Assembly (NCBI RefSeq): GCF_018437505.1 | Contig: NZ_CP072467.1 | Span: 4,612,010 to 4,676,009 of the forward strand | From: Spiractinospora alimapuensis | GTDB taxonomy: Bacteria > Actinomycetota > Actinomycetes > Streptosporangiales > Streptosporangiaceae | Direction: 5' to 3' | DNA: 64,000 nt | In this document: positions 1 to 64,000 of the stretch, in pieces | How positions within the stretch are numbered: the first letter of the stretch is position 1 | Layout: the number at the start of each line of letters is the position of its first letter | The notes under the pieces: model-generated | The model's database searches: none | Told to the model about the DNA's origin: nothing | Seen by the model: the letters and a program-made list of their open reading frames with translations, nothing else | Position numbers and translations under genes: made by a program

Positions 1-1
1 C

Positions 2-562
2 GCCGCCACTCACTTCGGGCGCGAACCGCGATCCTTCGCCGTCGACGACACCAGTGTCACGATCACCCTGGACGATGGAACGCGCATCCACGGTGACCTG
101 GCCGTCGTCTCCATGGGTACGGTCCCCACCGCACCGGAGCTTCCCGGATCGGCCGACGGAGTCGCTGTCGACGACCGGCTACGGCACCTGGCGCTCCCCG
201 CCATCTACGCCGCGGGTGGCGTCGCAGTCCACCAGGGCGTCGACGGCACGACCTACCGCGTCGACCACTGGGACGACGCGTCGGCGCAGGGAACCCACGC
301 CGCCCTCGCCCTGGTCCACGACCTGGGCTGGGGAGACGACCCCGGCCCCTACCGTCCGCGCAGTGGATACGTGTCCCGCGTCTACGACGCGACTTTGTCG
401 GGAGCGGGTCACGTAGGTGTTGGCACCACCGAGCGGGTCGTCGCCCAGTCGCCGCCACTCGCGGTGCACGAACGGGCCGACGGCGTTCCGACGGGTGTGG
501 TCGGACTCAACGCCGGATCCGAGGTGCGCGCGTGGGCGAGCCGGTTGCACACGCGCGGATGA
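2..562 (+). CDS. FAD-dependent pyridine nucleotide-disulfide oxidoreductase, C-terminal part (5' truncated)
   Basis: The open frame enters from the left edge and stops with TGA at 560-562, so only the last 186 or so residues are present. The text DLAVVSMGTVPTAPEL followed by LALPAIYAAGGVA matches the end of the NAD-binding fold and the FAD-contacting box near the C-terminus of disulfide-reductase-like flavoproteins (usually ending IYAxGD; here AGG). After it comes the expected dimerisation tail. Family members move electrons from NAD(P)H to ferredoxin, rubredoxin, thiols or metal ions. The substrate cannot be told without the N-terminus. The next gene is a copper-type lipoprotein, so a metal-stress role is possible but unproven. 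Confidence 0.75.
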   Translation, partial: AATHFGREPRSFAVDDTSVTITLDDGTRIHGDLAVVSMGTVPTAPELPGSADGVAVDDRLRHLALPAIYAAGGVAVHQGVDGTTYRVDHWDDASAQGTHAALALVHDLGWGDDPGPYRPRSGYVSRVYDATLSGAGHVGVGTTERVVAQSPPLAVHERADGVPTGVVGLNAGSEVRAWASRLHTRG

Positions 563-606
563 CCCCGGTTCCCGCCGCCGAGCGGGTCGCACCGCACCAA
601 ATCCGA

Positions 607-621
607 TACCCATACCGGGTA
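607..621. promoter_or_regulatory. CsoR-like inverted repeat upstream of cueP
   Basis: TACCC at 607-611 and GGGTA at 617-621 form a perfect inverted repeat around a 5-base centre. G/C-rich dyads with TACCC/GGGTA ends are typical of operators bound by copper-sensing CsoR repressors. It lies about 50 bases before the cueP ATG, where a promoter would be expected. No csoR gene is in the window, so the regulator is inferred only. Confidence 0.45.
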
Positions 622-671
622 GTAGTGCGGATGCCGATACGGTGAGATACGTGCGAAGCGTAAGAACAGGG

Positions 672-1265
672 ATGAGCGGAAGACTGGTCGGTGCTCTCGC
701 GGTCGGCGTGATCACGCTGACCGGGTGCTCCTCGACGGATGCGGAGGGCACGGCCGAGGAGACCAGCGGCGGGGGCGAGCCCACGGAACTGCTGGCCGAA
801 CACGGACTGGACGGGCTCGACGGCACGGAGTTGGTGGACCGTCTCGACACCATGGCGGTGTCGGACCGCCCCACCAACCTCGTCGCCTCGGTCCGACCGG
901 ACTCCGTGATGGTGTCGGACGGGATATCCGATGCCGAGGTCGCGATCGACGTCCCCGACGATCTCTTCTACGTCTCCGTCGCCCCCTACGTCGACCAGAC
1001 GCACGAGTGCTACTTCCACAGTCTGACCACCTGTCTCGGTGAACTCCGCGACGAGGAGGTCGAGGTGACCATCACCGACGACGCCACCGGTGAGGTCCTC
1101 GTCGAGGAGACCACCACCACCTTCGACAACGGCTTCGTCGGCTATTGGCTCCCCCGCGACATCGACGCCACGATCTCCGCGGCGCACGACGGAAAGAGCG
1201 GCGAACTCCAGATCGCCACCGGCGACGAGGACCCCACCTGCCTGACCGAACTGCGCCTCGCGTAG
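672..1265 (+). CDS. cueP: CueP-family copper-binding lipoprotein
   Basis: A 197-residue exported lipoprotein. The N-terminus is a short basic stretch, a hydrophobic run and the lipobox LTGC, followed by an acidic Ser/Gly linker. The mature domain begins ELLAEHGLDGL and carries the CueP-type Cys/His motif CYFHSLTTC, with a further Cys near the C-terminus. In Salmonella CueP is a periplasmic copper-binding protein; here it would be anchored outside the membrane, probably buffering copper or serving in copper tolerance. The ATG at 672 gives a clean signal peptide; GTG codons at 642 and 651 are in frame and possible. A CsoR-like dyad lies just upstream. Confidence 0.82.
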   Translation: MSGRLVGALAVGVITLTGCSSTDAEGTAEETSGGGEPTELLAEHGLDGLDGTELVDRLDTMAVSDRPTNLVASVRPDSVMVSDGISDAEVAIDVPDDLFYVSVAPYVDQTHECYFHSLTTCLGELRDEEVEVTITDDATGEVLVEETTTTFDNGFVGYWLPRDIDATISAAHDGKSGELQIATGDEDPTCLTELRLA

Positions 1266-1330
1266 GGCGTCACGGTGCCCTCCCTCGCCGCGTGCGGAGG
1301 GCGGAGAAGAGCGGTGCCCCCCACACGACA

Positions 1331-1364
1331 GAGGGCCGTCGCGCCCATGGGAGCGACGGCCCTC
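1331..1364. terminator. Bidirectional hairpin between cueP and the SSS permease
   Basis: GAGGGCCGTCGC at 1331-1342 is perfectly complementary to GCGACGGCCCTC at 1353-1364, a 12-bp stem with a 10-base loop. It sits between two convergent genes, as expected for a shared terminator. There is no T run, which is common in high-GC actinomycetes. Confidence 0.8.
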
Positions 1365-1373
1365 GACACCTCG

Positions 1374-2822
1374 CTAGTGCCCGGAGGACTCCACCGCGGG
1401 TCGCTCCTCGGCGTCCCCGTCAGTCGCGGTGTTCCCGTCCCTGGTGACGGCGCTGACCAGGATCAGGCCCACCAGGGACCCCGCCATCCCGAACGCCACG
1501 TAGGGGACCTCCGTCCCGCTGGCGTGCGCGACCCCCGCCGTGGCGACGCCGGCGAGCATCCCGGCGACGGCGCCGGAGCGGGTGAGGAACCGGGTCCGGC
1601 GCAGCGCGAAGCCGACCAGGATCGGCATCAGCATCGCGGACACCGAGTAGGCGAACGTCATCACCAACCACTGCAGCGCCTGCTGGTAGAACACGGCCAG
1701 CCCCACGCCGATCGCCACCACACCCACCGACGCCCAGCGGGAGAGCGACAGCATCCGCTTCGGGTCGGCGTCCGGCGCGATGTGCTCCTGGTAGATGTCC
1801 TTCGTCAGGTTCACCACGACGGACTGCACCGCGCTGCTCGCGGTGGACATGATCGTGGAGATGATGAACGCGGCGAACAGGGCGAGCAGCCAGGTCGGGA
1901 TCTGTGTGAGCAGCCACCCCATGGCCATCTCCGGATTGTCGAGATCCGGCTTGAGCGCGTGGACCGTCAGACCCATCATGCTCGCCCACACGAGCGCACC
2001 CAGGTAGAGCAGCGCCGCGACCGCGATACCGGTCCGCGCGCCGCGTGTGGAGTCGGCGGCGAACACCCGCTGATAGACCTGCTGGTTGGTCAGGTTGCCC
2101 GGCATCACGGCGAACAGCCAGAACAGGACCGTCACTCCGCCGACGGCGACCATGCCCTCGGGGAAGGAGACCGCCTCGGAGGGGACACTCGCCTGGATCA
2201 CCGACCAGCCGCCGGCCTCGCGCATCGAGAACACCGTGGTGAGTACGGCGAGCACCAGCATGCCCACCCCGAACACGAAGTCCGTCCAGGCCACGGAGGT
2301 CAACCCCGCGGGGATGACGAACCCCAGGCAGAGCAGACCGAAGATCGGGATCAGGACCTTGACGGACAGCCCCGTGATCAGGGCGAACAGGTTGCCGAAG
2401 GCCACCAGGTTACTGATCAACCAGCCGAACGGGATGACGACCGACATGACGATAGTGATGACCGCCATCAGTCGGCTGGGCCCGTAGAGCTTCACCAGCA
2501 CGTCGGGGAGTGAACTCATTCCGCCCTGGCGCAGCCAACGCGCCATGATGATCATGGGGATGAGCCCGATGGCGCTCAGCAGGCCATAGGTCACGGCCGA
2601 CCAGCCGTTCTCGTAGCCGATGCCGACATGGCCGACGAGAACGCCGCCGCCCATGAGTGTGGCGAGCTGGGTGCCCACGACCACGTACATCGGCAGGGCG
2701 CGACCACCCGTCTGCCAGTCGGCCGCCGTCGAGTGTCGGCGCGCGATGACGAGTGAGAAGGCGACAGTGCCCAGGAGCACCACCGCACCCGTCACGATCA
2801 CCACAAGTATTCGTGTGTCCAT
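1374..2822 (-). CDS. Sodium:solute symporter (SSS family), probable purine-derivative uptake
   Basis: A 482-residue polytopic membrane protein with about 13 hydrophobic segments and the SSS core: an early GGRALP stretch, a long run of helices with NQQVYQRVFAA in the middle, and ISTIMSTASSAVQ before a conserved TKDIY. These proteins couple inward solute movement to a sodium gradient. It is the last gene of a leftward unit behind PuuE-type amidohydrolase, ureidoglycolate lyase and an IclR regulator; its start is 9 bases from the puuE stop. Context therefore suggests allantoin, allantoate or urate as substrate. The substrate is inferred, the family is clear. Confidence 0.85.
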   Translation of the reverse strand: MDTRILVVIVTGAVVLLGTVAFSLVIARRHSTAADWQTGGRALPMYVVVGTQLATLMGGGVLVGHVGIGYENGWSAVTYGLLSAIGLIPMIIMARWLRQGGMSSLPDVLVKLYGPSRLMAVITIVMSVVIPFGWLISNLVAFGNLFALITGLSVKVLIPIFGLLCLGFVIPAGLTSVAWTDFVFGVGMLVLAVLTTVFSMREAGGWSVIQASVPSEAVSFPEGMVAVGGVTVLFWLFAVMPGNLTNQQVYQRVFAADSTRGARTGIAVAALLYLGALVWASMMGLTVHALKPDLDNPEMAMGWLLTQIPTWLLALFAAFIISTIMSTASSAVQSVVVNLTKDIYQEHIAPDADPKRMLSLSRWASVGVVAIGVGLAVFYQQALQWLVMTFAYSVSAMLMPILVGFALRRTRFLTRSGAVAGMLAGVATAGVAHASGTEVPYVAFGMAGSLVGLILVSAVTRDGNTATDGDAEERPAVESSGH

Positions 2823-2831
2823 GGTTCTTCC

Positions 2832-3815
2832 TCAACGATCGTCTGGGGCCGACTCGGGACGTCCCAGTGGTTGTGTGGGGTGGTCGCCGTAGTTCGACAG
2901 CCACCAGTCAGCGATCTCGGCGCGGCCGGCCACCCACACTCGGCTGTCCGCGGCGGCGTGCTCCAGCACGGTGCGCAGGGCCGCCGTCCGGGCCGGATGT
3001 CCGGCGATGCGGGGGTGGAGTCCGATCGACATCATCGTCGGACGCTCCTCACCCTCCTCGAGCAGATAGTCGAGGTTGCTGATCGCGTACCGAACGAAGT
3101 CGTCCGGGCTGGCGTAGCCGGTGCCGCGGACGAACTTTCCGTCATTGATGAGCTGGGAGTAGGGAACGACCAGGTGTCGGGCTCCCCGCACCTCGGTGAA
3201 GTACGGAAGGTCGTCGGCGTAGGAATCCGCGTCGTACCGGAAGCCTCCGTGCTCGACGAGGAGCTCCCGGGTGTCCACCGAGGGCCCGTAGCGGCAGTAC
3301 CAGCCGTCGGGGGAACGCCCCGTGGTCCGGGTGATGGACGTCGCCGCGGCCGCGATCCGGCGCCGTTCCTCATCCCGGCCCAGCCGCCACACCTTCTCCC
3401 AACGCCAGCCGTGGGCGCACACGTCGTGGCCCCGCTCACCGATCCAGTCGGCGAACTCGCGGTTGCGCTCCAGGGCCACCGCGGAGGCGAAGACGGTCAC
3501 GGGCAGCGCCATCCGGTCGAACAGTCGGGCCAGCCGCCACACCCCGACGCGGCTTCCGTACTCGTAGAGGGACTCCACGGCGAGGTCCCGATGTCCGTTG
3601 GGGACGCCGTTGGGCAGATCGACCATGCCTTCGACCTCGTCGTCGCCCAGCGGCGCCGACTGCTCCGAGCCCTCCTCGTAGTTGAGCGCGACGTTGAGCG
3701 CCACCCGAGCACCACGCGGCCACGTGACGTCCGGAGCGTGACGTCCGTACCCCACGAAGTCGCGTACCGGTCCCGCCACCGACGCGTCGCGCAGCGGGTA
3801 CGGCAGCTCAGGCAT
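2832..3815 (-). CDS. puuE: PuuE-type allantoinase / polysaccharide deacetylase-fold amidohydrolase
   Basis: A 327-residue protein of the NodB/polysaccharide-deacetylase fold. It has the N-terminal signature of the PuuE branch (DFVGYGRHAPDVTWP and VALNYEEGSE) rather than a signal peptide, so it is cytoplasmic. PuuE proteins open the hydantoin ring of allantoin to allantoate. Later blocks such as HGWRWEKVW and SIGLHPRIAGHP supply metal and substrate contacts in this family. It starts one base after the ureidoglycolate lyase stop, so the two are translated together. Length matches the family. Some members have other cyclic amide substrates, so the exact one is inferred from neighbours. Confidence 0.8.
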   Translation of the reverse strand: MPELPYPLRDASVAGPVRDFVGYGRHAPDVTWPRGARVALNVALNYEEGSEQSAPLGDDEVEGMVDLPNGVPNGHRDLAVESLYEYGSRVGVWRLARLFDRMALPVTVFASAVALERNREFADWIGERGHDVCAHGWRWEKVWRLGRDEERRRIAAAATSITRTTGRSPDGWYCRYGPSVDTRELLVEHGGFRYDADSYADDLPYFTEVRGARHLVVPYSQLINDGKFVRGTGYASPDDFVRYAISNLDYLLEEGEERPTMMSIGLHPRIAGHPARTAALRTVLEHAAADSRVWVAGRAEIADWWLSNYGDHPTQPLGRPESAPDDR

Positions 3816-3816
3816 T

Positions 3817-4335
3817 TCAGGCTCCTTCGGCAGTCAGGGACTCGGGCAGCAGCAGCGGAAGGGGGGAAGGTAGCTCGCGAAGGTCCAGGTCGGGCGGGTC
3901 GGCGTGGCGCATGGCGGTAAGGAACAGCAACGCGGCGGCGACGGGCAACAGCGGGCTGTGCCAGGTACCGGGCGCCCACCACACGCCGACGCTGTCGGCG
4001 AGGAAGGCCCGGACGTCCTCTGTCTGGGGAGCGTCGGGATGGTTCCCGGCGACGACCAGGACATAGGGCCCCGGCCCGGTCGGCAGGAAGAACTGGGCGG
4101 TATGGAGATGCCGCTCCACCGCCCGGAGTTCGAGGGAGCCGGGTTCCGATCGCAGCAGCCCCACGTTCACTGGAGACGGGAGCGACTCCGAGGGCACCAC
4201 GTGGTCCCATTTCCGTCCGGCGCCCCCGTTGATGAGACGGGACGGGCCTTCGGGCGCGACGACCCCGCCGAGCCCGCGCAGAGAGTCCGCGGTGAGGCGC
4301 TCGACCACCACCGGGGTGTCGACCGCGCCGGTCAC
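3817..4335 (-). CDS. allA: Ureidoglycolate lyase (AllA family)
   Basis: A 172-residue small beta-barrel protein with AllA-type blocks: an N-terminal INGGAGRKW-like segment, ELRAVERHLHTAQFFLP in the middle, and GVWWAPGTWHSPLLPV near the end. The family splits ureidoglycolate to glyoxylate and urea, the last carbon step of allantoin breakdown. Its ATG overlaps the IclR stop by four bases and it is followed at once by puuE, so this is one transcript for purine-nitrogen use. No allantoicase is in view, so the pathway must be completed elsewhere or use an amidohydrolase branch. Confidence 0.82.
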   Translation of the reverse strand: MTGAVDTPVVVERLTADSLRGLGGVVAPEGPSRLINGGAGRKWDHVVPSESLPSPVNVGLLRSEPGSLELRAVERHLHTAQFFLPTGPGPYVLVVAGNHPDAPQTEDVRAFLADSVGVWWAPGTWHSPLLPVAAALLFLTAMRHADPPDLDLRELPSPLPLLLPESLTAEGA

Positions 4336-5066
4336 AGGGATTCCTGGATGGTCAGTGCCGCCTCCCGCAAGGCGGACAGCAGGGACTCCGCCGCGTCGTC
4401 GCTCGGCGCGGACTCACTGACGCCCACGACACTGAGCGAGGCCACGACGCCGCCCTCGACATCGGTGATGGGGACCGCGCACGCGTACAACCCCGGGTCG
4501 AACTGGTTGCTGGTGAGGTCGTACCGTCGGTCGCGGACCACCGCCAGTTGTTCCTCCAGCGCGGCGGGATCCGTCGTCGCCCCGAGGAACGGCTCGAGCT
4601 CCCCCTGGGCGTAGTAGGCCCGCCGCTCCGTCTCCGGCATCGCGGCGAACAGTACCCGCGAGGTCGCCCCCGCGTGCAGGGGGAAGAGTTTCCCCTGCGG
4701 GGCGGAGATGGCGATGGGCCGCCCCGAGGACACCGAGTCCAGGCACACCGCCCACCGATCGGTCCGTACGGCGAGCAGCGTCGTCTCACCCGTGACCTGA
4801 GTGAGCCGCTGCATCGGCCCCCGGGCGACGCGCAACAGGTCGTTGTCGGCGCGCACGATGGCCGCCAACCGCAGCAGCTTCGGCTGCAGCCGGTACACCC
4901 CGTCTTCCCCGGCGTCGATGAACCCGGAGTCGCGAAGCACCTTCACACTCCGGTACACCGAACTCTGCGGCTGCCCCACCCGCTCGGCGATCTCACCGAC
5001 GGTCAGCGCCCGATGCTCGTAGTCGAAGGACTCGAGGACATCGAGTAGGCGTTCGCTCGCGCTCAT
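4332..5066 (-). CDS. IclR-family regulator of the purine catabolic operon
   Basis: A 244-residue protein with an N-terminal winged helix (about residues 1-65: LLDVLESF, then SSVYRSVKVLRDSGF) and a C-terminal IclR effector domain (LFPLHAGATSRVLFAAMP, then YACAVPITD). Such regulators bind small metabolites and usually repress neighbouring catabolic genes. It heads the operon with allA, puuE and the SSS gene and overlaps allA by four bases. I chose the ATG at 5066 because it starts the conserved helix; a longer frame to 5135 would run through the strong palindrome at 5084-5108, which is more likely its own operator. Glyoxylate or allantoin are likely effectors (inferred). Confidence 0.85.
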   Translation of the reverse strand: MSASERLLDVLESFDYEHRALTVGEIAERVGQPQSSVYRSVKVLRDSGFIDAGEDGVYRLQPKLLRLAAIVRADNDLLRVARGPMQRLTQVTGETTLLAVRTDRWAVCLDSVSSGRPIAISAPQGKLFPLHAGATSRVLFAAMPETERRAYYAQGELEPFLGATTDPAALEEQLAVVRDRRYDLTSNQFDPGLYACAVPITDVEGGVVASLSVVGVSESAPSDDAAESLLSALREAALTIQESL

Positions 5067-5083
5067 CCAGGCCCCAGACGTTT

Positions 5084-5108
5084 TTGATAACTGATTCTCA
5101 GTTATCAA
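5084..5108. promoter_or_regulatory. 25-bp palindromic operator upstream of the IclR operon
   Basis: TTGATAACTGA at 5084-5094 and TCAGTTATCAA at 5098-5108 are perfect reverse complements around a TTC centre. The element is A/T-rich in a very G/C-rich region and ends 18 bases before the IclR ATG. Its size and position fit an autoregulatory operator overlapping the operon promoter. Confidence 0.75.
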
Positions 5109-5400
5109 TATGCGGCAGGATGTGGCCCAGGTCAAACGGGTGGCGGACGTGGAACACGCGGGAGAGCGTCAGGGGGTGCGCGGGACGCCTGTGGACGCAC
5201 GGTTTCTGGGCACGCTTCGCTCGCCCGTGGCGGGGGTTCAGCGCAGGGTGCGGTGACCAGGACGACCGCGTCGACGTCCCGTGGCGGGCCGCGTCGACAG
5301 TGACGGGACGCGGCCAGAGGGACTGGGGCGGGTAGGTGGAACGCCCTGTAGGCGTGTTCGTGGCCGACGATGACGGCCGGCGGTGCGGGAGAGCTGGGAG
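5109..5400. other. Intergenic stretch with no supported gene
   Basis: Between the IclR operator and the end of the leftward glycosyltransferase gene I see only G/C-rich frames lacking conserved sequence or a ribosome binding site. The promoter of the purine operon probably lies at its left side. Confidence 0.5.
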
Positions 5401-7059
5401 CTACTTTCCGGTGCTGGGGCCACCACGCTTGGGCCGAGATTCCGGCGCCAGCCGCGGCTGGGTGGGTTCGGTCCGCCGCCTCTGTGGCTCCGAGCCGGGG
5501 CCCTTCGAACGGCGTTCCAGGGCGTCGCCAACCCCGTGGGGTGTGCCGGGGGGCAGGCCCCTCTTCGGACCCTGGTCACGCTGCGGTGCGCTGGGCACGG
5601 GCGGGATGGTTGTCGGCGCCTCACCGGGCCCCAGTGTCGGCCCGTCGAGAGCGGGCGCGGTGTGGCCAGCGTTGTCCTGTGTTCCGACGAGCGCCGGGTG
5701 AGCGGCCGGTAGCTCCCGCCCGTCCGGGCCCTGGACGGAGTGTCGGGCGGTGCCGGCGGCCGCCGTGGCCATGGCCCTTTCGACGTAGGCTACGGAGTCC
5801 GTTGGGGTGTAGTGGCTGAGACGTTCCCGGACCACGTGCCCCGCTTCCTGGTACTCGTCGAAGTGGTCGTACATGTGCATCATTCGATCGGCGACGACGG
5901 TGTGCCGGGGCTGTCCAGTCGCCTCGACCGAGCCCATAACGGTGCCTCGCAGACTGTGGGTGCCGGCATCGTCCATCACGAATAGGTCGGCTACACCAGC
6001 GTCCATGCGGTTCGGGTCCGAGAGCAGTTCCGCGAAGCCGTTTCCCACTCCCTTGGCGACGATGACGGGACGGCCGGTGATCGCGTACTCGTGCGCGGCC
6101 TGGCCGTAGGACTCGCTCTCCGACAGCATCACCTGTGCGTTCGACGCGGCGACGGCCCGATCCACCTCTGTCGAATCCCTGGTGAACTCGTTGAGCGTGA
6201 CTCGGTCGGTCAGCCCCAGCTCCTGGACGGTGGCCTTCAGGTCCGCCGTGTACCGCTCTTCGAGCGCGTCCTCCGGGGTTATTCCCTGGAGGGTCAGTCG
6301 GATGTCGTAGCCTTCCGCCACCGCTGCCGCCAGCGCGTGCACCGCCTCGTGCGCACCCTTGTTCTCATCGTGCATCCGGCCCAGCATGATGAGTTCCAGG
6401 GGTTCGCCGCTGTTGGGTGTCCATGGCCGTGGTGCCTCGGTGGGCGTCTCGAACCCAGGGATGAACTCGTTGATCGGTGGGAGGGGCTTGTCCGGAGCCA
6501 CGGCGGTGGTCAGGCGTACGGCGTCGTTCGTTGACTTGCCGCCCTGGGTGATGAGGACGTCCGACTTCGCGAAGATCTTGCCGGAGTCCTCCGCGCGTCG
6601 TCGCCCCAGCTCCGGAAGCCCGTCAGCGACGCATATCGGCTCTGGGTCGATCGTGACGAACGAGGCCAGGGCCGCGTTGGGGTAGTACCGATCCCTCAGC
6701 TCGATCGCGGTCCAGCCCGTGACGTCCTGGTGACTGTAGATCGCGTCGTAGCCGGCGGGGTCGGTGGGGAGACCGATCTCGGCGGGGGAGCGGAGCTCGA
6801 GGTGCGCGGAGAAGCGGGCCTGCAGCTTGTCGAAGAACTGCTCGTTCCCGTCCTCGATCTCGCGCACGGTACCGGCGGGGAGATCTCGGTCGTGGAGTTC
6901 GATCTTGGTGATCTTCCGCTCGTCGTACGCCTCGGTGTCACCGAGCGTCATCAGCGTGACGTCGTGCTGGTCCGACAGGGCGGTCATGAGGGAATGGGTG
7001 TCCTTGAGCGCGCCATTCACCACTTCTCCGGAACCGATGACGAAGAGGTAGCGACCCAT
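5401..7059 (-). CDS. GT-B (GT4-like) glycosyltransferase with Pro-rich C-terminal tail
   Basis: A 552-residue protein. The N-terminal half begins MGRYLFVIGSGEVVNGALKD, a Rossmann-like acceptor domain. The C-terminal half has ELIMLGRMHDENKGAHEAV and SESESYGQAAHEYAITGRPVIV, which match the nucleotide-sugar site and the E-x7-E motif of retaining GT4 enzymes. The last 110 residues are Pro/Arg-rich and disordered-looking, which is unusual for this family. No signal or membrane segment, so it is probably cytoplasmic. The ATG at 7059 follows an AGGA site at good spacing. Acceptor unknown; no other sugar genes adjoin. Confidence 0.7.
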   Translation of the reverse strand: MGRYLFVIGSGEVVNGALKDTHSLMTALSDQHDVTLMTLGDTEAYDERKITKIELHDRDLPAGTVREIEDGNEQFFDKLQARFSAHLELRSPAEIGLPTDPAGYDAIYSHQDVTGWTAIELRDRYYPNAALASFVTIDPEPICVADGLPELGRRRAEDSGKIFAKSDVLITQGGKSTNDAVRLTTAVAPDKPLPPINEFIPGFETPTEAPRPWTPNSGEPLELIMLGRMHDENKGAHEAVHALAAAVAEGYDIRLTLQGITPEDALEERYTADLKATVQELGLTDRVTLNEFTRDSTEVDRAVAASNAQVMLSESESYGQAAHEYAITGRPVIVAKGVGNGFAELLSDPNRMDAGVADLFVMDDAGTHSLRGTVMGSVEATGQPRHTVVADRMMHMYDHFDEYQEAGHVVRERLSHYTPTDSVAYVERAMATAAAGTARHSVQGPDGRELPAAHPALVGTQDNAGHTAPALDGPTLGPGEAPTTIPPVPSAPQRDQGPKRGLPPGTPHGVGDALERRSKGPGSEPQRRRTEPTQPRLAPESRPKRGGPSTGK

Positions 7060-7287
7060 GATCAGTCCTGTTCTAGGCAAGCGACCCAGAGTGTGATCGG
7101 CGCTGTTCGTCCACTGGCACCTGGGTCCTCATGACGACGGAGGAGAGCGGCCTCGGGCGACCGGGTGGCGAACCCCCGTCGCTCGCCTCGCGTGTCGGAC
7201 CGACGGAACGATCTTGAGGTGAGGGCCGAGAGCAGGGTACTGGTCCCCGCTGGCGGGGGGTTGAGCACCCCTCCGTGAGCGGCTTGG

Positions 7288-7746
7288 CTACGGCGTTCGG
7301 CCGTCGTCCGGGGCGGGAGGTTGGTCGATCTGGGGTCGTGCGCTGTCGTCTGGGGTCACCGCCGCGTCCGGCTCCTCGTCTTTCACTGGTTCGGAGACGG
7401 TCGTCGTCTTGGGGGCTTGGGCGACCGGGGGGTTGGGGGCGGTGTCGCCCGTGAGAGCGACGGCGGCGAAGGGGATGGCGAGCGTCGCCGCGGCCGTGGT
7501 GACGGCGACGGTGGGGTGGGTGCGCAGCCAGCGCATGGTGGTGGCCGCGGAGACGATGCCCGGAATCCTGGGTTTGGGGCGGGAGACGTACCAGTTTGAG
7601 TGTGGCCGTTCGGCCAAGTCGCTGGAGGGCAGGACCATGATCCTGTCCAAGGCCTGGCGTCGGAGCCACCATTCACGCAGGGCGTATCCAAGCGGTAGCG
7701 TGCTCGCCACGAGCGCAAAAGCCGTGATGAGAGCGGCTTCGGGCAT
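7288..7746 (-). CDS. Small membrane protein of unknown function
   Basis: About 152 residues if started at the ATG at 7746 (MPEAALITAFALVASTLPLG). A first hydrophobic segment spans residues 3-22, a second about residues 85-105 (TVAVTTAAATLAIPFAAVAL), and the tail is rich in Pro, Asp and Glu. The loop between them is basic. I do not recognise the family. It lies 228 bases upstream of the GT4-like gene on the same strand and may share its transcript. The frame extends further upstream but that part is low-complexity and has no better start. Confidence 0.5.
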   Translation of the reverse strand: MPEAALITAFALVASTLPLGYALREWWLRRQALDRIMVLPSSDLAERPHSNWYVSRPKPRIPGIVSAATTMRWLRTHPTVAVTTAAATLAIPFAAVALTGDTAPNPPVAQAPKTTTVSEPVKDEEPDAAVTPDDSARPQIDQPPAPDDGRTP

Positions 7747-8073
7747 GGTGCGGGTTCCGTTCTGTCGTCGCTTGCGCGCCCTGTCCGATCGAGCATCCTC
7801 CCCGTCGCGCGTCAACTTCGAAGAGAAGACAGAGTGCTGACGGTTCGTGATCACATTGTTACATGACGGCGTCATGATGGGGCGCATGTGAATCGCGGGG
7901 GGCATTTTTCCCGAATGGCCCTCACGGTGGCTCACGATGCGTTATAACCGATATTTCGATGTCATCTCGCGCCCGGATTATTACTATTCGTAATCTTGCG
8001 AATACGGTCCGAAGTGAGTGATGCTTGAGCAGGACGGACGCTGAATGCGGACGCTCTAAGGGAGGGGAAAGTC
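7747..8073. promoter_or_regulatory. AT-rich divergent intergenic region with an inverted repeat
   Basis: This stretch is much richer in A/T than its surroundings. At 7985-8004 TATTCG and CGAATA form a 6-bp dyad around 8 bases, and ATTAC/GTAAT overlaps it. It lies between a leftward membrane protein gene and a rightward small secreted protein gene, so it likely holds both promoters and one operator. No gene is seen in it. Confidence 0.4.
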
Positions 8074-8259
8074 GTGGTGAGGCGGCTCTGTGCCGTCTGG
8101 GTGCTGTCCGCGGCTGTCCTGTTGGGGGGAATGTGGACGACGTCGCAGTTGGCGGCGGAGTCCTCGGAGCCGACAGGTTTCACAGTCACGGACGAGGAGC
8201 CCAGCGGCGACACACTCGCTGGTCCAGGACGAGGACGAGGAGGTTGGAGTTGGTGGTAA
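8074..8259 (+). CDS. Small secreted or membrane-anchored peptide of unknown function
   Basis: A 61-codon frame with a strong site GGAGGGG seven bases before GTG at 8074 (a second GTG follows at 8077). The product has two arginines, a hydrophobic run from about residue 6 to 20 and an Ala-rich region that could be a signal peptidase site. The mature part is acidic, then ends in Gly/Arg and Trp. No family recognised. It is convergent with the ROK gene, with a 15-base gap. The call rests on the ribosome binding site and signal-like start. Confidence 0.45.
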   Translation: MVRRLCAVWVLSAAVLLGGMWTTSQLAAESSEPTGFTVTDEEPSGDTLAGPGRGRGGWSWW

Positions 8260-8274
8260 CCGACTGATGGGAGT

Positions 8275-9531
8275 TCAGTCGGCGCCCGCGTAGACGGGCA
8301 GGCCCAGGGAACCACGGTCGAGCGAGTCGACTACCGCCGCCGCGGCGCCCTGGGCCGCGGCTCCGAAGCCGAGAGTGGATGTCTCGATGACGTGGGACCC
8401 CTCGGCGGCCGCGATCGCGTGATCACCGACCGCGGCCCGGCACGACGGCAGCAGCCAGGGAGCGAGCGGCACGAAGTAGCCGCCCAGGATCACCACGCGG
8501 GGGCTCACCAGGTTGACCAGCGTGGCGATGCCTCGCCCCAGCCACCCTCCGGCGTCGCCCAACGTCTCCACCGTGGTTCTCTCGCCGGCCGCGGCCCGCG
8601 CGGCCACCAGCTCCACGGTCCGCCCGAGTTCCGCCGCGGAACGTGGCCCGGTCGTGGGTGCCACGTCCTGCGGCAGACACCCGCGTACGATCGTGTCGAT
8701 CCCCGCCAGTGCCTCCAGGCAGCCATTCCGCCCACAGCCACACCGGGGGCCATCCACCACCAGGGGTATGTGGCCGATCTCCCCACTGTGTCCCGAGTGG
8801 CCGCGCAGGAGCCGGCCGCCGACGAGGATCCCCGCCCCGATACCCACCTCACCCGTCAGATACGCCAGGTCCGGGGTACCGGCGCGGTGGCCGTGCCGGT
8901 ACTCCGCGATCGCGGCCAGGTGCGCGTCGTTGTCCACGAAGACCGGAACACCGCTCGCCGAGGTTCGGAGTCGCCGCGCGAGGTGTTCCCTGAGCGGGAC
9001 GTCGCTCCACTTGAGGTTGGGCGCGGTGGTGACCGTGCCGTTCGTGGCGTCGATCAGCCCCGGGACCGCGACCGTCACCCCGATCGTCGCGCGGCGCGCG
9101 AGCGAGGGCTCCGCCTGGGTCTCCACCACGAGTTCGGCGAGGCGCTCCGCGCACGCCCGTGGTCCACTTCCCACGGCGTCGAAGGGCTCGTGCCGGCTCA
9201 CCAGGACCCGCTCCGTGAGGTCGATCGCGACGAGCGTCAGGTAGTCGACGTTCACCTCCAGCCCGATGGCGCACGTCCAACGATCGTCCAGCGCCAACTG
9301 GATCGCCGGACGGCCCACCCGCCCCTCGCTGCTGCCCACCTCACGCACCACCCTGTGCTCGATGAGCTGACCCACCAGGCTGGAGACCGTCGCCTTGGTC
9401 AGGGTCGTGGTCGCGGCGACCTCCGCTCGGGAGCAGGGGGCGGCACGGCGGATCGCGCGCAGCACCACTCCGAGGTTCGCGGCGCGGACGTCGTGCGCGC
9501 CGACGGGGCCAACCGTCGAGAGTCCCGTCAT
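8275..9531 (-). CDS. xylR: ROK-family transcriptional repressor, XylR-like
   Basis: A 418-residue protein with an N-terminal winged helix (about residues 15-75: RAEVAATTTLTKATVSSLV) and a ROK sugar-sensing domain. The ROK zinc signature is complete: GEIGHIPL followed by CGCGRNGCLE. Divergent xylB and xylA on the other strand indicate a xylose-responsive repressor. The ATG at 9531 gives the usual start just before the helix; the same frame runs on to 10608 as an artefact antisense to xylB. An imperfect dyad at 9566-9586 in the intergenic region is a candidate operator for both directions. Confidence 0.85.
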   Translation of the reverse strand: MTGLSTVGPVGAHDVRAANLGVVLRAIRRAAPCSRAEVAATTTLTKATVSSLVGQLIEHRVVREVGSSEGRVGRPAIQLALDDRWTCAIGLEVNVDYLTLVAIDLTERVLVSRHEPFDAVGSGPRACAERLAELVVETQAEPSLARRATIGVTVAVPGLIDATNGTVTTAPNLKWSDVPLREHLARRLRTSASGVPVFVDNDAHLAAIAEYRHGHRAGTPDLAYLTGEVGIGAGILVGGRLLRGHSGHSGEIGHIPLVVDGPRCGCGRNGCLEALAGIDTIVRGCLPQDVAPTTGPRSAAELGRTVELVAARAAAGERTTVETLGDAGGWLGRGIATLVNLVSPRVVILGGYFVPLAPWLLPSCRAAVGDHAIAAAEGSHVIETSTLGFGAAAQGAAAAVVDSLDRGSLGLPVYAGAD

Positions 9532-9565
9532 CGCCGTGATCGACCCCCAGAAGATATTGACGACG

Positions 9566-9586
9566 AGTTTGTTCAGAGACAAAACT
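9566..9586. promoter_or_regulatory. Candidate XylR operator between xylR and xylB
   Basis: AGTTT at 9566-9570 and AAACT at 9582-9586 form a dyad that continues inward (TC and GA) with two mismatched pairs. It is an A/T-rich island in the 147-base gap between divergent xylR and xylB. ROK repressors of xylose genes bind similar A/T-rich dyads with TTTG/CAAA cores. Confidence 0.55.
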
Positions 9587-9678
9587 AATAGGCGTCCAGG
9601 GCACCGACCAACCCAGGCCGGTCCGGAACGTCGCGCGGACCACCAGCACGACCACAACGAACGCGAAGGGCGGAATCG

Positions 9679-11063
9679 ATGGCGCTCGTGGCAGGGGTGG
9701 ACTCCTCCACCCAGGGCACCAAGGTCGTGGTGCGAGACGCCACGACCGGACGGCTGGTGCGGCAGGGAACGGCGCCCCACCCGGAGGGAACCGAGATCGA
9801 CCCCGAGGTGTGGTGGCAGGCCCTCCTCAATGCCTCCGACGGGGTCCTGGACGGGGTCGAGGCGATCTCCGTGGCGGCCCAGCAGCACGGCATGGTGGCC
9901 CTCGACGACGCCCGCGCGGTGATCCGCCCCGCGCTGCTGTGGAACGACACCCGGTCCGCGCGGGCGGCTGACGACCTGGTCGCCGAACTCGGTGGCGCCT
10001 CGGCGTGGGTGGAGGCCACCGGCGCGGTTCCCGTCGCCAGCTTCACCGTCACCAAGCTGCGTTGGCTCGCCCAGCACGAACCCGAGAACGCCCGCCGCAC
10101 CGCCCAGGTCCTGCTCCCGCACGACTGGCTGACCTCCCGACTGACCGGCGCGGAGCAGAGCACCACCGACGCCGGCGACGCGTCCGGCACCGGGTACTTC
10201 TCGGCGGCGACCGGAGAGTACCGACCGGACCTGCTGCGGATGGCGCTCGGTTCGCGACCCGCACTGCCCGGGTCGCCGCCCCGTCCGAGGCCGTGGGGTC
10301 GGTGCGGGCACCGGAGCTCCCGTCGATCGACGTGGTGGCGTGCGGGACCGGCGACAACATGGGCGGAGCGCTGGGACTCGGTGTGGAGCCGGGGGACGTG
10401 GTGGTGTCCATCGGCACCTCCGGCACCGCCTTCGCCACCGCCACCGGCCCCGCCGCGGACCCCTCCGGCGCCGTGGCCTCGTTCGCGGACGCCACCGGCA
10501 GGTTCCTCCCGTTGGTCTGCACCCTGAACGCCGGACGCGTCCTGACCGCGGGGGCGCAGGCCCTGGGCGTGGACAGCGCGACCTTCGACGAACTCGCCCT
10601 CTCCGCACCGCCCGGCGCGGGTGGCCTGGTGCTGCTGCCCTACCTCGACGGCGAGCGCACGCCCAACCTGCCCGACGCGACGGGCGTCCTTCGGGGCATC
10701 ACCCGGGCCACGATGCGTCCGGAGTACGTCGCCCGCGCCTTCGTCGAGGGGATGCTGTGCGGTCTGGCGGACGCCGTCGCCGAGCTCGAGGCCCACGGGG
10801 TGGTGACCCGCCGAATCCTGCTCATCGGTGGGGGAGCGCGGTCCGCCGCCGTCCGCTCGATCGCCCCCCAGGTGTTCGGCCGCCCGATCACCGTCCCGCC
10901 GCCCGGGGAGTACGTGGCCGACGGAGCGGCCCGTCAGGCCGCCTGGGCGCTGTCAGGAAGCTCCACTCCGCCGGAGTGGGACGCACTCGCCGCCGCCGAG
11001 ACACACGAGGCGACACCCCAACCCGTGATTCGGGAGCAGTACGCCGCCACGACATGGAGATGA
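9679..11063 (+). pseudogene. xylB: Xylulokinase with a one-base frameshift near 10269
   Basis: Two frames together encode a complete FGGY kinase. The first (from ATG 9679) covers the N-terminal domain: [26 protein letters not shown] and LLWNDTRS. The second (to TGA 11063) covers the ATP domain: [28 protein letters not shown] and LIGGGARS. They join around CCCGGG at 10267-10272. Adding one base there would read [14 protein letters not shown], as expected for XylB, and restore a 461-residue protein of normal length. Xylulokinase phosphorylates D-xylulose. Codon use is healthy on both sides, so either the break is very recent or it is a sequencing error. xylA follows after 8 bases. Confidence 0.85.
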
Positions 11064-11071
11064 GGACACAC

Positions 11072-12229
11072 GTGCCCGACTACCAGCCCACCCCCGAGGA
11101 CCGGTTCAGTTTCGGCCTGTGGACCGTTGGCTGGCGGGGAGTCAACACCTTCGGATCCCCCGTCCGCGAACCGCTCGACCCCGGCGAGGCAGCCCGACGC
11201 ATCGGCGACCTCGGCGGCTACGGACTCACCTTCCACGACGACGACCTCTTCCCCCCGGACGCCACCAGTGCCGAGCGGGAGTCAGTGCTGAAGCCCCTGC
11301 GCGCGGCGCTGGCGGAGAGCGGCGTCCAGGTGCCCATGGTCACCACCAACCTCTTCTCCCACCCCGTCTTCCGGGACGGCGGCTTCACCTCCAACAGCCG
11401 CGATGTGCGCCGCTACGCGCTGCGTAAGGTCATCCGCAACATCGACCGCGCCGTGGAGTTCGGAGCCAGCACCCTGGTGTGCTGGGGCGGCATGGACGGC
11501 GCCGAGAGTGAGGCGGCCAAGGACTCCCGCGTCGCGCTGGACCGGTTGCGCGAGGCGTTCAACGTCCTGACGACCTACGTGCGGGACCAGGGCTACGACC
11601 TCCGAATCGCCGTGGAACCCAAGCCGAACGAACCGCGGGGGGACATCCTCCTGCCCACGCTCGGACACGCGCTGGCCTTCATCAACGAGCTGGAGCATCC
11701 GGAGATGGTGGGCCTCAACCCGGAGGTCGGCCACGAGCAGATGGCGGGCCTGAACTTCGCGCACGGGGCGGCGCAGGCACTGTGGCACGGCAAGCTGTTC
11801 CACATCGACCTCAACGGCCAGCGCGGAGTGAAGTACGACCAGGACCTGCGGTTCGGCGCGGGCGACCTCAAGGAGGCGTTCTACCTGGTCGACCTGCTGG
11901 AGCGGGGCGGATACCAGGGTCCGAAGCACTTCGACTTCAAGCCGCTGCGCACCGAGGACTACGACGGAGTGTGGGCCGCCGCCGCCGCGTGCATGCGCAA
12001 CTACCTCATCCTCCGCGACCGCGCGGCGGCGTTCCGAGCGGACCCGGCCGTCAGTGACGCCTTGCGGGCGTCTCGGGTGTTCGAGCTGCGTCAACCCACC
12101 CTCGCGGACGGCGAGTCCGTCGAGGACCTGCTGGAGGAGACGATCGACCTGGACGCCGTCGGGCCGCGGGGCTACCACATGGAGCACCTCGACCAGCTCG
12201 CGTTGGAACACCTGATGGGCGTCCGGTGA
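11072..12229 (+). CDS. xylA: Xylose isomerase
   Basis: A 385-residue TIM-barrel enzyme converting D-xylose to D-xylulose (D-glucose to D-fructose in vitro). The actinomycete start YQPTPEDRF is present, then LTFHDDDLF with the catalytic His and Asp, [11 protein letters not shown] with the metal-binding Glu, [16 protein letters not shown], and [20 protein letters not shown] with the second metal site. GTG at 11072 is chosen because GAGG lies six bases before it and it gives the usual N-terminus; ATGs at 11054 and 11060 are in frame but overlap the xylB stop. Downstream of xylB, so the two form one xylose operon. Length is typical. Confidence 0.93.
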
Positions 12230-12248
12230 GAGGCGTGGGCACCACGCG

Positions 12249-12275
12249 GTGACGCCGCGGAGGAGTCGGCGTCAC
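12249..12275. terminator. Hairpin between convergent xylA and tatB
   Basis: GTGACGCCG at 12249-12257 pairs perfectly with CGGCGTCAC at 12267-12275 around a 9-base loop. It lies 20 bases after xylA and can serve both convergent genes. Confidence 0.75.
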
Positions 12276-12278
12276 CAG

Positions 12279-12308
12279 GGCCGGTATGGCCGGTATGGCC
12301 GGTGTGGC
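12279..12308. repeat. Three tandem 10-bp repeats next to the tatB stop
   Basis: GGCCGGTATG occurs at 12279-12288 and 12289-12298, then as GGCCGGTGTG at 12299-12308. It lies between the xylA/tatB hairpin and the tatB stop. It is probably a slippage product with no clear function. Confidence 0.7.
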
Positions 12309-12310
12309 CG

Positions 12311-12634
12311 CTAGGTCGCCTCGTCGTCGAAGGGTGGCCGGCGGCCGTTGAGGCCGGCGGTGGAGCGGCGACGGGGGCGGCCGCGGCTGTCGTCCTCGTC
12401 CTCCAGGAGGTGGCGGCGGACGAAGGCCTTGGGGTTGAGGTCGTTGACGTCGAAGTCCTTGAACTCCGGGCCGAGCCCGTCCTGGAGGTCCTTCTTGGCG
12501 CTGGTCGCCATCTTGCGGAGCTGGCGCAGGACCGAACCGACCTGCTGGATCGCTTTGGGAAGCTTGTCGGGTCCGAAGATGAGCAGCCCGAGGACCGCCA
12601 GGATGACGAACTCCCCGCCACTGATCCCGAACAT
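12311..12634 (-). CDS. tatB: Sec-independent (twin-arginine) translocase subunit TatB
   Basis: A 107-residue protein with one N-terminal membrane helix (residues 5-21), the conserved Glu8, the FGPDKLPKAIQ hinge and a long amphipathic helix with LGPEFKDFDVNDLNPKAF, which is the TatB rather than TatA pattern in actinobacteria. TatB forms the receptor complex with TatC for folded proteins bearing twin-arginine signals. The tail is acidic then basic and poorly conserved. It stands alone; tatA and tatC are not in the window, as is common for actinobacterial tatB. Confidence 0.88.
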   Translation of the reverse strand: MFGISGGEFVILAVLGLLIFGPDKLPKAIQQVGSVLRQLRKMATSAKKDLQDGLGPEFKDFDVNDLNPKAFVRRHLLEDEDDSRGRPRRRSTAGLNGRRPPFDDEAT

Positions 12635-12761
12635 CGCTCAGCTCCCCTCCGGAGCCGGGCCCCGGGATTGGCACCTACCAGGACCACATTATCCGCACTG
12701 GTCCGGGAGCCGGTAGACGCGGTGTGGAGCGACGCCCGAGGTGGCGTGCCGCACACGCGAA

Positions 12762-12790
12762 CGGCCCCCACCGAAAAGGGGAGGGGGCCG
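12762..12790 (-). terminator. Hairpin downstream of the cold-shock gene
   Basis: CGGCCCCC at 12762-12769 and GGGGGCCG at 12783-12790 form an 8-bp perfect stem. It lies 11 bases past the stop of the leftward cold-shock gene. Confidence 0.7.
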
Positions 12791-12801
12791 AGCGAAGACC
12801 T

Positions 12802-13005
12802 TTAGAGCGCGCGCACGTCCTTGGCCTGTGGACCCTTCGGTCCCTGAGTAATCTCGAACTCGACTGCCTGATTTTCCTCGAGGTTGCGGAATCCACTGCC
12901 AACAATGGCGGAGTAGTGGACGAACACGTCCGATCCCCCACCCTCGACGGCGATGAATCCATAACCCTTCTCAGAGTTGAACCATTTCACGGTTCCCTGA
13001 GCCAT
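12802..13005 (-). CDS. Cold-shock domain protein (CspA family)
   Basis: A 67-residue single cold-shock domain: [20 protein letters not shown] holds RNP1 (KGYGFI) and DVFVHYSAI holds RNP2 (VFVHY), on an OB fold that binds single-stranded RNA and DNA. The ATG at 13005 is preceded by AAGGGAG at ideal spacing. A hairpin-forming 5' leader lies upstream (GAGGA/TCCTC at about 13073-13085), in keeping with post-transcriptional control of csp mRNAs. Monocistronic, with a terminator hairpin just beyond the stop. Confidence 0.95.
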
Positions 13006-13231
13006 GTGCTCTCCCTTTGGAGGACTGCAACGGGACCGCACCGTGCTGGTCCCGGGCTGCTGGGCGCCCACCCGAGGAGAGTCCTCTTGTCCAGCGCCCA
13101 CGTGAAGTTCCACGGGCGCCATCGGCTCCAGGAAACTACAACCGCAACCGGTTTGACCCTACCAGTCGGCACCGCCAATTGCCGACTGTTCCTGGCTTCA
13201 CATTCGCCACTCCGGTGCGCTTATCCGCAGC

Positions 13232-14941
13232 TTATCCCCCTGCGTTTCCACTGATCCAGGTCTCGAACCACATGCGGTCCGCCCACACCTCCCGCGGGAT
13301 GATCTCCGCACTCAACACCGGGTACAAGTACACGAAGTTGATGACGATCAACAACAGTGCGGCGCCGAACACAACTCCCCCCAGCACACGACGCGTTTGG
13401 GAGAAACCCGTCGTTCCGGCGTCGGGGCCGAGCAACAGGCCGAGCGTGAGAACGATTCCCAGAATCAGGAAGGGCAGAGCGGGCAACGCGTAGAAGACGA
13501 ACATCGTGCGGTCGGGAAAGGCGATCCAGGGCAGGATGGTCGCGGCCACCCCGATCAGGACGGCGCCTGCCCGCCAGTCCCGGAAGGTCATCCACCACCC
13601 GGCCATGACCACGAGCGCGATCAGCGCCATCCACCAGATCGCCGGCGTCCCCAGACCGAGGATGGTCCGCACACAGTCCTGCGCCCCGCACCCGTCGACC
13701 TCGCTGTCGAAGTGGTAGACCACCGGGACGCGCATGACCAGCCAGTCCCACGGCATGGACATGTAGTCGTGCTCGGAGGAGAGTTGGCTGTGGAACGACA
13801 ACATGTTGGCGTGGTAGTGCCACAGGCTCCGCAGGGCGTCCACCACGGGCATCAACGGGCCGGGTGTGAGGTCCCAGATCCCCGGCGGCTGGTTCGCCGC
13901 CCAGTCCCGGTTGTGGCCGCCAGTCGTGAAGATCCACCCCGACCAGGTGACGAGGTACGTGGCGAACGAGACCACCACGACCTGCACGAACGCGGGGACG
14001 GCGTCGAAGACGAACCAACGCGGACCCACTCCCCGCAGGCCGACGGGCAGGCCGCCCACACGCAGCACGGAGTCCTGGGGCTTGCGTTGCCCGACGGCGC
14101 GGCGGGCCCCGTAGTCCCACGCCACCGTCAGCAGCCCGAAGGCCGCGATGAAGAACAGGGCCGACCACTTCGTGCCGAACGCCAACCCGAACGAGAGGCC
14201 GGCGGCCCACCGCCACCAGCGCATCCCCAGCCATCCCTCGGTCAGGAGACCCCGGTCGGCGAGGGAGACCAACCTCCTGCGCGTCTGGTCGCGGTCCAGG
14301 ACCAGGAAGGTGAACCCAAGCAGGAGCCAGAAGGTGAGGAAGATGTCCACCATGGCGATCCGGCTCATGGTGAAGTGCAGTCCGTCCACCGACATGACCA
14401 CGCCGGCCGCGCCGCCCAGCAGGATGGACCGCGTCATGCGGATCGCCAGAATGACCAGCAGCACCACCGACAAGGTGCCGAACACCGCCGCCGCGAACCG
14501 CCACCCCACCGGTGACATCGCCGTGCCGAACGGAAGAACCCCCCAGAACCAGTCACCCAGCGCGATCATCCACTTGCCCACGGGGGGATGGACGACGACG
14601 CTGCCCCCGTCGGTGAAGATGTCCGTCTGGCCCTGCGAGAGCATGTCGTCGGCCATGTCCGCGGACTCGGCGCGCTCGTCGGGATAGTCGACGGTCTCCC
14701 GCTCGTAGCCGAACTGCCACAGTCCGAAGGCGTCCTTGGCGTAGTAGGTCTCGTCGAAGTAGATCTGGCTGGGCTCGCCCAGCCGGAAGAACCTCAGCAC
14801 ACCCGCGAACGCCCCGATCAGTAGGGCCGGTGCCCACCTCAGCCACCACGGGCCGGGGAGCGGAGGGGCCAGCCGGGCACGGCGAGCGGTCTCACGGTCG
14901 GCGACGGGCGGCTGAGCGGAAGAAACGGCAGTGGATGACAT
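13232..14941 (-). CDS. pmt: Protein O-mannosyltransferase (GT39, Rv1002c type)
   Basis: A 569-residue polytopic membrane enzyme with about ten helices. After the first helix comes RFFRLGEPSQIYFDETYYAKDAF, which holds the catalytic Asp-Glu of PMT enzymes, and HPPVGKW follows in the first large loop. It moves mannose from polyprenyl phosphate mannose to Ser/Thr of exported proteins as they leave the Sec translocon. It is divergent from rsmI, as in many actinobacteria (established arrangement). I use the ATG at 14941; a GTG at 14968 is in frame, and neither has a strong ribosome binding site. Confidence 0.9.
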   Translation of the reverse strand: MSSTAVSSAQPPVADRETARRARLAPPLPGPWWLRWAPALLIGAFAGVLRFFRLGEPSQIYFDETYYAKDAFGLWQFGYERETVDYPDERAESADMADDMLSQGQTDIFTDGGSVVVHPPVGKWMIALGDWFWGVLPFGTAMSPVGWRFAAAVFGTLSVVLLVILAIRMTRSILLGGAAGVVMSVDGLHFTMSRIAMVDIFLTFWLLLGFTFLVLDRDQTRRRLVSLADRGLLTEGWLGMRWWRWAAGLSFGLAFGTKWSALFFIAAFGLLTVAWDYGARRAVGQRKPQDSVLRVGGLPVGLRGVGPRWFVFDAVPAFVQVVVVSFATYLVTWSGWIFTTGGHNRDWAANQPPGIWDLTPGPLMPVVDALRSLWHYHANMLSFHSQLSSEHDYMSMPWDWLVMRVPVVYHFDSEVDGCGAQDCVRTILGLGTPAIWWMALIALVVMAGWWMTFRDWRAGAVLIGVAATILPWIAFPDRTMFVFYALPALPFLILGIVLTLGLLLGPDAGTTGFSQTRRVLGGVVFGAALLLIVINFVYLYPVLSAEIIPREVWADRMWFETWISGNAGG

Positions 14942-15030
14942 CGTGGCCAATACTGGAAGGAGGGACACGTCGCGGTACGCCCGGCACGGCGCCGCGGTAA
15001 ACGGTATCGAAAAGAGATTATGGCGGTGGC

Positions 15031-15885
15031 ATGGCTGAGCACACGGACATCGGCGCGAGTGGGCGACTCACCCTCGCAGGGATGCCGATCGGTCAGCCGC
15101 TCGACGCCTCCCCCCGGCTCCGCGTCGCCTTGGAGGACAGCCCGATCATCGCGGCGGAGGATACACGGCGGCTGCGGCGGTTGGCCAGCGAGCTCAAGCT
15201 GGACATCGGGCGGGCGCGGGTGCTGTCCTACTTCGAGGGAAACGAACGGGGACGCGCCCCACAACTCCTGGAGGAGCTGAAACAGGGCGTCGACGTACTC
15301 CTCGTCACCGACGCCGGAATGCCGGGTGTCTCCGACCCCGGGTACCGCCTCGTGGCCGGATGTGTCCAAGCCGACATACCCGTCACGGTAATTCCCGGCC
15401 CCTCCGCGGTGACGGCCGCACTCGCCGTGTCCGGGCTCCCCACCGACCGGTTCTGTTTCGAGGGGTTCCCGCCCCGTAAGGGGCAGGCACGACGGTTCGA
15501 GGCGCTCGCTCGAGAGCCGCGCACGATGGTGTTCTTCGAGTCGCCCCGGCGTCTCGGCCCCACCCTCGACGCGATGGCCACGGCCTTCGGACCGAACCGC
15601 TCCGCTGTCGTGTGCCGAGAGCTCACCAAGACCTTCGAGGAGGTACGCCGCGGGTCCCTGGCCGAGCTGGCGACCTGGGCTCACGAGGGCGTCCGCGGCG
15701 AGATCACCCTCGTCGTCGCCGGCGACACCGGGGAGGAGCGCGGCCCGGTCACGGTCGAGGCCCTGGCGAAGGCCGTCGCCGAACGGGAGGAGGAGGGCAC
15801 CCACCGGAAACAGGCCATCGCGGAGGTGGCGAAAGAGACCGGGGTACCCAAGCGCGAGGTGTACGACGCCGTGCACAAGGGGTGA
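15031..15885 (+). CDS. rsmI: 16S rRNA (cytidine-1402-2'-O)-methyltransferase
   Basis: A 284-residue SAM-dependent methyltransferase of the tetrapyrrole-methylase fold. Visible blocks are GRLTLAGMPIGQPLDASPRL, IIAAEDTRRLRRL, VTDAGMPGVSDPGYRLV, VIPGPSAVTAAL and GFPPRKGQARRF. The usual GTPIGN is GMPIGQ here, an unusual substitution in a conserved motif. It adds the ribose methyl of m4Cm1402 in the 30S P site. Divergent from the mannosyltransferase gene. ATG at 15031 matches the family start. Confidence 0.9.
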   Translation: MAEHTDIGASGRLTLAGMPIGQPLDASPRLRVALEDSPIIAAEDTRRLRRLASELKLDIGRARVLSYFEGNERGRAPQLLEELKQGVDVLLVTDAGMPGVSDPGYRLVAGCVQADIPVTVIPGPSAVTAALAVSGLPTDRFCFEGFPPRKGQARRFEALAREPRTMVFFESPRRLGPTLDAMATAFGPNRSAVVCRELTKTFEEVRRGSLAELATWAHEGVRGEITLVVAGDTGEERGPVTVEALAKAVAEREEEGTHRKQAIAEVAKETGVPKREVYDAVHKG

Positions 15886-16134
15886 GGGCGGCGCCGTAGC
15901 CAGTCGTGCGACCCCATGTTCGTGGGGCTCCACGTCCGCATACGCGCAGCGGCAGGAAAGCAAGGGATCGCCCCTCGTCTCCGCCAGCCCCTCGGGCACT
16001 GGACATGGGGTGGCCACTGTCGCGCCGTGGCAGGCGCGGCCGGTCGACAGGTCCCGTCCGGGCGGCGGGCGCGGAACCGGGCGTCGTGGTCGCCCACACG
16101 CCTCCGCGCGCCGGCACGGCGGCCTCGGAACGCA

Positions 16135-16169
16135 CCGCGGGGGGTGCCCGGTGTGGGCACCCCCCGCGG
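16135..16169. terminator. 15-bp stem terminator between rsmI and secDF
   Basis: The arms 16135-16149 and 16155-16169 are perfectly complementary over 15 bp (core GGGGGGTGCCC with GGGCACCCCCC) around a 5-base loop GGTGT. It is positioned just past the leftward secDF stop. The rest of the 299-base gap 15886-16184 shows no gene. Confidence 0.85.
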
Positions 16170-16184
16170 CCGAACTCGCTGCGG

Positions 16185-18851
16185 CTAGACGATCGCGCCG
16201 TCGTCCTCGTCGCGCGTGCGCTCCATCTCCTTCCGGCGCTTGGACTGGCGTTCCTTGATGACGTGTGGCGCGGCCGTGCGGTCCCACCGCTGCAACCACG
16301 CCGCCAGGGGCGCCGCGATGAACACGGTCGAGAACACACCGGCGATCAGGCCGACCAGCATCGCCACCGCGAAGTTGGTGAGCGACTCCCCACCGAAGAC
16401 GGCGAGGACCGACAGGATGAACACCGCGCCGATGGTGGTGTTCACCGTCCGGGGCAGGGTGTGCAGGATCGCGGAGTTCGCGATGTCCTTGAACGATCGC
16501 TTGTCGTCCTTCGCCCACTCGTCCCTGATCCGGTCGAAGACCACGACGGAGTCGTTGACCGAGAAGCCGATGACACTCAGCATCGCGGCCAGGAACACCC
16601 CGTCGAGCGGCGCGCCGAGGAAGGTGAACAGGCCGATCACCAGCACGACGTCGAAGCCCAGCGCCAGCATAGTGGCGAGACCGAACGACCAGCGGAACCG
16701 CCAGGCGAGGTAGGCCATCTGGACCGCGAGCGCGATGCCCAGGGCGAGCAGCGCCTGGTTCCGTAGCTGGTCACCCAGGCTCGGGCCGATCATCTCGTCG
16801 GAGACCCGATCCACGTCACCACCCTCGGTGGCCAGCGCGTCCTCAATCTCCTGAGCTTCGGCGTTGTCCAGCGGGCCGGTGCGCACGGCGATGTCGCCCT
16901 CACCGGACTCCTGGACGACCGCCTGCGGGTATCCCGCGTCGGCCACGATGGTGCGGGCCTCGTCGACGTCGATCTCCTCCGACACGGAGAAGTCCATGAT
17001 GCGCCCGCCGGTGAACTCCACACCGAAGTTCTTCGGCATGATCGCGATACCGGCGATCGCGACGGCGGCGATCACACCGGCGATGCTCAGCCAGAGACCA
17101 CCGCGCCCCATCAGGTTGGGGTTGCGCTCCACGAGCCAGGTGCGCACCCTGCTGAACTGCGAGATTCCGGTGATGTCCGGGTGACGCTTGACCACCTTGC
17201 GACGAATCGCCCACTCGGTCAGCACCCGGGCGATGATCAGAGCGGAGACCATGGAGGCGATGGTGCCGATGGTCAGCGTCCAACCGAAGCCCTGCACCGG
17301 CCCCGACGCCAGGAAGATCAACAGGATGGCGGCGAGGATGGTGGTGATGTTGGTGTCGATGATCGCGCTCCACGCGTGCTTCGTTCCGTTCACGAAGGAA
17401 CGCTGCAGGTTGGGCGGGATCGCGCGACGGCGTCGGCGGGAGCGGCCTGGCTGTTCTCCGGCCTCGGCCTCTTCCTCTGTGGCGTCCTGCATGCCGGCCG
17501 ACTTGTTGGAGTCGTAGACCTGTTTCTCGCGCTGGTATTCCTCTCGCGCTCGTTCGAAGATGAGCACGTTGGCGTCGATCGCCATACCGATCGCCAGCAC
17601 GAAACCGGCGAGGCCGGGCAGTGTGAGCGTCGCGCCGAGCACCACCAGGGCGCCGTAGGCGATCAGGGTGTAGCACGCCAGCGCGATCGAGGCGAGGAAG
17701 CCGACCAGTCGGTAGGCGAAGCAGATGTAGATGATGGTCAACGCGAGGCCGACCAGAGCGGCCTTCCAGCTCGCGTCGATCGCGTCCGCGCCGAGTGTCG
17801 GGCCGACGGTCCGCTGCTCGATCTGCTCGACCGGGAGCGGCAGCGCGCCACCCTCGATCAGTACCGCGAGGTCCTCCGCGCTCTCCTGGTCGAAGTTGCC
17901 GGTGATGGAGGTGGATCCCCCGGTGATACCGACACCTTCCTCGACGTCCGGGTTGACCTGGGGTGAGGAGATGACCTGGTTGTCGAGCACGATGGCGACA
18001 CGGCGCCGCGGGTCGCCCGGGTCGTAGGCCGCGGCTTCACCGGTGAGCTGGGCCCACGCGTCGCGTCCGTCACCACGGAAGGACACGTTGACCATCCAGG
18101 CCGTCTGGAACTCGTCCAGGGACGCCTCCGCGCTGCTGACGTCCTCGCCCTCGATCTCCGCCGGGCCGAGCTGCAGCATCTGCCCCTCTTCGTCGGGCAG
18201 TTCGAGTTCGACGTCCTCGGGGTCGGCCGGTTCGACCGCGGGAGGCATTCCGCCTCCGCCCTGCTCCTGCTGCAGTTGCTGGAGCTCCTGGATCTGCTCC
18301 TCGGTGAGCTCGCCGCCCTCCTCCGGGGCGTCCTCGCCGCCTTCGTCCTCAGGGGAGGAGGGGGCACGCGCCTCGTCGGCCTCGTCGCCGGCGTCCTCGT
18401 CGGGGGCGTCCTCGTCCTGCGGTGGCAGGCCCTCGCCCAGCTCCTCGCCGGGCATCCCGGGCTGCTGCGCCCCCGGGTCAGCCACGCCCACGACCGGGTG
18501 GAAGGTCAGTTGCGCCGTCGTCCCCAGGATGTCGGCCGCTTCCGTCGGGTCCTGGACCCCGGGCAGCTCCACGATGATCCGGTTCTCGCCGGACCGCGTG
18601 ATGGTGGACTCGGCGACACCGAGGGAGTCGATGCGCTGCCGGAGGACCTCGACCGCCTTCTCGGTGTTCTCGGCGTTCGCCTCGACCCCCGAGTCGGAGT
18701 CGTGTGTCTCCAGCACGATCTGCGTGCCGCCGCTGAGGTCCAACCCCAGTTGCGGCGGTATGTAGAGCGCGGCGCCGAGGGCGCCGAGCATGACGAGCAG
18801 GGAGAAGACCGCGCGGAGAACGCGCCCCCCCGCCCCGGATGAAGTGGACAA
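16185..18851 (-). CDS. secDF: Fused SecD-SecF protein-export subunit
   Basis: An 888-residue membrane protein with 12 expected helices in two blocks of six. SecD is at the N-terminus: LGLDLSGGTQIVLE, a periplasmic P1 region interrupted by a long Asp/Glu/Gln-rich insert (about residues 125-235), and the GAL..VGLALTIIYI helices. SecF starts near residue 560 (FGVEFTGGRIMDF, then GFSVNDSVVVFDRIRDE). SecDF uses the proton gradient to pull preproteins outward after SecA action. Most actinobacteria carry separate secD and secF beside yajC; a fusion at another locus suggests an extra copy. The start is TTG with a weak ribosome binding site. A small secreted protein gene lies just upstream on the same strand. 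Confidence 0.88.
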   Translation of the reverse strand: MSTSSGAGGRVLRAVFSLLVMLGALGAALYIPPQLGLDLSGGTQIVLETHDSDSGVEANAENTEKAVEVLRQRIDSLGVAESTITRSGENRIIVELPGVQDPTEAADILGTTAQLTFHPVVGVADPGAQQPGMPGEELGEGLPPQDEDAPDEDAGDEADEARAPSSPEDEGGEDAPEEGGELTEEQIQELQQLQQEQGGGGMPPAVEPADPEDVELELPDEEGQMLQLGPAEIEGEDVSSAEASLDEFQTAWMVNVSFRGDGRDAWAQLTGEAAAYDPGDPRRRVAIVLDNQVISSPQVNPDVEEGVGITGGSTSITGNFDQESAEDLAVLIEGGALPLPVEQIEQRTVGPTLGADAIDASWKAALVGLALTIIYICFAYRLVGFLASIALACYTLIAYGALVVLGATLTLPGLAGFVLAIGMAIDANVLIFERAREEYQREKQVYDSNKSAGMQDATEEEAEAGEQPGRSRRRRRAIPPNLQRSFVNGTKHAWSAIIDTNITTILAAILLIFLASGPVQGFGWTLTIGTIASMVSALIIARVLTEWAIRRKVVKRHPDITGISQFSRVRTWLVERNPNLMGRGGLWLSIAGVIAAVAIAGIAIMPKNFGVEFTGGRIMDFSVSEEIDVDEARTIVADAGYPQAVVQESGEGDIAVRTGPLDNAEAQEIEDALATEGGDVDRVSDEMIGPSLGDQLRNQALLALGIALAVQMAYLAWRFRWSFGLATMLALGFDVVLVIGLFTFLGAPLDGVFLAAMLSVIGFSVNDSVVVFDRIRDEWAKDDKRSFKDIANSAILHTLPRTVNTTIGAVFILSVLAVFGGESLTNFAVAMLVGLIAGVFSTVFIAAPLAAWLQRWDRTAAPHVIKERQSKRRKEMERTRDEDDGAIV

Positions 18852-18986
18852 GACCTACGACCTTTCGCGACGAAAACCAACACGGACCCACGTGCGCGCC
18901 GCGAGGCGGATCAAGGCACGTGGATCAGAAGGACATGACCAGTGGGGGTGCGGTGTGTACGGCGGCCCGTGGCGGACCGGAACATC

Positions 18987-19367
18987 TCACGCGACCCCGA
19001 ACCGTTGCCCCTCCGGTGGTCCGCGCTGGTGGGCGCTGGATACGTGTCCCGACGCCGGGACTTCCCCGTAGGCGTCCGTCACCCAGGTGGGGGCGAACGT
19101 GGGAAGGGGAGCGACGAACTCGCCGATGATCCCGTGGTCGGCGTGGCTGGCGGGAGACGGACGCGGATCGGCGTTCCCACCCTTCACCGCGGAGGCGGCG
19201 GAAATAACCCCGCGAAGCGGACCGACACTGGGTATGCCGCCCTGGTCCGTCGCGCTCTCAGAGGCGACCTGCCCCCGATCCGCGTGGTCCGCGTGCGCCG
19301 AGCCCGCCGTGGTCGACGGAAGCAGGACCGCCACAGCGAGCAGCAGGAGAGCGAGGGCGCGCGCCAT
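18987..19367 (-). CDS. Small secreted protein of unknown function, upstream of secDF
   Basis: A 126-residue frame with a textbook AGGAGG site six bases before the ATG at 19367. It begins MARALALLLLAVAVLLP, a Sec signal peptide, with a likely Ala-x-Ala cleavage (SAHA) near residue 26. The mature part is Gly/Ala/Ser-rich with several His and no Cys, and matches nothing I know. It precedes secDF by 135 bases on the same strand, so it may be co-transcribed and could be a client or helper. That link is inference only. Confidence 0.6.
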   Translation of the reverse strand: MARALALLLLAVAVLLPSTTAGSAHADHADRGQVASESATDQGGIPSVGPLRGVISAASAVKGGNADPRPSPASHADHGIIGEFVAPLPTFAPTWVTDAYGEVPASGHVSSAHQRGPPEGQRFGVA

Positions 19368-19607
19368 TCGCCACCTCCTACGACACGATGACCCCAGGGA
19401 ACTCGGCCCGCCCAACCCTACTGGCTCACCCGCATGCTGTGCGTTCCGCGCCTACCACCAAGGTGAACAGGTGTGCTAGCCGGCCCCGTACGTCGCTTGA
19501 CCCAAGGCGCATGCACCCAGAGGATCAACGGGCAGGGGAGAGGCGTTCACCAATGGCAGCCGCCGCTGCGTCCGGAGCGGCGCCGGGAGAGGCGAGGTGT
19601 GTCTGTT

Positions 19608-19655
19608 ATGTCGGATTCTCGAGAAGTGAAGAAATTCGGTACTTTCCAGTGGTAA
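19608..19655 (+). pseudogene. 15-codon frame in the CRISPR leader; possible remnant of a DUF397-type gene
   Basis: ATG at 19608 follows a purine-rich GAGGCGAGG and encodes MSDSREVKKFGTFQW then TAA. DUF397 proteins, very common in actinomycetes, often begin with a short Ser/Asp/Arg/Glu stretch followed by FxxFRKSSYS, so this could be a truncated start of such a gene. The evidence is thin and it may be chance. Confidence 0.2.
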
Positions 19656-19673
19656 GTGCGCTGGTCGGCAAGT

Positions 19674-20065
19674 GTCTGTTCCCCGCACGCGGGGATGGCC
19701 CAATGCCCGATTTCTAACTTCCGGTATGTGGGGCGTCTGTTCCCCGCACGCGGGGATGGCCCCGCGCGAGTCGCGTCACCCACGGGGACATGGGGGTCTC
19801 TTCCCCGCACGCGGGGATGTTCCTTTCCACCGGTAGATCAGAAAAGCGATGGTGATGTCCTCTCCCCGCGCGGGGATGGCCCCGTTCACCACCACGACCA
19901 CCCCCCACCGGCGGCGTCCTCTCCCCGCGCGCGGGGATGGCCACTACCGGCTGCAACTCCCCGGTGAGGTGGGGGGTCTCTTCCCTCCGCGCGGTGATAG
20001 CCCGCCGGCCGATGCTTCACCAGATGCCTCCGATGCGGTCTCCTCCCCCCCCCGTCGGGCTGGTC
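19674..20065 (+). CRISPR. Short type I-E-like CRISPR array, decaying at its 3' end, no cas genes
   Basis: Repeats start at 19674, 19735, 19796, 19857, 19916, 19976 and (very degenerate) 20038, a period of 59-62 bases with a 28-base repeat and 31-34-base spacers. The repeat is GTCTGTTCC plus a CCCCGC-AC-GCGGGG hairpin plus ATGGCCC, close to actinobacterial I-E repeats. The first two copies are identical; the third ends GATGTTCC; the fourth lost two bases in the loop; the sixth and seventh are badly mutated. Decay at the right end places the leader on the left (about 19560-19673). Six spacers are present. No cas gene is in the window. Confidence 0.9.
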
Positions 20066-20188
20066 CTTGGCGGGGGTCGAGGCGGTGGTACAGGGGGCCT
20101 TCGCGGTGGGTAGTGGCTTGTCGCGTGTGGCGTGCGGGTGGGGCGGTGGCCGTGTGGCGCGTCTGGGGACGGCCTAGACTTCCCTGCT

Positions 20189-21115
20189 GTGAGCACCAGC
20201 AAGCGCGCCGGTCAGGCCGTTCGTAACCGCAACGCACAGACACCACCACCCGCGCCCGACGCCCTGGCGGTGCGGGTGCCCGACAGCCACACCCACATGG
20301 ACATGCAGTCGGCGGGGGTGGGTGAGATCATCGCCGCCGCGGCGGACGTCGGGGTGGGGCCGCTGATCCAGGTCGGTGTGGACGTCGCATCGTCGCAGTG
20401 GGCGGCGGAGCAGGCGGCGCAGTTCGACGACGTGTGGGCGGCGGTGGCACTGCACCCCAACGAGGCGCCCCGGATCGTCCACGGGGACGGAGCCGAGGGG
20501 GTCGAACCGGAGTCCACGGGATGGGCGGGCAACCAGCGACCCGCCGCGGGCAAGGAAGGCCTCGAGGACGCCCTCGCCGAGATCGACCGGCTCGCCGGAC
20601 TGCCGCAGGTGCGTGCCGTCGGGGAGACCGGGCTCGACTTCTTCCGGACCGGGCCGACCGGGGTCGCCACCCAGGAGGAGTCCTTCCGGCGACACATCGA
20701 GATCGCCAAGCGGCATGACGTCGCCCTCGTGGTGCACGACCGGGACGCCCACGACGACGTCCTGCGGGTACTGGCCGAGGAGGGCGCGCCGGAGCGGGTG
20801 GTCCTGCACTGCTTCTCCGGGGACGTGCACCTCGCGCGGGCCTGCGGCGAGCGCGGCTACTACATGAGCTTCGCGGGGAACGTCACCTTCGCCAACGCCG
20901 GGGCGCTCCGTGAGGCCGCACAGGTCGCGCCAGCCGAGCTGATCCTGGTGGAGACCGACGCGCCGTTCCTCACTCCCGTGCCCTACCGCGGACGCCCCAA
21001 CGCCCCCTACCTGATCCCGCTCACCCTGCGGGCCCTGGCCGCCGAGCGGGGCGAGGACGAGAACGTGCTGGCCGCCAAGGTGGCCGAGAACACGCGACGT
21101 GCCTTCGGGCTGTAG
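20189..21115 (+). CDS. tatD: TatD-family metal-dependent hydrolase
   Basis: A 308-residue TIM-barrel hydrolase. Metal ligands are visible in PDSHTHMDM, GETGLDFF, HCFSGD and VETDAPFLTP, the normal TatD order. TatD enzymes are cytoplasmic 3'-5' DNA exonucleases or general metal hydrolases linked to DNA repair. GTG at 20189 starts the conserved region after a basic 25-residue lead. It is followed after 42 bases by rsmA. In other actinobacteria an rpf gene often sits between these two; none is present here. Confidence 0.88.
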   Translation: MSTSKRAGQAVRNRNAQTPPPAPDALAVRVPDSHTHMDMQSAGVGEIIAAAADVGVGPLIQVGVDVASSQWAAEQAAQFDDVWAAVALHPNEAPRIVHGDGAEGVEPESTGWAGNQRPAAGKEGLEDALAEIDRLAGLPQVRAVGETGLDFFRTGPTGVATQEESFRRHIEIAKRHDVALVVHDRDAHDDVLRVLAEEGAPERVVLHCFSGDVHLARACGERGYYMSFAGNVTFANAGALREAAQVAPAELILVETDAPFLTPVPYRGRPNAPYLIPLTLRALAAERGEDENVLAAKVAENTRRAFGL

Positions 21116-21157
21116 CGCGCTGTCCCGCCCGAGCGGGAACCCTGCGAAAATGGGGAC

Positions 21158-22051
21158 GTGAGTGACAGCGACACCGGTGCATCGACGTCCACCCTGCTGA
21201 CAACCGCGGAGGTGCGGCGGTTGGCCCGGGAGCTGGATCTGCGCCCCACCAAGACCCTGGGGCAGAACTTCGTGATCGACCAGGGGACCGTGCGGCGCAT
21301 CGTGCGCCGTTCCGGGGTGGGGCCCGAGGACGTCGTCGTGGAGGTGGGGCCGGGCCTGGGATCGCTGACGCTCGGCCTGCTGCCCGAGGCGCGCCGGGTC
21401 ACCGCCGTGGAGATCGATCCGGTGCTCGCCGGCGCCCTGCCCGGCACGGTGGAGCGGCACGCGCCCGACCTCACCGACCGGCTCGTCGTGGTGAACGCCG
21501 ACGCCCTGCGTCTGGGCAGCGTGCCAGGCCCGGAGCCGACCGCGCTCGTCGCGAACCTTCCCTACAACGTCGCCGTGCCGGTGGTGCTGCACCTGCTCGA
21601 GCTCGTGCCCACGCTACGGCGGTCCCTGGTCATGGTGCAGGCGGAGGTCGCCGACCGGCTGGTCGCGGGACCGGGGTCGCGGACCTACGGTTCTCCGTCG
21701 GTGAAGGCGGCCTGGTACGCCGACGCGACCCGCGCCGGATCCATCGGCCGGGCCGTGTTCTGGCCCGCTCCCAACGTCGACTCCGCGCTGGTCGAACTCG
21801 TCCGCCGTCCACCACCGGACACCACCGCGAGCCGCGAGGACGTGTTCGACGTCATCGACGCCGCGTTCGCCCAGCGCCGCAAGACCCTCCGCTCCGCCCT
21901 CGCCCGCTGGGCGGGCAGCCCCACCGCCGCCGAGTCGGCGCTACGCACCGCCGGGATTCCCCCGAGCACCCGCGGCGAGGCACTCGACATCACCGCCTTC
22001 ACCCGTATCGCTGAGGCCAAGGCGGTCGAGGGCGGCGACGAGTCGTCCTAG
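21158..22051 (+). CDS. rsmA: 16S rRNA (adenine-1518/1519-N6)-dimethyltransferase
   Basis: A 297-residue KsgA/RsmA methyltransferase. It shows [11 protein letters not shown], the SAM motif [13 protein letters not shown], the acidic VEIDPVL and the catalytic NLPYNVAVP, and a C-terminal helical domain with [10 protein letters not shown]. It dimethylates A1518 and A1519 late in 30S maturation. GTG start at 21158. In many actinobacteria ispE follows directly; here a convergent kinase gene separates them. Confidence 0.93.
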
Positions 22052-22084
22052 CCGGGTGGGCTGAGGCGCCGTCAGAGGCGTGCC

Positions 22085-22105
22085 CCCGCACCGGGTGGGT
22101 GCGGG
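22085..22105 (+). terminator. Hairpin downstream of rsmA
   Basis: CCCGCACC at 22085-22092 pairs with GGTGCGGG at 22098-22105 around 5 bases. It lies 33 bases beyond the rsmA stop and at the left edge of a dispersed repeat copy. Confidence 0.65.
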
Positions 22106-22117
22106 CGACCTCGCTGT

Positions 22118-22195
22118 GGCAGGTGAATGTGCCCACCCACCGGATGAATGTGGGCGAACTTCCCTGGGTGCGGAGAAATCCTGGTGGGGGAGGTA
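22118..22195 (+). repeat. Copy 1 of a dispersed intergenic repeat
   Basis: This stretch aligns with 29685-29756, sharing GGATGAATGTGG (there CGATGGATGTGG) and GCGGAGAAATC followed by GGTGGGGG (there GGTAGGGGG). A third copy lies in reverse at 29498-29560. All copies lie downstream of convergent genes, so the element may act as a terminator or be a small mobile repeat. Confidence 0.55.
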
Positions 22196-22228
22196 CCTCG
22201 CGTGGGCTCGGGGGTCGGAAGGCTCGGC

Positions 22229-24118
22229 CTAGTTGGTCTCGGACACGCGGTCGGGGACGGGGATGCGGGCGCCGTCGCTGGTCTCGTTGCCGCGGAGGAC
22301 GAGGTGTTCGGGGGTCTGGCCGTCCTCGATGAGGAAGACGATCGTGCCCTGGCCGTAGTCCCCGGGGCGTAGAGGCTCCCAGAGGGTGTCGTCGTCCTCG
22401 GTGGCGGGCCGCTCCGCAGGGTACTCCTGGTTGTCGGTTTCCAGGGACTGCCACTCGTGCTGGAGCCGCGTGGTGTCGCTGGAGATGTTCTCGACCTCGA
22501 CCGTGAACCGGCAGAACGAGCCGTTCTCCGAGGAGAGGACACCGTGGGACTCGAGCCCACACTGTGCCTCGGCGACGGTGAAGGTCATCCAGGGGTCGCT
22601 CTCCCTGCTGGGGAACGCGCCCTCTTCCTCGGGCTCCTGCTCGGGCGGCGGGGCGTCCTGCTCGTCGTCCTGGGCGGCGCCGGCGGACTCGTCGTCCTGC
22701 CACGGGAGCGCGATCTGTCCGCTCATGCCCAGCCAGGTGAACAGGATGACGAACACCAGGAGCAGGACGCTGCCGACGATCGCGCCGGCGGTGAGCCAAC
22801 GGATGCGCCGCTTCTCCGGGTCGACCGGCTTGTTCTGCTGTGGGACGGGCGGTATGTAGGGCTGACCAGGGTGGGCGTGGCCACCGTTCTGTCCCTGGCC
22901 GGGCTGAACGATGGGCACGGGGCCCGTCTGGTTGGGGGGGACCACCGGAAACTGACCCGTGTTACGCGCCGCCTGGTGTCCCGCGGGTACGGGTTGGCCG
23001 GGCTGGCCCTGCTGGCCGGGACCGGGCGGACCCGGGGGCGGTGGTTGGACCGGGGGAGCGGGGCGTTGCATCGCCTGGCTCTGGTTCGCGGGCATCCCCG
23101 GAGGCGGCCCCGGTGGGGGCGGTCCGGTCGGATGGGCACCGTAGGGCGCGGGGGCGTACGGCCCGCCAGGCATGGGGCCACCCATGGGGGGCGCGCCCGG
23201 CGGCATGGGGGGCAGGTTGGGCCGCCACGACTGGTGCAACGCGTGGCTCACCAGGGCGTTGGGGTCGTTGGGGTTGCTCTCGCCCCCACCCCCGGCCAGC
23301 TCCAGCAGGAGGTCCTGAGCCTTGGGCCGCCGCTCGGACTCCTTGGACAACGCCGCCCGCACCAACCGGTCCAGCGGACTGTCCAGCGCCCCGAGCTGCG
23401 GCTCGGCGAAGAGCACCCGCTTGCCCAGGGTCATGGCGTCGCCGTTGCCGAACGGGTGGCTCCCGGTGCCCGCGTAGGCCACCAGACATCCCCACGCGAA
23501 GATGTCGGCCTTCGTGGTGACCGTCTCCTCCAGCAACTGCTCCGGTGCCATCCAGCCGGGGCTGCCCATGACGATGCCGGTCTGCGTGTGATTGGAGTGC
23601 GTGTTCAGCGCGCGGGCGATGCCGAAGTCGATGACGCGCGGACCGGACAGCGACAACAGCACGTTCGCCGGCTTCAGGTCGCGGTGTACCAGCCCCGCAC
23701 CGTGAATCGCGGCCAACGCGGCGGCGATCCCCAGAGCGAAGCCGTGCAGGGTGCTGGAGTCCAGCGGCCCGTTCTCCACGATGTGCTCGGCGAGCGCGGT
23801 GCCGGAGATGTACTCGGTCACCATGTAGGGACGGTTCTCGAAGGTGCCGTGGTCCAGCACCTTCGCCGTACAGAAGGAGGCGACGCGTCGCGCGTTCTCC
23901 ATCTCGTCGCGGAACCGGGCCCGCGTCGCCTCGTCGAAAGCGAGCTCCGGGCGGATGACCTTGATCGCGACGAGGGACTCGCGTTCGGAGGAGCGGCCGA
24001 GATAGACGGTGCCCATGCCACCACTGCCCAGGCGCCCAGCAAGGACGTAGGGGCCGATGGCGGCCGGATCTCCGGCGGCCAACGACTCCAGGTTCTTAGG
24101 GAGCCCATCCGAGGCCAA
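22229..24118 (-). CDS. Membrane Ser/Thr protein kinase with extracellular domain
   Basis: A 629-residue transmembrane kinase. The catalytic domain (about 22-280) has the Gly loop GRLGSGGMG, Lys53 in AIKVI, HRDLKPAN at 145-152 and DFG at 164-166. A Pro/Gly/Gln-rich linker (about 300-430) follows, then one membrane helix (WLTAGAIVGSVLLLVFVILF) and an acidic extracellular stretch leading to a C-terminal domain with two Cys that resembles DUF4352-type sensor domains. Such kinases sense wall or envelope state and phosphorylate cytoplasmic targets. It is a single gene, divergent from ispE. Confidence 0.9.
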   Translation of the reverse strand: MASDGLPKNLESLAAGDPAAIGPYVLAGRLGSGGMGTVYLGRSSERESLVAIKVIRPELAFDEATRARFRDEMENARRVASFCTAKVLDHGTFENRPYMVTEYISGTALAEHIVENGPLDSSTLHGFALGIAAALAAIHGAGLVHRDLKPANVLLSLSGPRVIDFGIARALNTHSNHTQTGIVMGSPGWMAPEQLLEETVTTKADIFAWGCLVAYAGTGSHPFGNGDAMTLGKRVLFAEPQLGALDSPLDRLVRAALSKESERRPKAQDLLLELAGGGGESNPNDPNALVSHALHQSWRPNLPPMPPGAPPMGGPMPGGPYAPAPYGAHPTGPPPPGPPPGMPANQSQAMQRPAPPVQPPPPGPPGPGQQGQPGQPVPAGHQAARNTGQFPVVPPNQTGPVPIVQPGQGQNGGHAHPGQPYIPPVPQQNKPVDPEKRRIRWLTAGAIVGSVLLLVFVILFTWLGMSGQIALPWQDDESAGAAQDDEQDAPPPEQEPEEEGAFPSRESDPWMTFTVAEAQCGLESHGVLSSENGSFCRFTVEVENISSDTTRLQHEWQSLETDNQEYPAERPATEDDDTLWEPLRPGDYGQGTIVFLIEDGQTPEHLVLRGNETSDGARIPVPDRVSETN

Positions 24119-24487
24119 GCGACCCTCCCGACGGTCAGGGCGACTCTGGTGGATATACGTCCCTACTCGGCGACGCTCAGATCACACCGCTGCGTTCTCG
24201 TCTCGTGCGCTAGGTACGACGCTGCTCCCTCTCCGGTCGTTTCATGTGACGGTTCCAAGGGACGCACCTCACGAATCCCCCTGCAGCCGTCGTTAGCACT
24301 CAGAAGTTACCCTTCTGGCCCCAAAGGTAGCGGTGATTGGTGCGCTACACCCACCCGTGAGACCTCATCTGGACGTGCGAGATCGGCACGGTACCGGCTA
24401 CACATGGATTTTCCCACACCGGTCGGGATCTGGTGGTCGCCCGCCGCGGCGGCCGACCCAGGGGCGACACTCTAGGATGATGGACCC
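24119..24487. promoter_or_regulatory. Divergent promoter region between kinase and ispE
   Basis: No gene is seen in these 369 bases. A dyad CAGAAG (24301-24306) / CTTCTG (24312-24317) lies near the middle. Promoters for both divergent genes must lie here. Confidence 0.4.
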
Positions 24488-25405
24488 GTGACCTCCTCTT
24501 CCAGCCCCGTACGTGTGCGCGTCCCCGCCAAGGTGAACCTACGCCTGGCCGTCGGGCCCCCGCGCGGCGACGGCTTCCACCCACTGGTCAACGTCTTCCA
24601 CGCGGTGTCGCTGTTCGACGAGCTCGACGCACGCCTCGCCGACCCGAGTGGTGACTTCGTCACACTCAGCGTTGAAGGGGCGGGCGCGGGTGTTCCGCTG
24701 GGGGCCGACAATCTGGTCGTCCGCGCGGCGGAACTGCTCGCAGCCGAGACGGGGAACGGGCGGCCCGTGGCGATCCGCCTGCACAAGGCCATCCCGGTCG
24801 CGGGAGGCATGGCGGGCGGTAGCGCGGACGCCGCCGCGGCGCTCCGAGCCTGCGACGCGCTGTGGGAAACCCGCCTCGGCGACGCGGAGCTGAACGAGTT
24901 GGCCGCTCGGCTCGGCAGCGACGTGCCGTTCGCGCTGCTGGGCGGTACCGCCGAGGGCACCGGTCGCGGGGAGCACCTCACGCCGTTGCCGACCGAGGGC
25001 CGGCTGGATTGGGTGTTCGCCCTGGCCGACGGTGGCCTGTCCACCGCGGAGGTTTACCGGGTCTACGACGAGATGTACCCGGAGGCGCCCGCGCCCACCT
25101 CCGACGCGGCCCTGGCGAAGGCCCTCGCCGAGGGGGATCGGGACGCTGTCGGCCGCGCGCTCAGCAATGATCTGCAGGACGTGGCGGTGTCCCTGCGTCC
25201 CGACCTTGGGGTCACGCTGGACGCGGGACGTTCGGCCGGCGCGTTGGGGGCGTTGGTGTCCGGGTCGGGGCCGACCTGTGCCTTCCTCGCCGACAGTCCG
25301 ACACACGCCGCGGAACTCGCCGAGAGGCTGGAGGCGGGAGGTCACTGCGCCCGCGCCGTGACGGCACAGGGGCCCGTCCCGGGAGCCACGATCGTCGCTC
25401 CCTGA
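24488..25405 (+). CDS. ispE: 4-diphosphocytidyl-2-C-methyl-D-erythritol kinase
   Basis: A 305-residue GHMP kinase of the non-mevalonate isoprenoid pathway; it phosphorylates CDP-ME at the 2-hydroxyl. The substrate site PAKVNLRLAVGPPRGDGFHPL and the ATP loop IPVAGGMAGGSADAAAALRA are present, with GSGPTCAFL near the end. GTG start at 24488. Length is as usual. Separated from rsmA by the kinase gene, which breaks the common actinobacterial order. Confidence 0.93.
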   Translation: MTSSSSPVRVRVPAKVNLRLAVGPPRGDGFHPLVNVFHAVSLFDELDARLADPSGDFVTLSVEGAGAGVPLGADNLVVRAAELLAAETGNGRPVAIRLHKAIPVAGGMAGGSADAAAALRACDALWETRLGDAELNELAARLGSDVPFALLGGTAEGTGRGEHLTPLPTEGRLDWVFALADGGLSTAEVYRVYDEMYPEAPAPTSDAALAKALAEGDRDAVGRALSNDLQDVAVSLRPDLGVTLDAGRSAGALGALVSGSGPTCAFLADSPTHAAELAERLEAGGHCARAVTAQGPVPGATIVAP

Positions 25406-25478
25406 GCGGCCGTCACCTCCCGCGTTCGAGCCGGAAGCGGTGTCCGTCCGGAACCCGCACCGTCGGTTCCGGCCCCTT

Positions 25479-26423
25479 TCAGCGCCGGAAGAACGTCCCC
25501 GCCGCCGTGGCGATGCCCTCGACGTCCAGGCCGTGCGCGGTGTCGTGTTCCTCGGGGGTGCCGTACCGGCGCAGCTCCATGTCCCGGCTCACGCCGAGGC
25601 CGAGCTGCCGGTGTGGATGGTCCCGCAGCGCAGCGGCGATCTCGTGGGCGGAGGTGCCGGCGAGATACGGCTCCACGACGAGGACGTCGGCCGTCCCCGC
25701 CGCCGCGACCGCGCGGTTGAGGCCGGCGCGGTCGAAGGGGCGCACGGTCGAGGTGTACAGGACCGTCACGTCCAACTCCCGCGTCGCGGTGAGGACCCGG
25801 TCGAGCATCGGCCCCACCGCCACAACCACACCCGCGCTGTGCGCCGAACCTTCCCGCACCGTGACCAGGTTCGGCCCCCAGGAGTGGGACGCGGCGTTGC
25901 CCCGCGAGGACAACCGGACGTAGACCCGCTCGTCGGAGGCCAACGCGGAGAGGACGTGGGCGTCGGCCTCCTCGGCGTGACCCGGCACGTGGACGGTCCA
26001 TCCCGGCAGCGTGTCGAGTAGAGCCACGTCGCCCGGCGCCATATGGGTTCGTCCGGCGGCCGAGACGTCGTAGGACCCGCCGATTCCCACCACCACCGCC
26101 CCCACGCCTTGGTGGCCGAGATCGAGCTTGAGCTGTTCGAAGGGTCGTTCCACGAGGAAGGACGAGAAGGTGTGGACCACCGGGCGCATCCCGGTCAGGG
26201 CCAGGCCACCGGCCGCGCTCACGAGGAGCTGTTCGCGGATCCCCACGTTGATGACACGATGCGGATGCCTGCCGGCGGCGCGGGCGTAGCGGTCCGTGGA
26301 GATGTCGGCGAGGAGGACGGCGACGCGCTCGTCGTCGTCCATGGCGTGGCTGATCACCGAGGCGGTGGAATCCCGCATGGGCGTGGGGCTCAGCGGGCGC
26401 GGCGGCAGGACGGGGATGGACAT
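25479..26423 (-). CDS. Transketolase, C-terminal (pyrimidine-binding) subunit
   Basis: A 314-residue subunit holding the pyrimidine-binding and C-terminal domains: VINVGIREQLLVSAAGGLAL (with the catalytic Glu), FSSFLVERPFEQLKLD, and SYDVSAAGRTHMAPGDVALL. Together with the upstream N-terminal subunit it forms a split transketolase that moves two-carbon units between sugar phosphates. Its ATG overlaps the stop of the N-terminal subunit by one base. Split transketolases outside central metabolism often work on unusual sugars or cofactor precursors; the substrate is unknown. Confidence 0.85.
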   Translation of the reverse strand: MSIPVLPPRPLSPTPMRDSTASVISHAMDDDERVAVLLADISTDRYARAAGRHPHRVINVGIREQLLVSAAGGLALTGMRPVVHTFSSFLVERPFEQLKLDLGHQGVGAVVVGIGGSYDVSAAGRTHMAPGDVALLDTLPGWTVHVPGHAEEADAHVLSALASDERVYVRLSSRGNAASHSWGPNLVTVREGSAHSAGVVVAVGPMLDRVLTATRELDVTVLYTSTVRPFDRAGLNRAVAAAGTADVLVVEPYLAGTSAHEIAAALRDHPHRQLGLGVSRDMELRRYGTPEEHDTAHGLDVEGIATAAGTFFRR

Positions 26424-27160
26424 CAGGAGTTCCTCTCGACTTCGGCCACCACGACGAGCGGCTGTCGCGGGTGGGGTTGGGTGAACGCGTGCGCGAGCGC
26501 GTCGTGGTCGCGTCCGTTCACCACGTGGGCGGTCCAGCCCTCCGCGGTGAACCGGCTGGCGATTCCGCCTGGCCAGCCGTGGGTGGCGGAGCCGTTGTCG
26601 ATCACGATTGTGGTGAGGCCGCCGAGCTCGAGGCGACCCGCGAGCTGGATCGCCTCCAGGTTGCTGCCCTCGTCCAGTTCGGCGTCGCCGACCAGGACGA
26701 ACACTCGCGGCTCCGGCGCGGTGTGTTTCGCGGTCCGCGTCGTGGTCAGTCCCTGTGCGCGCAGGCCCAGCGCCGTACCGACCGCGAGCCCCAGACCGTG
26801 GCCGAGGGACCCGCTGCTGATCTCCACCCCGGGCACGAGAGCCCGGTCAGGGTGCTGGCCGAGGGGAGAGTCGAACTCCGACCATCGGCGGAGGGTGCCG
26901 AGATCGAGGAACCCCTTCGCGGCGAGCACGGCGTAGTAGGCCATCGGCCCGTGTCCCTTGGACAGCAGGAAGCGATCCCGCTGTGGGTCGTCGACTCGGT
27001 CGGGTGAGACATTGAGGATCCGGTCGTAGAGCACCCAGAGCACGTCCAGTGTGGAGGTGGCCGCTCCTTGGTGCTTCTCGTCGCCTGTCATCAGTCCGAT
27101 CAGCGTTGGAAGGTCGGCGTAACGGGAGAGGACCGCCGGCGAAGCAGCTTGTGGTGTCAT
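26423..27160 (-). CDS. Transketolase, N-terminal (thiamine-diphosphate-binding) subunit
   Basis: A 245-residue subunit with GATSTLDVLWVLY-like start (here HQGAATSTLDVLW), RDRFLLSKGHGPMAYYAVLA, SSGSLGHGLGLAVG and the thiamine diphosphate motif GDAELDEGSNLEA running to IDNGS. It is translationally coupled to the C-terminal subunit. Its start codon is 55 bases from the divergent soxR ATG, and the intergenic space holds a MerR/SoxR-type box, so redox control is likely (inferred). Confidence 0.85.
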   Translation of the reverse strand: MTPQAASPAVLSRYADLPTLIGLMTGDEKHQGAATSTLDVLWVLYDRILNVSPDRVDDPQRDRFLLSKGHGPMAYYAVLAAKGFLDLGTLRRWSEFDSPLGQHPDRALVPGVEISSGSLGHGLGLAVGTALGLRAQGLTTTRTAKHTAPEPRVFVLVGDAELDEGSNLEAIQLAGRLELGGLTTIVIDNGSATHGWPGGIASRFTAEGWTAHVVNGRDHDALAHAFTQPHPRQPLVVVAEVERNS

Positions 27161-27174
27161 AGGACCAGAATGGA

Positions 27175-27194
27175 ACCTCTACCGAACTTGAAGT
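27175..27194. promoter_or_regulatory. SoxR/MerR-type box between transketolase and soxR
   Basis: ACCTCTACCGAACTTGAAGT resembles the enterobacterial soxbox (CCTC, 7 bases, CTTGAGG). On the leftward strand TTGACT (27192-27197) is followed after 19 bases by CATTCT (27167-27172), the long spacer usual for MerR-family promoters. A second symmetry, CTTGA/TCAAG, overlaps at 27188-27199. Confidence 0.6.
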
Positions 27195-27215
27195 CAAGCT
27201 GGTAGTTTCCTCTAC

Positions 27216-27665
27216 ATGTCCAAATCCTGGCTCACGATCGGCCAAGTCGCCGAACGCAGCGGACTGGCGAGCAGCGCCCTGCGTTTCTACGAGGACAAGG
27301 GCCTCATCGCCTCGGAACGGTCCGCCGGCAACCAACGCCGGTACCCACGCCACGTGCTGCGCCGGTTGGCGTTCATCAGCGCCGCCCAGCGCGTGGGACT
27401 CACCCTGGTCCAGATCCAGCAGGCCCTGGACAGCCTGCCCGAGGGGAGAACACCCACCACACGGGACTGGGCCATGCTCTCCCAGGAGTGGCGGGGAGAA
27501 CTCGATCGGCGCATCGACGCGCTGCAGCGGCTCCGCGACCGCCTCAGCGGCTGTATCGGCTGCGGTTGCCTGTCCCTGACCTCCTGCAGCATCAACAACC
27601 CAGGCGACGAGAGCTTCGCGCAGTACGGCCCGGGTGCCCACTCGCTGATGCCCGGGGGAGACTAG
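27216..27665 (+). CDS. soxR: Redox-sensitive transcriptional activator SoxR
   Basis: A 149-residue MerR-family protein: helix-turn-helix with LTIGQVAERSGLASSALRFYEDKGL, a dimer helix, and the iron-sulfur motif Cys113-x2-Cys116-x-Cys118-x5-Cys124 (CIGCGC then LSLTSC) that holds the [2Fe-2S] cluster. In actinomycetes SoxR answers redox-active compounds rather than running a full SoxS response. It diverges from a split transketolase; the shared 55-base spacer contains a SoxR-like box. Confidence 0.92.
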   Translation: MSKSWLTIGQVAERSGLASSALRFYEDKGLIASERSAGNQRRYPRHVLRRLAFISAAQRVGLTLVQIQQALDSLPEGRTPTTRDWAMLSQEWRGELDRRIDALQRLRDRLSGCIGCGCLSLTSCSINNPGDESFAQYGPGAHSLMPGGD

Positions 27666-27718
27666 GTCCACGACGGGGATGGTCCGGTCACGGTCCGGTG
27701 GCAGCGAGAATGGGATCG

Positions 27719-29497
<1,779 letters not shown>

Positions 29498-29500
<3 letters not shown>

Positions 29501-29756
29501 CCCCCCACCGGGATCTCTCCGCTTCCAACCGGTGGGGGCGCACATTGACCCGCTATGGCGGGTGAACCAGCCCCCACACCTGTCGATGAATCACATCCCG
29601 GGCTGCCCTGCGCCGGCCGCGGAGAGTGGGCGGCGTTCGCCCCCTCTGGAAGGCCGGTGGGTGCCATCGACCCTGCGCTGGCGGGTGGGAGTGCACCCCC
29701 ATCCGATGGATGTGGCTCGATTCTGACGGGGGCGGAGAAATCTCGGTAGGGGGTCA
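29498..29756. repeat. Inverted pair of a dispersed repeat filling the gap between convergent genes
   Basis: The left end 29498-29522 (TGACCCCCCACCGGGAT, then CTCTCCGC) and the reverse complement of the right end 29732-29756 agree at 22 of 25 positions. Similarity continues inward for roughly 40 bases. The ends coincide with the ABC-F stop codon and with the stop codon of the lipase on the other strand. A related single copy lies near 22118-22195. It may be a bidirectional terminator element or a MITE-like insertion. No gene is supported inside. Confidence 0.65.
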
Positions 29757-30683
29757 GCGGGGTAGCTCGCCGCGGAACACCTCGGCGATGAGCTGGCCGC
29801 CGGCGTCGTTGGTGTGGATGTCCGGGCCCAGGGCCGTGTCACACATCCACGTGTAGTCGCAGATCATCTGGACGTTGGTCGGGAGACCGGTGTCGGACTC
29901 CGACTCCTCGTCGTTGTCCCACTCGAACTCCCTCGCCACGTCGGCCAGGTCGACGTCGTTGGCGGCGTAGGCGTCGGCGATCTCGTCGTTCAGCTCCGCG
30001 AGGACCTCGTTTCCGTACTCGGCGAGGGCCTCACCCGTGAGCGGGGCGTCCTCGTCCTCCCCGGCGGTCTCGTCGTCGGACGCGGCGTCGGCGTCCTCAT
30101 CGGTCGGTTCGTCCTCGGTGAGGGAGGCGACCACGAACGGGTTGTAATAGTTCATCCCGACGATCTGGACGTCGTCGCCCGCGGCGTCGCGAACCCGTTC
30201 CACGATGTCCGGCAGTTCGGAGTGGAGCCGGTCGAGCCCCTCGTCGACGCACTCCTCGTCGATGGTGAAGGCGTCGCCGTCCTCCTCCACACAGATCGTG
30301 AAGTTGTTGGCCCCGACGCCCAGAGTGACCAACCGCAGGCTGTCCCGGTTGTCCTCCATGAAGGCCTCGGCGGCCTCGAGCTGGGAGCCCTCGTCGTAGT
30401 GACAGAACTCCGAGCCCTCCAGCATCGAGGTGGTGTCTTCGCCAGGGCAGCCCATGGACTCGTGATCGAGCGTGGAGTCGCTGCCGTACAGGGACCGGTA
30501 CAGCACCTCCGGGTAACCGTAGGGGGTCTCCCCGCCCCCGGACTCGTCGGGCTGGAAGCCGACGGCCAGGGAGTCACCGAGCGAAAGATAGGTGTCCTTC
30601 TCCAGCCCTTCGGCGTCGGCGGGCGAACACGCCGCCAACACCAGTACTCCCGCGGTCGCGAATCCAGCTATGTCCCGGCGCAT
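29754..30683 (-). CDS. GDSL/SGNH-hydrolase lipoprotein
   Basis: A 309-residue exported lipoprotein (lipobox LAAC) with the SGNH order: block I TYLSLGDSLAVG with the nucleophile Ser, the GANN block (VTLGVGANNFT) and a final PDIHTNDAGG with the catalytic Asp and His. Such enzymes are extracellular esterases or lipases. An acidic insert (about 190-220, mainly Asp/Glu/Ala) and a strongly acidic surface suggest a salt-tolerant secreted enzyme. The ATG at 30683 fits a GAGG site; GTG two codons upstream is too close to it. A MarR gene lies just upstream on the same strand. Confidence 0.85.
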   Translation of the reverse strand: MRRDIAGFATAGVLVLAACSPADAEGLEKDTYLSLGDSLAVGFQPDESGGGETPYGYPEVLYRSLYGSDSTLDHESMGCPGEDTTSMLEGSEFCHYDEGSQLEAAEAFMEDNRDSLRLVTLGVGANNFTICVEEDGDAFTIDEECVDEGLDRLHSELPDIVERVRDAAGDDVQIVGMNYYNPFVVASLTEDEPTDEDADAASDDETAGEDEDAPLTGEALAEYGNEVLAELNDEIADAYAANDVDLADVAREFEWDNDEESESDTGLPTNVQMICDYTWMCDTALGPDIHTNDAGGQLIAEVFRGELPR

Positions 30684-30770
30684 GGTCACACCTCAACCTC
30701 GTCACTGAAACCAACGGATGAACGCGCGCCCCGCACGCGGCGCACGGGTTCGGGTGCGCCGCGACGTCAG

Positions 30771-31280
30771 TCAGCTTCGCGGATCGGAGGGCTCGACGTC
30801 GAGAGGGGACAGCAGCGACCGCAACAACGTTGCCAGTTCGGTACGCTGACGCTCCGTCATGTCCCCCAGTAGCGACTTCTCGTAGTCGATCAGGTCGGAC
30901 AGCGCGGCGTCGACGCGGGAACGCCCCCGCGGCGTGAGCTGGACCAGCACTCCCCGGCGGTCCGCCGGGTCGGGGCGACGCTCGACCAGGCCGGCCATGG
31001 CCAGGCGGTCGATCCGGTTGGTCATCGTCCCCGAGGTCACCAGGGTGGCCCGCAGGAGTCTCCCCGGGGTGAGTTGGTAGGGGTCGCCGGAGCGGCGGAG
31101 CTCACTGAGAACGTCGAACTCCCAGGGCTCCAGGTCGTGCTCGGCGAAGATCTGCCGACGCGCCCGGTCGAGGTGGCGTGCGAGCCGGGAGATGCGGCTC
31201 AGGACATGGAGGGGTTGGACGTCAAGATCGGGTCGTTCCGAGGTCCACGCCTCGACTAGCCCATCCACCTCATCGCGCAT
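30771..31280 (-). CDS. MarR-family regulator
   Basis: A 169-residue winged-helix protein with the MarR core WEFDVLSELRRSG, TSGTMTNRIDRLAMAGLVERRPDPADRRGVLVQLT. Dimeric MarR proteins repress nearby genes until a phenolic or oxidant ligand binds. A 26-bp A/T-rich palindrome lies 9 bases before its ATG, so it most likely controls itself and perhaps the GDSL lipoprotein gene 87 bases downstream. Confidence 0.9.
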   Translation of the reverse strand: MRDEVDGLVEAWTSERPDLDVQPLHVLSRISRLARHLDRARRQIFAEHDLEPWEFDVLSELRRSGDPYQLTPGRLLRATLVTSGTMTNRIDRLAMAGLVERRPDPADRRGVLVQLTPRGRSRVDAALSDLIDYEKSLLGDMTERQRTELATLLRSLLSPLDVEPSDPRS

Positions 31281-31288
31281 AACCCCAG

Positions 31289-31314
31289 CTTATATCTTGA
31301 TATCGAGATATAAG
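31289..31314. promoter_or_regulatory. 26-bp near-perfect palindrome upstream of the MarR gene
   Basis: CTTATATCT at 31289-31297 and AGATATAAG at 31306-31314 are perfect reverse complements, and the central GATATC is also palindromic; only one pair (T31298/G31305) fails. It fills the 41-base gap between the TetR stop and the MarR start and is very A/T-rich. This is a strong MarR operator candidate. Confidence 0.8.
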
Positions 31315-31321
31315 AGCCGGT

Positions 31322-31975
31322 TCACTCATCTTTTCTCTTGCGAGACAGCCCCGGCTTCTTGTCCATGTGCGACAGCCCGTTCCACGCGAGGTTCACCAGA
31401 TGCGCCGCGACGACCTCCCGCTTGGGCTTGCGGACCTCCAACCACCACTGTCCCGTCAACGCGACCATACCCACGAGTGACTGGGCGTACAGCGGAGCCA
31501 GCTTGGGATCGTAGCCCCGGGACCGGAACTGTTCCGCCAGCACGTGCTCCACCCGGGAGGCGAGTTCGCTGATCAGGCTGGCGAAGCTGCCCGTCCCCGA
31601 GGCGGCGTGCGAGTCCCGGGTCAGGATCCGGAAGCCGTCGCTGCGCTCCTCGACGTAGCGCAGGAGCGCGAGCGCCGCCCCCTCCAACTGCGCACGCGCG
31701 TCGTCGGAGTCGGCGATGGCCGTGCTCACCATGCTCAGCAGGGCCTGCATCTCGCGGTCGACCACGACGGCGTAGATGCCTTCCTTCCCGCCGAAGTGCT
31801 CATAGACGACGGGGCGCGTCACACCGGCGCGAGCGGCGATCTCCTCGATGGACGCGCCCTCGTAACCGCGATCGGCGAACAGTCTCCGGCCGATGTCCAG
31901 CAATTGTTCTCGGCGCTGTCGGCCGGTCATCCGCTCCTTGCGGGAACGGGAGGTCTGCTCGCTCACGGCTCCCAT
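31322..31975 (-). CDS. TetR-family regulator, probable desaturase control
   Basis: A 217-residue protein: helix-turn-helix at about residues 20-65 (LLDIGRRLFADRGYEGASIEEIAARAGVTRPVVYEHFGGKEG) and an all-helical ligand domain ending in a basic tail. Its start is 10 bases from the desaturase stop, on the same strand, so the two are one transcript. TetR proteins paired with acyl-CoA desaturases (DesT, FasR-like) sense acyl-CoA pools. A dyad in the desaturase promoter (33031-33048) is the likely target. Confidence 0.85.
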   Translation of the reverse strand: MGAVSEQTSRSRKERMTGRQRREQLLDIGRRLFADRGYEGASIEEIAARAGVTRPVVYEHFGGKEGIYAVVVDREMQALLSMVSTAIADSDDARAQLEGAALALLRYVEERSDGFRILTRDSHAASGTGSFASLISELASRVEHVLAEQFRSRGYDPKLAPLYAQSLVGMVALTGQWWLEVRKPKREVVAAHLVNLAWNGLSHMDKKPGLSRKRKDE

Positions 31976-31984
31976 AATGGCCGA

Positions 31985-32947
31985 TTATTCTTCCACACGC
32001 TTGGCGGCGAGTCTTTCGGTGTTGGGCCAGCGTACGGTGTGGGCCCAGTTGAGTTTTTCGAAGAGCCAGATGACGCGGGCGGAGATGTCGATTTGGCCTT
32101 TGAGTACGCCGTGGCGTGCGCAGGTGGGGTCGGCGTGGTGGAGGTTGTGCCAGGACTCTCCGAAGGAGGGGATGGCGAGCCACCAGACGTTGCGGGACCG
32201 GTCGCGGACGGCGAAGTTCTCCTCGCCGATGGTGTGGCAGATGGAGTTCACCGACCACGTCACGTGGTGCAGGAGGGCGATGCGCACCAGGCTTCCCCAG
32301 AAGAACGCGGTGAGCGCGCCCCACCACGACATCGTCACCAGACCACCGATGAGGGCGGGGGCGAGGAGCGAGACCAACGTCAGCGGGATGAACAGCTTGT
32401 CCACCCGGGCAATGTCACGGTCCTTCAGCAGGTCCGGCGCGAAGCGCTTGGGCGAGGTCTTCTCCTCGCTGAGGAACAGCCATCCCATGTGGGCGTAGAA
32501 GAGGCCTTTGGCGACGGAGCGCCAGTCGTCGCCGAACCGCCAGGGTGAGTGCGGGTCACCCTCGGCGTCGGCGTACTTGTGGTGCCGCCGGTGGTCCGCC
32601 ACCCACTTGACCACACTGCCCTCGACGGAGAGGCTTCCCGCCACCGCCAGCGCGATCCGCAGGGGACGCTTGGCCTTGAAGGAGCCGTGGGTGAAGTACC
32701 GGTGGTAACCAACCGTCACACCGAGCCCGCTGATCAGGTAGAACACCGCCGCGATGATCACGTCGGTGAGTGTCAGCCCCCAACCCCAGGCGAAGGGCAC
32801 CGCGGCGATCAGGGCCAACAGCGGGACCAGGACGAAGAAGAAGACGGTGACGCGCTGCGCGCGACTGGTCCCCTCGGGGTCGAGATCGGGGTTCGCGGCG
32901 GGGGCTGTCGCCGCGCCGGCGGAGGGCTCGGGGGCGGTTGTCGTCAC
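31985..32947 (-). CDS. Acyl-CoA/fatty-acid delta-9 desaturase
   Basis: A 320-residue integral membrane di-iron enzyme. The three His boxes are present: HRYFTH (82-87), HRRHH (119-123) and HNLHH (about 263-267), between two pairs of membrane helices. It inserts a cis double bond at C9 of C16-C18 chains to adjust membrane fluidity. GTG at 32947 has GAGG eight bases before it. The first 30 residues are a flexible Ala/Pro/Glu stretch. Co-transcribed with a TetR gene downstream. Confidence 0.93.
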   Translation of the reverse strand: MTTTAPEPSAGAATAPAANPDLDPEGTSRAQRVTVFFFVLVPLLALIAAVPFAWGWGLTLTDVIIAAVFYLISGLGVTVGYHRYFTHGSFKAKRPLRIALAVAGSLSVEGSVVKWVADHRRHHKYADAEGDPHSPWRFGDDWRSVAKGLFYAHMGWLFLSEEKTSPKRFAPDLLKDRDIARVDKLFIPLTLVSLLAPALIGGLVTMSWWGALTAFFWGSLVRIALLHHVTWSVNSICHTIGEENFAVRDRSRNVWWLAIPSFGESWHNLHHADPTCARHGVLKGQIDISARVIWLFEKLNWAHTVRWPNTERLAAKRVEE

Positions 32948-33030
32948 AAGGGCACCTCGGGATCCTTCGTGGCCGCGCGTCCCGGAATGCCCGTGCGCCC
33001 GGCTGGCGAATCTATACCTACGTAACTGTA

Positions 33031-33048
33031 ACCTACAGCCGTGTAGGT
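33031..33048. promoter_or_regulatory. TetR-type operator in the desaturase promoter
   Basis: ACCTACA at 33031-33037 and TGTAGGT at 33042-33048 form a perfect 7-bp dyad with a 4-base centre. A half-site ACCTACG occurs upstream at 33016-33022. On the desaturase strand TATAGA (33011-33016) could be the -10. The dyad lies about 85 bases before the start codon. Confidence 0.65.
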
Positions 33049-33390
33049 CGGACAGTGTCGGACAGAAGAGGCGCGCGACCAGGGCGAGCCATGGGCATCG
33101 GGGCCGAGCCCGAGTGTCGGCAGCGGTGTTCACGCCTGGCGCCGCGCGGGCGCCGCGTGGGGGAGGTACGGATAAGGCGGCGCGCCGGATCCCCAGGTCG
33201 TGTCGGGCGCCTCCTTGTGGGAGATGGCACAACACCCAGGCGCCGGCCACCGGCGGGTGGAGTCCCCGACACCGGCGGGACGTTCCCGCCACCCCACGAA
33301 CGTGGCCTCCGTCCCGGGAAACCGAGTCCAGGTTTTGGGGCGCAAAGCGCTATGGTGGTTCCTGCTTCGTCGCCGCGCGCGACGGCGCGG

Positions 33391-33462
33391 TCCCGGGTGG
33401 TCTAATGGCAAGACGTCAGCCTTTGGAGCTGTGAGATCTAGGTTCGAGTCCTAGCCCGGGAG
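33391..33462 (+). tRNA. tRNA-Gln (anticodon TTG)
   Basis: A full cloverleaf: acceptor TCCCGGG/CCCGGGA, D arm GTCT-AATGGCA-AGAC, anticodon stem with loop CTTTGGA (anticodon TTG), T arm CTAGG-TTCGAGT-CCTAG, discriminator G. The CCA end is not encoded. The 27-43 pair is T-T, a minor defect. Located upstream of glmU. Confidence 0.93.
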
Positions 33463-33657
33463 CCCCCATCGTGTATCCAGGGCGGTCCTCGGTCGCCATG
33501 ATCGTCCCCGTGTATCCTGCGTGTGTTGGCCCTCGGCGGGCGTCTGTTCGCCTGCGCGCCAACCGGTGTTCACTGGCGAATGCCGAGGTCAAACGCTTCC
33601 GGCGCATCGGGGCGCCGGACATGCGCGATTCCACCAGCGACACGAGGAGTCTCCGCC

Positions 33658-35118
33658 TTGAGCGCGAGCCGCCCCGCAGCCGTCATCGTCCTCGCCGCGG
33701 GTGAGGGCACCCGGATGAGATCCCGGACGCCGAAAGTCCTCCACGAGATCTGCGGCCGCAGCCTGGTCGCACACGTGCTCGCCGCCGCCGCCGAGCTCGC
33801 TCCGCAACGGACAGTGGTCGTGGTCGGGCACGAGCGCGAACGCGTGTCCGCGCACGTCGACGAGGTCGCCCCGGGCGTCACCACCGCCGTGCAGGACAAG
33901 CAGAACGGGACCGGACACGCGGTCCGCATGGCCTTGGACTCCCTGGCAGGGGACGACACGACGCCGGCCGACGCGCTCAGCGGCACCGTGGTGCTCTGCT
34001 ACGGCGACACGCCGCTCCTGCGCGGCAGGACGCTCGGCGACCTCGTGGCCGCGCATGAGGCCGGCGGGAACGCCGCCACCGTGCTGAGCGCCCACCTGGA
34101 CGACCCGACGGGATACGGCCGGATCATCCGTGACTCCTCCGGAGCCTGCGCGGGCATCGTCGAGGAGGCGGACGCCACGGCCGACCAGCGCGCCATCACG
34201 GAGATCAACTCCGGCATGTACGCCTTCGACGGAGCCGCGCTCGCCGCGGTGGTGCAGCGGCTGAGCACTGACAACGCCAAGGGCGAGGAGTACATCACCG
34301 ACACCGTGGCCCTGCTGCGCGGAGACGGGCTGCGGGTGGGGGTCTCGGTGGCCGAGGACGCCGGCGAGATCGAGGGCGTCAACGACCGTGTCCAGCTCGC
34401 CGCCGCCAGAGCCAGCCTCAACCGCCGCCTACTGGAGACCCACATGCGCGCGGGGGTGACGGTCGTCGACCCCGCCAGCACGCTCGTCGACGTCGACGTG
34501 ACGATCGGCCAGGACGCGGTCATCGAGCCGCAGACCCAGCTCCTGGGCGGGACCGTCGTCGGTGACGAGGCCCACGTCGGTCCGGGGGCACGCCTCACGG
34601 ACACCGCGGTCGGCGCCGGAGCCACCGTGTCCCACACGGTCGCCGAGGGCGCCGAGATCGGCGAACGCGCCGTCGTGGGGCCCTACTCCTACCTCCGCCC
34701 CGGCGCACGTCTCGGGGGCCGGGCCAAGGTCGGCACCTTCGTCGAGGTGAAGAACTCCAACGTCGGTGAGGGGACCAAGATCCCGCACCTGACCTACGTG
34801 GGCGACGCCGACATCGGCAAGGAGGCGAACATCGGCGCGTCGTCGGTGTTCGTCAACTACGACGGCGTGCACAAGAACAGGACCGTCGTGGGGGACCACG
34901 CGCGGACCGGTAGCGACACGATGTTCATCGCCCCCGTCAACGTGGGGGACGGCGCCTACACCGGCGCGGGGACGGTGGTGCGCGAGGACGTCCCTCCGGG
35001 GGCCCTCGCGGTGTCGGAAGGGCATCGACAGCGCAACATCGATGGATGGGTGCGCAGTCGGCGCCCGGGTACGGCCGCCGCGGACGCGGCGGAGCGTGCC
35101 ACCAGCGCCGAGGACTGA
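33658..35118 (+). CDS. glmU: Bifunctional N-acetylglucosamine-1-phosphate uridyltransferase / glucosamine-1-phosphate acetyltransferase
   Basis: A 486-residue two-domain enzyme making UDP-GlcNAc for peptidoglycan. The N-terminal pyrophosphorylase domain has [21 protein letters not shown] and QNGTGHAV; the C-terminal left-handed beta helix has repeated hexads and the acetyl-CoA region [36 protein letters not shown] at 33658 follows GAGGAG at good spacing and gives the normal N-terminus; no in-frame ATG fits as well. It is followed by prs after 22 bases. Confidence 0.95.
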
Positions 35119-35140
35119 CAGTGAATGAGGGGGAAAGATT

Positions 35141-36118
35141 TTGACCGGCATAGAGGCCGCGGGTCAGAAGAAGATGATGCTCTTCGGTGGGCAGCATCAT
35201 CCACAACTGACCGAAGACGTGGCCGGTCAGCTGGGCATCGATGTGACGCCGACGAGGTTCGAGCGGTTCGCCAACTCCGAGATCTTCGTGCGGTACCTGG
35301 AGTCCGTTCGCGGATCTGACGCCTTCGTCATCCAGGCGCATTCCGACCCCGTCAACGAAGCCATCATGGAGCAGTTGATCATGGTGGACGCGCTCAAGCG
35401 GGCTTCGGCGAAGCGCATCACGGTCGTGACACCGTTCCTGGGCTACGCGCGGCAGGACAAGAAGCACCGTGGGCGGGAACCGATCTCCGGTCGTCTGGTG
35501 ACGGACCTCTTCCGTACCGCGGGCGCCGACCGTCTGATGGCGATCGACCTGCACACCGACCAGATCCAGGGGTTCTTCGACGGCCCCGTCGACCACCTGT
35601 TCGCGCTGCCGATCCTGGCCGACTACGTCGAGGCCAAGCTCTCCAGCTCCGAGGTCACGATCGTGTCCCCCGACGCGGGGCGCATCCGGACCGCGGACCG
35701 GTGGGCCGACCGCCTCGGTGCCTCCCTGGCCTTCATCCACAAGCGTCGTGACCCCGACATCGCCAACGAGGTGCGGGTGCACGAGGTGGTGGGCGACGTC
35801 TCCGGCCGCAGTTGCGTCCTCGTCGACGACATGATCGACACCGGTGGCACCATCGTGAAGGCCGCCGACGCGCTATTCGAGTACGGAGCGCGGGAAGTGA
35901 TCGTCGCGGCGACCCACGGCGTGCTGTCCGGACCGGCGGCGAAGCGACTTCAGGACTCCAAGGTGTCGGAGGTCGTCATCACCAACACCCTCCCGATCCC
36001 GCCCGAACGTCAATTCGATAAGCTGACCGAACTCAGCATCGCCCCCCTCCTTGCCCGTGCCATAGAGCAGGTCTTCACCGACGGTTCGGTGACGAGCCTC
36101 TTCGACGGGGCCAGCTGA
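35141..36118 (+). CDS. prs: Ribose-phosphate pyrophosphokinase
   Basis: A 325-residue PRPP synthetase supplying nucleotide, His and Trp synthesis and, in actinomycetes, arabinofuranose-type precursors. Visible blocks: FANSEIFVRYLESVRG, VTPFLGYARQDKKHRGREPIS, IDLHTDQIQGFF with the metal-binding His, IVSPDAGRIRTADRWADRL, and the PRPP loop VLVDDMIDTGGTI. TTG start with GAGGGGG before it. Second in the glmU-prs unit. Confidence 0.95.
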   Translation: MTGIEAAGQKKMMLFGGQHHPQLTEDVAGQLGIDVTPTRFERFANSEIFVRYLESVRGSDAFVIQAHSDPVNEAIMEQLIMVDALKRASAKRITVVTPFLGYARQDKKHRGREPISGRLVTDLFRTAGADRLMAIDLHTDQIQGFFDGPVDHLFALPILADYVEAKLSSSEVTIVSPDAGRIRTADRWADRLGASLAFIHKRRDPDIANEVRVHEVVGDVSGRSCVLVDDMIDTGGTIVKAADALFEYGAREVIVAATHGVLSGPAAKRLQDSKVSEVVITNTLPIPPERQFDKLTELSIAPLLARAIEQVFTDGSVTSLFDGAS

Positions 36119-36284
36119 CGGACCAGCGCCGCGTCACGCCACATGTGCTGAGCTCTCCGGGAACACGTTAGACTTGTGCGGGCGTCTGCGCCCGATCGGG
36201 TTCGTGTTCCCGCCCAGCGCCTGCGATGGCGCGGCGAGGCCGTTGTTGCCCCCGTACGGGTTTTGTCCCATTAGGAGTTCCCTC

Positions 36285-36300
36285 TCCCGCATGCGCGGGA
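36285..36300 (+). promoter_or_regulatory. 16-bp palindrome in the rplY leader
   Basis: TCCCGC-ATGC-GCGGGA is a perfect palindrome 25 bases before the rplY GTG and would form a hairpin in the mRNA leader. A separate CCCGTACGGG followed by TTTT lies at 36251-36264 and could be a weak terminator of prs. Confidence 0.4.
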
Positions 36301-36324
36301 TGAATCAGACCGAGGAGTATTGCC

Positions 36325-36954
36325 GTGTCAGAGGTACGCATCAGCGCCGAGACGCGCACCGAGTTCGGTAAGGGCGCCGCCCGTCGCGTCCGCCGCGCGG
36401 GCAAGGTGCCGGCCGTCCTCTACGGCCACGGCACAGAGCCGCGGCACATCGCACTGCCGGGCCACGACCTGATGCTCGCCCTCAAGACACCGAACGTTCT
36501 GCTTCGCCTGGACGGCATGGACAAGGACAACCTTGTTCTGCCCAAGGCCGTGCAGCGGGACGCCATCAAGGGCTTCCTGGAGCATGTTGACCTGATCGTG
36601 GTCAAGAAGGGCGAGAAGGTCACCGTCGATATCCCGCTCCACCTCACCGGCGAGATCGCCTCGGGCGGAGTGCTGAACCAGGAACTGGTCAGCCTGGAGA
36701 TCGAGGCCGAGGCGACGCACATTCCGGAGTCCATCGAGTTCTCCGTCGAAGGCCAGGAGGTCGGGGCGCACATCACCGCCGCCGACATTCCCCTCCCGGC
36801 TGGTGCGACGCTGCAGACCGATGGTGAGGCCCTGGTCCTCACCATCGCCGCGGAGCGTTCGGACGAGGAGCTTGAGGCCGAGCTCACCACCGAGGAGGGC
36901 GCCGAGCCCGCCACGGCTGGTGAAGAGGAGTCCGCGTCGGAGTCCGCTGAGTAA
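36325..36954 (+). CDS. rplY: 50S ribosomal protein L25 (CTC/TL5 long form)
   Basis: A 209-residue protein: an N-terminal L25 domain (ISAETRTEFGKGAARRVRRAGKVPAVLYGHG) that binds 5S rRNA, a TL5-type C-terminal beta domain (about 95-185) and a Glu-rich tail. GTG start after GAGGAG. The glmU-prs-rplY-pth order is the usual actinobacterial one. Confidence 0.94.
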   Translation: MSEVRISAETRTEFGKGAARRVRRAGKVPAVLYGHGTEPRHIALPGHDLMLALKTPNVLLRLDGMDKDNLVLPKAVQRDAIKGFLEHVDLIVVKKGEKVTVDIPLHLTGEIASGGVLNQELVSLEIEAEATHIPESIEFSVEGQEVGAHITAADIPLPAGATLQTDGEALVLTIAAERSDEELEAELTTEEGAEPATAGEEESASESAE

Positions 36955-37061
36955 TCCCCTGAGGGGTCACCGCGATCGCGGAGGTGACGCAGGTGGTCGG
37001 TGCATGGATCCGTGGCCTCCTGCGTCGCCCGGACGATCCGGGAGAAGGAGGCGCCGGGGCG

Positions 37062-37646
37062 ATGGGCTCCGACTCCGACGACCGGTGGCTGGTGGTGGGC
37101 CTGGGCAACCCTGGTCCGCGCTATGCCGGCAACCGTCACAACGTCGGGCACATGGTGCTCGATGTCCTGGCTCAGCGTTCGAGTGAGCGCTGGAAGGGGC
37201 ACAAGACACGGACAGACGTCGCTGTGGTCAGGATCGAGGGCGTGCCCACGGTCCTGGCCAAGCCGCGTTCCTACATGAACGTCTCTGGCGGCCCCGTCGC
37301 GGGCGTCAGCGACTTCTTCTCCGTTCCCGTGGACCGGGTGGTCGTGGTCCACGACGACATGGACATTCCCTTCGGCGCGATCAAGATCAAGCGCGGGGGA
37401 GGCGCGGGCGGGCACAACGGCCTGCGGTCCATCTCCAAATCGTTGTCCGCCCCCGACTACGTGCGGGTTCGATTCGGAGTGGGGCGTCCGCCCGGCTCCC
37501 AGGACGCGGCGGACTACGTGCTGCGCGACTTCTCCTCCACGGAGCGCAAGGAGCTCGACGTCGAGCTGGAGCGGGCCGCGGACGCGGTGGAGGCCGTGTT
37601 GGCCCATGGCGTGGAGAAGGCGCAGAACACCTTCCACGGTTCCTGA
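37062..37646 (+). CDS. pth: Peptidyl-tRNA hydrolase
   Basis: A 194-residue enzyme that frees tRNA from stalled peptidyl-tRNA. Blocks: [24 protein letters not shown] with the catalytic His, [25 protein letters not shown] and [14 protein letters not shown] start at the ATG at 37062, which follows AAGGAGG; the frame could start at GTG 36984 with a 26-residue low-complexity extension. In related genomes mfd usually follows nearby, while here 9.5 kb of sulfate-activation and sugar genes intervene. Confidence 0.93.
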
Positions 37647-37881
37647 TCCCCACTCTCGGGTGGGGTCTCCCTTGGCGGAGCTCCGAGTACGCCCTGGTCG
37701 CCGCCGCCGAGTTCGTCGTCAGCACTCCTCGGTCGGCCGTGCGCCCTTCGGTGCGATCCCCGGAACCCCGGTTTCCTCGCGTGGATCTCCGGATCGGCAC
37801 ACCTCCCACAATTACTGTGTGCGATCATATTGCTACACAAAGGCAGGATTCTGTGGGGGGAATCGAGCGTTGGGAGGTGTG

Positions 37882-38031
37882 ATGGTCGTGGTGAAACGTA
37901 CGTCCCTGGGGGGTATCCGTGCGATGGGACGTATGAGCGCGATCTACGTTACGTTGAGAGCCGGTCGTTCGCGCTGTTTCGGCCGCTATGACCGGGATGG
38001 TGGATCCGTGTGCCGATCGGGATTGGGCTAG
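37882..38031 (+). CDS. Short peptide upstream of cysQ, possible leader peptide
   Basis: A 49-codon frame with a strong GGGAGG site five bases before ATG at 37882. The product is basic, has two Cys near the C-terminus (SRCF and SVCRSG) and stops 9 bases before the cysQ GTG. It resembles no family I know. It could be a translated leader that couples or senses cysteine supply, but only two Cys are present, so this is weak. The A/T-rich stretch at 37803-37860 upstream may hold the promoter. Confidence 0.35.
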   Translation: MVVVKRTSLGGIRAMGRMSAIYVTLRAGRSRCFGRYDRDGGSVCRSGLG

Positions 38032-38040
38032 GTAGGGCAG

Positions 38041-38820
38041 GTGAGCGGTATCCGTAACGACCATGAGGTGGCTCGGGACTTGGCTACCGAGGCCGGCCAG
38101 CACCTGTTGCGTCTGCGGGCTCGTCAGGGGTTCGACGAACCCGACGTCCTGCGAACCCTGGGTGATCGCCTCTCGCACGAGTTCCTCTTCTCGGCGCTGG
38201 AGCGACTTCGCCCCAGTGACCCGGTGCTGTCGGAGGAGGGGGTCGTTGACGACCCCAGTCGCCTGACCGCACGGAGGGTCTGGATCATCGACCCCCTGGA
38301 CGGGACCCGGGAGTTCGCGGAGCCCGGGCGCAGCGACTGGGCCGTCCACGTCGCCCTGTGGGAGGCGGGCGACCTGGTCGCCGGGGCGGTCGCCCTCCCG
38401 GCCCAGGGCAGCACCCTGTCCACCGTCGATCCGCCGTGGCTTCCGGGGGAGCGTCCGGCCGAGCAGCGACTGCGGATCACGGTCAGTCGCACCCGGCCGC
38501 CGGAGTTCGCGCGACGGATCGCCACCCAGTTGGGGGCGGAGCTGGTGCCCATGGGGTCCGCGGGGGCGAAGATCTGCGCGGTGCTCCTGGGCATCGCCGA
38601 CATCTACCTGCACTCGGGGGGACAGCACGAGTGGGACAGCGCGGCTCCGGTAGCCGTCGCTCGGGCCGCGGGGCTGCACACGTCCCGCATCGACGGAAGT
38701 CCGTTGACCTACAACCAGCCGGACGCCTCGCTGCCGGACGTCCTGGTGTGCCGGCCCGAACTCGCGACGACGTTGCTGGCGAGCATCCAGTCCTGCGCGA
38801 ACACCGAAAACAGCGCGTGA
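38041..38820 (+). CDS. cysQ: 3'(2'),5'-bisphosphate nucleotidase, CysQ-like (inositol-monophosphatase fold)
   Basis: A 259-residue Mg-dependent phosphatase. Motifs: SEEG (metal Glu), WIIDPLDGTREF (Asp-Pro-x-Asp-Gly-Thr core) and GGQHEWDSAAPVAVARAAG (second metal Asp). CysQ enzymes hydrolyse 3'-phosphoadenosine 5'-phosphate, the by-product of sulfotransferases, and can also act on PAPS or inositol phosphates. It stands before cysD and cysN, supporting the PAP role. GTG start at 38041. Confidence 0.85.
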   Translation: MSGIRNDHEVARDLATEAGQHLLRLRARQGFDEPDVLRTLGDRLSHEFLFSALERLRPSDPVLSEEGVVDDPSRLTARRVWIIDPLDGTREFAEPGRSDWAVHVALWEAGDLVAGAVALPAQGSTLSTVDPPWLPGERPAEQRLRITVSRTRPPEFARRIATQLGAELVPMGSAGAKICAVLLGIADIYLHSGGQHEWDSAAPVAVARAAGLHTSRIDGSPLTYNQPDASLPDVLVCRPELATTLLASIQSCANTENSA

Positions 38821-38826
38821 GAATGT

Positions 38827-38846
38827 GGGGCGGGTCACACCGCCCC
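38827..38846 (+). terminator. Hairpin after cysQ
   Basis: GGGGCGG at 38827-38833 and CCGCCCC at 38840-38846 pair perfectly around GTCACA, 6 bases past the cysQ stop. Confidence 0.6.
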
Positions 38847-38859
38847 GCCGCCTAAAACT

Positions 38860-38901
38860 GTATACTCCCGGTCGGTTAGGTAGGGAATAGCCGCCGGGAG
38901 T
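38860..38901 (+). promoter_or_regulatory. cysD promoter and leader inverted repeat
   Basis: GTATACT at 38860-38866 is a good -10 box. It overlaps ACTCCCGG (38864-38871), which is perfectly complementary to CCGGGAGT (38894-38901), an 8-bp dyad with a 22-base centre. It may be a split operator or an RNA hairpin in the cysD leader. Confidence 0.45.
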
Positions 38902-39013
38902 TCGGAGTGTGGCCACGTCCGGGCCACGCCCAGCCACCCCTCCCACGTTCGGGGCGACCACTCTGCCTGACCGTCCAAGGCGGACCGCTACGACGAGTGA
39001 GGCGTGGACGGAC

Positions 39014-39934
39014 ATGACGCAGGCGCCCAGCCGATACCAGATGTCCCAGCTCGACCTGCTCGAGGCCGAGGCCTTGTACATCATGCGGGAGGTCGCCGCG
39101 GAGTTCGAGCGGCCGGTCCTGCTCTTCTCCGGGGGCAAGGACTCGATCGTGATGCTGCGGCTGGCGGAGAAGGCCTTCTGGCCGGGACCCATTCCCTTCC
39201 CCGTCATGCATGTCGACACCGGGCACAACTTTCCCGAGGTCATGGAGTTCCGGGACCGACGCGTCGCCGAGACCGGCGTCCGGTTGATCGTCGCCTCGGT
39301 ACAGGAGCAGATCGACGCGGGGGTCGTGCGTGAGCCCACCGGCCGGTGGGCCAGCCGCAACCGGTTGCAGACCTCGGCACTCCTGGACGCCCTGGAGCAC
39401 CACCGGTTCGACGCCGCGTTCGGCGGCGCCCGCCGCGACGAGGAGAAGGCGCGCGCCAAGGAACGAATCTTCTCCTTCCGCGACGAGTTCGGTCAGTGGG
39501 AGCCCAAGGCGCAACGCCCCGAACTGTGGAACACCTTCAACACCCGGGTCGCCCAGGGGGAGAACATCCGGGTGTTCCCGCTGTCGAACTGGACCGAGCT
39601 GGACATCTGGGCCTACGTACGGCGCGAGGAACTCGCCCTGCCGTCGATCTACTTCGCACACGAACGCTCGGTGTTCGAGCGCGACGGGATCCTTCTGGCC
39701 GACAACCCGCACGTGCACCGGGACGACGACGAGACCGTGTTCTCCACCATGGTGCGCTACCGCACGGTCGGCGACATGACCTGTACCGGTGCCGTCCGCT
39801 CCACCGCCACCACCCTCCCCGACATCGTCGCGGAGATCGCCGCCACACGGATCACCGAACGGGGGCAGACCCGCGCCGACGACCGATCCAGCGAGGCCGC
39901 GATGGAGGACCGCAAGCGCGAGGGCTACTTCTAG
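39014..39934 (+). CDS. cysD: Sulfate adenylyltransferase subunit 2
   Basis: A 306-residue PP-loop ATPase subunit that, with CysN, makes adenosine 5'-phosphosulfate from sulfate and ATP. Blocks: PVLLFSGGKDSIVMLRLA (PP-loop), FPVMHVDTGHNFPEV, AFGGARRDEEKARAKER and a C-terminal MTCTGAV with RKREGYF at the end. ATG at 39014 gives the usual start; a longer frame begins at GTG 38909 after a GGAG. Followed 53 bases later by cysN. No cysH/cysI is in the window. Confidence 0.95.
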   Translation: MTQAPSRYQMSQLDLLEAEALYIMREVAAEFERPVLLFSGGKDSIVMLRLAEKAFWPGPIPFPVMHVDTGHNFPEVMEFRDRRVAETGVRLIVASVQEQIDAGVVREPTGRWASRNRLQTSALLDALEHHRFDAAFGGARRDEEKARAKERIFSFRDEFGQWEPKAQRPELWNTFNTRVAQGENIRVFPLSNWTELDIWAYVRREELALPSIYFAHERSVFERDGILLADNPHVHRDDDETVFSTMVRYRTVGDMTCTGAVRSTATTLPDIVAEIAATRITERGQTRADDRSSEAAMEDRKREGYF

Positions 39935-39987
39935 GTCGTGCCCAGGCCACCACGAACACAGCGAACACGAGGCGGGGAAGCTTGCTG

Positions 39988-41253
39988 ATGACCAACGACA
40001 TCCTGCGATTCGCCACCGCCGGCTCGGTCGACGACGGCAAGAGCACACTGATCGGTCGGCTGCTCTACGACTCCAAGTCCATCTTCGAGGACCAGTTGGA
40101 GGCGGTGGAACGCACCAGCCGCGACCGTGGCGAGGAGGACGCCAACCTCGCGCTGCTCACCGACGGTCTGCGGGCCGAGCGCGAGCAGGGAATCACCATC
40201 GACGTCGCCTACCGGTACTTCGCGACGCCGCGCCGGACGTTCATCATCGCCGACACTCCGGGGCACGTGCAGTACACCCGCAACATGGTGACGGGGGCGT
40301 CCACTGCGGACCTGGCGGTGGTCTTGGTGGACGCGCGCAAGGGCCTACAGGAACAGAGTCGTCGCCACGCGTTCCTCGCGACGCTGCTGCGGGTGCCGCA
40401 CCTGGTGTTCGCGGTGAACAAGATGGACCTCGTCGACTACGACGAGGCTCGGTTCGAGCGGATCAAGGACGAGTTCACCGACTTCGCGGCCAAGTTGGAC
40501 GTCCCGGACCTCACCTTCATCCCCATCTCCGCCCTCCGGGGTGACAACGTGGTCGGCCGGTCCCCGAACATGGACTGGTACGACGGGCCCCCGCTGCTGC
40601 GCCACCTGGAGAACGTGCACATCGCCTCCGACCGGAACCTGGTCGACGTGCGCTTCCCGGTCCAGTACGTGATCCGACCGCACCGCGCGGCCGACCCGGC
40701 CCTGCACGACTACCGGGGCTACGCCGGCCAGGTCGCCGGCGGCGTCCTCAAGCCGGGCGACACCGTCACCCACCTTCCGTCGGGACTGGAGACCACGATC
40801 ACCGAGATCTCCACGGCGGACGGTCCCGTGGCCGAGGCGTTCTCCCCCATGTCGGTGACGCTGCGGCTCGCCGACGACATCGACATCTCCCGCGGGGACA
40901 TGATCTGCCGCCCCCAGAACCAACCGTCGGTCACCCAGGACGTGGACGCCATGCTGTGCTGGATGTCCGAGACCCGCCCCCTCACCGCTCGGAGCCGGCT
41001 GCTCCTGAAACACACCACCCGCAGCGTTCGCACCGTGGTCCGGGACGTCCACTACCAACTGGACGTCAACACCCTGCACCGCGACGAGTCCGCCGACACC
41101 CTCAGGCTCAACCAAATCGGTCGTGTCGCCCTGCGAACGACACAGCCCATCTTCACCGACGCCTACCGACGCAATCGCCTGACCGGCGGATTCATCCTCG
41201 TCGACGAGTCGACCAACGCAACCGTCGCCGCCGGCATGATCGTCGACACCTAG
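39988..41253 (+). CDS. cysN: Sulfate adenylyltransferase subunit 1 (GTPase)
   Basis: A 421-residue EF-Tu-like GTPase that drives APS formation by CysD. GTP motifs: GSVDDGKSTLIGRLL, DTPGHVQYTRNMVTGAS, NKMD. It lacks a C-terminal APS kinase domain, in contrast to fused CysNC/NodQ; the kinase is instead supplied by the CysC gene 3.3 kb downstream on the other strand. ATG at 39988 follows GGGGAAG. Confidence 0.95.
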   Translation: MTNDILRFATAGSVDDGKSTLIGRLLYDSKSIFEDQLEAVERTSRDRGEEDANLALLTDGLRAEREQGITIDVAYRYFATPRRTFIIADTPGHVQYTRNMVTGASTADLAVVLVDARKGLQEQSRRHAFLATLLRVPHLVFAVNKMDLVDYDEARFERIKDEFTDFAAKLDVPDLTFIPISALRGDNVVGRSPNMDWYDGPPLLRHLENVHIASDRNLVDVRFPVQYVIRPHRAADPALHDYRGYAGQVAGGVLKPGDTVTHLPSGLETTITEISTADGPVAEAFSPMSVTLRLADDIDISRGDMICRPQNQPSVTQDVDAMLCWMSETRPLTARSRLLLKHTTRSVRTVVRDVHYQLDVNTLHRDESADTLRLNQIGRVALRTTQPIFTDAYRRNRLTGGFILVDESTNATVAAGMIVDT

Positions 41254-41555
41254 GCGACACAACGCTCGACTCACCCGTCCGCCCGCCGCCACCCACGACG
41301 GACGCGCTCCGCGCGCGGTTCTTGCTGGGGTCGGGGCTCCACGCGGGAACGCGTCGCCGGCGACCTGGCTGGGTGTTCCCTGACGTAAATCCGCGACGCG
41401 GGTGGGGGCGTCCGCGCGCGGCCCCCGACACAGGACCCACTGGACGCTCGCTTTGCTTTCGCCGCTGCGGACGTACGGCGCACGAGGCTCTCCCCTTGCG
41501 GGTGCATGGGGAACCGAACGGGGTGGATGCCAATGCCGACAGTGTGGGCGGTGTG
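41254..41555. other. Gap between convergent cysN and the GT2 gene, no gene seen
   Basis: A 302-base G/C-rich stretch with no conserved frame. I see no strong terminator hairpin either, which is odd for a convergent pair. Confidence 0.5.
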
Positions 41556-43007
41556 TCAGAATCCTCGGCCGCGGCGGTGGAGCGTGTTGAGGATGGTGCT
41601 GGGGGACACGCCTCCGGCGATGGCGGTGGCCAGGTAGGCGCGTGGCTCGATGGGGTAGCTGCGTAGCGTGGTCGCGATCCAGCGGAGGGCCGCTCGTCGG
41701 TGGCCGGCCGCCGCCTCGGCGAAGGCGACCTGGCCGGCGACGCGTGCGTAGCCGGAGCGGACCAGACCGAACTCGGGGTACTCCGACAACAGCCAGCGCA
41801 GCGCACTGGAGGTGGCCTGCCATGCCTCGGAGTAGGGGGAGGGCAGGTGCCAGGGGACGCGTACCGCGGGTTCGGGGCACGCGCGCACGGTGCCGTTGCG
41901 CGCGATCCGCAGCAGCAGTTCGTAGTCCTTGGCGTATGTGCCGGGGATCCGTTCGTCGATGAGCCCGGTACGACTCATCAGGGTGCTGCGTCGCAGGAGG
42001 TAGGTGGAGGGGTGCACCTCGGTTCCGCGGTAGCGCAGGAGGTCGCTGAACGTGATCCGCCCCGGCCGTGGCGTGTGGTCGACCTCGCGCCGATCGCCGA
42101 CCGCGCGAATGCCGCAGGCGACGAGGTCGGTGTCGGGGTGGGCCTGGAGCAGCTCGACCTGGGCCCGGAGCTTGTGAGGCAGCCACGTGTCACCGTCGTC
42201 GCAGAACGCCACATAGTCGGAGGTCGCCGCGAGGATCCCCGAGTTGCGGGCGCCGGCCAGACCAGGGCTGCGGGTGTTGGCGACGCCGGCCAGCGAGCGG
42301 TTCTCCGTTCCCGCCGGTAGTGAGGCGTCGGGCTCTCCCCGCGCCGGCACCACGAGCGTGTGGATCCGTCCGGGGTAGTCCTGGCCGGCCAAGGAGCGGA
42401 GCGTGCGACGGAGGGCGTCGGAGTGGGTCCGGGCCGCGACGACGGTGGTGACGTCGGGCCATCCGTCCTGGGGGCACACCGTCGGAAGTGGCCCGCTGCC
42501 CGCACGCCGGGGCGCGGGGAGGGACGGGGTGCCCTGTCGATGCCCCACAGAGTTCCGGTGGCCGGCCGTGACCGGGGCCCGAGGCACGGTGTCCCGGTTC
42601 ACCCGGAAGTCGATGGGGTGTGCGAGGGCACGTTCCAACGCGTCAGCCAACTCCGAGGCGGTCGCGCAGCGAACGTGATCGGCGTCGGGCACGGAGAACG
42701 GGTGCTGCGCGGATCCGGCGTCGATCCGCTCCGCGTCGGTGTAGGGCCCGGCGACGATGGGAACGTGGCCGTGCCGTCGAGCCGTGCGGATGGACCGCGT
42801 GCACGGAGAGCAGACCACGACGATCGCCCGGTCCAGCGCGGCCGTGAGTCCGTCGTCCGGCGTGACGGTCGGCTCGTGCTGGACGGCCAGGGGCTCTACC
42901 CGCAGCAGGGGATGACGGGTGGCCCAGGCTTGCGTCCAGGACAGTGGGAAAGCAAAAGGAGAGTCCTCGGAATCGAGCAATACCAGGACGTTCGGCCGGT
43001 CCTGCAT
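41556..43007 (-). CDS. Family 2 glycosyltransferase with an extra N-terminal domain
   Basis: A 483-residue protein. The C-terminal part (from about residue 185) is GT-A: TVVAARTHSDALRRTLRSLAGQDYPG, GLAGARNSGILAATSDYVAFCDDGDTWLPHKL with the Asp-Asp-Gly-Asp metal motif, and TYAKDYELLLRIAR. The first 170 residues contain ALDRAIVVVCSPCTRSIRTARR and resemble part of a nucleotide-sugar or receiver-like fold, which I cannot name. No membrane helix. It is transcribed with the APH-like and CysC genes, so its product may be a glycan that becomes sulfated (inferred). GTG at 43019 is an alternative start. Confidence 0.75.
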   Translation of the reverse strand: MQDRPNVLVLLDSEDSPFAFPLSWTQAWATRHPLLRVEPLAVQHEPTVTPDDGLTAALDRAIVVVCSPCTRSIRTARRHGHVPIVAGPYTDAERIDAGSAQHPFSVPDADHVRCATASELADALERALAHPIDFRVNRDTVPRAPVTAGHRNSVGHRQGTPSLPAPRRAGSGPLPTVCPQDGWPDVTTVVAARTHSDALRRTLRSLAGQDYPGRIHTLVVPARGEPDASLPAGTENRSLAGVANTRSPGLAGARNSGILAATSDYVAFCDDGDTWLPHKLRAQVELLQAHPDTDLVACGIRAVGDRREVDHTPRPGRITFSDLLRYRGTEVHPSTYLLRRSTLMSRTGLIDERIPGTYAKDYELLLRIARNGTVRACPEPAVRVPWHLPSPYSEAWQATSSALRWLLSEYPEFGLVRSGYARVAGQVAFAEAAAGHRRAALRWIATTLRSYPIEPRAYLATAIAGGVSPSTILNTLHRRGRGF

Positions 43008-43245
43008 ACTCTGTCTCACCTCGATGCTGTGTCGCCGCGCCGGGGGCCTCGAAGCTGTGGACGTACTGCGACTCGTTACATGGAATGAGCGGGCCGAGAG
43101 GAGGCGTGCGGGGTTACCGCGGGGGATCGGCCCTTATCGGCTTGCCGTAATCATGCCATAGCTAAAAGTAACTGGGTCGCTTCGTTCGGTATCGATTCGA
43201 ACAGCGGTCAGGTCCGAGGATCACCAGGGGCTTTCGCCTGAGCGG

Positions 43246-44376
43246 CTACCGCCTCGTGCCGTTCGCACGACCCACCAGATTCCGGAGAATCGGCATCAGC
43301 CAGGGCCGAGGACTCCAGCTCGGGTCCTCACGCAGCCGTCGGGTGGTGCGGTCCGTGAGGTACAGGGCCATGGTGGTGGCCACGGTGCGGCTCGTCGGCG
43401 TCACTCCCGAACGCGCGAAGGCCGGGTCGTCGAGCAGCCTGGCCCCGCTGCGCAGCCAGGTGTCGACACCGGTGCGGGGATTGGCGCGCAGGCACTCCCG
43501 CAGGTTGTAGTGCAGCGCGTCGAAGCCGAGAGGGGCGCACACCTCGGCGCGCTCCCAGTCCCACACGAAGTCACGGCGCTGGGTACTGGACATGTTCCAA
43601 CGCGTCAGGTCGCCGTGCCAGGCGCCGAACAGAAGGTTCACGTCGGGTAGTCGCGTGAGCTGCGCCCGCAGAGCGTCACCGAGCGCACCGCCGGGCAGCT
43701 CCTTCACCGCGCGGGTGAGCCGATGCAGGTACTCGCTGGCGGCGAGCGGCTGCTGCACGACACCCGCCGTGTTCGCGATCTGGATCGTCGCCCGCAGCAA
43801 CCGGTGCCGGGTCGGCGGGTCGGTCTGTTCCCCCACCGGAAGGGCCTCCTGGACGAGGAAGGGCATCCCGCGCCACGAGCCGGCGTGCAGGACGCGGGGC
43901 ACCGTGACGTCGGGCAGGTGACAGTGGCGCAGGGATCGGAGCGTCTCCGTCTCGGATCGGACGAGCCGTGCGGTGTGTTCGTCCACCGCGAACTTCGCGT
44001 AGCCCACGGCGCCGCCCAACGGAGTCAGGAGAAGCGCGACGGGTTTCCGGTCGCTGCCCGTGCCGCCCGTCCGCACCGCCAACACGAGGTCCCGGCGCAG
44101 CACGTCGGCGAGCATGCGCTCCAACCCGTGGGGCGGAGCGAGCCGGACCTCTCCCTCCGCCGCCAACGGCCCCAGCCCGGCGGCGAAGCTCAGCCCCAGC
44201 ACGGTCGCGTGCACCCGTTCGATCCGTGGCTGCCCGGTGGTGAAGGCCATCAGTGCCCGGGCCGCCGCGTGTCGGTGCCCCGATGGGAGGAGGACTCGGT
44301 AACCGCCTCGGATCGAGGACACGAAGTAGCCGGGGCTCCGCTCGGACTCGATGCCAGGACGCACGAGAGACATCAT
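43246..44376 (-). CDS. Aminoglycoside-phosphotransferase-fold kinase-like protein
   Basis: About 376 residues (400 if begun at GTG 44448). The APH/choline kinase catalytic loop is visible as AWHGDLTRWNM (His-Gly-Asp...Asn), followed by FVWDWERA supplying the metal Asp. The N-terminal lobe has YAKFAV with a likely ATP Lys and an RSETETLRSLRH helix. Such proteins phosphorylate small hydroxyl compounds or sugars, or act as kinases in glycan synthesis. It sits between a GT2 gene and CysC on one strand, so I infer a role in the same product pathway. Substrate unknown. Confidence 0.7.
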   Translation of the reverse strand: MMSLVRPGIESERSPGYFVSSIRGGYRVLLPSGHRHAAARALMAFTTGQPRIERVHATVLGLSFAAGLGPLAAEGEVRLAPPHGLERMLADVLRRDLVLAVRTGGTGSDRKPVALLLTPLGGAVGYAKFAVDEHTARLVRSETETLRSLRHCHLPDVTVPRVLHAGSWRGMPFLVQEALPVGEQTDPPTRHRLLRATIQIANTAGVVQQPLAASEYLHRLTRAVKELPGGALGDALRAQLTRLPDVNLLFGAWHGDLTRWNMSSTQRRDFVWDWERAEVCAPLGFDALHYNLRECLRANPRTGVDTWLRSGARLLDDPAFARSGVTPTSRTVATTMALYLTDRTTRRLREDPSWSPRPWLMPILRNLVGRANGTRR

Positions 44377-44526
44377 CGTGCGCGTGGAGGTGTCCCGCCG
44401 GTACCGACCCGCCGTCCGTTGTCCGGAAGATTGGAACTTGCCGGACACGTTCGCCTGGCCGCGCGAGAAGAGAGCCCCACCCTGCGGCTGGCGGTGTTTT
44501 CGTTGGCCAGCCAGGAGGGGCGGAGC

Positions 44527-45900
44527 TCAGGCCACCCATCCTCCGGAGCGCAGGGTGTCGAGGACCAGATCCACCGCGTGGTCGACGGAGATCTCCGTGG
44601 TGTCAACGGTGAGGTCGGCGTCGTCAGGAACCTCGTAGGGGTCGGAGACTCCCGTGAACTCTGGGATGACGCCGGCCCGGGCCTTGGCGTAGAGGCCCTT
44701 TCGGTCGCGGGACTCGCACTCGGCCAAGGGCGTCGCCACGTGGACGAGGACGAAGTCGCCGTGCCGCTCCACCATCGCTCGGACCTCGGCCCGGGTGGCG
44801 GCGTAGGGCGCGATGGGCGCGCACACCGCGACGCCTCCGTGGCGGGCGATCTCGGCCGCCACGAATCCGATACGGCGGATGTTGGCGTCGCGGTCCTCCT
44901 TGGAGAAGCTGAGCCCCTTGGAGAGCATCCGGCGCACGACATCCCCGTCAAGGAGGGTGACCGGGCGGCCCGACTCACGGATTCGGTCGGAGACACCGCG
45001 CGCGATCGTGGACTTACCCGACCCCGACAGTCCGGTGAAGAACACGGTGAGGCCACGGTTCGGGCGTGGGGGCCACTGGCGTGCGAGTTCGTCGGCGACC
45101 TCGGGCGGGGTGAACCAACCCGGCAGGGGTTTCCCATGGGCCAGCATCCGGTGGAGTTCGGCCTGGCCAAACTCCGGACGCTCGACCGGCTCGACCAGCG
45201 TCCGGGACGCGCCGAAGCCCTGGGCGACCCCGACAGCGGTCTCGGGCGTGTACTCGGGCAGGGCGACGGCGACGACCTGGGTCCCGGCCGGCAGGTGGGA
45301 CCGGGCCGCCAACACCGCGTGCATGGTCCGCTCGTCGTGGAACGGAGTGTCGACGAGGACCAGGACCTCGGCCGTCGCGGAGGTGGGGGTGCGTGTGTCC
45401 GTCTCCTCGGCCAGGTGGTGCGCGGCGGCGTGGATCTCCGCGAGCGCGCTGTGGTGGAGAGGGGTGGACGTCACCACGCACAACAGCGGATCGGACGGAC
45501 GCTGCCGCCGTTCCCGGACGTCCCCGGGACTGAGGCGCAACCGGCGGAAGACCCCGTGCGCGGGTCGCTCGATCGTGGTCACGGGGCCGGCGAGGTAGGT
45601 GACCCCCGACTCCCGCCACCGCTCGGTGACCGCGAGGCGTGCCAGCGGGGCACCTTCGGGGTCGGTGAGTGTCACGGCGTCGCCCCGGGGCAGGTCGGAC
45701 GGAACCGGTAGCACGACGGGGATCGACCAGGGACGTCCGTCCACGAGTCGACCGTGCTCCCGGACGCTGGCGACCTCCGCGCGGCCCATGAAACCGGACA
45801 GCGGATACGCGCCGTTCAGCAGCAGTTCCACATGTGCCAACGCGGCCGAATCCGGCGTGATCTCGACCGGCTCGCTGGAATCCACACTCGTACTGGTCAC
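44527..45900 (-). CDS. cysC: Adenylylsulfate kinase fused to a degenerate ATP-sulfurylase-like domain
   Basis: A 457-residue two-part protein. Residues 1-275 resemble single-chain ATP sulfurylase: a PUA-like start (HVELLLNGAYPLSGFMGRAEV), then a catalytic-like fold in which the usual QTRNPxHRAH is replaced by VTSTPLHHSA and the GRDHAG motif is absent, so it is probably inactive. Residues 283-457 are APS kinase: Walker A GLSGSGKST (290-298), LLDGDVVRRMLSKGLSFSKEDRDANIRRI, and IAPYAATRAEVR. It makes PAPS from the APS formed by CysDN. First gene of a leftward unit with the APH-like and GT2 genes. Confidence 0.88.
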   Translation of the reverse strand: MTSTSVDSSEPVEITPDSAALAHVELLLNGAYPLSGFMGRAEVASVREHGRLVDGRPWSIPVVLPVPSDLPRGDAVTLTDPEGAPLARLAVTERWRESGVTYLAGPVTTIERPAHGVFRRLRLSPGDVRERRQRPSDPLLCVVTSTPLHHSALAEIHAAAHHLAEETDTRTPTSATAEVLVLVDTPFHDERTMHAVLAARSHLPAGTQVVAVALPEYTPETAVGVAQGFGASRTLVEPVERPEFGQAELHRMLAHGKPLPGWFTPPEVADELARQWPPRPNRGLTVFFTGLSGSGKSTIARGVSDRIRESGRPVTLLDGDVVRRMLSKGLSFSKEDRDANIRRIGFVAAEIARHGGVAVCAPIAPYAATRAEVRAMVERHGDFVLVHVATPLAECESRDRKGLYAKARAGVIPEFTGVSDPYEVPDDADLTVDTTEISVDHAVDLVLDTLRSGGWVA

Positions 45901-47144
45901 GGAATCAGCCTAGGGGGCCACCCTCCACCTGCGCCCGTCCCGCTCCCCGCATCGAGCCGATCTCGGACCCTGCGCCGTCGACCGTACGGGACACGCCGCG
46001 CGACCCCAGTCCGGCTCCGACAACCCACCCACAAGGGGGTGCTGGTCGCACGGCGACACCGTGGGTGCGGAGGGCCACCGGGCGTGACGCAGCGCCCCCG
46101 GCTGAGTGGTGGGCGCCCGCCACCACGTGCCACCCACTCGGGACGGGGCGCCACGGCTGCTCCACCCACCCGCACCCTTACCGCTGGCGCCGTGTCTCTG
46201 TCGCGTCATGGACCTCGTCGCCCAGCGCCCCGCCGGCGCCGACGAGCCAAGGGCGTCCGGCCGTGGCTCACCGTCGTGAGAAGCGGTGGGCCTCGTCGCC
46301 CGCCGAGTGTGCCCGTCGTGGGTGCGGGGCGTCGGGCTTCCGGGCGTGCGTTGACCTGTGTCCGCCGCGACGGTTCAGGGGTTCGTGTGAGGCGCTTCGT
46401 CGGCCCCGATCGCTTCGGACGCGTCCGGATCCGCTTCCCGGGCACGGTCTGACGGCCCACCGCTCCCTACCGCGGCCTACCGCGGGTGGCCGTCCTGACG
46501 TGCGAAGGGCCTCTACGTGTGGCGCGTCCACTGTGTCGATCCACTCGCGGGGGCGCACGGTGCCGAAGGGCGAGTGGCTTGTGCCGGTCGCCGCCCCGGA
46601 CGGATTTCTCGAGACGTCTGTTACCTACAGGCGGTCTTCCTGGAGTCCGGGGACGTGGGGGCGCCGCACGCCGCGTTCCGTCCCACGGGTAACCCGGAGC
46701 CGGCGGGGGAGCAAAGGGATGGCCACGTGCGGTGTGTCCGTGGGTGTGTGGGGAATGGAGGGAACAGCGCACGTGGGTGGAGCGTTGCCTCTTGTGGGGC
46801 CGGGGAGTGCGTGGTGTGCAACCGCTCGGGGGCGACATAGTCTGTGCCCGGGGCTGTTCGGTCCATGTTTCCCGTCGTTGGGGTTCTGCCGTGGATCCGA
46901 TGTTCGTCGTTGGCGGCGGGGGCGGTTCCGCGTCCGACTCCCACCGAGCAGCCACCGATGCTCCCGAGGGGTGTGGGTTCCCGCGGGAGGGGATGGCTGG
47001 CGCCTGGACACGCCGGCCCACGATGCGGGTGACGCATCCCGACGACGGCCCGCGGTCCCGGGGGTGGTGCGCTGGTCGGAGCGCGACACGGCGGCCCAGG
47101 CCGCACGACCCCGAGCGATCCACAAGTACAGAGCCTAAGGAACC
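45901..47144. other. 1.24-kb region upstream of mfd with no supported gene
   Basis: Several long frames exist on both strands (for example 46065-47138), but they are rich in Cys, Trp, Arg and Pro, lack the local third-position G/C bias and have no ribosome binding site. Composition differs from flanking genes, with many GTGTG and CGTGG tracts. It may be a decayed gene or leftover DNA at the edge of the PAPS module. The mfd promoter should lie near its right end. Confidence 0.55.
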
Positions 47145-50100
47145 ATGAGTCTTTCTGGACTGCTCTCCGCCGTGCGCACGGATCCCGCGCTGAGTGGGGT
47201 CATCGAGGCAGCGCGCCAGGGAACCGAGCCCGAGCTGGACGTCGTCGCGCCGGGGGCGTTGCGCCCGGTGCTCCTCGCCGCGTTGGCGGCCGACGCGCCG
47301 ACGGGGGGCGGTCGCCCCATCCTCGCCGTCACGGCGACCGAGCGTGAGGCGACGACCCTCGCCGATTCACTTGGTGATCTCCTGCCCGCCGAGTCGGTCG
47401 CGGTGTTCCCACCGTGGGAGACGCTCCCGCACGAACGTCTCTCGCCTCGCTCCGACACGGTCGGGCAGCGTCTGGCCGTCCTGCGCCGTCTCGCCCACCC
47501 GGACTCCGACGACCCCCTGAACCTCCCACTCCGTGTGGTCGTCGCGCCCGTGCGCAGCGTACTGCAGCCACTCGTGCAGGGCCTGGGTGACCTCGTCCCG
47601 GTGCGGGTGCGTACCGGGGACGCCGTGGCGATGGAGGACCTGGTCCAACGCCTGGTCGACGCCGGATACGCGCGCGTCGACCTCGTGGAGAAGCGGGGTG
47701 ACCTCGCGGTCCGCGGTGGCATCCTGGACGTCTTCCCACCCCAGGAGGAACACCCCCTACGCCTGGAGTTCTGGGGCGACGAGGTGGAGGAGATCCGCTC
47801 CTTCCAGGTGGCCGACCAGCGTTCCATCGCCGGTGAGGACGCCGCCGCGGGCGGCCTGCTCGCGCCCCCCTGCCGGGAGCTGCTCCTCACACCCGAGGTT
47901 CGCGAGCGTGCGCGGACCCTCGCCGAACAGCACCCCGCCCTGGCCGACGTGCTGGACAAGCTCGCCGAGGGCATCACGGTGGAGGGCATGGAGGCGTTCG
48001 CGCCCGTGCTCGCCGGGGACATGGAGTCCCTCCTGCGGTACTTCCCCCGCGACGCCCACGTACTGGCCTGCGACCCCGAACGGATCCGAACCCGGGCGAC
48101 CGAGCTCGTCGAGACGAGCCGGGAGTTCCTCGAGGCGTCCTGGATCACCGCCGCCGCGGGTGGCGAGGCTCCGATCGACCTCGGCGGCTCCGCCTACCGT
48201 TCCATCGGTGACGTGCGACGCGAGGCACTGGACGGGGGACTCGCGTGGTGGACCGCCAGCCCCTTCGACGCCGGCCACGTCGCGGAGGACACCGAAGGCG
48301 ACACCACGATCGTCCTCAGCGCCGCCGGCGCGGAGACCTACCGCGGTGACACCGAGCGGGCCCTCACCGACGCCAAGACCTGGCTGCACGACGAATGGCG
48401 CGTCGTACTCCTCACCGAGGGACACGGTTCCGCCGAACGGCTCGTCTCCATGGTGCGTGAGGCGGGGCTCGGCGCACAGCTCGTCACCGACCTCGCCGAG
48501 GAGCCGCGCACCGCGGTGGTCACCGTAGCCACCGGACGGCTGGACCACGGATTCGTCTGGCGCTCGGTGCGCACCGCGGTCCTCACCGAGGCGGACCTGG
48601 CCGGGCAGCGCTCCTCCACCAAGGACATGCGCCGGATGCCCAGCCGTCGGCGCGGCACGATCGACCCGCTGCAGTTGAAGCCCGGCGACTACGTGGTCCA
48701 CGAGCAGCACGGCGTCGGCCGCTACATCGAGATGGTCAGCCGCGAGATCCAGGGCGCCACCCGCGAGTACCTGGTCATCGAGTACGCCCCATCGAAGCGC
48801 GGCCAGCCCGGGGACCGACTCTTCGTCCCGACCGACCAGCTTGACGAGGTCACCCGGTACGTGGGTGGCGAGGCTCCCACCGTGAACCGGATGGGCGGCT
48901 CTGACTGGCAGAAAGCCAAGAGCCGAGCCCGCAAGGTCGTCCGAGAGATCGCCGGCGACCTCATCCGTCTCTACTCCGCGCGTCAGGCGTCGCCCGGTCA
49001 CGCGTTCGCCCCCGACACCCCGTGGCAGCGTGAGCTCGAGGACGCCTTCCCCTACGTGGAGACCCCCGACCAGTTGGCGGCGATCGACGAGGTCAAGCGG
49101 GACATGGAGAAGTCCGTCCCGATGGACCGGCTGATCTGCGGAGACGTCGGCTACGGGAAGACCGAGGTGGCGGTGCGGGCCGCCTTCAAGGCGGTGCAGG
49201 ACGGCAAGCAGGTGGCGGTCCTCGTGCCGACCACGCTGCTCGTCCAGCAGCACCTCTCGACGTTCGCGGAGCGCTACGCCTCGTTCCCCGTCAATGTGAA
49301 GCCGCTCTCCCGCTTCCAGACCGACGCCGACGTCGCCGCGACGATGGAGGGGCTGCGCGACGGCACCATCGACGTGGTGATCGGTACCCACCGGCTGCTG
49401 TCGACCGACATCCGGTTCAAGCAGCTCGGGCTGATCATCATCGACGAGGAGCAGCGGTTCGGGGTCGAACACAAGGAGTCCCTGAAGCGGATGCGCACCC
49501 AGGTCGACGTCCTCGCGATGTCGGCCACACCCATCCCGCGCACCCTGGAGATGGGGCTGACCGGGATCCGCGAGATGACGACCATCCTCACGCCCCCGGA
49601 GGAACGCCACCCCGTCCTGACCTTCGTCGGCCCCTACGAGGGCAACCAGTTGGCCGCGGCGATCCGCCGGGAGCTGCTGCGTGAGGGACAGGTCTTCTTC
49701 GTCCACAACCGAGTCGCCTCGATCGAGAAAGTCGCCGCGCAGGTCCGGGAGCTCGTGCCCGAGGCACGCGTCGCCTACGCCCACGGCCAGATGAACGAGA
49801 GCCAGCTCGAACGGGTGATGGTCGACTTCTGGGAGGAGAAGTTCGACGTCCTGGTGTCCACCACCATCGTGGAGTCGGGCCTGGACGTGCCCAACGCCAA
49901 CACCCTGATCGTGGACCGCGCCGACACCTACGGGCTGTCCCAGCTTCACCAGCTCCGCGGGCGTGTGGGGCGTGGCCGGGAACGGGCCTACGCCTACTTC
50001 CTCTACCCGCCGGAGAGGCCGCTGAGCGAGACCGCCTACGAACGCCTGTCCACGGTGGCCCAGCACACCGAACAGGGCGCGGGCATGTTCGTGGCGATGA

Positions 50101-50699
50101 AGGACCTGGAGATCCGCGGCGCCGGCAACATCCTCGGCGCGGAACAGTCGGGGAGCATCGCCGGCGTCGGTTTCGACCTGTACGTCCGCATGGTGGGCGA
50201 GGCGGTCCGGGAGCTGCGGACGGGGGGTCCGGTCGAGGAGGAGGTCGAGACCAAGGTCGAGCTCCCGATCGACGCCCACATTCCGCACGACTACGTGCCC
50301 GGGGAGCGGCTGCGCCTGGACGCCTACAAGCGGATCGCCAGCGTCGGGGGACCGGAGGACATCGTCGCCATCCGGGAGGAGCTCTCGGACCGGTACGGGG
50401 AGCCGCCCCAGGAGGTCGACAACCTCTTGGAGGTCGCACGGTTCCGGGTCCGAGCCAAGAAGGTCGGCCTGACCGACGTCGTTCTCCAGGGGAACCAGGT
50501 CCGGTTCGCGCCGGTGGGTGAGCTGCCGGAGTCGCGCCAACTACGTATGAGGCGCATGTACCCCAAGGCGATCCTCAAGCAGGCCACGCAGACGCTCTTG
50601 GTGCCGATCCCCAAGGCCGGTGGCCTGGCCGGCAAGCCACTGCGCGACCTCGAGCTGCTGCGGTGGTGCACGGAGCTCGTGGAGGCCGTGCTGGAGTAG
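47145..50699 (+). CDS. mfd: Transcription-repair coupling factor
   Basis: A 1184-residue ATP-dependent translocase that removes RNA polymerase stalled at DNA damage and recruits UvrA. Order: UvrB-like N-terminal domains (about 1-380), RNA polymerase interaction domain (PGDYVVHEQHGVGRY near 510), helicase lobes with Walker A GDVGYGKTEVAVRAAFKA (about 665), IIDEEQRFGVEHKE (about 765), SATPIPRTLEM and the TRG/second-lobe blocks ending GLSQLHQLRGRVGRGRERAYAY, then the C-terminal autoinhibitory domain. ATG at 47145. Length is normal. Confidence 0.97.
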   Translation: MSLSGLLSAVRTDPALSGVIEAARQGTEPELDVVAPGALRPVLLAALAADAPTGGGRPILAVTATEREATTLADSLGDLLPAESVAVFPPWETLPHERLSPRSDTVGQRLAVLRRLAHPDSDDPLNLPLRVVVAPVRSVLQPLVQGLGDLVPVRVRTGDAVAMEDLVQRLVDAGYARVDLVEKRGDLAVRGGILDVFPPQEEHPLRLEFWGDEVEEIRSFQVADQRSIAGEDAAAGGLLAPPCRELLLTPEVRERARTLAEQHPALADVLDKLAEGITVEGMEAFAPVLAGDMESLLRYFPRDAHVLACDPERIRTRATELVETSREFLEASWITAAAGGEAPIDLGGSAYRSIGDVRREALDGGLAWWTASPFDAGHVAEDTEGDTTIVLSAAGAETYRGDTERALTDAKTWLHDEWRVVLLTEGHGSAERLVSMVREAGLGAQLVTDLAEEPRTAVVTVATGRLDHGFVWRSVRTAVLTEADLAGQRSSTKDMRRMPSRRRGTIDPLQLKPGDYVVHEQHGVGRYIEMVSREIQGATREYLVIEYAPSKRGQPGDRLFVPTDQLDEVTRYVGGEAPTVNRMGGSDWQKAKSRARKVVREIAGDLIRLYSARQASPGHAFAPDTPWQRELEDAFPYVETPDQLAAIDEVKRDMEKSVPMDRLICGDVGYGKTEVAVRAAFKAVQDGKQVAVLVPTTLLVQQHLSTFAERYASFPVNVKPLSRFQTDADVAATMEGLRDGTIDVVIGTHRLLSTDIRFKQLGLIIIDEEQRFGVEHKESLKRMRTQVDVLAMSATPIPRTLEMGLTGIREMTTILTPPEERHPVLTFVGPYEGNQLAAAIRRELLREGQVFFVHNRVASIEKVAAQVRELVPEARVAYAHGQMNESQLERVMVDFWEEKFDVLVSTTIVESGLDVPNANTLIVDRADTYGLSQLHQLRGRVGRGRERAYAYFLYPPERPLSETAYERLSTVAQHTEQGAGMFVAMKDLEIRGAGNILGAEQSGSIAGVGFDLYVRMVGEAVRELRTGGPVEEEVETKVELPIDAHIPHDYVPGERLRLDAYKRIASVGGPEDIVAIREELSDRYGEPPQEVDNLLEVARFRVRAKKVGLTDVVLQGNQVRFAPVGELPESRQLRMRRMYPKAILKQATQTLLVPIPKAGGLAGKPLRDLELLRWCTELVEAVLE

Positions 50700-50701
50700 C
50701 C

Positions 50702-50730
50702 CCCGTCGTGTCAACCCCGGCGGCGACGGG
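50702..50730 (+). terminator. Hairpin after mfd
   Basis: CCCGTCG at 50702-50708 and CGACGGG at 50724-50730 form a 7-bp stem immediately after the mfd stop. Confidence 0.5.
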
Positions 50731-50840
50731 TTCGCCGGGACCGATGCGGCGAACTTGATCGATTCCCCCTAAGCTGATGCGCGTCGTGTGTTGTGTGCGT
50801 CACGTGTGCCCGCTGTCGCCGTGAGAAGGGTCGTTCAATC

Positions 50841-51605
50841 GTGCGTGTCTCCGCCGCTGTCTGTGGCTCCTTGGGAGCGGCCGTCCTGATCGCGATCGCG
50901 GGATGTTCCCCGCAGCAGGCGGGCGCCGTCGCCGTCGTCGGCGACGACCGGCTCACCCACGACGAGGTGCGTTCGGAGATCCAGGACCTTTCCGAGACCC
51001 TCCCTGACGGGATGGATCTCACCGAGGAGGACCGGACCGCCATCGCGGCCGGCACCGTCGGCGGATGGGTGGCCGAGCGGCTCCTCGACGCCATCGCGGA
51101 GGACGACGGGATCGACGTCAGCCAGGACGCCCTGGACGCGAAGGTCGACGAGCTGGGTGGTCCCCAGGCCCTGGCCGCCAACGGGATCGGCCCCGACTCG
51201 GTGGACGAGTTCGCCAAGTTCCAGATCCTCATGACGGCGATGCTGCCCGCCGACGAGGAAGCGCAGCTCCAGGCCGAAGTGGAGTCCCAGGTTCGGGAGC
51301 AGGGCACCCTTCAAGGGTTGGACGGCGACGAACTGGAGGAGTTCGTTGAGTTCAATATGCAGCAGCTCTGGCCGCAGACGCGTGGCCAGGAGGTGCAGCA
51401 GCGCATCTCCACCCGCGTCGAGGAGCAGATGGACGTCACCGACGTCGACGTGAGCGGGCGGTACGGCGTGTTCGACGAGCAGACCCTGGGGATGCACCAG
51501 GGCGCGAGCGCGTCCACGACGGCCGGCTGGGACCCCGACGAGGCCGTGGACACGGGCAACCCGTTCGAGGACATGATGGAGCTCCAGGGAGCCAGCGGTG
51601 AGTGA
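50841..51605 (+). CDS. SurA-N-domain lipoprotein
   Basis: A 254-residue exported lipoprotein: hydrophobic start, lipobox AIAGC at about residues 19-23, then AVAVVGDDRLTHDEVRSEI, the typical opening of SurA/PrsA N-terminal chaperone domains, followed by helical acidic sequence with no parvulin domain. It probably aids folding of exported proteins at the outer face of the membrane. GTG at 50841. Its TGA lies inside the mazG start (GTGAGTGA), so the two are translationally coupled; the mfd-SurA-mazG order is usual in actinobacteria. Confidence 0.8.
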   Translation: MRVSAAVCGSLGAAVLIAIAGCSPQQAGAVAVVGDDRLTHDEVRSEIQDLSETLPDGMDLTEEDRTAIAAGTVGGWVAERLLDAIAEDDGIDVSQDALDAKVDELGGPQALAANGIGPDSVDEFAKFQILMTAMLPADEEAQLQAEVESQVREQGTLQGLDGDELEEFVEFNMQQLWPQTRGQEVQQRISTRVEEQMDVTDVDVSGRYGVFDEQTLGMHQGASASTTAGWDPDEAVDTGNPFEDMMELQGASGE

Positions 51606-52356
51606 CGAGTCGATGCCCGCGACCTCGGCCCGTCCGCCGTCGGACGACCAGCCCGAGCTGGGGGCACGCCTGCTGGACCTGGTGCGGGTCATGGACACCT
51701 TGCGCGTGAAGTGCCCGTGGGACGCCGAACAGACCCACGAGACTCTCGCCAAGTACCTGGTCGAGGAGGCCTACGAGGCCGTCGAGGCCATCGAACACGG
51801 TGACCCCGCGACGCTGCGGGAGGAACTGGGCGACGTCCTGCTGCAGGTCGTGTTCCACGCGCGCGTCGCCCAGGAACGCGACGACGGCTTCACCATCGAC
51901 GACGTCGCCGCGGCGATCGTCGCGAAGCTGGTGCGGCGCCACCCCCACGTCTTCGCCGAGACCCAGGTCGAGGGGGTCGACGACGTTCGCGCGAACTGGG
52001 AGACGATCAAGGCCGCCGAACGCGCCGCCAAGGGCGAGGAGGACGCCTCCGTCGTCGCCGGTGTCCCCTTCGGCCAACCGGCGGCGCTGCTCGCCTACGA
52101 GCTACAGAAGCGCGCCGCGCGTAACGGGATCCCCGAGGACCTCATCGCCGGTGGAGACGACACCGGTGCCGCCCTCTTCGACGCCGTCGCCGCGGAACGC
52201 CGGGCCGGATTCGACCCGGAGATGGACCTGCGCGCCGCGGCCCGTGGCTTCGACACCCGCGTCCGCGCGGCCGAGACCCGCGCACGCGCGGACGGCCACG
52301 ACCCGCGTTCCCTCACGCACGCCCAGTGGCGCGAGTACTGGAGCGCGCGAGGCTGA
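51598..52356 (+). CDS. mazG: Nucleoside triphosphate pyrophosphohydrolase MazG
   Basis: A 252-residue all-alpha NTP pyrophosphatase. The metal motif EExxE...D is seen as YLVEEAYEAVEAIE and EELGDVLLQVVFHA, preceded by LRVKCPWDAEQTHETL. It hydrolyses NTPs, including damaged or signalling forms, to NMP and pyrophosphate. The C-terminal MazG-like region (ELQKRAARNGIPEDLIAGGDDTGAALFDAV through LTHAQWREYWSARG) is duplicated twice just downstream in broken form. GTG start overlaps the previous stop. Confidence 0.93.
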   Translation: MSDESMPATSARPPSDDQPELGARLLDLVRVMDTLRVKCPWDAEQTHETLAKYLVEEAYEAVEAIEHGDPATLREELGDVLLQVVFHARVAQERDDGFTIDDVAAAIVAKLVRRHPHVFAETQVEGVDDVRANWETIKAAERAAKGEEDASVVAGVPFGQPAALLAYELQKRAARNGIPEDLIAGGDDTGAALFDAVAAERRAGFDPEMDLRAAARGFDTRVRAAETRARADGHDPRSLTHAQWREYWSARG

Positions 52357-52419
52357 GTGGCCGTGGTCGGACAAGTGGGGACCGCGCGGAGTCGGGGCGT
52401 TGGCGGCGTTCCCTTCGGC
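52351..52419 (+). repeat. 69-bp direct repeat, unit 1 (mazG tail array)
   Basis: This segment, beginning at the mazG stop region (GGCTGAGTGGCCGTGGTCGG) and ending TTCGGC, recurs at 52626-52694 with one difference (C52411/T52686). The offset is 275 bases. It joins the end of one mazG tail to the beginning of the next. Confidence 0.9.
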
Positions 52420-52631
52420 CAACTGGCGCTCCTGCTCGCACGCGAGCTGCGGAAGTGCCGGGCGTAACGGGATCCCTGATGACCTCATCGCAGGCGGCGA
52501 TGACACCGGTGCCACCCTCTTCGACGACGCCCAGCGTCAGTGGGGCCAAGGCCCGCGCACGTGTGGACGGTCACGAGCCGCGTGCTTTCACGCACGTCCA
52601 GTGGCGTGAGCACTGGATCGCGCGGGGCTGA
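52408..52631 (+). pseudogene. Diverged broken copy of the mazG 3' end
   Basis: The start (FGQLALLLARELRKCRA) parallels FGQPAALLAYELQKRAA of mazG, then a two-base deletion shifts the frame, after which NGIPDDLIAGGDDTGATLFDD follows and finally, in another frame, VDGHEPRAFTHVQWREHWIARG against ADGHDPRSLTHAQWREYWSARG. It retains the stop and the flank of the real gene. It cannot make a MazG protein. Confidence 0.85.
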
Positions 52632-52694
52632 GTGGCCGTGGTCGGACAAGTGGGGACCGCGCGGAGTCGGGGCGTTGGCGGCGTTTCCTTCGGC
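52626..52694 (+). repeat. 69-bp direct repeat, unit 2 (mazG tail array)
   Basis: Second copy of the segment at 52351-52419; 68 of 69 bases agree. Recombination between the copies would delete the diverged tail copy. Confidence 0.9.
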
Positions 52695-52861
52695 ATCGCC
52701 GGCGGCGACGGCACCGGTGCCGCCCTCTTCGACGCCGTCGCCGCGGAACGCCGGGCCGGATTCGACCCGGAGATGGACCTGCGCGCCGCCGCCCGTGGCC
52801 TCGACGCCCGCGCACGCGCGGACGGCCACGACCCGCGTTCCCTCACGCACGCCCAGGGGCG
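52683..52861 (+). pseudogene. Nearly identical truncated copy of the mazG 3' end
   Basis: It matches mazG 52144-52321 almost base for base (GTGCCGCCCTCTTCGACGCC through CACGCCCAG) with a 21-base in-frame deletion and three substitutions, and lacks about 70 bases after FG. It ends abruptly at HAQGR, where mazG reads HAQWREYW, and loses the stop. Its closeness to the intact gene, against the diverged copy between them, suggests a recent event or gene conversion. Confidence 0.85.
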
Positions 52862-53355
52862 CGCTGTCTCGGCCGTGTTCGTCGGTGGAATCGTCGTCCG
52901 CTCCGTCCGGCCGAATCCGGCCGGGGATGGGACTGCGGTGTGGAGATCCGTGTCCGCCGTGGGTGAGTCCCTGGCACGGGTTCGACCGGGGCGCGACGGA
53001 TCGGGCCGTGGCCATTATCCGCGTTGTGGAGCGCGCGGAGCTGGGCGGCTCTGGCCGGAAGCGGCGGCACCACGCCGCACAGGGGTCGAAGCGCCATATT
53101 CGTCCAGGTGGCGAAGTGGTTCATCCGGTCATGGCGGCGATGCGCGTCGGCGGACGGATCGAATCACGCCGGTCGGACGGCCTGGATCTGTGCGTTGCGC
53201 GGTATACGGGGGTTGGGGGAGTCGGGGCTACGGGGCATGCACTCAGGGCAGTGGTGACGGTGAGCGGCGACCCGCCGGAGCGTCCTTGGCCGGAGGCGGA
53301 CACGACGGCCCCGAGCCGGCTCACAGGCGCCGCGTGTCCACACGCCTCGGGCCCG
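52862..53355. other. Region between mazG tail array and TauE gene, no supported gene
   Basis: The frame of the last mazG copy runs on to 53492 but its product is Arg/Gly-rich without conserved blocks. I see no other feature in these 494 bases; they look like decayed DNA. Confidence 0.5.
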
Positions 53356-55749
<2,394 letters not shown>

Positions 55750-55753
55750 GCGA

Positions 55754-56230
55754 GTGGCACAGCGTGAGACGCGACCATCCCGCCCGGCTCGCCGGGCGGG
55801 ACCGGGCCAGGAGCGGGTGCGACCGGCACTGACGAGCCGGGCCGCCATCCTCGCCCTCGTGCTGTGCGCGGTGACGCTCAGCCTCGCCTACCCGCTGCGC
55901 GAGTACATCGCGCAGCGGTCGGAGATCGCCCAGCTCCAGGAGACACGGGCGCATTTGGAGGACAGCGTCGCCGACCTGGAGCAGCGCCGAGAGGACCTGA
56001 CCTCCGACGAACACGTCGAACAGGAGGCCCGGACCCGGCTCTACTACCAGTACCCGGGCGAGAACGTCTACGTCGTGGTCGACGAGAACAGTGAGGACAC
56101 CGGAGACCAGGTCCAGGACGGCGACTCCGCCGAGACCTGGTTCGCCCGGCTCTGGCGTTCCGTCGGCGAGGCCGACACCACCGACGCCCCCGTGGACGGC
56201 ATCCCCGACGCCCAACCCCTCCCCCGCTGA
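55754..56230 (+). CDS. FtsB/DivIC-like septum protein
   Basis: A 158-residue single-pass protein: basic N-terminus, one membrane helix (ILALVLCAVTLSLAYPL, about residues 31-47), then a coiled coil (IAQLQETRAHLEDSVADLEQRREDL) and a short TRLYYQYPGENVYVV block found in DivIC-type proteins. It would take part in the divisome with FtsL and FtsQ. The tail is acidic. GTG start four bases after the eno stop. In actinobacteria this gene directly follows eno. Confidence 0.85.
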   Translation: MAQRETRPSRPARRAGPGQERVRPALTSRAAILALVLCAVTLSLAYPLREYIAQRSEIAQLQETRAHLEDSVADLEQRREDLTSDEHVEQEARTRLYYQYPGENVYVVVDENSEDTGDQVQDGDSAETWFARLWRSVGEADTTDAPVDGIPDAQPLPR

Positions 56231-56355
56231 CGGGCGAGGCGGTTTCACGTACCGTGCCAGCGCCGGCGGCGCGGCGTCCCGTCCCTTCCGTCGGGTTTGG
56301 CGCGTCCCGCGCATTTGATCAGGTGTGGGACCGGACTGCTGGTAGCCTCGCCGGA

Positions 56356-56889
56356 GTGACGACAGCAGAGGATGTGGCCGCGATCCACACGCAGTTGGGG
56401 CGGCCGCCGCGGGGGGTACGGGGCGTCGCGCACCGGTGTCCCTGTGGGCAGCCGGACGTCGTGCGGACAGCGCCGCGGTTGGAGGACGGCACCCCGTTTC
56501 CGACGCTCTACTACCTGACGTGCCCGCGGGCGGCCTCCGCGATCGGGCGGTTGGAAGCCAACGGTGTGATGCGGGAGATGACCGAGCGCCTGGCGACCGA
56601 CCCGGAGCTTCGCGAGGCCTACGGCAAGGCGCACGAGTCCTACCGCGCCGACCGGGATCAGCTCGCCGCGGAGGACGGAATCGAACCCCTCCCACCGGGT
56701 ATGCAGACCACGGGTGGAATGCCGACCCGCGTGAAGTGCCTGCACGCGCTGGTCGCCCACGAGCTGGCCGCCCCGGGGGAGAACCCCCTGGGTCGCGAGG
56801 CTCTGGACATGCTGGAACCGTGGTGGACTGACGGTCCTTGTGTCGCCTCGTCCGACGAGGACGGCACCGAGGCCGGGACTGAGGAGTGA
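56356..56889 (+). CDS. DUF501 family protein
   Basis: A 177-residue cytoplasmic protein with the DUF501 pattern: VAHRCPCGQPDVVRTAPRLEDGTPFPTLYYLTCPRAA, EANGVMREM and GGMPTRVKCLHALVAHELA. The Cys and His residues suggest metal binding. Function unknown; always near eno, FtsB-like and ppx in actinobacteria (established synteny). GTG at 56356. It is followed at once by ppx. Confidence 0.85.
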   Translation: MTTAEDVAAIHTQLGRPPRGVRGVAHRCPCGQPDVVRTAPRLEDGTPFPTLYYLTCPRAASAIGRLEANGVMREMTERLATDPELREAYGKAHESYRADRDQLAAEDGIEPLPPGMQTTGGMPTRVKCLHALVAHELAAPGENPLGREALDMLEPWWTDGPCVASSDEDGTEAGTEE

Positions 56890-56891
56890 AG

Positions 56892-57863
56892 ATGGATCCC
56901 GTCGCAGCGATCGACCTCGGCACCAACTCGATTCGGCTTCTCATCACGCAGCAGGTGGACGGGGAGAGCGAGGACCTCACCCTGGTCGACTTGGTGCGCC
57001 GGATGGAGATCGTGCGGTTGGGCCAGGGGGTCGACCGGACGGGAGCGTTCGCTCCCGAGGCCCTGGAGCGAACGTTCGCGGCGCTGCGCGAGTTCGCCAC
57101 CGTGATCGACGCGCACGGTGTGGAGCGTTCCAGCGCCGGGGTGCGGATGGTCGCCACCAGCGCGAGTCGCGACGTGTCCAATCGGGACCAGCTCATCCGC
57201 GGTGTTCGTGACATCCTCGGCGTCGATCCGGAAGTGATCACCGGTGAGGAGGAAGCCGAGCTGACCTTCCTCGGTGCCACGGCCGAACTGGAGGCCACGC
57301 ACGACTTCCAGCGGCCCTTCCTCGTGGTCGACATCGGCGGCGGGTCGACGGAGTTCGTCCTCGGGCAGCACTCCGACGACGCCGACACGATCGTGCGGGC
57401 GTCACGCTCGGTCAACATCGGTTGTGTGCGCATGACCGAACGTCACCTGCGCGAGGACCCGCCTTCGGCGGCGGAGATCGCCGCCGCCACCGCCGACGTC
57501 GACGCCGCACTGGACGAGGTGTCCCAGGTCGTTCCACTGGGCGAGGCCCGTACGGTGGTGTGCGTGGCCGGGACCGCCACCACGGTCGCGGGGATCGCCC
57601 TGGACCTGCCGGCCTACGACCCCGAGGAGATCCACCACGCGCGGGTCTCCGTGGACCGCACGCGCTCCATCGCCGAGGAACTGTTGGCGATGCCACGGGA
57701 CCAGCGCGCCGCGCTGGGGGTCATGCACCCGGGACGAGTCGACGTGATCGGGGCAGGGGCGCTGATCCTGCAGCGCACCGTGGAACGGACCAAGGCGGGG
57801 GAGTTCGTGGCGAGCGAGCACGACATCCTCGACGGCGTCGCGTTCAGCCTGCTCCACGTCTGA
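56892..57863 (+). CDS. ppx: Exopolyphosphatase / guanosine pentaphosphatase family
   Basis: A 323-residue actin-fold phosphatase. Blocks: VAAIDLGTNSIRLLI (phosphate loop 1), SAGVRMVATSASRDVSNR, ITGEEEAELTFLG and LVVDIGGGSTEFVLG (phosphate loop 2). It lacks the C-terminal HD domain of the long Ppx. It acts on polyphosphate or pppGpp ends. ATG at 56892 sits after GAGGAG; GTG at 56886 overlapping the DUF501 stop is possible. Confidence 0.9.
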   Translation: MDPVAAIDLGTNSIRLLITQQVDGESEDLTLVDLVRRMEIVRLGQGVDRTGAFAPEALERTFAALREFATVIDAHGVERSSAGVRMVATSASRDVSNRDQLIRGVRDILGVDPEVITGEEEAELTFLGATAELEATHDFQRPFLVVDIGGGSTEFVLGQHSDDADTIVRASRSVNIGCVRMTERHLREDPPSAAEIAAATADVDAALDEVSQVVPLGEARTVVCVAGTATTVAGIALDLPAYDPEEIHHARVSVDRTRSIAEELLAMPRDQRAALGVMHPGRVDVIGAGALILQRTVERTKAGEFVASEHDILDGVAFSLLHV

Positions 57864-57873
57864 GCCCGTGCCC

Positions 57874-57890
57874 GCTCACTCAGCGTGAGC
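57874..57890 (+). terminator. Hairpin after ppx
   Basis: GCTCAC at 57874-57879 pairs with GTGAGC at 57885-57890 around TCAGC; CCCG/CGGG extends it with a bulge. It lies 10 bases past the ppx stop. Confidence 0.55.
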
Positions 57891-57924
57891 CGGGTCACCG
57901 CAGTCGCCGCGCAGATCACATAAA

Positions 57925-57939
57925 CAGGTCTCTGACCTG
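57925..57939. promoter_or_regulatory. 15-bp dyad in the ndh upstream region
   Basis: CAGGTC-TCT-GACCTG is a perfect 6-bp inverted repeat about 240 bases before ndh. It could be an operator; no regulator gene is adjacent. Confidence 0.35.
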
Positions 57940-58106
57940 GCCAAACGGCGTGTCCGGCTGGCATATTATGGTCTAAACCACTTGATGCGGTCTTTCCTCG
58001 CGGCATGAGCTTGTGAAAGAATGCACAAGCGAGGATGGCAGGTCTGCCATTGGATGTTCGGGAAGCCAGACCAAAATTCTTCCCGGAACTAGGGCCCAAC
58101 GTGACG

Positions 58107-58125
58107 TTCGAGAAAATTCTTCGAA
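58107..58125. promoter_or_regulatory. 19-bp near-palindrome upstream of ndh
   Basis: TTCGA at 58107-58111 and TCGAA at 58121-58125 form the ends of a dyad that continues as AA/TT near the centre with two mismatched pairs. A/T-rich in a G/C-rich region and about 50 bases before the ndh ATG, so it is a likely operator. It does not match the Rex consensus. Confidence 0.5.
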
Positions 58126-58176
58126 TATTCACGACCCCGGTCGGGGTGGGTCTGCGACGCAGGAGGACTGACGCAG

Positions 58177-59562
58177 ATGAGCGCAACCCAGGAGAGGAAC
58201 TACCGAGTCGTCCCTGGTGGCGACGAGGCCGCACGCATCCCACACATCCTGATCGTCGGTGGGGGATACCTGGGAATGACCACCGCGCTGCGCCTTCAGC
58301 GCAAGCTGGGCGCGGGGGAAGCGCGGATCACGGTCGTCGACCCCAGCTCGTACATGACCTACCAGCCGTTCCTTCCGGAGGCGGCTGCGGGAAGCATCCA
58401 GCCCCGTCACATCGTGGTGCCGCTGCGCAAGGTGCTCAAGCGCGTCAAGGTGCTCACTGGTCGCGTGGTCCGCATCAACCACGAACGTGGCGTCGTCGAG
58501 TTCGAACCCGAGGCGGGGGCGAACCGAGAGATCGCCTACGACTACATCGTCATGGCCGCCGGCGCGGTGTCGCGCACCCTGCCCGTTCCGGGACTCTCGG
58601 AGTGGGGGATCGGCATCAAGACGATCACCGAGGCCACCTACCTCCGTAACCACGTCCTGCAGCAGCTCGCGATCGCCGACTCGGCCGAGGACCCGGCGCT
58701 GCGCAAGAAGGCCCTGAACTTCGTGTTCGTCGGAGGCGGGTTCGCCGGCGCCGAAGCCATCGCCGAGCTCGAGGACATGGCCCGCGACGCCACCCGCTTC
58801 TACCCGTCCATCGGAATCGACGACCTGCACTTCTACCTCGTCGAGGCGGCCGACCAGATCCTGCCCGAGGTGGGGCCCGAGGTGGGGCGCAAGACCCTGA
58901 ACCAGCTACGGCTCCGGGGTATCGACGTGCGTCTCTCCACTCGTCTGGAGTCCGCCGTCGACCAGCACATGGTGCTCTCCGACGGCACCGAGTTCGACGC
59001 GGCGACCCTCGTGTGGACGGCCGGCGTCAAGCCCAGCCCCATCGTCGAGGCCAGTGACCTGCCACGCGGCCCGCGCGGGCACGTGGACACCACGGAGTTC
59101 CTCACCATCCGCGACACCACCAAGGCGTTCGCCGCCGGGGACAACGCCCAGGTGCCGGTCCTGGACCAGCCGGGAACCTACTACCCGCCGAACGCGCAGA
59201 ACGCCGTGCGGCAGGCGAAGGTGCTGTCCGACAACATCGTGGCCACCCTTCGTGGTGGCCGGCTCACGCCCTACAGCCACAAGAATCTGGGGGCCGTCGC
59301 CGGGCTCGGGCTGCACAAGGGCGCGGCACAGATGCTCGGCGGCATCAAGCTCACTGGGCGTCTCGCCTGGTACGCCCACCGTGGCTACCACCTGTCCGCA
59401 CTGCCGACCTTCGGCCGCAAGCTCCGGGTCCTCACCGACTGGACGCTGGGAATGTTCCTCCGTCGGGACGTCGCCGCGCTCCCCGAGCTGAGTGATCCAC
59501 GTCAGCCCTTCGAGGAGGCGGCCCAGCCGGTGGTGGAGGACGGACAACTGCTGCCCCGGTAG
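58177..59562 (+). CDS. ndh: Type II NADH:quinone oxidoreductase
   Basis: A 461-residue peripheral membrane flavoprotein that passes electrons from NADH to menaquinone without pumping protons. FAD motif HILIVGGGYLGMTTALRL, NADH motif NFVFVGGGFAGAEAIAEL, the FAD-binding AFAAGDNAQVPVL and the C-terminal amphipathic membrane anchor (HKGAAQMLGGIKLTGRLAWYAHRGYHL) are all visible. Long upstream region with two dyads. ATG at 58177 after GAGGAC. Confidence 0.92.
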   Translation: MSATQERNYRVVPGGDEAARIPHILIVGGGYLGMTTALRLQRKLGAGEARITVVDPSSYMTYQPFLPEAAAGSIQPRHIVVPLRKVLKRVKVLTGRVVRINHERGVVEFEPEAGANREIAYDYIVMAAGAVSRTLPVPGLSEWGIGIKTITEATYLRNHVLQQLAIADSAEDPALRKKALNFVFVGGGFAGAEAIAELEDMARDATRFYPSIGIDDLHFYLVEAADQILPEVGPEVGRKTLNQLRLRGIDVRLSTRLESAVDQHMVLSDGTEFDAATLVWTAGVKPSPIVEASDLPRGPRGHVDTTEFLTIRDTTKAFAAGDNAQVPVLDQPGTYYPPNAQNAVRQAKVLSDNIVATLRGGRLTPYSHKNLGAVAGLGLHKGAAQMLGGIKLTGRLAWYAHRGYHLSALPTFGRKLRVLTDWTLGMFLRRDVAALPELSDPRQPFEEAAQPVVEDGQLLPR

Positions 59563-59705
59563 GTACACCCGTCGGCGGGGGAGGACGGCGAACGCTGCCC
59601 GAACCCGCCGTAGTCATCCGAACACACAGTTGTCTTTACCACAGTGGAACCCTTCCGTGCGGGGTGCTTCGTCAACCCGTGACGCAAGATCGGTATGATG
59701 ATCGG

Positions 59706-59779
59706 GCCCTCGTAGCCCAATGGAAGAGGCAGGCCCCCTAAAAGGGTCACAAGTGTCGGTTCGAGTCCGACCGGGGGCA
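59706..59779 (+). tRNA. tRNA-like gene with class I variable loop and TAA at the anticodon position
   Basis: A cloverleaf can be drawn: acceptor GCCCTCG/CGGGGGC (one T-G pair), D arm GCCC-AATGGAAGA-GGC, anticodon stem GGCCC/GGGTC with loop CCTAAAA, variable ACAAGT, T arm GTCGG-TTCGAGT-CCGAC, discriminator A. Positions 34-36 would be TAA (reading Leu UUA), but bacterial tRNA-Leu has a long variable arm and this has six bases; position 33 is C in place of the nearly universal T. A -10-like TATGAT lies at 59694-59699. Identity uncertain: an unusual tRNA, a tRNA with another function, or a decaying copy. Confidence 0.6.
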
Positions 59780-60245
59780 CGGTCAGCCTCACCGCGCCAC
59801 GTCACGCGAGTGCGGGTGTCGGCTTCGACGACCCGCGCTCCGTTCCTCGACGGTCATGCCCCGCATGGCCGTCTTCCCGCTGTAAGGCCACGTTTCGTGG
59901 CCCGATCACCATCGGTGTCGTCATGCGGTGCGTCTCGCCTGGCCAGCGCTGTGAAGACGTTCGCACGCGGTCACACGGGCGCGCCCAAGAGAACTCAGTG
60001 GACACGACCTGGGTCGGCGGCGTGGCGACGGGGCCTCTTCGGCGGCGCTCGCGAGGCCGCCGCCCGCGTGGCGGCTGAGCGGAGCCCCTCCCGCATGGAC
60101 GCGGGGGGACGCCCGGTGGGGGGGAAGAGTCACGGGGCTCTCACCACGCATGTGGTCGTGCGGGGCGGGGTGGCCGCGCGCCGCGACGCCCGTCTGGTGG
60201 GACCGTAGAGTATGACCCCTGGTTCGACCTTCAGGAGTACGCCCA
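59780..60245. other. Gap after the tRNA-like gene, no gene seen
   Basis: These 466 bases contain only short frames without conserved sequence. I see no attachment-site duplication of the tRNA 3' end within the window. Confidence 0.5.
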
Positions 60246-61229
60246 TTGGATGCCGTCGCCGCGATCGTGCGGGCGTTTGGTGTGGCAGCGGACGTGGTCG
60301 GGCTCGAGGCGGAACCGGTGCCGAGGCCGGGGGCGGGCGAGGTCGTCGTGCGGATGGGTGTCAGTGTCGTCAACCCGTCGGACCTCATCACGATCTCCGG
60401 GGCGTACCCGTCGCGGACCTCCCTGCCGTTTCGCCCGGGTTTCGAGGGGGTCGGGACCGTCGTCGCCGCCGGCCACGGCGGGGGTCCTGTCTCGGTGGGG
60501 GATCGGGTGCTGCCGATCGGCACGTCGGGGACGTGGGCAACGCACAAGGTGCTGCCCGCGCGGTGGTGCTTTCCGGTCTCCGACCGGCTGGACGTGGAGC
60601 AGGCCGCGACGAGCTACGTCAACCCGGTCACCGCGTGGCTGATGCTCCACGGTGACTCCCCGGTGGCGCCGGGCTCCAGCGTTGTGGTCGACGCGGCCGC
60701 GTCCGGGATCGGGCGGATGCTGCTGCGGATGCTGAACGAGATGGACATCGAACCGATCGCCGTGGTGCGTCGGCCCGCCTCCGTCGCGGCGCTGGACTCC
60801 CGGGTGCGGGCGGTGGTCGCCACCGACGAAGGCGACGTCAGCGCACGGCTCATGGCCGCGACGGACGGTCGGCCGGTCGACGTCGTCCTGGACGCCGTGG
60901 GCGGCGAGGTGGCGGGGCGACTCGCGGGTTTCCTGCGTCCGGGCGGGCGGCTGGTGCACTACGGCCTGCTCTCCGGGGTACCGCTCCCGGTCTGGCTGCA
61001 CCAGCCCGACTCCGGCGTCCGGGTGGAGCCGTTCCGACTGCGCGACTGGGTCCACTCCGCTCCCCGTGCCCAGGTCGCGTCGGTGCTGGCCACCGCGCAG
61101 GACCTGGTCGCGACCGGTGTGGCCCGGTCCGAGGTCGACAGCCGGTTCCCCCTCACCGAGGTGACCGCGGCGCTGCGCCGGCAGGAGTCACCGGAGCGTC
61201 GGGGCAAGGTCCTGCTCGATCTCGACTGA
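60246..61229 (+). CDS. MDR-superfamily NAD(P)H-dependent reductase (quinone reductase / MECR-like)
   Basis: A 327-residue medium-chain dehydrogenase/reductase without catalytic-zinc ligands. Blocks: VVNPSDLITISGAYP, PFRPGFEGVGTVV, ATSYVNPVTAWLML and the nucleotide loop VVVDAAASGIGRMLLRML (AxxGxG). The NPSD...G(A)YP pattern resembles 2-enoyl thioester reductases and quinone reductases. TTG at 60246 follows AGGAG nine bases upstream. Single gene; substrate unknown. Confidence 0.8.
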   Translation: MDAVAAIVRAFGVAADVVGLEAEPVPRPGAGEVVVRMGVSVVNPSDLITISGAYPSRTSLPFRPGFEGVGTVVAAGHGGGPVSVGDRVLPIGTSGTWATHKVLPARWCFPVSDRLDVEQAATSYVNPVTAWLMLHGDSPVAPGSSVVVDAAASGIGRMLLRMLNEMDIEPIAVVRRPASVAALDSRVRAVVATDEGDVSARLMAATDGRPVDVVLDAVGGEVAGRLAGFLRPGGRLVHYGLLSGVPLPVWLHQPDSGVRVEPFRLRDWVHSAPRAQVASVLATAQDLVATGVARSEVDSRFPLTEVTAALRRQESPERRGKVLLDLD

Positions 61230-61365
61230 CCGCCGCGTCGGCGCGTCCCGGCGGCCCCGTCCACCATTCCCATTCTGGTGCCGCGGGGAGGGTTTCCCTT
61301 GACCTGCCCGGGGTGAAAGCAGGGACAGCGCACAGTCAGCCTCAGCGTTGGGGGAGGCGTAGAGC

Positions 61366-61767
61366 ATGACGACAGGTGGAATCGGGACGGCGTCGGTCGA
61401 AGCCGAGGTGGCGGCCGTCGTCGACGAATGGGTCAACGCGGAACGAGCCGGGGACGCCGACGCCCTGGACCGGATCATCGCCCCGGGGTTCCCGGGCATC
61501 GGCCCGTTGGGGTTCCGGCTCGACCGCGACCAGTGGCTGGACCGCTACCGGTCGGGCGACCTGACCAACGACAGCTTCGCGTTCCAGGACCCGGACATCC
61601 GTGTCTACGACAACACGACGGCCATCGTCATCGGGGTGCAGGACCAGGACACCTGGTGGCGTGGCTACCACAACCCGGCCCGCCTCCGGGCGACGTTGGT
61701 GCTGCTCCGGCGGGAGTCCGGCTGGATGATCGCGAACATCCAACTGTCCAACATGGCGGAGTCCTAG
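61366..61767 (+). CDS. SnoaL-like / NTF2-fold protein (DUF4440 type)
   Basis: A 133-residue alpha+beta cone protein: WVNAERAGDADALDRIIAPGF, FRLDRDQWLDRYRSGDL, IRVYDNTTAIVIG and RATLVLLRRESGWMIANIQLS match the DUF4440/SnoaL ketosteroid-isomerase-like layout. No signal peptide. Members bind or isomerise small lipophilic compounds; function here is not known. Precedes a 36-bp palindromic terminator. Confidence 0.8.
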   Translation: MTTGGIGTASVEAEVAAVVDEWVNAERAGDADALDRIIAPGFPGIGPLGFRLDRDQWLDRYRSGDLTNDSFAFQDPDIRVYDNTTAIVIGVQDQDTWWRGYHNPARLRATLVLLRRESGWMIANIQLSNMAES

Positions 61768-61806
61768 CGAGTCCTATGTTGACCGGGCAACGTGAAGCCC
61801 GCGCAC

Positions 61807-61842
61807 ACGTGTGCCCCGCGCCGGCCGGCGCGGGGCACACGT
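61807..61842. terminator. 36-bp perfect palindrome between convergent genes
   Basis: The left arm 61807-61824 (ACGTGTGCCCCGCGCCGG) and right arm 61825-61842 are exact reverse complements. It lies 39 bases after the SnoaL-like stop and 15 bases past the stop of the leftward flavin reductase gene, so it most likely ends both transcripts. Confidence 0.85.
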
Positions 61843-61857
61843 CGTTGATGGCGTCGC

Positions 61858-62454
61858 CTACTGGCCGCTGTCTCGCAGGAGCTGCTCGAAGGGCACGACG
61901 TCGGCGAACGGGTCCGGGCGCCGCGGGGTCGGTTGGCGCCGGATGGCGGCCACCAGTTCTCCCGCCGCCCGGGTGATCCGCTCGGCGAGCTCGGGGTCGC
62001 TGCCCCAGTCCGCGCTCGCGGCGTAGATCGCGGTCGGCACCGGAGCCGCGCGGAGGTAGGCCAGGAGCGGCCGCATGGCGTACTCCAGCACGAGCGAATG
62101 ACGCTCGCTCCCGCCGGTCGCCGCGAGCAGCACCGGCTTCGCCTCCAGGGAGTCCGGGTCGAGGATGTCCATGAAGGACTTGAACAACCCGCTGTAGGAC
62201 GCGGCGAAGGTCGGCGACACCAGGATCACCCCGTCCGCCGCCTCGACCTTCGCGAGGACCTCGCCCAGCCGCTCGCTGGGGAACCCGGTGAGCAGGCGGT
62301 CGGTGATGTCGTGGGCGAGTTCCCGCAACTCCACGACCTCCACGCTCGCGTCGGCCCCCAACTGCGTGTGCGTGGCCGAGCCCAGGCGGTCGGCGAGCAG
62401 TCGTGTGCTCGACGGCTGGGACAGGCCCGCCGTGATCACGACAACACTGGTCAT
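61858..62454 (-). CDS. NAD(P)H-dependent FMN reductase (CE1759 type)
   Basis: A 198-residue flavodoxin-like reductase: VVVITAGLSQPSSTRLLADRL (phosphate loop), DGVILVSPTFAASYSGLFKSFMDIL and LLAATGGSERHSL. It supplies reduced FMN to a partner monooxygenase. Its ATG overlaps the end of the LLM gene by four bases; the two form a two-component flavin monooxygenase, a pairing known as CE1758/CE1759. Confidence 0.88.
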   Translation of the reverse strand: MTSVVVITAGLSQPSSTRLLADRLGSATHTQLGADASVEVVELRELAHDITDRLLTGFPSERLGEVLAKVEAADGVILVSPTFAASYSGLFKSFMDILDPDSLEAKPVLLAATGGSERHSLVLEYAMRPLLAYLRAAPVPTAIYAASADWGSDPELAERITRAAGELVAAIRRQPTPRRPDPFADVVPFEQLLRDSGQ

Positions 62455-63542
62455 GCTGTGGTCTCCTCCTGTGTGCGGGTGGCGAGCAGGGACTGGTGGG
62501 TCGGCGCGTCGGGAACGTGGGCGGGCTTGAGCGCCGCGAACTCCTTGCGCAGGACCGGTACGACCTCCTCGCCCAGGATGTCCAGTTGTTCCAGCACGGT
62601 CTTCAGCGGCAGACCGGCGTGGTCCATGAGGAAGAGCTGACGCTGGTAGTCGCCCACGTATTCGCGGAAGCCGAGCGTGCGTTCGATGACCTGCTGCGGC
62701 GAGCCGACGGTGAGTGGGGTCTGCGCGGAGAACTCCTCCAGGGACGGCCCTCCGCCGTAGACGGGAGCGTTGTCGAAGTACGGCCGGAACTCCTTGACGG
62801 CGTCCTGGGAGCTGGGCCGCATGAACACCTGACCGCCCAGGCCCACGATCGCCTGGTCGGCCGAGCCGTGCCCATGGTGCTCGTAGCGCTGCCGGTACAG
62901 GTTCACCATCTGCCGGGTGTGGTGCTTGGGCCAGAAGATGTGGTTGTGGAAGAACCCGTCACCGTAGTACGCGGCCTGCTCGGCGATCTGGGGACTGCGG
63001 ATCGAGCCGTGCCACACGAACGGCGGGACGCCGTCCAGCGGGCGCGGTGTGGAGGTGAAGCCCTGCAACGGCGTGCGGAACTTGCCCTCCCAGTCCACGA
63101 CGTCCTCGCGCCACAGTCGGTGGAGCAGGTTGTAGTTCTCCACGGCGAGCGGGATTCCCTGTCGGATGTCCTGGCCGAACCACGGGTAGACCGGCGGCGT
63201 GTTCCCCCGCCCCATCATCACGTCGACTCGACCATCCGCGAGGTGCTGCAACATCGCGAAGTCCTCGGCGATCTTCACCGGGTCGTTCGTGGTGATCAGG
63301 GTGGTGGACGTCGACAGGATGAGCTTCTTGGTCCGTGCGGCGACGTAGCCGAGCATGGTGGTCGGCGAGGACGGAACGAACGGCGGGTTGTGGTGCTCAC
63401 CCGTCGCGAAGACGTCCAAGCCCACCTCCTCGGCCTTGAGCGCGATCGCGACCATCGCCGAGATCCGCTCGTGCTCGCTCGGCGTGCGGCCGTTCGTCGG
63501 GTCCTGCGTGACGTCCCCGACGGTGAAGACACCGAACTGCAT
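62451..63542 (-). CDS. LLM-class flavin-dependent oxidoreductase (CE1758 type)
   Basis: A 363-residue luciferase-like TIM barrel: MQFGVFTVGDVT, VFATGEHHNPPFVPSSPTTML, AEDFAMLQHLADGRVDVMMGRGN and VWHGSIRSP match the CE1758 family. It would use reduced flavin from the overlapping FMN reductase to oxidise an unknown substrate. ATG at 63542 with GGAGG at good spacing. A GTTTA/TAAAC dyad lies just upstream. Confidence 0.9.
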   Translation of the reverse strand: MQFGVFTVGDVTQDPTNGRTPSEHERISAMVAIALKAEEVGLDVFATGEHHNPPFVPSSPTTMLGYVAARTKKLILSTSTTLITTNDPVKIAEDFAMLQHLADGRVDVMMGRGNTPPVYPWFGQDIRQGIPLAVENYNLLHRLWREDVVDWEGKFRTPLQGFTSTPRPLDGVPPFVWHGSIRSPQIAEQAAYYGDGFFHNHIFWPKHHTRQMVNLYRQRYEHHGHGSADQAIVGLGGQVFMRPSSQDAVKEFRPYFDNAPVYGGGPSLEEFSAQTPLTVGSPQQVIERTLGFREYVGDYQRQLFLMDHAGLPLKTVLEQLDILGEEVVPVLRKEFAALKPAHVPDAPTHQSLLATRTQEETTA

Positions 63543-63559
63543 GCCATCCTCCACCCAGT

Positions 63560-63579
63560 AGTTTAATCGTCAACTAAAC
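63560..63579. promoter_or_regulatory. Operator-like dyad upstream of the LLM gene
   Basis: GTTTA at 63561-63565 and TAAAC at 63575-63579 are complementary around 9 bases; AGTT/AACT at 63560-63575 gives a second, nested symmetry. On the gene strand TTGACG (63567-63572) could be a -35. The sequence is A/T-rich and typical of MarR-type sites. No regulator is adjacent inside the window. Confidence 0.55.
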
Positions 63580-63762
63580 CGGTGAACGTCCAGTATGACC
63601 ACGCTATTCCACGCCGTCGAGCCCCGTCTGTTTGTCGTGGTCACGGCAATACCAGGCGGGTTTTGGCCGCCTTGGGGCGGGAACCGGTAACAGTACGTTG
63701 CTGACCGTTGGGCCGAGTCGGAGCGGGTGCGCGACGCGCGCCGCCGGAGCTGGGAGGACCCG

Positions 63763-64000
63763 ATGGGGCGTGCGTTGCGGTACGGGTACGTCGCTGCCCT
63801 GCTGGCGACCGCGTGGACGATGGGGCTGGAGCTCGCGCACGTCCTCAAGCTGCCGGCCACGTCGGGATACGAGCCGGCGATGTTCGGGTGGCTGCAGCAA
63901 ACCCTGTACTTTTGGTCCGGAGTCGTCAGTGGCACGGTGTGTGTCGTCGCCGTCGTCCTCACCGCCCTGGTCGCCCTGGCCACGCGTCACGACGACATCC
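63763..64000 (+). CDS. Integral membrane protein, N-terminal part (runs off the window)
   Basis: An open frame from ATG 63763, preceded by GGGAGGA, to the right edge (79 codons). The product has a first hydrophobic helix (YVAALLATAWTMGLELAHVLKLP) and, after a loop, LYFWSGVVSGTVCVVAVVLTALVALA, so at least two membrane segments. The layout with an early Glu/His (MGLELAHVLKLP) resembles DUF1772-like membrane proteins, but too little is visible to name it. Confidence 0.6.
   Translation, partial: MGRALRYGYVAALLATAWTMGLELAHVLKLPATSGYEPAMFGWLQQTLYFWSGVVSGTVCVVAVVLTALVALATRHDDI

Follow-up and report, generated by a model that had tools for sequence, protein, structure and literature searches.

Why should genes for making PAPS lie together with a glycosyltransferase gene and a kinase-like gene between pth and mfd of Spiractinospora alimapuensis? 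The original prediction was an inserted pathway for an O-sulfated glycan or small molecule. Comparison of the module, which lies within a 64,000-nt stretch of DNA (the window), with its relatives points instead to a reduced sulfated-exopolysaccharide locus, of the type of wps-1 in Actinoplanes missouriensis. The probability of this reading is put at roughly 80%.

Gene calls together with Pfam and NCBIfam matches give the six predicted genes in their predicted orientations. The left flank is pth (37062..37646, + strand, with a start at either 36984 or 37062; PF01195, 1.7e-64). Three + strand genes follow: a cysQ-like gene (38041..38820), for a phosphatase of the CysQ/IMPase family (PF00459 Inositol_P, 4e-35; family HMM, 8e-168); cysD (39014..39934), for the small subunit of sulfate adenylyltransferase (TIGR02039, 452 bits, over cut-off); and cysN (39982..41253), for the large subunit, a GTPase (TIGR02034, 566 bits, over cut-off). 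The module had been placed from 37882, which is close, but no module gene is called there and cysQ begins at 38041. For the cysQ-like product the best NCBIfam model is CysQ, at 122 bits, below the cut-off of 229; PAP clearance would be its expected role. The - strand carries genes for a GT2 glycosyltransferase with a WpsA-like GT2 domain (41556..43019; PF00535, 2.6e-12), a WpsI-like APH-fold kinase (43246..44448; PF01636, 1e-5), and an AMIS_7390-like CysC fusion (44527..45900; PF01583, 6.7e-58; PF14306, 3.7e-16). The family HMMs for these three, which had the window's own members among their input sequences, give 4e-202, 8e-121, and 9e-209, respectively. About 1.2 kb upstream of mfd (45901..47144) contains no called gene and no remnant of the locus families by HMM. 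The Rfam search gave no match, in this gap included, and a promoter/terminator scan yielded signal no better than shuffles. The right flank is mfd (47145..50699, + strand; TRCF, CarD_TRCF_RID, and further domains).

This set of genes is more than a chance assembly, because in the stretches fetched from relatives homologues of the kinase and of CysC are also close neighbours, for the most part in the vicinity of mfd. There, as judged by Pfam on representatives, the layout is pth-[priming transferase]-cysQ-cysD-cysN-ST-GT2...Wzx-ST-APH-Wzy-Wzz-...CysC-mfd (ST, sulfotransferase). The cysQDN genes are near pth-L25-prs, with 0 to 4 genes between, in 13/13 pth-side stretches (L089-L101). The gene mfd is within the fetched stretch in 16 of 80 loci, and in most fetched Nocardiopsis loci the Wzz end borders purine/folate genes rather than mfd. 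An APH query retrieved these 80 named loci, kept from 493, which makes the presence of APH (called in 79/80) a matter of construction; their genes come from a caller that learned its codon usage from the window's genome, and some genomes are in the set twice (e.g. L071 = L174). Since many relatives, as well as Modestobacter (L199), share the pth-mfd position, the module does not look inserted, and that part of the original prediction is not supported. A recent insertion is likewise rejected, given this shared location and a GC content in the interval that resembles the surroundings. Together, these loci suggest a wide distribution among actinomycetes for a sulfated-polysaccharide locus that brings its own PAPS supply, frequently placed in the pth-mfd interval.

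Compared with the relatives' layout, the window locus has no priming transferase beside pth and no Wzx, Wzy, Wzz, sulfotransferase, or Alg14-like partner. Family HMMs detect no Wzz, Wzx, or Wzy in the interval (37600-47200), and profile searches of the whole genome find no match to Wzy (27 of 31 first-look candidates scored) or to Wzx (25 of 32 scored). Across 60 genomes, the window's included, Wzy is present in 28, and Wzx (E<1e-90) is present in the same 28; 5 more genomes with only weak Wzx matches (E 1e-5 to 1e-11) were set aside. APH is found in the 28 Wzy genomes and in 5 others, the window's among these 5 (Fisher p 2e-12, with relatedness ignored). The direction of change is loss, because Allosalinactinospora (L143, E 2e-11) and N. 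potens (L173, E 2e-14) still have Wzy fragments directly upstream of APH; no Wzy remnant is detected by HMM in the window itself.

A sulfotransferase had been expected elsewhere in the genome. A search with two sulfotransferase Pfam families, PF00685 and PF13469, finds no PF00685 protein and a single PF13469 protein (G000:C1:914811), beside a phosphonate cluster, with PepM, a TPP enzyme, an Fe-ADH, and a TPR-LicD protein as neighbours. A sulfotransferase exists, but it is unrelated to those of the locus (best E against their families 0.046, not significant), and no cognate one is found among PF00685/PF13469. At that E value the idea that it had strayed from one of the locus families was rejected; in the PDB it matches protein-tyrosine sulfotransferases best (E 0.0012). 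It could nevertheless join the GT2 enzyme and the kinase in a small working pathway whose product would be a small sulfated glycan, and the phosphonate genes next to it may take part. The existence of the sulfotransferase in such a neighbourhood and the intact state of GT2, APH, and CysC fit this idea; however, the sulfotransferase is far from the module and unlike the locus sulfotransferases, GT2 has lost its Alg14-like neighbour together with a detectable GT28_C match, and APH is accelerated. Such a pathway is considered unlikely. With a reduced exopolysaccharide locus as the preferred reading, the gene content suggests that PAPS is probably still made in this strain, and the unrelated PF13469 sulfotransferase would be its likeliest consumer.

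The protein that would make this PAPS is not a simple CysC. The predicted APS kinase is present, but within a 457-aa fusion that has an N-terminal PUA_2/sulfurylase-like region. Sulfurylases carry the catalytic motif (Q/T)xRNPxHxxH; in the alignment this is replaced by VTSTPLHHSA in the window protein, leaving the N-terminal region without it. The motif is found in just 1 of 77 CysC-fusion proteins and the APS-kinase P-loop in 77/77, a count in which a few genomes appear twice and which covers proteins above the per-gene length from the chosen list of loci. We infer that the sulfurylase domain is vestigial, and kinase-only activity is predicted. An AF2 model (pLDDT 90.8) has 3cr8 as its best Foldseek match (E 1.3e-36, TM 0.74 by query). 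This is the two-domain APS kinase of Thiobacillus denitrificans (Gay et al. 2009; taken up in the available part of PMC13213808), reported as a hexamer lacking sulfurylase activity. It is the best match in sequence as well as fold and likewise joins a sulfurylase-like domain to APS kinase; however, the window protein is only 32-33% identical to it (fold alignment), is shorter, and is tied to a polysaccharide locus. Among the papers listed by a search of open-licence literature, none dealt with inactive sulfurylase fusions in actinobacteria.

Could the module simply serve cysteine assimilation? As predicted, it contains no reductase gene; cysH and a sulfite/nitrite-reductase-family gene sit elsewhere, with a CbiX-like gene, at ~178 kb in G000:C1. 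By profile search the genome has one cysD, one clear APS kinase, and no Sat; PF01507 matches cysD and cysH alone, and a second, marginal PF01583 match (7.5e-4, 0.4 bits over cut-off) was set aside. Because no cysD other than the window's was found, CysDN probably act in cysteine synthesis as well. The original prediction would have yielded to plain assimilation had there been a sole cysDN, a cysH dependent on it, and no sulfotransferase; the sole cysD and the cysH are there, but so is a sulfotransferase. If feeding APS/PAPS to the cysH and sulfite-reductase-family genes far away were the module's only task, GT2 and APH would be unrelated neighbours. The single cysD and the existence of cysH agree with this, as do the names of the two models that CysH passes, NF002537 (260 bits) and TIGR00434 (194 bits), both phosphoadenylyl-sulfate reductase. 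However, CysH carries CC and CxxC cysteine pairs, which typify APS reductases, and its score with the specific APS-reductase model (222 bits, below the cut-off of 235) exceeds that with the PAPS-reductase model (172). Because of the cysteine pairs, CysH is probably of the APS-reductase type and CysC is probably dispensable for assimilation. In addition, the sulfated-polysaccharide locus of relatives has GT2, APH, and the CysC fusion among its conserved genes. Assimilation as the whole explanation is thus quite improbable.

The window GT2 gives no PF04101 (GT28_C) match in its N-terminal region, which 4/4 of the long-type orthologues tested carry; it has DDGD at the site of its homologues' DDDD, and its Alg14-like neighbour is missing from the locus. 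The APH-fold kinase changes fast yet retains its catalytic residues, HGDxxxxN and WDWE in the alignment. In comparisons of proteins above the per-gene length from the chosen list of loci, its rate ratio is 2.90 (bootstrap 2.51-3.44), versus a range of 1.27-1.98 among eight flanking and cys genes, and the ratio for GT2 (2.00) does not in effect exceed the 1.98 of prs. Another taxon set with FastTree distances gives 2.83 for APH, 2.04 for GT2, and 1.65 for prs. The AF2 model of the kinase (pLDDT 89.1) has APH-fold structural matches. The best of these include macrolide and aminoglycoside phosphotransferases, as would suit an antibiotic-resistance kinase that came to lie in the locus by accident; they stand beside steroid, fructosamine, and maltose kinases, with low identity, and the APH family profile matches no PDB chain at E<=0.1. 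Furthermore, APH directly adjoins the sulfotransferase ST_a in 67/80 loci (found, again, by APH query), and the available text of PMC13390465 reports that its counterpart WpsI is required for normal sporangia. A resistance role, ruled against by this synteny, is very improbable.

In four reduced Nocardiopsis species (N. kunsanensis, coralli, xinjiangensis, and salina), APH dN/dS is 0.10-0.27 over 6 pairs, which indicates purifying selection in a hand-picked comparison of 4 reduced and 6 full-locus species. No Wzy is found in these four genomes, in a search of reduced-locus genomes that covered 9 species, one a MAG; Wzx and ST_a are absent from the locus in three of the four, and the fourth (L161) is cut off by a contig end immediately past the kinase. 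With catalytic residues intact and APH under such selection, the retained genes may still function, instead of being debris. Tentatively, the WpsI family could have a second job independent of the sulfated polymer; the phosphate acceptor may be a glycan or sugar of the cell envelope that persists once the pathway has gone. Counting against a second job is one reduced genome (G034), where the called kinase is short and lacks a match to WDWE.

Judging from relatives, the ancestral pathway would have started with APS made by CysDN and phosphorylated to PAPS by the CysC fusion. The priming transferase, GT2, and partner glycosyltransferases would build a lipid-linked oligosaccharide, which the APH-fold kinase would modify and the sulfotransferases would sulfate; Wzx would then flip it and Wzy/Wzz polymerise it, with CysQ removing PAP. 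In the present genome, PAPS metabolism and two pathway genes remain, and CysDN would also supply the APS that the distant APS-reductase-type CysH uses on the way to cysteine. The predicted use of PAPS for a sulfated glycan is upheld by ancestry, given that sulfotransferases, Wzx, Wzy, and Wzz accompany the same genes in relatives and that CysH has its cysteine pairs, but an intact product is unsupported here.

Among known systems, an assimilatory sir-cysH-cysDN cluster shares CysDN with the module, but here cysH and the reductase gene are elsewhere and glycan-pathway genes are present instead. According to the available portion of PMC13390465, sulfated polysaccharides are uncommon in bacteria outside cyanobacteria; sulfated capsules are also named for marine Vibrio and Cobetia in accessible parts of the literature. 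The loci for synechan and further sulfated polysaccharides of bacteria (PMC8205485, PMC11641403, PMC11766843) are likened here by the sulfotransferase and Wzx/Wzy terms in those papers, but they belong to other phyla. In the open-licence literature, no paper was found on Nocardiopsis with a sulfated exopolysaccharide and a sulfotransferase, and PMC13390465 is the sole paper recognised on an actinomycete cluster of this kind. The original prediction named no described product for this gene set; however, the gene-for-gene counterpart wps-1 was published in 2026 (PMC13390465, in the part available). It comprises AMIS_7280-AMIS_7380, with AMIS_7390 adjacent, and is necessary for normal sporangium formation in A. 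missouriensis. Actinoplanes/Paractinoplanes loci (e.g. L191, L203, L207; domains checked in L191) have the wps order, CysC-Wzz-Wzy-APH-ST-Wzx-MTase-GH26...GT26-ST-GT2. As matched by gene order and domains rather than by A. missouriensis sequence, GT2, the kinase-like WpsI, and the sulfurylase/APS-kinase protein correspond between wps-1 and the window. Of the wps-1 genes, those for Wzx, Wzy, Wzz, both sulfotransferases (WpsB/WpsH), GT26, GH26, and the methyltransferase are absent from the window, where, unlike in wps-1, cysQDN lie alongside. In the same source, the sporangium defect of the AMIS_7390 mutant is called "unexpected" and AMIS_7390 is linked to sulfur amino acids; the term PAPS is absent from its main text as available. 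By analogy with the loci compared here, a simple reason for the defect is that AMIS_7390 probably makes PAPS for the cluster's sulfotransferases, and the reduced loci form a natural deletion series that shows which genes cells keep once the polymer genes go.

The interval between pth and mfd in the window had been predicted to hold an inserted, PAPS-forming module, and the gene set named in that original prediction is real: a cysQ-like gene (38041-38820, + strand), cysD (39014-39934, +), cysN (39982-41253, +), a WpsA-like GT2 glycosyltransferase gene (41556-43019, -), an APH-fold, WpsI-like kinase gene (43246-44448, -), and a gene for a CysC protein (44527-45900, -). CysC is present as described, but its product is longer than was assumed and carries a sulfurylase-like N-terminal region. 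The ~1.2 kb 5' of mfd (45901-47144) contains no called gene, no Rfam family, and no locus remnant. Together, these genes are a reduced copy of a polysaccharide locus.

The complete locus is found in relatives. The kinase gene is present in 33 of 60 genomes (own included); 54 of the 60 have a CysC protein or, at the minimum, a match to APS kinase. Loci around either gene were fetched as 20 stretches and then 40 more, including 13 extended towards pth; genes were called and families labelled. From the pth end, the order is prs, L25, pth, a sugar-phosphate priming transferase (identified by Pfam on one locus, L089), cysQ, cysD, cysN, a sulfotransferase, GT2, and a WecG-type glycosyltransferase. 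Towards mfd there follow a sulfotransferase, Wzx, another sulfotransferase, the kinase, Wzy, Wzz, a GH26-like protein, the CysC fusion, and mfd, with domains assigned by Pfam on representative loci. This arrangement varies in detail, with the CysC gene beyond mfd, on its opposite side, in several genomes. The genes cysQ, cysD and cysN lie near pth-L25-prs in all 13 pth-side stretches, 12 of which contain the ST_c sulfotransferase; mfd is present in 19 of the first 21 loci (window included). Among the named loci, the best 80 of 493 relatives from a scan with the kinase alignment, Wzx, Wzy and the ST_a sulfotransferase all fall within the stretch in 65, neither Wzx nor Wzy does so in 10 (some stretches end at contig ends), and mfd does so in 16. 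The neighbours at the Wzz end of most Nocardiopsis loci are purine and folate genes, not mfd. ST_c and cysN are separated by a subtilase-family protease gene in L130 (18598-19755) and, at comparable positions, in other Nocardiopsis loci; reduced loci such as L152 have a gene of about that length beside cysN, the comparison being by length. Modestobacter sp. DSM 44400 (L199), of a genus outside the window's family, likewise has a related Wzy-APH-sulfotransferase-Wzx locus in its mfd-pth interval, and thus the position may be old.

The same 28 of the 60 genomes contain both Wzy and Wzx (the latter at E<1e-90); the kinase is found in these and in five more, including the window's own. Neither Wzy nor Wzx has a match in the window genome, in searches where 27 of 31 and 25 of 32 first-look candidates, respectively, were scored. 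Relatives show reduction by loss: Wzy fragments directly precede the kinase gene in Allosalinactinospora (L143) and N. potens (L173), and whole-genome searches of nine reduced species gave no full-length Wzy (seven with nothing, two with fragments; both controls gave Wzy). Within the window, no fragment of the missing locus families was kept (best E 0.12). The window GT2 has no detectable GT28_C match, which is present in four of four long-type orthologues tested, and its Alg14-like neighbour is absent. In the reduced locus of Nocardiopsaceae bacterium YIM 96095 (L174, 11740-13161), the GT2 does not match a DD-containing motif found in others, so it may be decaying.

Rates of the retained genes were expressed as the ratio of the window gene's distance to 12 chosen relatives (only those with the gene) to the distances among them. 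The kinase ratio of 2.90 (bootstrap 2.51-3.44) exceeds those of GT2 (2.00), prs (1.98) and seven other genes (1.27-1.59), indicating that the kinase is clearly accelerated; the case for GT2 is weak. Yet within the N. kunsanensis group, whose loci are reduced, kinase dN/dS is low (0.10-0.27 over 6 pairs) and similar to the values of full-locus species (0.09-0.21 over 15 pairs).

The first ~240 residues of the CysC fusion are ATP sulfurylase-like (PUA_2 match), and its fold model (mean pLDDT 90.8) best matches 3cr8. The sulfurylase catalytic motif is absent, with VTSTPLHHSA in its place. The APS-kinase P-loop is found in 77 of 77 homologues collected and the sulfurylase motif in one, L113 (2545-4275; QTRNPLHRAH and GRDHA), possibly a glimpse of an ancestral bifunctional enzyme. 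A sulfurylase-like domain without activity, fused to APS kinase, is described for Thiobacillus denitrificans and Entamoeba (PMC13213808).

The window genome, a single 5.86 Mb contig, contains no Sat. PF01583 matches the window CysC and one marginal protein (0.4 bits above cut-off), and PF01507 has two matches, cysD of the window and, at ~178 kb, a cysH that lies next to a CbiX-like gene and a gene of the sulfite/nitrite reductase family (both below NCBIfam cut-offs). The cysH product has CC and CxxC cysteine pairs, the mark of APS reductases. Model scores are mixed between APS and PAPS reductase: 222 bits (cut-off 235) and 172 bits (cut-off 254), respectively, whereas a pair of general models for CysH, both under the name phosphoadenylyl-sulfate reductase, exceed their cut-offs (260 and 194 bits). 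We read CysDN as shared with cysteine synthesis, and CysC as dispensable for it.

Across the 60 genomes (own included), sulfotransferase family PF13469 is found in 52 and PF00685 in 47. The window genome has no PF00685 match and one of PF13469, at 914.8 kb; each of 36 other genomes placed in its family has at least two. A NACHT-type protein (NNH7) directly precedes this lone sulfotransferase. The region (L007, 6287-17502 within contig positions 905001-925000) also encodes a TPP enzyme, an Fe-ADH, a TPR-LicD protein and a fusion of PEP mutase with a cytidylyltransferase, a set that might serve to decorate a surface glycan with phosphonate.

The comparison shows which genes are present, their synteny, the state of the motifs and which families are absent by profile, whereas the account of enzyme roles, polymer loss and PAPS use that follows is inferred. 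In ancestors, CysDN and CysC would have supplied PAPS to the locus sulfotransferases, with CysQ clearing PAP. In the window genome, polymer production has probably ceased; CysDN would be retained for cysteine synthesis, and PAPS may serve the single sulfotransferase or some other use.

Loci of Actinoplanes and Paractinoplanes (L191, L203 and L207, among others) share the gene order of wps-1 of A. missouriensis, a cluster type reported in 2026 and predicted to produce a sulfated polysaccharide (PMC13390465). It encodes WpsA (GT2), WpsB and WpsH (sulfotransferases), WpsC (GT26), WpsE (GH26), WpsF (methyltransferase), WpsG (Wzx), WpsI (kinase-like), WpsJ (Wzy) and WpsK (Wzz), with AMIS_7390 adjoining. 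Sporangia are squashed in mutants that each lack one of wpsA, C, G, H, I, J and K; the wpsB mutant has normal sporangia by SEM and lowered spore release. Deletion of AMIS_7390 causes a severe sporangium defect, termed unexpected in that paper, whose main text does not use the terms PAPS, cysC or mfd. Judging from its homologues rather than from the A. missouriensis sequence itself, we infer that AMIS_7390 would be the PAPS-forming enzyme of the wps-1 pathway.
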